A stretch of DNA of 10,553 bases, from contig CAAENW010000147.1 of NCBI GenBank assembly GCA_900757265.1, forward strand, positions 1-10,553, read 5' to 3'. Below the pieces are notes generated by a model. That model made no database searches. It was given only the letters and a program-made list of their open reading frames with translations, and was not told the DNA's origin. Each line of letters begins with the position of its first letter. The stretch's first letter is position 1. The position numbers and the translations under genes are program-made. This document shows, in pieces, positions 1 through 10,553 of the stretch. The DNA is from an uncultured Collinsella sp. (GTDB lineage Bacteria; Actinomycetota; Coriobacteriia; Coriobacteriales; Coriobacteriaceae).

Positions 1-43
1 AGGCCGCGGCAAGCGCGGCCTCGCGGGTCAACGTATGCGCGGG
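1..43. other. Left edge, downstream of the HMA gene; no assignable gene
   Basis: These bases follow the stop codon of the HMA protein when read on the minus strand. They are GC-rich and stay open in at least one minus-strand frame, but no ATG and no convincing ribosome binding site is visible. In genomes with this gene order a metal-transporting P-type ATPase often follows, but nothing here proves it. Confidence 0.3.
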
Positions 44-262
44 TTAGAGAATGATCTCGCAGTCCGGCTCGGCGTCGGCGGTGAACTCAACGACGCGGTC
101 CAGGACCTCGTCGAACTTGGCGTCGTCGGCCTCGAGCGTCAGCTTCTGGGTCATAAAGTTGACCGAAACGGACTTGACGCCCTCGAGCTTGGCAAGTTCG
201 TCCTGAAGCTCGCGCGCGCAGTTGGCGCAATCGATCTCGTCGAGCTTAAACTGCTTTTTCAT
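44..262 (-). CDS. Stand-alone heavy-metal-associated (HMA) domain protein
   Basis: A 72-residue cytoplasmic protein that is essentially one HMA (ferredoxin-like beta-alpha-beta) domain of the type found in CopZ chaperones and at the N terminus of CadA/ZntA ATPases. The metal-binding loop is IDCANCA, with C12 and C15 as the CxxC pair. The usual GMxCxxC methionine is replaced (EIDCANC), a form I associate more with Zn/Cd-type HMA domains than with copper chaperones; that is family knowledge, not proof. A third cysteine (C68) sits in an acidic tail (DAEPDCEIIL). The start is supported by an AAAGGA Shine-Dalgarno (270-275) 7 nt upstream. It lies 63 nt downstream of the ArsR-type regulator on the same strand, so the two are probably one transcript. 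Likely role: delivering or buffering a soft or borderline metal ion, perhaps for a transporter encoded off the left edge. Confidence 0.88.
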   Translation of the reverse strand: MKKQFKLDEIDCANCARELQDELAKLEGVKSVSVNFMTQKLTLEADDAKFDEVLDRVVEFTADAEPDCEIIL

Positions 263-325
263 GGTGGGTTCCTTTCCCTGTGTTAGCGGTCTGGGTGCCG
301 GCCGCGCTGATACCGTGGGTGATTG

Positions 326-691
326 CTATTCGCAGATATGGCTCATGCCCTGGTTAAGCATGGTGTAGACGTGATCGTCGGCGAGCGAGTAGAGAATGTT
401 GCGGCCGTCGCGGCGGAACTTGACCAGGTGCGACTGCTTAAGCGTGCGCAGCTGGTGCGATACTGCCGACTGCGAGGTTGCGGTCGCCTCGGCGATGTCG
501 GCCACGCAGAGCTCGCGGCCCATGAGGGCATAGAGGATCTTGATGCGTGTGGTGTCGCTGAAGACCTTGAACAGGTCGGCCAGGTCGTACAACAGCTCCT
601 CGTCGGGAAGGTCCTCGGGCGAGCAGGTGGTGGGGACGATCGGCTCGGTGGCCTCGATGCCAGTCTTTGTTTCATCAGCGTGGCTGCTCAT
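326..691 (-). CDS. ArsR/SmtB-family metal-responsive transcriptional repressor
   Basis: A 121-residue winged-helix repressor. Residues 35-105 form the ArsR fold: DLFKVFSDTTRIKILYAL, then ELCVADIAE (alpha3), then SQSAVSHQLRTLKQSHLV as the recognition helix (about 73-90), and a wing RRDGRNILYSL. The C-terminal helix carries D105, H107, H118 and E121. This spacing (DxH, 11 apart, then HxxE) equals the alpha5 zinc site of SmtB (D104, H106, H117, E120). C62 and D65 match alpha3 residues of SmtB, and C23 in the N-terminal arm could complete a second alpha3N-type site. From the family, apo-repressor binds the operator and Zn, Cd or Co releases it. An AAAGGA ribosome site lies 7 nt upstream of the ATG. 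The gene leads the operon with the HMA protein and is probably autoregulated through the dyads at 706-760. The exact metal is inferred. Confidence 0.93.
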   Translation of the reverse strand: MSSHADETKTGIEATEPIVPTTCSPEDLPDEELLYDLADLFKVFSDTTRIKILYALMGRELCVADIAEATATSQSAVSHQLRTLKQSHLVKFRRDGRNILYSLADDHVYTMLNQGMSHICE

Positions 692-705
692 TGCAATATC
701 CTTTC

Positions 706-760
706 ATATGAACATGCGCTCATATAATTTACTTTCGATTATATGAGCGCATGTTCACAT
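706..760. promoter_or_regulatory. Paired ArsR-type operators forming a long inverted repeat
   Basis: Arms 709-728 and 738-757 are perfect 20-bp reverse complements around a 9-nt spacer (23 of 24 if extended to 705-728/738-761). Each arm is itself a dyad with ATATGA...TCATAT-like ends: 706-725 (centre 715.5), and 741-760 with one mismatch in the outer six pairs (centre 750.5). The ATATGA/TGTTCA character fits SmtB/CzrA-class operators. The two dyads are 35 bp apart. One lies between the -35 and -10 boxes and the other lies just downstream of the predicted start site, so bound repressor would block RNA polymerase. Confidence 0.82.
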
Positions 761-765
761 GTCAA
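738..765 (-). promoter_or_regulatory. Consensus sigma-70-type promoter of the arsR-HMA operon
   Basis: On the minus strand a perfect TTGACA (760-765) is followed after 16 nt by a perfect TATAAT (738-743). Transcription would start near 731, about 40 nt before the ArsR-type start codon. The spacer is filled by an operator dyad, so a very strong promoter is expected to be silenced by its own repressor until metal is present. Confidence 0.85.
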
Positions 766-842
766 TACAATTTGCGATAATTTCGATGACTGCTTGCCGC
801 CTCGGCGATTTTCTGCGGGTTGGGAGACATCGACGCAATGCT

Positions 843-872
843 CGCCAACATATTTCGAGATGTTCGGCCAGC
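843..872 (+). repeat. 30-nt dispersed repeat, copy A
   Basis: It matches copy C in 26 of 30 positions in inverted orientation. Conserved blocks are CCWACAT, TTTCGAG and TTCGGCCAGC. It is convergent with copy B 158 bp away. Read in frame it encodes PTYFEMFGQ, a conservative variant of the peptides read from copies B and C. Confidence 0.8.
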
Positions 873-1030
873 ATGCTAAGAAAGCCACCTTGAGAAGCAT
901 TAGAACTGTTCATATTTGTACTTTATCGTGTTAAATACCGCGAGAATCAGTTCTTCCTCTACGGGAGTTCCTGCAGAATCAGTTTTATCTAAAGTTATAT
1001 TGAGCATTGCTGCAGCCAATCTGGCACATC

Positions 1031-1060
1031 GGTGGCCGAATAAGTCGAAAAATGTAGGTG
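1031..1060 (-). repeat. 30-nt dispersed repeat, copy B
   Basis: It matches copy C in 27 of 30 positions (differences are G/C, G/A and G/C). It lies 20 nt beyond the stop codon of the nuclease-like gene. The minus-strand reading is PPTFFDLFGH. Confidence 0.85.
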
Positions 1061-1080
1061 GACATCCGCAGAGATCGCCT

Positions 1081-2289
1081 TTAGAAGAGCGAATTCTCAA
1101 TTAGATCAATAATCGTGTCGTCTTCCGTGCGGTTTTCATCGATTTTTGCGAAAATGTCGCTTTCCCAAGGCCCATTGATTTCCTCAGCAAGGGCCCCGAC
1201 GTGTTGCATGTCGTCGGGTTCTGGCACATCGTTGATGCTCGGGTCATCAGCTTGCGGATATTGGCTTGCAATTTCGCGCTTGGCGGCCTCTTCTTCTTTG
1301 AGTGTCTCCAGGACGCGGCGGCCGTATTCGAAGTAGCGCCGCAAGACAAATTGACGAAGAGTTTCTTGCAGGATGGCGAAGTTATCCGGGAGTCGACCGG
1401 GCCATATCTTCTCGCGAATGCGAATCGCTTCCATGACCCGTCTAAAAGCGGACTGCTTGAAAAACGAATGACGACTAACTGTGATAACGGCATATCCCAT
1501 GTTTCGCAGCGTGTTTCGGCGTTCCTCGTCAATTGATTGCTGTTCGGGCTCGTCGTGGTAAAAGCCGTTGTATTCGATATCGGTCATCGAATTTTCGAGC
1601 AGCGCGTCGAGGTAGAAAACCGTCCGTCGCGTTAGGGCGGCGTATCTTTTGGGGACTGGGATCGGATAGTCCGTTTTGATAACGCGTATGGCTAAGCCAC
1701 CCATTGACTTGGGCATTGTCAGCATCATGACAAACGCCGTTTCGAGTGGGGAGCGACAGCCTTCGCGTACATAAGAAAGTGCCTTAAGTGCTTTATTAGA
1801 TCCACGATACCCCGATGCCTCTGAAAAGAAGGCTCTGAGCTCTTCAACGCTGGTTAGGGCTGGGCGCTCGCGATATTGAGTTTCGTCGGACGTTCCAAGC
1901 GCGTAGGAGCCGCAGATTTCAAAGTAATACTCAACGAGCTCCGAAAGGTTGAGGTCGGCTGCTGCTTCTAACGCGCACAGCTTGATATCGACGATGTAGA
2001 CGTTCGGCTCGAGTTCTAGGTAGCTTTCTGCATCAAACGTATAGCGCGTGCAGTGGCAGATGCAGCCCTTGCGGTGCCTTTTGGCATTATTGGAAAACGT
2101 CAGCACATGGATGCTTTCAGAATCGACATTCTTTCTGTTGAGCCATGCTCGCGCCGCTTCCAGGTTGGACGTGGTCGGCGCAGACACCTTGATCTTTTCC
2201 ATAGATATGGGATCGGTCGCGTGGCTTGCGAGCGAGTTGACTGTTTGGTATACAGCGCGTGCCGTGGTATGTGACAGAACGATTCCCAT
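1081..2289 (-). CDS. Coriobacterial hypothetical protein with DUF559/Vsr-like PD-(D/E)XK nuclease-type domain
   Basis: About 402 residues from the preferred ATG at 2289 (MGIVLSHTTARAVY). The frame stays open to 2559, but that extra 90-residue segment looks random in composition and contains repeat copy D, so it is probably not translated; no strong ribosome site marks either start. Residues below count from 2289. The N-terminal half (about 1-190) resembles proteins I associate with Coriobacteriia: an LSHTTA start, a central predicted alpha/beta region and a SPLETAFVMMLTMP helix. A cysteine cluster CICHC lies at 76-80. Residues 220-290 look like a DUF559/Vsr-type restriction-endonuclease fold: FYLDALLE with D228, TDIEYNGFYH with E239, then a D/E/R-rich helix and GYAVITVSR. 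The C-terminal 100 residues form a charged helical tail (LETLKEEEAAKREI) not typical of minimal DUF559 proteins. Function is unknown; a defence or DNA-processing role is speculation. Lower GC than its neighbours and flanking repeats suggest horizontal acquisition. Confidence 0.75.
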   Translation of the reverse strand: MGIVLSHTTARAVYQTVNSLASHATDPISMEKIKVSAPTTSNLEAARAWLNRKNVDSESIHVLTFSNNAKRHRKGCICHCTRYTFDAESYLELEPNVYIVDIKLCALEAAADLNLSELVEYYFEICGSYALGTSDETQYRERPALTSVEELRAFFSEASGYRGSNKALKALSYVREGCRSPLETAFVMMLTMPKSMGGLAIRVIKTDYPIPVPKRYAALTRRTVFYLDALLENSMTDIEYNGFYHDEPEQQSIDEERRNTLRNMGYAVITVSRHSFFKQSAFRRVMEAIRIREKIWPGRLPDNFAILQETLRQFVLRRYFEYGRRVLETLKEEEAAKREIASQYPQADDPSINDVPEPDDMQHVGALAEEINGPWESDIFAKIDENRTEDDTIIDLIENSLF

Positions 2290-2400
2290 ACGCGCATGAT
2301 GGCATAGCGGACGCCATATACGCTCGAAACTTCGGGCAACGGTATTGGGGCGCGGCTTATCTTCTGCGAACGGTGGGTTTTTGAGCTGTCGTATTGAGGG

Positions 2401-2439
2401 GGGGCAGCTTCGGCTGGGGAGGTTTCTGTCGGCTGCCCC
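2401..2439. other. Competing hairpins upstream of the nuclease-like gene
   Basis: GGGGCAGC (2401-2408) pairs perfectly with GCTGCCCC (2432-2439) across a 23-nt loop. A smaller hairpin, CAGC-TTCG-GCTG (2405-2416), uses part of the same left arm, so the two folds exclude each other. In a minus-strand leader this could be an attenuator; on the plus strand it is followed by ATTTT. Function is unproven. Confidence 0.4.
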
Positions 2440-2502
2440 ATTTTGGTGAACTTTAGTTGCGGATTCGTAGCTTCTAAGCGTTTTTGCCGACCGCTCAGAT
2501 GC

Positions 2503-2532
2503 CTCACCAACATAATTTGAGTTATTCGGCCT
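2503..2532 (+). repeat. 30-nt dispersed repeat, degenerate copy D
   Basis: It matches copy C in about 22 of 30 positions and is better over its central part (CCAACAT, TTTGAG, TTCGGCC). Its orientation is that of copy A, convergent with copy C 130 bp away. The equivalent reading is PT-stop-FELFG, so the peptide frame is broken by TAA. Confidence 0.6.
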
Positions 2533-2662
2533 TATCCTATACGAATGGTGCGATCGCAACGTCCTATTCGAATTGATTCAGGTAGATTTATAGGGCTTGG
2601 TTGCGAAATTGGGGCGACTATAGCGCTCGATTGCGGTTCAAGGGGCCTTGACTAGTGGTTCA

Positions 2663-2692
2663 GCTGGCCGAACAACTCGAAAAATGTAGGTG
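2663..2692 (-). repeat. 30-nt dispersed repeat, copy C
   Basis: Best reference copy, with matches of 27/30 to B and 26/30 to A. The minus-strand reading is PPTFFELFGQLNH followed by TAG. It lies upstream of the nuclease-like gene and faces copy D. Confidence 0.85.
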
Positions 2693-2741
2693 GGCCAACC
2701 TGCCGACTATGTGAAGCACGCGTATTCGCTCGTTTTGATGA

Positions 2742-2777
2742 AAACTAGGGTGCAGCCATAAGGCTGCGCCCTAGTTT
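2742..2777 (-). terminator. Rho-independent terminator of the exonuclease gene (bidirectional shape)
   Basis: A 16-bp stem (2742-2757 with 2762-2777; one G-U wobble at 2751/2768) closes an ATAA loop. On the minus strand the stem ends in TTTT. It lies 65 bp past the exonuclease stop codon and shields the nuclease-like gene from read-through. Confidence 0.88.
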
Positions 2778-2842
2778 ACTGCGTGCCGGTGTGCCCAGAC
2801 GGATTGCGCTGTGCCTGGCAGGCGCTCCCGCAGATGGATCGG

Positions 2843-3811
2843 TTATTTCGCGAATAGGTTCTTGAGGTTGAACTCGGCTTGGACGGTGCGGAGCATGAGG
2901 TCGGTGTCGTCCAAGCCCAGGTGCTGCTCGTTGGCGTCGGCGGCGAGGGTTCCACGGCGGCGTGCCCAGTTCTCGAGCGCGGCGGGGGCGGACTCGCGGG
3001 GGAGCGAGCGCACGTCGGCGTCCAGGCTGCGGCAGATCTGGCGCGAGTCGATGACGATGATCTTACCCGCGCGGCGTGCCTCGGCGTAACCGTCCAGGTG
3101 AATCTTGAACCAGCTGTCCTCAAAGGCGGCGTTATGCGCCATGTACGGGTACTTCTTCATAAGCTTGAGCAGCTGCTTTTGCAGCTCCTTGTTCTCGCGG
3201 AAGGGCGTTTTGCCGTCGATGTCGTCCCAGGTGATGTGGTGGATATTCGACAGCGGTACATCCTCGCCGCGGTAGATGTCGGGCAGGCCGCAGTAGTGTG
3301 CCTCGGCGTCATGCGGGACGGCGTCGCTGGTGAGCTCCATGATCTCCCAGCCCACGTTGATGATATAACCACGCTCGGGTGCACGGCCGGTGGTCTCGAT
3401 GTCGATGCCGAGCACGGTGCCCTGGATGGGCTTGCGGGCGTAGGCCACGCCGAGCGCGTCGCGGTCGCCGCGGATCTCGCGCATGACCGACGCGGCGGTG
3501 CGCTTTTGCATCTTACCGATGGCCGCGCAGGTGTCGGCATCGGACAGACCGCGCGAAAGCGTCGCGGGCGTCACGTTGCGCAGACGTGCCTCGCCAATCT
3601 GGTCGCACAGGTCGCGGTTGCGGTCGGCCAGGTCGCGCACGGTGGCAAAGTCGAAACCGGGGTCGCCCTCGGCGGTAAAGTACTCGGTTTCGAGCACCTT
3701 AAGGGCCTCCTCGCCCTTCTGGCGCTCGGATTCCATGGCGCCGTGATCGCCATAGATAAACATGGGGATAAACGGCTGACGCTCGTATTCGAGTGCTTGT
3801 GAAACGTTCAT
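2843..3811 (-). CDS. DnaQ-like DEDDh 3'-5' exonuclease domain protein
   Basis: A 322-residue cytoplasmic protein. The C-terminal part (about 132-320) is a DEDDh exonuclease of the DnaQ/RNase T superfamily. Exo I is GIDIETTG with D137 and E139, Exo II is HNAAFED with D232, and Exo III is HLGLDD with H297 and D302. These acidic residues bind two divalent metals and H297 is the general base, so exonuclease activity on DNA or RNA is expected. The first ~130 residues are a separate, mostly helical charged segment (ESERQKGEEALKVLETEYFTAEGD; later CAAIGKMQKRTAASVMREIRGDRDALGVAYARKPIQG) that I do not recognise; it may hold substrate or partner contacts. A clear AAGGAG ribosome site lies 7 nt before the ATG. 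The gene is monocistronic: it is divergent from the permease and ends at the terminator at 2742-2777. The substrate cannot be read from the sequence. Confidence 0.9.
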   Translation of the reverse strand: MNVSQALEYERQPFIPMFIYGDHGAMESERQKGEEALKVLETEYFTAEGDPGFDFATVRDLADRNRDLCDQIGEARLRNVTPATLSRGLSDADTCAAIGKMQKRTAASVMREIRGDRDALGVAYARKPIQGTVLGIDIETTGRAPERGYIINVGWEIMELTSDAVPHDAEAHYCGLPDIYRGEDVPLSNIHHITWDDIDGKTPFRENKELQKQLLKLMKKYPYMAHNAAFEDSWFKIHLDGYAEARRAGKIIVIDSRQICRSLDADVRSLPRESAPAALENWARRRGTLAADANEQHLGLDDTDLMLRTVQAEFNLKNLFAK

Positions 3812-3905
3812 ATAACTGCTCCTTGGACGGGCCGCACCGCGCGGCTCGGGTTCATTGAGATGTGGCGAGATGATAGTTTACCATGGGCAACTATTGGCAT
3901 CGCGC

Positions 3906-3951
3906 CTAGGACAACTACAATACCCTAGTTGACCGCTAGGACTTTTACAAT
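3906..3951 (+). promoter_or_regulatory. Direct repeat CTAGGAC-N3-TACAAT upstream of the permease
   Basis: CTAGGAC-AAC-TACAAT (3906-3921) and CTAGGAC-TTT-TACAAT (3936-3951) are 16-nt units exactly 30 bp apart, about three helical turns. The second TACAAT could be a -10 box giving a start 20-30 nt before the permease ATG, but no good -35 sits at the right distance (a TTGACC at 3929-3934 is only 11 nt away). This may be a pair of activator or repressor sites, or tandem promoters. Which of these is not resolved. Confidence 0.5.
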
Positions 3952-3983
3952 GCTGCCGAAAGACACGAAAGGTTCCATCCGTC

Positions 3984-5072
3984 ATGGATTTGCTGATTGA
4001 TATTCTGCTCGACGCCGGCAAGGACACGCTCTCGCTGGTGCCGTTTTTGTTGGTGACGTATCTGGCCCTCGAGACCTTGGAGCACGTCGCGGGCGACCGC
4101 GTTAACGGGGCCATCAAGCGCGCCGGCGCCGCGGGTCCCGTGGTTGGCTCGTTGCTGGGCATGGTGCCGCAGTGCGGCTTTTCGGCAATGGCGGCAACGC
4201 TGTACGCCGGTCGCGTCGTGACGCTGGGCACCTTGGTGGCGGTGTTCCTTTCGACCTCCGACGAGATGCTGCCGCTGCTACTTGCCGAGCAGGTTCCCGT
4301 GCAGACTATGGCGATGCTTTTGGCTTCGAAAGCGCTTATCGCACTGGTCACGGGCTTTATTGTAGATGCCGCCATTCGCGGTCTGCGTCGCAACGCCCGC
4401 GCGCATGCGGCGATTCGCCGTACCGTGCTGGGGACCGCTGCCAATCCGGCTCATGTGAACTGCGCGCACGACGACCACAGCGGCGGTGACATCATCGACG
4501 AGGTGGCCGAGGCGGGCGTGAGCGCCGACCACATCCACGAGCTGTGCGAGCGCGACCATTGCGGTTGTGATGAAGACGAGAACGAGCACGAATACGGACA
4601 TGGCCACGATCACGGTCATGAGGGCGAATATGAACACCATGATGGTCACGGTCACTCCCATTCCCACGAAGGGACGCCTGTCCTGTCGATTATCCGCAGC
4701 GCGATCTCCCACACCGTGCAGGTATCGGTATTCATTTTCCTGGTGACGCTGATTCTGGTTGCCGTGCTCGAGACGTTCGGCGAATCGGCGATTGAGCAGT
4801 TCCTGCGCGGTAACGAGACGCTTGCGGTCCTGGGCTCGGCACTCGTCGGCCTGATCCCCAACTGCTCGGCCAGCGTCGTCATCACGCAACTGTACCTGGA
4901 AGGCGCGCTGCAGCTGGCCCCGATGCTCGCCGGCACGCTCATTTCCGCCGGCGTGGGTTATCTGGTGCTGTTCCGCACCAACCGCAGCGCCCGCGAAAAT
5001 GCCGTGTTCCTGATTATGATGTACGTCATCGGCGCGGGCTGGGGTCTCATCCTTTCCGCCTTTGGCCTCTAA
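3984..5072 (+). CDS. Membrane metal efflux permease, ArsP_2 / putative manganese transporter type, with His-rich loop
   Basis: A 362-residue integral membrane protein built as two similar halves. The first half (about 1-131) has four hydrophobic segments and the motif MVPQCGFSAMA (P62, Q63, C64). The second half (about 237-362) has LIPNCSASVVITQLYLEGAL (P292, N293, C294). These paired P-[QN]-C motifs are, to my recollection, typical of the family annotated as arsenic efflux protein or putative manganese transporter (Pfam ArsP_2). Between the halves lies a ~100-residue soluble loop. Its part 183-228 is packed with His, Asp, Glu and Cys (HCGCDEDENEH, then repeated HGH, HDH and HSH), an obvious site for Zn, Mn, Ni or Cu binding. 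The ATG is preceded by GAAAGG with an 11-nt spacing, rather long. Substrate is uncertain: the loop argues for a divalent cation rather than an organoarsenical. Transcription is divergent from the exonuclease and ends at a repeat pair. Confidence 0.85.
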   Translation: MDLLIDILLDAGKDTLSLVPFLLVTYLALETLEHVAGDRVNGAIKRAGAAGPVVGSLLGMVPQCGFSAMAATLYAGRVVTLGTLVAVFLSTSDEMLPLLLAEQVPVQTMAMLLASKALIALVTGFIVDAAIRGLRRNARAHAAIRRTVLGTAANPAHVNCAHDDHSGGDIIDEVAEAGVSADHIHELCERDHCGCDEDENEHEYGHGHDHGHEGEYEHHDGHGHSHSHEGTPVLSIIRSAISHTVQVSVFIFLVTLILVAVLETFGESAIEQFLRGNETLAVLGSALVGLIPNCSASVVITQLYLEGALQLAPMLAGTLISAGVGYLVLFRTNRSARENAVFLIMMYVIGAGWGLILSAFGL

Positions 5073-5104
5073 GTAGATTATTGGGACATGTCTTACGATC
5101 TACC
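5073..5104 (+). repeat. Palindromic intergenic repeat, unit 1
   Basis: The outer arms GTAGAT and ATCTAC pair, with the core TTGGGACATGTC between them. It is the inverted copy of unit 2 (26 of 32 positions identical). It begins on the base after the permease stop codon and could act as its 3' hairpin. Confidence 0.8.
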
Positions 5105-5141
5105 TCTGTGACCAGGGCATTCCCCGCCGCCAAAACAAATA

Positions 5142-5174
5142 GGTAGATTTCCGGACATGTCCCAAAAATCTACC
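5142..5174 (-). repeat. Palindromic intergenic repeat, unit 2
   Basis: GGTAGAT and ATCTACC form the outer arms and GGACATGTCC (5153-5162), a perfect 10-bp palindrome, forms the core. It ends 4 nt before the stop codon of the YaiI-family gene. I recall this motif as common between genes in Collinsella; this is memory, not a search. It may serve as a bidirectional terminator or mRNA 3' end stabiliser. Confidence 0.8.
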
Positions 5175-5178
5175 TTGG

Positions 5179-5661
5179 TTAGTGCAGCAACTCGGTGAGG
5201 TTGCGTTTAAAGCGGGCGCGGTCTTCGCTGGTAAATGCTGCCGGACCGCGAGTGCGTCCGCCGGCGCGGCGTATCTTCTTTTCCTCGTGGCGAATAAACA
5301 GCTGCATGTCGATAGTCGCCTTGTCGTACACGCGCCCGCGCACACCGATGGCGGCGGCATCGCGCCCGAGCACCATGCTCGCCAAGCCAATGTCCTGCGT
5401 CACGACCACGTCGCCCGCCTGCAGGCGTTCGACAATGGCAAAGTCGGCGCTGTCGGCGCCCACGCTCACGTCGAGCGTCGTGACCCAAAAGCCGCGTCGC
5501 GCGTGCTCGGCATCGCGCGGGTCGTCGCGGCGAATGTGTCGTTCCAGGTTTTGCGTGCTGTTGCCGGCGATAACAACGGCGACGCCCGCCCGCCGCGCGC
5601 AGTCAATCGACTCGCGCGTGACCGGGCAGGCGTCGGCATCAATAAAGAGCGTTCGCGGCAT
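5179..5661 (-). CDS. YaiI/YqxD family protein (UPF0178, DUF188)
   Basis: A 160-residue cytoplasmic protein of the conserved but poorly characterised UPF0178 family. Family hallmarks are present in order: FIDADACPV at the N terminus (D8, D10, acidic pocket of a PIN-like fold), VVIAGNSTQ, DVSVGADSADFAI (about 64-76), VVTQDIGLASMVL (D90 region) and the C-terminal GGRTRGPAAFTSEDRARFKRNL. The cluster of aspartates resembles PIN/NYN-type nucleases, so a metal-dependent nuclease activity is possible but not shown. Length is normal for the family. The ATG directly abuts the TAG stop of the upstream HdeD-like gene and no strong ribosome site precedes it, so translation is probably coupled. Confidence 0.93.
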   Translation of the reverse strand: MPRTLFIDADACPVTRESIDCARRAGVAVVIAGNSTQNLERHIRRDDPRDAEHARRGFWVTTLDVSVGADSADFAIVERLQAGDVVVTQDIGLASMVLGRDAAAIGVRGRVYDKATIDMQLFIRHEEKKIRRAGGRTRGPAAFTSEDRARFKRNLTELLH

Positions 5662-6264
5662 CTAGTGCACCAGTTTGCCAAATTGAATAGCGCGAACAAT
5701 CAGCGTTACGCCAAACACCAGCAGCGCGGCGCCGCTAAAGATGACGAGCATCTTGGCCGACCACAGCGGATAGATAAACACGAACATGCCGGCGATGATG
5801 GAAAGTGCGCCGCTCAGGATGGCGAGGGCGCGGTTGGACGAAAGCTCGGACTCCAGAATGGACATGACACCTTCGACAATCCAGCCAAAGCCGGCCACGA
5901 TAACCACCATCGTGGTGAGCGTCGCGGTCGAGAAGGCCTGGTTGCGCAGGATTATGACGCCGCCCAAGATAATGAGTAGGTTGGAGATGATGCTCGTCAC
6001 GCGCCAGCCGGTGGGCAGCAGCGGCTCAAAAATGGCAGTGAACAGTCTGATGGCAGCAGTGATTACAAAGTAAAAACCCAGGACGGTCGTCAAAAAGACG
6101 AGGGACTTGGCGGGTGCAAAAAGCAGCGCGATACCAGCAATGAGTGCTAAGACGCCCGTGATGGCGTAGATCCAGCGTACGGCCTTGACGGCTTTGCCCG
6201 CCATGCTTTTCTCGTCAAATCCAAACTGGCTCGATTTTTGGTCATCGTTCTTAAAGATGCCCAT
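5662..6264 (-). CDS. HdeD-like DUF308 membrane protein
   Basis: A 200-residue inner-membrane protein. After a polar N terminus of about 27 residues there are six predicted transmembrane helices in three pairs (roughly 29-51, 54-76, 87-107, 112-134, 144-164 and 171-192), each short and glycine/alanine rich (WIYAITGVLALIAGIALLF; ALAILSGALSIIAGMFVFIY). This repeated helical pattern is that of DUF308, which includes E. coli HdeD, linked there to acid resistance; the role here is unknown. A strong AAAGGAG ribosome site lies about 5 nt before the ATG. It forms a two-gene unit with the YaiI-family gene. No confident promoter was found in the divergent gap upstream. Confidence 0.88.
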   Translation of the reverse strand: MGIFKNDDQKSSQFGFDEKSMAGKAVKAVRWIYAITGVLALIAGIALLFAPAKSLVFLTTVLGFYFVITAAIRLFTAIFEPLLPTGWRVTSIISNLLIILGGVIILRNQAFSTATLTTMVVIVAGFGWIVEGVMSILESELSSNRALAILSGALSIIAGMFVFIYPLWSAKMLVIFSGAALLVFGVTLIVRAIQFGKLVH

Positions 6265-6499
6265 AATGTCTCCTTTCCGTGCGGCGTAAGCCTTGATCGT
6301 TACAACCAGTATCGCTTAAAGGCGCTGGCGTATGGGTCGGGGAGGGCGAAACGTAACCCAAAGGTCCCGAATTGTTTCCGTTGTTCCCCACGTCGCGATT
6401 TTCTATTCAACAGGTGTAGAACATTGCAGCCCTGTTCGTTATTGCCTACGTTTTAGGTTAGATTTTCCTAAAGACAATTGGCTTGAATTGGGGGTCCCT
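6265..6499. other. Divergent intergenic region with a small dyad
   Basis: 235 bp between the HdeD-like and nitroreductase genes. A 6-bp inverted repeat TTTAGG (6452-6457) / CCTAAA (6467-6472) with a 9-nt AT-rich centre lies 28 bp before the nitroreductase start and could be an operator. No consensus promoter is evident for either direction. Confidence 0.4.
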
Positions 6500-7171
6500 A
6501 TGAACGAAGCAGTTCCCGCAGCGCCGGTAAGCGCAGAATCGATGGCAAAGCAGGGCTGCGAAAAGCTCGGTCTGGAAGCGTTTGATGCGCTGGTCCGTCG
6601 TGCCCGTACGTGCCGTCGCTTTGACGAGTCCATGCGCGTGCCGCGCGAGTTTTTGCTCGAGCTGGCGGAGCTGGCGCACCTGGCTCCCTGCGGTGCCAAT
6701 GCTCAGCGTCTGCGTTTTCATGTGGTAAGCGGTGCAGAGGACTGCGCGCGTGTATTTGACGAGCTTGCATGGGCCGGCGCGTTTAAGGATTGGCCGGGTC
6801 CTGCCGAGGGCGAGCGCCCGACCGGCTATATTGCGATTCTGGCCGAGCGCGCCGTTCCAGGCAAGCCTGCCGCTCCCATTACCGAGGTCGACACGGGCAT
6901 TGCCGCGCAGACGATGATGCTCGCCGCCCGCAGCGCCACGCCCGAGGTGGCAGCCTGCATGTTCAAGGCCTTTACGCCCCGCGCGATCGAAGCTATGGGG
7001 CTCAATAACGACAAGTATGAGCTCAAGCTGATCATGGCGTTTGGCGTTCCGGCCGAGACACAGGTGATCGATGCGATCGATTCCAACCCCGACGGCTCCA
7101 TCAATTATTGGCGCGATGAGGCGCAGGTGCACCACGTACCCAAGCGTCCGCTTGCCGACGTGCTGCTGTAG
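6500..7171 (+). CDS. Nitroreductase family protein (FMN-dependent)
   Basis: A 223-residue protein of the nitroreductase fold. The FMN-phosphate signature appears near the N terminus as RRARTCRRFDESMRVPREFLLEL (about 34-56), followed by LAPCGANAQRLRFHVV, the usual SP.S.N.QPW.F-like segment. The middle section ITEVDTGIAAQTMMLAA (about 131-147) is the dimer helix that in the family reads D.g.a.qnl.LaA. The C-terminal KLIMAFGVPAE matches the conserved iGyP strand. The substrate is unknown; the family reduces nitro compounds, quinones or enones with NAD(P)H. The ATG at 6500 is chosen because GGGGG (6490-6494) precedes it and the homology begins soon after; an upstream in-frame start at 6332 adds 56 residues of unlikely composition. 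It is followed in the same direction by two phosphatases, but a hairpin separates them. Confidence 0.85.
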   Translation: MNEAVPAAPVSAESMAKQGCEKLGLEAFDALVRRARTCRRFDESMRVPREFLLELAELAHLAPCGANAQRLRFHVVSGAEDCARVFDELAWAGAFKDWPGPAEGERPTGYIAILAERAVPGKPAAPITEVDTGIAAQTMMLAARSATPEVAACMFKAFTPRAIEAMGLNNDKYELKLIMAFGVPAETQVIDAIDSNPDGSINYWRDEAQVHHVPKRPLADVLL

Positions 7172-7204
7172 TTGTGCGTCGTTGCGGTGCAATCCGGCGG
7201 CAAA

Positions 7205-7239
7205 ATCACCACAAAGGCTCCTGTCCCCTTTGTGGTGGT
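7205..7239. repeat. CACCACAAAGG hairpin between nitroreductase and phosphatase
   Basis: CACCACAAAGG (7207-7217) pairs perfectly with CCTTTGTGGTG (7227-7237) around CTCCTGTCC; one wobble and one A-T pair extend it. No U-tract follows on the plus strand (the minus strand has ATTTTG), so as a plus-strand terminator it is weak. I recall similar hairpins repeated in Collinsella-like genomes, unverified here. Confidence 0.65.
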
Positions 7240-7254
7240 ACGAGGGGAGGGTGT

Positions 7255-7797
7255 GTGGCAGATCTGTATTTGGTGCGGCATGGGCAGACTGAGCTCAATG
7301 TGCAGAGCATTTTGCAGGGCTGGCACGATTCGCCGCTTACGGCGCGCGGGCGCGAGCAGGCGCTGACGGCGCGTACGGCGTTTGCGGCGCGTGGCGTGGC
7401 CTTTGATCATGTGTATTCCTCGCCGTTGGGCCGGGCGCGGCATACGGCCGAGCTTATCGTTGGCGAGGGCCGTTCCATTGAGCTGGTCGATGACCTGCGT
7501 GAGTGGCATTTTGGCTCGCTGGAGGGCACATCAAATCGCGAGATGCCGCCGCAGCCCTGGGGCGATTATCCGGTGGCCTTTGGCGGCGAGTCGGAAGTGC
7601 AGCTTCAGTCGCGCATGGTCGCGGCGCTGTCCCGTATTATGGCCCGGCCGCAGCACGACTGCGTGCTGGCGGTTTCCCATGGCTCAGCCTGCCAGGAGTT
7701 TCTTGAGTATGTGACTGGCGGGGGAGAGCTACCCGACAACGGTGCCGTGCTTCATTTTGGCTATTGCGACGGGGCGTTTTCGCTCTTGGGTTGGTAA
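7255..7797 (+). CDS. Histidine phosphatase family protein, copy 1
   Basis: About 180 residues, phosphoglycerate-mutase-like fold. The catalytic RHG motif LVRHGQT is at residues 6-12 (phosphohistidine at H9). YSSPLGRARHTAE supplies the second arginine, REWHFG the acidic proton donor, and LAVSHGSA the second catalytic histidine. The start is the GTG at 7255 because AGGGGAGG lies just upstream and the family begins a few residues before RHG; a more distal GTG at 7174 would translate the hairpin. The substrate is unknown; the family includes broad phosphomonoesterases and CobC-like enzymes. The next gene is a paralogue 17 nt downstream, so they are co-transcribed. Confidence 0.9.
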   Translation: MADLYLVRHGQTELNVQSILQGWHDSPLTARGREQALTARTAFAARGVAFDHVYSSPLGRARHTAELIVGEGRSIELVDDLREWHFGSLEGTSNREMPPQPWGDYPVAFGGESEVQLQSRMVAALSRIMARPQHDCVLAVSHGSACQEFLEYVTGGGELPDNGAVLHFGYCDGAFSLLGW

Positions 7798-7814
7798 CGA
7801 ACGAAAGGACCCCT

Positions 7815-8450
7815 ATGAATAAAGATCTGTATCTGGTCCGTCATGGACAGACGATATTCAACCTTAAGCGTATCATTCAGGGGTGGAGTGACTCGCCGCT
7901 TACGCAGTTGGGTTGCGACCAGGCGGCGCGCGCCGGCATGTTTTTACGTGCGCGCGGCATTGAGCCCGATCATGCCTACACCTCCACGCTTCATCGCACC
8001 GAGCAGACTATCGCCAACTTGTGGCCGGGCTTGGCGTACGAGCGCCTGGACGGCCTGCGTGAGTGGTTCTTTGGCGACTTTGAGGCCGAGCGCGTGATGC
8101 TTATGCCCGAGCGCCCGTGGCGCGACTTCTATCGGCAGTTTGGCGGCGAGGGCCAGATCCAGGTGCGCACGCGCATGGTGGCGACGCTGACCGATCTTAT
8201 GCAGCGTCCGGACCATACGTGCGTGCTCGCGGTAAGTCATGGCTCAGCTATCAAGGAGTTTTTGGACCACGTGCGGGGCGCGGCGGCCGACGAGCGCGAA
8301 CGCGTGCCGGGCAACTGCTCAGTGCTGCATTTTGCGTTTGACGATGCGGCCGATACGTTTGAACTGGTCGAAGTCTTTACGCAGGAAGACTACGCGCGCG
8401 AGCTGGGGCTAGAGCCGCTCGTGGCGGCGGCAGGTCCGCAGCGTGGATAA
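7815..8450 (+). CDS. Histidine phosphatase family protein, copy 2
   Basis: About 211 residues, same fold and layout as the preceding gene: LVRHGQT, then YTSTLHRTEQT, REWFFGDF, and LAVSHGSA. By eye the two proteins are roughly 45% identical across their length, so they arose by tandem duplication. This copy has a longer C-terminal tail (VEVFTQEDYARELGLEPLVAAAG). GAAAGGA precedes the ATG with about 5 nt spacing. All catalytic residues are kept, so both are probably active; the substrate is unknown. Transcription ends at the hairpin at 8499-8533. Confidence 0.92.
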   Translation: MNKDLYLVRHGQTIFNLKRIIQGWSDSPLTQLGCDQAARAGMFLRARGIEPDHAYTSTLHRTEQTIANLWPGLAYERLDGLREWFFGDFEAERVMLMPERPWRDFYRQFGGEGQIQVRTRMVATLTDLMQRPDHTCVLAVSHGSAIKEFLDHVRGAAADERERVPGNCSVLHFAFDDAADTFELVEVFTQEDYARELGLEPLVAAAGPQRG

Positions 8451-8498
8451 CGCTGACGTTGCGGCCCGGTTTACCGGCGTAATTGTTTGATGCGAAAA

Positions 8499-8533
8499 GG
8501 GCGGAGGTGCATGCGTTTGCTGCATCTCCGCCC
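8499..8533. terminator. Bidirectional terminator between convergent operons
   Basis: A 13-bp stem (8499-8511 with 8521-8533, one G-U wobble) with a 9-nt loop. It is followed by CTTGTTTGTTT on the plus strand and by TTTT on the minus strand, so it can end both the phosphatase transcript and the convergent DUF1015-like transcript. Confidence 0.85.
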
Positions 8534-8579
8534 CTTGTTTGTTTGGATGCTGGGTTTTCCAGCTTAGCGTTTGAGTTCG

Positions 8580-9269
8580 CTAGAACCGTGAGACCTGGTG
8601 AGTGAGCAGACCCGTCGGAACCTGCGGCGCGCTGCCGCTGACCTGCGCGGCGGGGAACAGCACGGCTACAGCAAAGTTGAACGGCTCTTTGCCAGAGTAG
8701 GCGCCGGCAGCGCGGGCCTCGTCGGCCAGAATCTGCGATGCCCCAGCCAGTGCGGCGACATAGGCGGAGTCACCGGCGAACACTGGGTCGGGCGCCTGAT
8801 CGAGCATGGCACGGATGGCGGCAACGGCGTCCTCGCGCTTGACCTCCCACACGCGATGTGTGACGCCCGCGGGATCGGTGACGGCGTAGAGCGATGCGCC
8901 CTCTTTGGCAGCGCTCAAAATGATATCCATGACGGGCGACGCCTCGTAGGCGAGCGACACGGGGCGCGGCTGCACCTTGAGCTCGGCGATCGCGCGCGCG
9001 GTGGCGAGTGCGTCGATGCTCTCGGCGGCAGTCTCGTCGCCGCCCGTCAGCACGTTAACCGGGCAAATCGCCACGACGCCCGTCGCACGTCCCGGCTCGC
9101 CCGAGCATTCGTACACGTAATACGCCGCACCCGGGTCCTTGAGCATCAGACCATCGGCAATGGCTCCGCGCAGAGCATCGTTGCCGCTCAGGATGCTGCC
9201 CATTGCAGGTAGTGCCTCGAGCACGCGGTCCTGAGCCGGGCGGATGCAGGGAAACGGAAGTGCTTTCAT
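8580..9269 (-). CDS. Short DUF1015-like protein lacking the HH motif
   Basis: A 229-residue protein that I place, with moderate confidence, with the DUF1015 family. Supporting segments are the N terminus LPFPCIRPAQDRV (family form: PF..lRp), DPGAAYYVYEC at about 45-55 (family: p.yYvYe), and VTHRVWEVKREDAVAAIRAML at about 136-156 (family: .hrlW.i.d...i..l). DUF1015 proteins then carry a conserved ADGHHR segment; here the equivalent position reads FAGDSAYVAALAGA (164-177), with no histidines. It is also about half the usual ~400 residues, so it looks like a reduced or diverged member rather than a frameshifted one, since the frame is intact and a clean terminator follows. The AGGA ribosome site lies 7 nt before the ATG. 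It sits 40 nt downstream of the M20 peptidase, so one transcript is likely. Function unknown. Confidence 0.72.
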   Translation of the reverse strand: MKALPFPCIRPAQDRVLEALPAMGSILSGNDALRGAIADGLMLKDPGAAYYVYECSGEPGRATGVVAICPVNVLTGGDETAAESIDALATARAIAELKVQPRPVSLAYEASPVMDIILSAAKEGASLYAVTDPAGVTHRVWEVKREDAVAAIRAMLDQAPDPVFAGDSAYVAALAGASQILADEARAAGAYSGKEPFNFAVAVLFPAAQVSGSAPQVPTGLLTHQVSRF

Positions 9270-9309
9270 GGGGAGGTCCTAACGCACGAGTCGGTTTGTT
9301 CGCGGCTTA

Positions 9310-10533
9310 TTATGCCCCAACTTGGCCGCTCGCGTCCCAGAGCACGTTATCGGCGAGCGCGATTAGCACCTGCTGACAACGAACGATGTCGGCGTGGGGC
9401 ACATATTCGTTGGGCTTGTGGGCGAGCGCGAGCGAGCCTGGGCCATAGCTCATGCAGTTACGGTTACCCGTCTTGCCGGCAATGACGGCAGTGTCGGTGT
9501 AGCCGGTAAAGAAGCCGACGGTCGTGTCCGCGTCCGTCACGTCATCGGCGGCACGCTTGAGCGCTGCTAGAAGGGGAGAGTTCGGGTCGCGCTCGATGGC
9601 GGGACGGTCGCCCGTCACGGTGTAGCTGCCATGGCAACCGGGAACGGCGGCTTCGGCGACGGCGATGGCATGCTCGACCATATTGATTGCGGCGGCCGTA
9701 TCGGTCGGCGGGGTCAGGCGCATGTCGACCCAGACTTTGGCGCGGTCGGGTACGACGTAGGGGCGATATCCGCCCTCGATTTGGCCAAACGTGATGGTCG
9801 AAGGCCCCAGCTCATCGTGCGCGGGCAGCGCCGCAAACGCGCGACGAAGCGAACACACGACCTCGGCCATGGCGGCAACGGCATCCGCGCCCTTCCAAGG
9901 CTGGCTCGCATGCGCCGTCACGCCAGCCATTTCAATCTCGAACCACGTACGCCCCTTGTGCGCCACCTGGATCTGTCCGTCGGTGGGCTCGGTGTCCAGC
10001 ACCCATTCGCGCGAGCTGACCCAGCCAGCATCGATCGCGGCCTCTGAGCCGCGCATGAAGTCTTCCTCGTCGACCGAGCAGATGAGCGAAAAGCCGCGGC
10101 GTGGCAGCGCGCCATCCGCCGCCACGCGCTCGAGCGTATGGACCAGTGCGGCAATGGCGCAGGCCAGGCCACCCTTCATATCGCAGGCACCGCGGCCATA
10201 GAGTTTATCGTCGCGCACAACCGCCCCAAGCGGTGCGATGTCTGCGTCCCAGCCATCGCCCAAGGTGACGGTATCCATGTGACAGATGTAGACGAGTCGG
10301 GCCTCGTCGCTTACGGCCGGCACGGTAATCATAAGGTTGCGGCGCCCGGGGAGTACTTCGAGCTCCTCAATCTGCACGGCATCGAGCGCAGGACTATCAA
10401 GCTGCGTCAGCTGCTGCTCAATGAGCCTCTTAATGAAGTGCTCGATCTCGTCCTCATACGCGCCCGGGTCTGAGCTGTCGATCTGCACCAGCTGTTTTGC
10501 CAGTTCCCAGGCTTCCTGTTCTTCTCTTTCCAT
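9310..10533 (-). CDS. M20 family metallopeptidase (ArgE/DapE/CPG2-like)
   Basis: A 407-residue cytoplasmic metal-dependent amidohydrolase. Ligand motifs appear in order: YICHMDTV (H85, D87), RGACDMKGG (bridging D118), CSVDEED (general base E156, metal ligand E157), VLDTEPT (E182 region) and AHKPNEYV (H372). A dimerisation (lid) domain spans about 190-305, starting at HKGRTWFEIEMAGVTAHASQP. This arrangement is that of peptidase family M20, whose members cut N-acyl amino acids, succinyl-diaminopimelate or dipeptides. The N-terminal ~60 residues and VQIDSSDPG fit. I cannot fix the substrate: ArgE and DapE cannot be separated here, and the partner gene is not from arginine or lysine synthesis. 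A ribosome site AAGGAG (10546-10551) sits 12 nt before the ATG, rather far. Confidence 0.92.
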   Translation of the reverse strand: MEREEQEAWELAKQLVQIDSSDPGAYEDEIEHFIKRLIEQQLTQLDSPALDAVQIEELEVLPGRRNLMITVPAVSDEARLVYICHMDTVTLGDGWDADIAPLGAVVRDDKLYGRGACDMKGGLACAIAALVHTLERVAADGALPRRGFSLICSVDEEDFMRGSEAAIDAGWVSSREWVLDTEPTDGQIQVAHKGRTWFEIEMAGVTAHASQPWKGADAVAAMAEVVCSLRRAFAALPAHDELGPSTITFGQIEGGYRPYVVPDRAKVWVDMRLTPPTDTAAAINMVEHAIAVAEAAVPGCHGSYTVTGDRPAIERDPNSPLLAALKRAADDVTDADTTVGFFTGYTDTAVIAGKTGNRNCMSYGPGSLALAHKPNEYVPHADIVRCQQVLIALADNVLWDASGQVGA

Positions 10534-10553
10534 AGTATTTATCTTCTCCTTCC

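Follow-up and report, generated by a model that had tools for sequence, protein, structure and literature searches.

Facing repeat pairs beside a Vsr/DUF559-like nuclease gene of Collinsella: candidate DNA partners of a gene family in the Coriobacteriales

A 10,553-nt contig of an uncultured Collinsella sp. (CAAENW010000147.1, assembly GCA_900757265.1; the whole of this stretch is hereafter called the window) carries a nuclease-like gene bracketed by short repeats, and the question raised by this locus is what these repeats do and how they are related to the gene that they enclose. The original prediction had described four copies of one motif, arranged as two facing pairs around a single gene and absent from the rest of the window. 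A search with the arm pattern CCHACATNWTTYGAGNTNTTCGGCC, allowing up to 3 mismatches, gave exactly four matches (845-869 and 2507-2531 on the plus strand, 1034-1058 and 2666-2690 on the minus strand), which confirms both the arrangement and the lack of further copies. The pattern had zero matches across 200 dinucleotide shuffles of the window, although this control is flattering, since the pattern was derived from the four arm copies themselves; the same arms were recovered by a general repeat search run without the pattern (direct families D10 and D12, inverted pairs I2, I4, I5 and I9). The features of the site are as follows:

784..2842, no strand: variable stretch of the site; strains holding another gene or no gene lose homology at about 766-783 and regain it at 2843-2856
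838..1065, no strand: downstream facing pair, 228 bp with extended arms, beginning 18 bp past the stop codon
845..869, plus strand: core of repeat arm A (extended arm from 838), by repeat search and pattern match
1034..1058, minus strand: core of repeat arm B (extended to 1065), by repeat search and pattern match
1081..2289, minus strand: nuclease-like gene, 402 aa; ORF with the start placed by family alignment, Pfam below cut-off, named from model and structure comparison
2500..2697, no strand: upstream facing pair, 198 bp with extended arms, ending about 210 bp ahead of the start codon
2507..2531, plus strand: core of repeat arm D (extended from 2500), by repeat search and pattern match
2666..2690, minus strand: core of repeat arm C (extended to 2697), by repeat search and pattern match
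2742..2777, no strand: G+C-rich terminator-like hairpin, read from the sequence, between the upstream pair and the neighbouring gene

The arm cores are about 25 nt long and the pairs span, core to core, 214 bp (845-1058) and 184 bp (2507-2690). Their interiors are unlike each other, as predicted, their likeness being absent from the best 22 of 105 interior comparisons. The lower GC content of the bracketed gene was also upheld (51.9% vs 59.5% for the window), and the two pair elements have 42.5% and 48.0%. In one genome (G019), an insertion of approximately 1.5 kb lies inside the upstream pair (L181:2985-4319) and carries an ORF of 444 aa, which we take to be transposase-like.

Several other features were observed in the window. 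Another facing repeat, with 38-nt arms 25 nt apart (GTAGATT..GGGACATGTC), lies between two genes at 5073-5173 and has related copies in L014 and L186. A strong 24-nt palindrome with a 9-nt loop (705-761), directly upstream of an ArsR-like gene, is probably the operator of that gene; the gene names ArsR, exonuclease, transaldolase and HAD are presumptive, being our own reading. Two adjacent similar genes at 7257-8450, which we assume to be phosphoglycerate-mutase-like, are likely a tandem duplication, and a histidine-rich stretch (4560-4670) within a permease-like gene (3984-5072) is perhaps metal-binding.

The start codon of the nuclease-like gene was placed by family alignment at the ATG ending at 2289. 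The C-terminal domain of the protein (approximately residues 178-296) is predicted, by model and structure comparison, to be a Vsr/DUF559-like nuclease, and residues E183, D228 and E239 are invariant and resemble a conserved active site. The N-terminal part is possibly like the C-terminal domain of AbiEi antitoxins, judging from modelled structures; the match with Rv2827c covers the C-terminal part of that protein and not its winged helix. Foldseek gave nothing at E 0.001 or better. In Pfam, the window protein scored below the cut-off for both DUF559 (15.3 bits, cut-off 20.6) and MTES_1575 (16.0 bits, cut-off 38.2), and the relatives L250 and L254 surpassed the cut-off for DUF559. Among 10 family proteins, no Y1/HUH transposase of the IS200/IS605 type (Transposase_17) was detected up to E 0.1, DUF559/MTES_1575 being matched instead. 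The NCBIfam search returned no meaningful match, and PADLOC assigned no known defence model to the window protein, with weak partial matches for 2 of 8 relatives. According to the ORF list, the nuclease gene is, apart from ORFs overlapping it, the only long ORF in the variable stretch, and no nucleotidyltransferase gene, the partner toxin of the AbiEi type, lies between the neighbours in the window.

The neighbouring gene is 99-100% identical in 22 of the 43 genus genomes. Ten of these hold the gene of the window, nine hold a relative of 47-49% identity and three hold no gene, so the site is exchanged. All four arms are present in each of the 10 genomes (of the 43) holding the gene of the window. 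The suggestion that the repeats are the ends of an exchangeable cassette was nevertheless ruled out, because alleles with another gene and gene-less alleles break homology at about 766-783 and 2843-2856, outside the repeats (843 and 2692); boundaries outside the repeats in gene-less strains were the outcome that the original prediction had itself set beforehand against this reading. No facing pair was seen in the three gene-less alleles of this site. A phage or plasmid origin was rejected as well, as positions 780-2760 had no match in phage and plasmid collections and the arm motif was not found in viral contigs.

Facing pairs recur beside relatives of the gene. A profile search found several family members in every one of the 43 Collinsella genomes, and the family is present in at least 99 of 120 sampled genomes of the order Coriobacteriales; its genes carry nearby facing pairs, with arms of about 20-45 nt, often on both sides. 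Repeats shared by the two sides of a gene, scored as the best ungapped match of the 450 bp upstream with the 450 bp downstream and counted from a score of 16 (a threshold set after the data were seen), were present at 20 of 45 Collinsella loci vs 10 of 224 controls; some of these controls are themselves part of such gene-repeat systems. After collapse at 60% protein identity, the figures were 17 of 37 clusters vs 2 of 66 matched controls, the sole control set with a space requirement (a minimum intergenic space of 300 bp on a side, family members removed). One of the both-sided matches, that of L242, consists of low-complexity sequence rich in G+C. A facing pair within 400 bp, scoring 15 (this threshold, too, being chosen on seeing the data), was found at 23 of 45 Collinsella members, or 20 of 37 clusters, leaving 17 clusters with no scored pair, vs 23 of 224 controls and 13 of the 66 matched ones; both control sets come from ORF-based gene calls on one 400-kb stretch of one genome, and 40 Collinsella loci had been picked for diversity among the matches listed rather than at random.

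Outside the genus, 40 loci were picked likewise for diversity among the matches listed, from genomes beyond the 43, of which one (L425) was dropped for its short flank. A facing pair within 400 bp was present in 33 of the remaining 39 (16 upstream only, 10 downstream only, 7 on both sides) vs 19 of 86 neighbouring genes, and both-sided matches in 10 of 39 vs 4 of 86, with the reservation that these neighbours may share a flank with a family gene. Compared with the 66 matched controls, the 39 outside members gave Fisher p-values of 5e-11 for the pair and 8e-4 for both sides.

The association of the repeats with this gene family, proposed originally, is thus supported in and outside Collinsella. 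The proposed search for conserved blocks beside DUF559-like genes had a divided outcome: facing pairs were found and one common motif was not, since each subfamily has its own. Arm sequences differ among subfamilies and are alike within them, and they share only a loose grammar. Read from outer to inner end, TGGCA is present in 15 of 52 arms (1.5 expected; 4 in the opposite orientation) and ACGATT in 9 of 52 (0.4 expected; 3 in the opposite orientation). Over 52 members of all subfamilies, arm similarity was not significantly correlated with protein identity (rho 0.058, p 0.11).

Repeats of other forms were observed at two further loci. At L201 (G020:C1:1083674-1085121), a presumably AbiEi-like gene (1083742-1084836) has alternating arrays on either side, built of a TGTTACAGATCGAGACA-like repeat in steps of mostly 42 and 38 bp; this repeat also occurs in G020:C1 at 1050888, 1078003 and 1092617-1094246. 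A family gene at L245 has, on both sides, long arrays of a repeat of about 20 bp (ACTCAGCACTGACA and variants) in both orientations.

In the three subfamilies examined (that of the window, that of the 49% relative and one other), pairs also stand alone at a few intergenic loci. The arm pattern of the window is present in 12 of 43 genus genomes, with up to 6 arms per genome, and gene-less pairs with the same arms were found at two other loci, which speaks against a link of the repeats with the gene of the window alone. One is a HAD-like locus, where a solo pair of the window's motif is present in G009 and G021, both of which carry the relative in place of the window's gene, and, with an arm a base short, in G001; the other is a transaldolase-like locus in G007. 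The HAD-like locus is comparable in 21 genomes: 3 have the pair, 10 are alignable with about 330 bp replaced by a short stretch and 8 have larger changes.

The relative of 47-49% identity has its own facing pair, not more than 15 bp from the stop codon in all 8 of L009, L010 and L012-L017, and also in L018 (the sequence of L011 ends too soon to be scored). Matches to its arm pattern were found in 22 of 43 genomes, with 2 to 13 arms each, and the reversed pattern, used as a control, had 0 matches in all 43. Among the matches listed, the gene of the relative was found in only 9 of the 22 motif-bearing genomes, so copies persist without their gene. Several unlinked loci carry pairs of this motif, with fixed distances from arm to arm (146-149, 155, 167, 187-189, 209-210 and once 223 bp). 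At one locus, the pair is present in 8 of 22 genomes and about 20 bp stand in place of about 318 bp in the other 14. The polymorphic units extend past the arms by 45-65 bp and take the place of a short stretch; therefore, what varies between genomes does not end at the arms. No insertion accompanied by target duplication was seen. Copying is most clearly indicated by two unlinked loci that hold diverged copies of one unit of about 370 bp, with interiors alignable at z 6.5 and an alignment continuing about 60 and 85 bp past the arms. A precise swap of interiors between two strains at one locus was considered and withdrawn, because the flanks just outside the arms have diverged too and the interiors share short boxes; the differing interiors there are plain divergence with conserved arms.

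Neighbouring genes at 30 loci of the relative's motif, several of them one locus in different genomes, are divergent at 8, tandem at 8, convergent at 5 and not callable at 9. Facing pairs in the intergenic stretch of L152, L154 and L158 enclose a terminator-like hairpin; the spacing in L154 is 167 bp vs 146-149 bp in most others, i.e. about two helical turns more. In the third subfamily, the gene is bracketed in many genomes by a 67-bp element whose arms face each other, and G020 has this element at three additional places. Matches to it were found in 22 of 43 genomes, 2-12 per genome, which correspond to about half as many places, as the element is nearly palindromic and each place is listed on both strands.

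Arm-to-arm spacings cluster near 146, 155-159, 167, 187-190 and 209-210 bp. With one value per locus, 13 loci, two of which are related copies, gave R 0.81 at a period of 10.5 bp (Rayleigh p 3.6e-5; p 0.00025 when the period was scanned from 9 to 12 bp); three values were excluded from this test, namely 223 bp for a variant of one locus, 167 bp for a variant of a second locus and 189 bp for L018, which occupies the site of the relative's gene. Over six distinct spacing classes, the phasing was not significant (p 0.11). The phasing is suggestive of two arms lying on one helix face and being bound together.

The explanation that we consider best, and whose chance of being right we put at about even, is that the facing pair is the DNA partner of the nuclease family: the protein would act on the pair, and the pairs would be its dispersed elements of low copy number. 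A dimer may act on both arms together, on one face of the DNA, with the Vsr-like domain cutting or nicking at the pair. Over evolutionary time, units of about 320-370 bp centred on the pair would have been spread by the protein, the gene with its pairs serving as the source and solo pairs as non-autonomous copies. Such a mode of working would be like that of RAYT transposases with REPINs, although the enzyme differs in fold and the copies are few. The arms stay alike while the interiors drift, and copies of the pairs are few per genome. More tentatively, and with the odds against it, this could be a new class of replicator, in which helically phased facing arms are recognised by a fusion of a Vsr-like nuclease with an AbiEi-like domain, which has also spread the units, as an analogue of RAYT-REPIN with an unrelated enzyme that is widespread in the order. 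Known gene-repeat partnerships of the RAYT-REPIN kind depend on one enzyme family; the same layout around a second enzyme of unrelated origin would mean that the arrangement arose more than once. Each of several repeat families in Collinsella and related bacteria would also gain a named protein, and a protein family that is mostly unnamed in databases would acquire a function open to testing. Among the papers listed in searches of open-licence literature, none described the association in its title or the start of its abstract.

The main rival is autoregulation, which we regard as unlikely while giving it real weight: a repressor-nuclease would control its own gene by binding inverted repeats, in the manner of AbiEi antitoxins, the solo pairs would be further sites of a small regulon and helically phased sites would loop. 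AbiEi and Rv2827c are described in PMC7319586 as binding paired 23-bp inverted repeats in their own promoters. The Rv2827c match found here, however, spans the C-terminal part and not the winged helix. The reading is weakened because 10 of the 33 pair-bearing members outside the genus have a pair only downstream. In addition, the 49% relatives with the downstream flank present have a pair only 3' of the gene, and some solo pairs sit between convergent genes, around a terminator-like hairpin. If it is nonetheless true, the family would be one of repressor-nucleases with unusual looping operators downstream of their own genes.

It is considerably less probable that the gene is a homing-type cassette, i.e. 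that the Vsr-like nuclease cuts gene-less or foreign alleles and homologous repair copies the gene with its flanks, the pairs being recognition or protection sites. No pair is seen in the three gene-less alleles of the site, which therefore show no intact target there, and solo pairs elsewhere persist uncut in genomes holding the gene. A function of the pair as RNA (a long stem-loop, terminator or leader) seems very improbable: the arms are complementary and some pairs enclose terminator-like hairpins, but the arms of one element differ so as to break the pairing, each end having its own variant, an RNA stem would not be expected to show clustered spacings and there is no Rfam match within the window. 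Invertible DNA segments, i.e. recombinase-driven switches on each side of the gene, usually have the form of facing repeats about 200 bp apart, as here, but this reading is rejected as scarcely credible, since the distinguishable arms stand in one order only in the assemblies of all 10 genomes with the gene.

With the preferred reading of protein and pair as partners in mind, the system can be set beside known ones. The possible fold match of its N-terminal part links it to AbiEi and Rv2827c, proteins which, according to PMC7319586, bind paired inverted repeats; the family differs from AbiEi-type antitoxins in that no partner toxin gene is present, a nuclease is fused and repeats also lie downstream and at other loci. 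The nuclease domain is predicted to share the fold of the Vsr-like homing endonuclease I-Bth0305I and of DUF559 proteins, with weak matches to the DUF559/MTES_1575 profiles; here no intron or intein was noticed, repeat pairs lie beside the gene and the window protein stays below the Pfam cut-off. Nuclease genes at exchange boundaries in phages (PMC10448857) are likewise found at sites exchanged between close relatives, whereas the present system is chromosomal and has cognate facing repeats. The closest known arrangement is RAYT-REPIN. RAYT genes are described as rapidly evolving, always flanked by two inverted REPs and coevolving with them (PMC2817692), and REP doublets (REPINs) as the moving unit (PMC3116915). 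Common to both systems are a rapidly diversifying gene enclosed by inverted repeats of its own, an arrangement of the repeats as facing doublets (PMC3116915) and subfamily-specific repeats with intergenic copies elsewhere, sometimes near the gene. Here, flanking by cognate inverted repeats holds for the window, 17 of 37 genus clusters and 10 of 39 members outside, not for all members. The RAYT enzyme has the Y1/HUH fold and the present family a predicted Vsr/DUF559-like one; REPs, which are imperfect palindromes with a GT(A/G)G head, usually exceed 100 per genome, as against the 2-13 arms of the relative's motif and up to 6 of the window's; and the arms in the subfamily of the window are 150-210 bp apart, a further difference. 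RAYTs coevolve with their repeats, whereas here the arms are alike within subfamilies and their similarity is not significantly correlated with protein identity over the 52 members. Because the enzyme is unrelated, the copies are few and this correlation is not significant over the whole family, the family is not a RAYT; by analogy, the gene-repeat system may nevertheless work like one.
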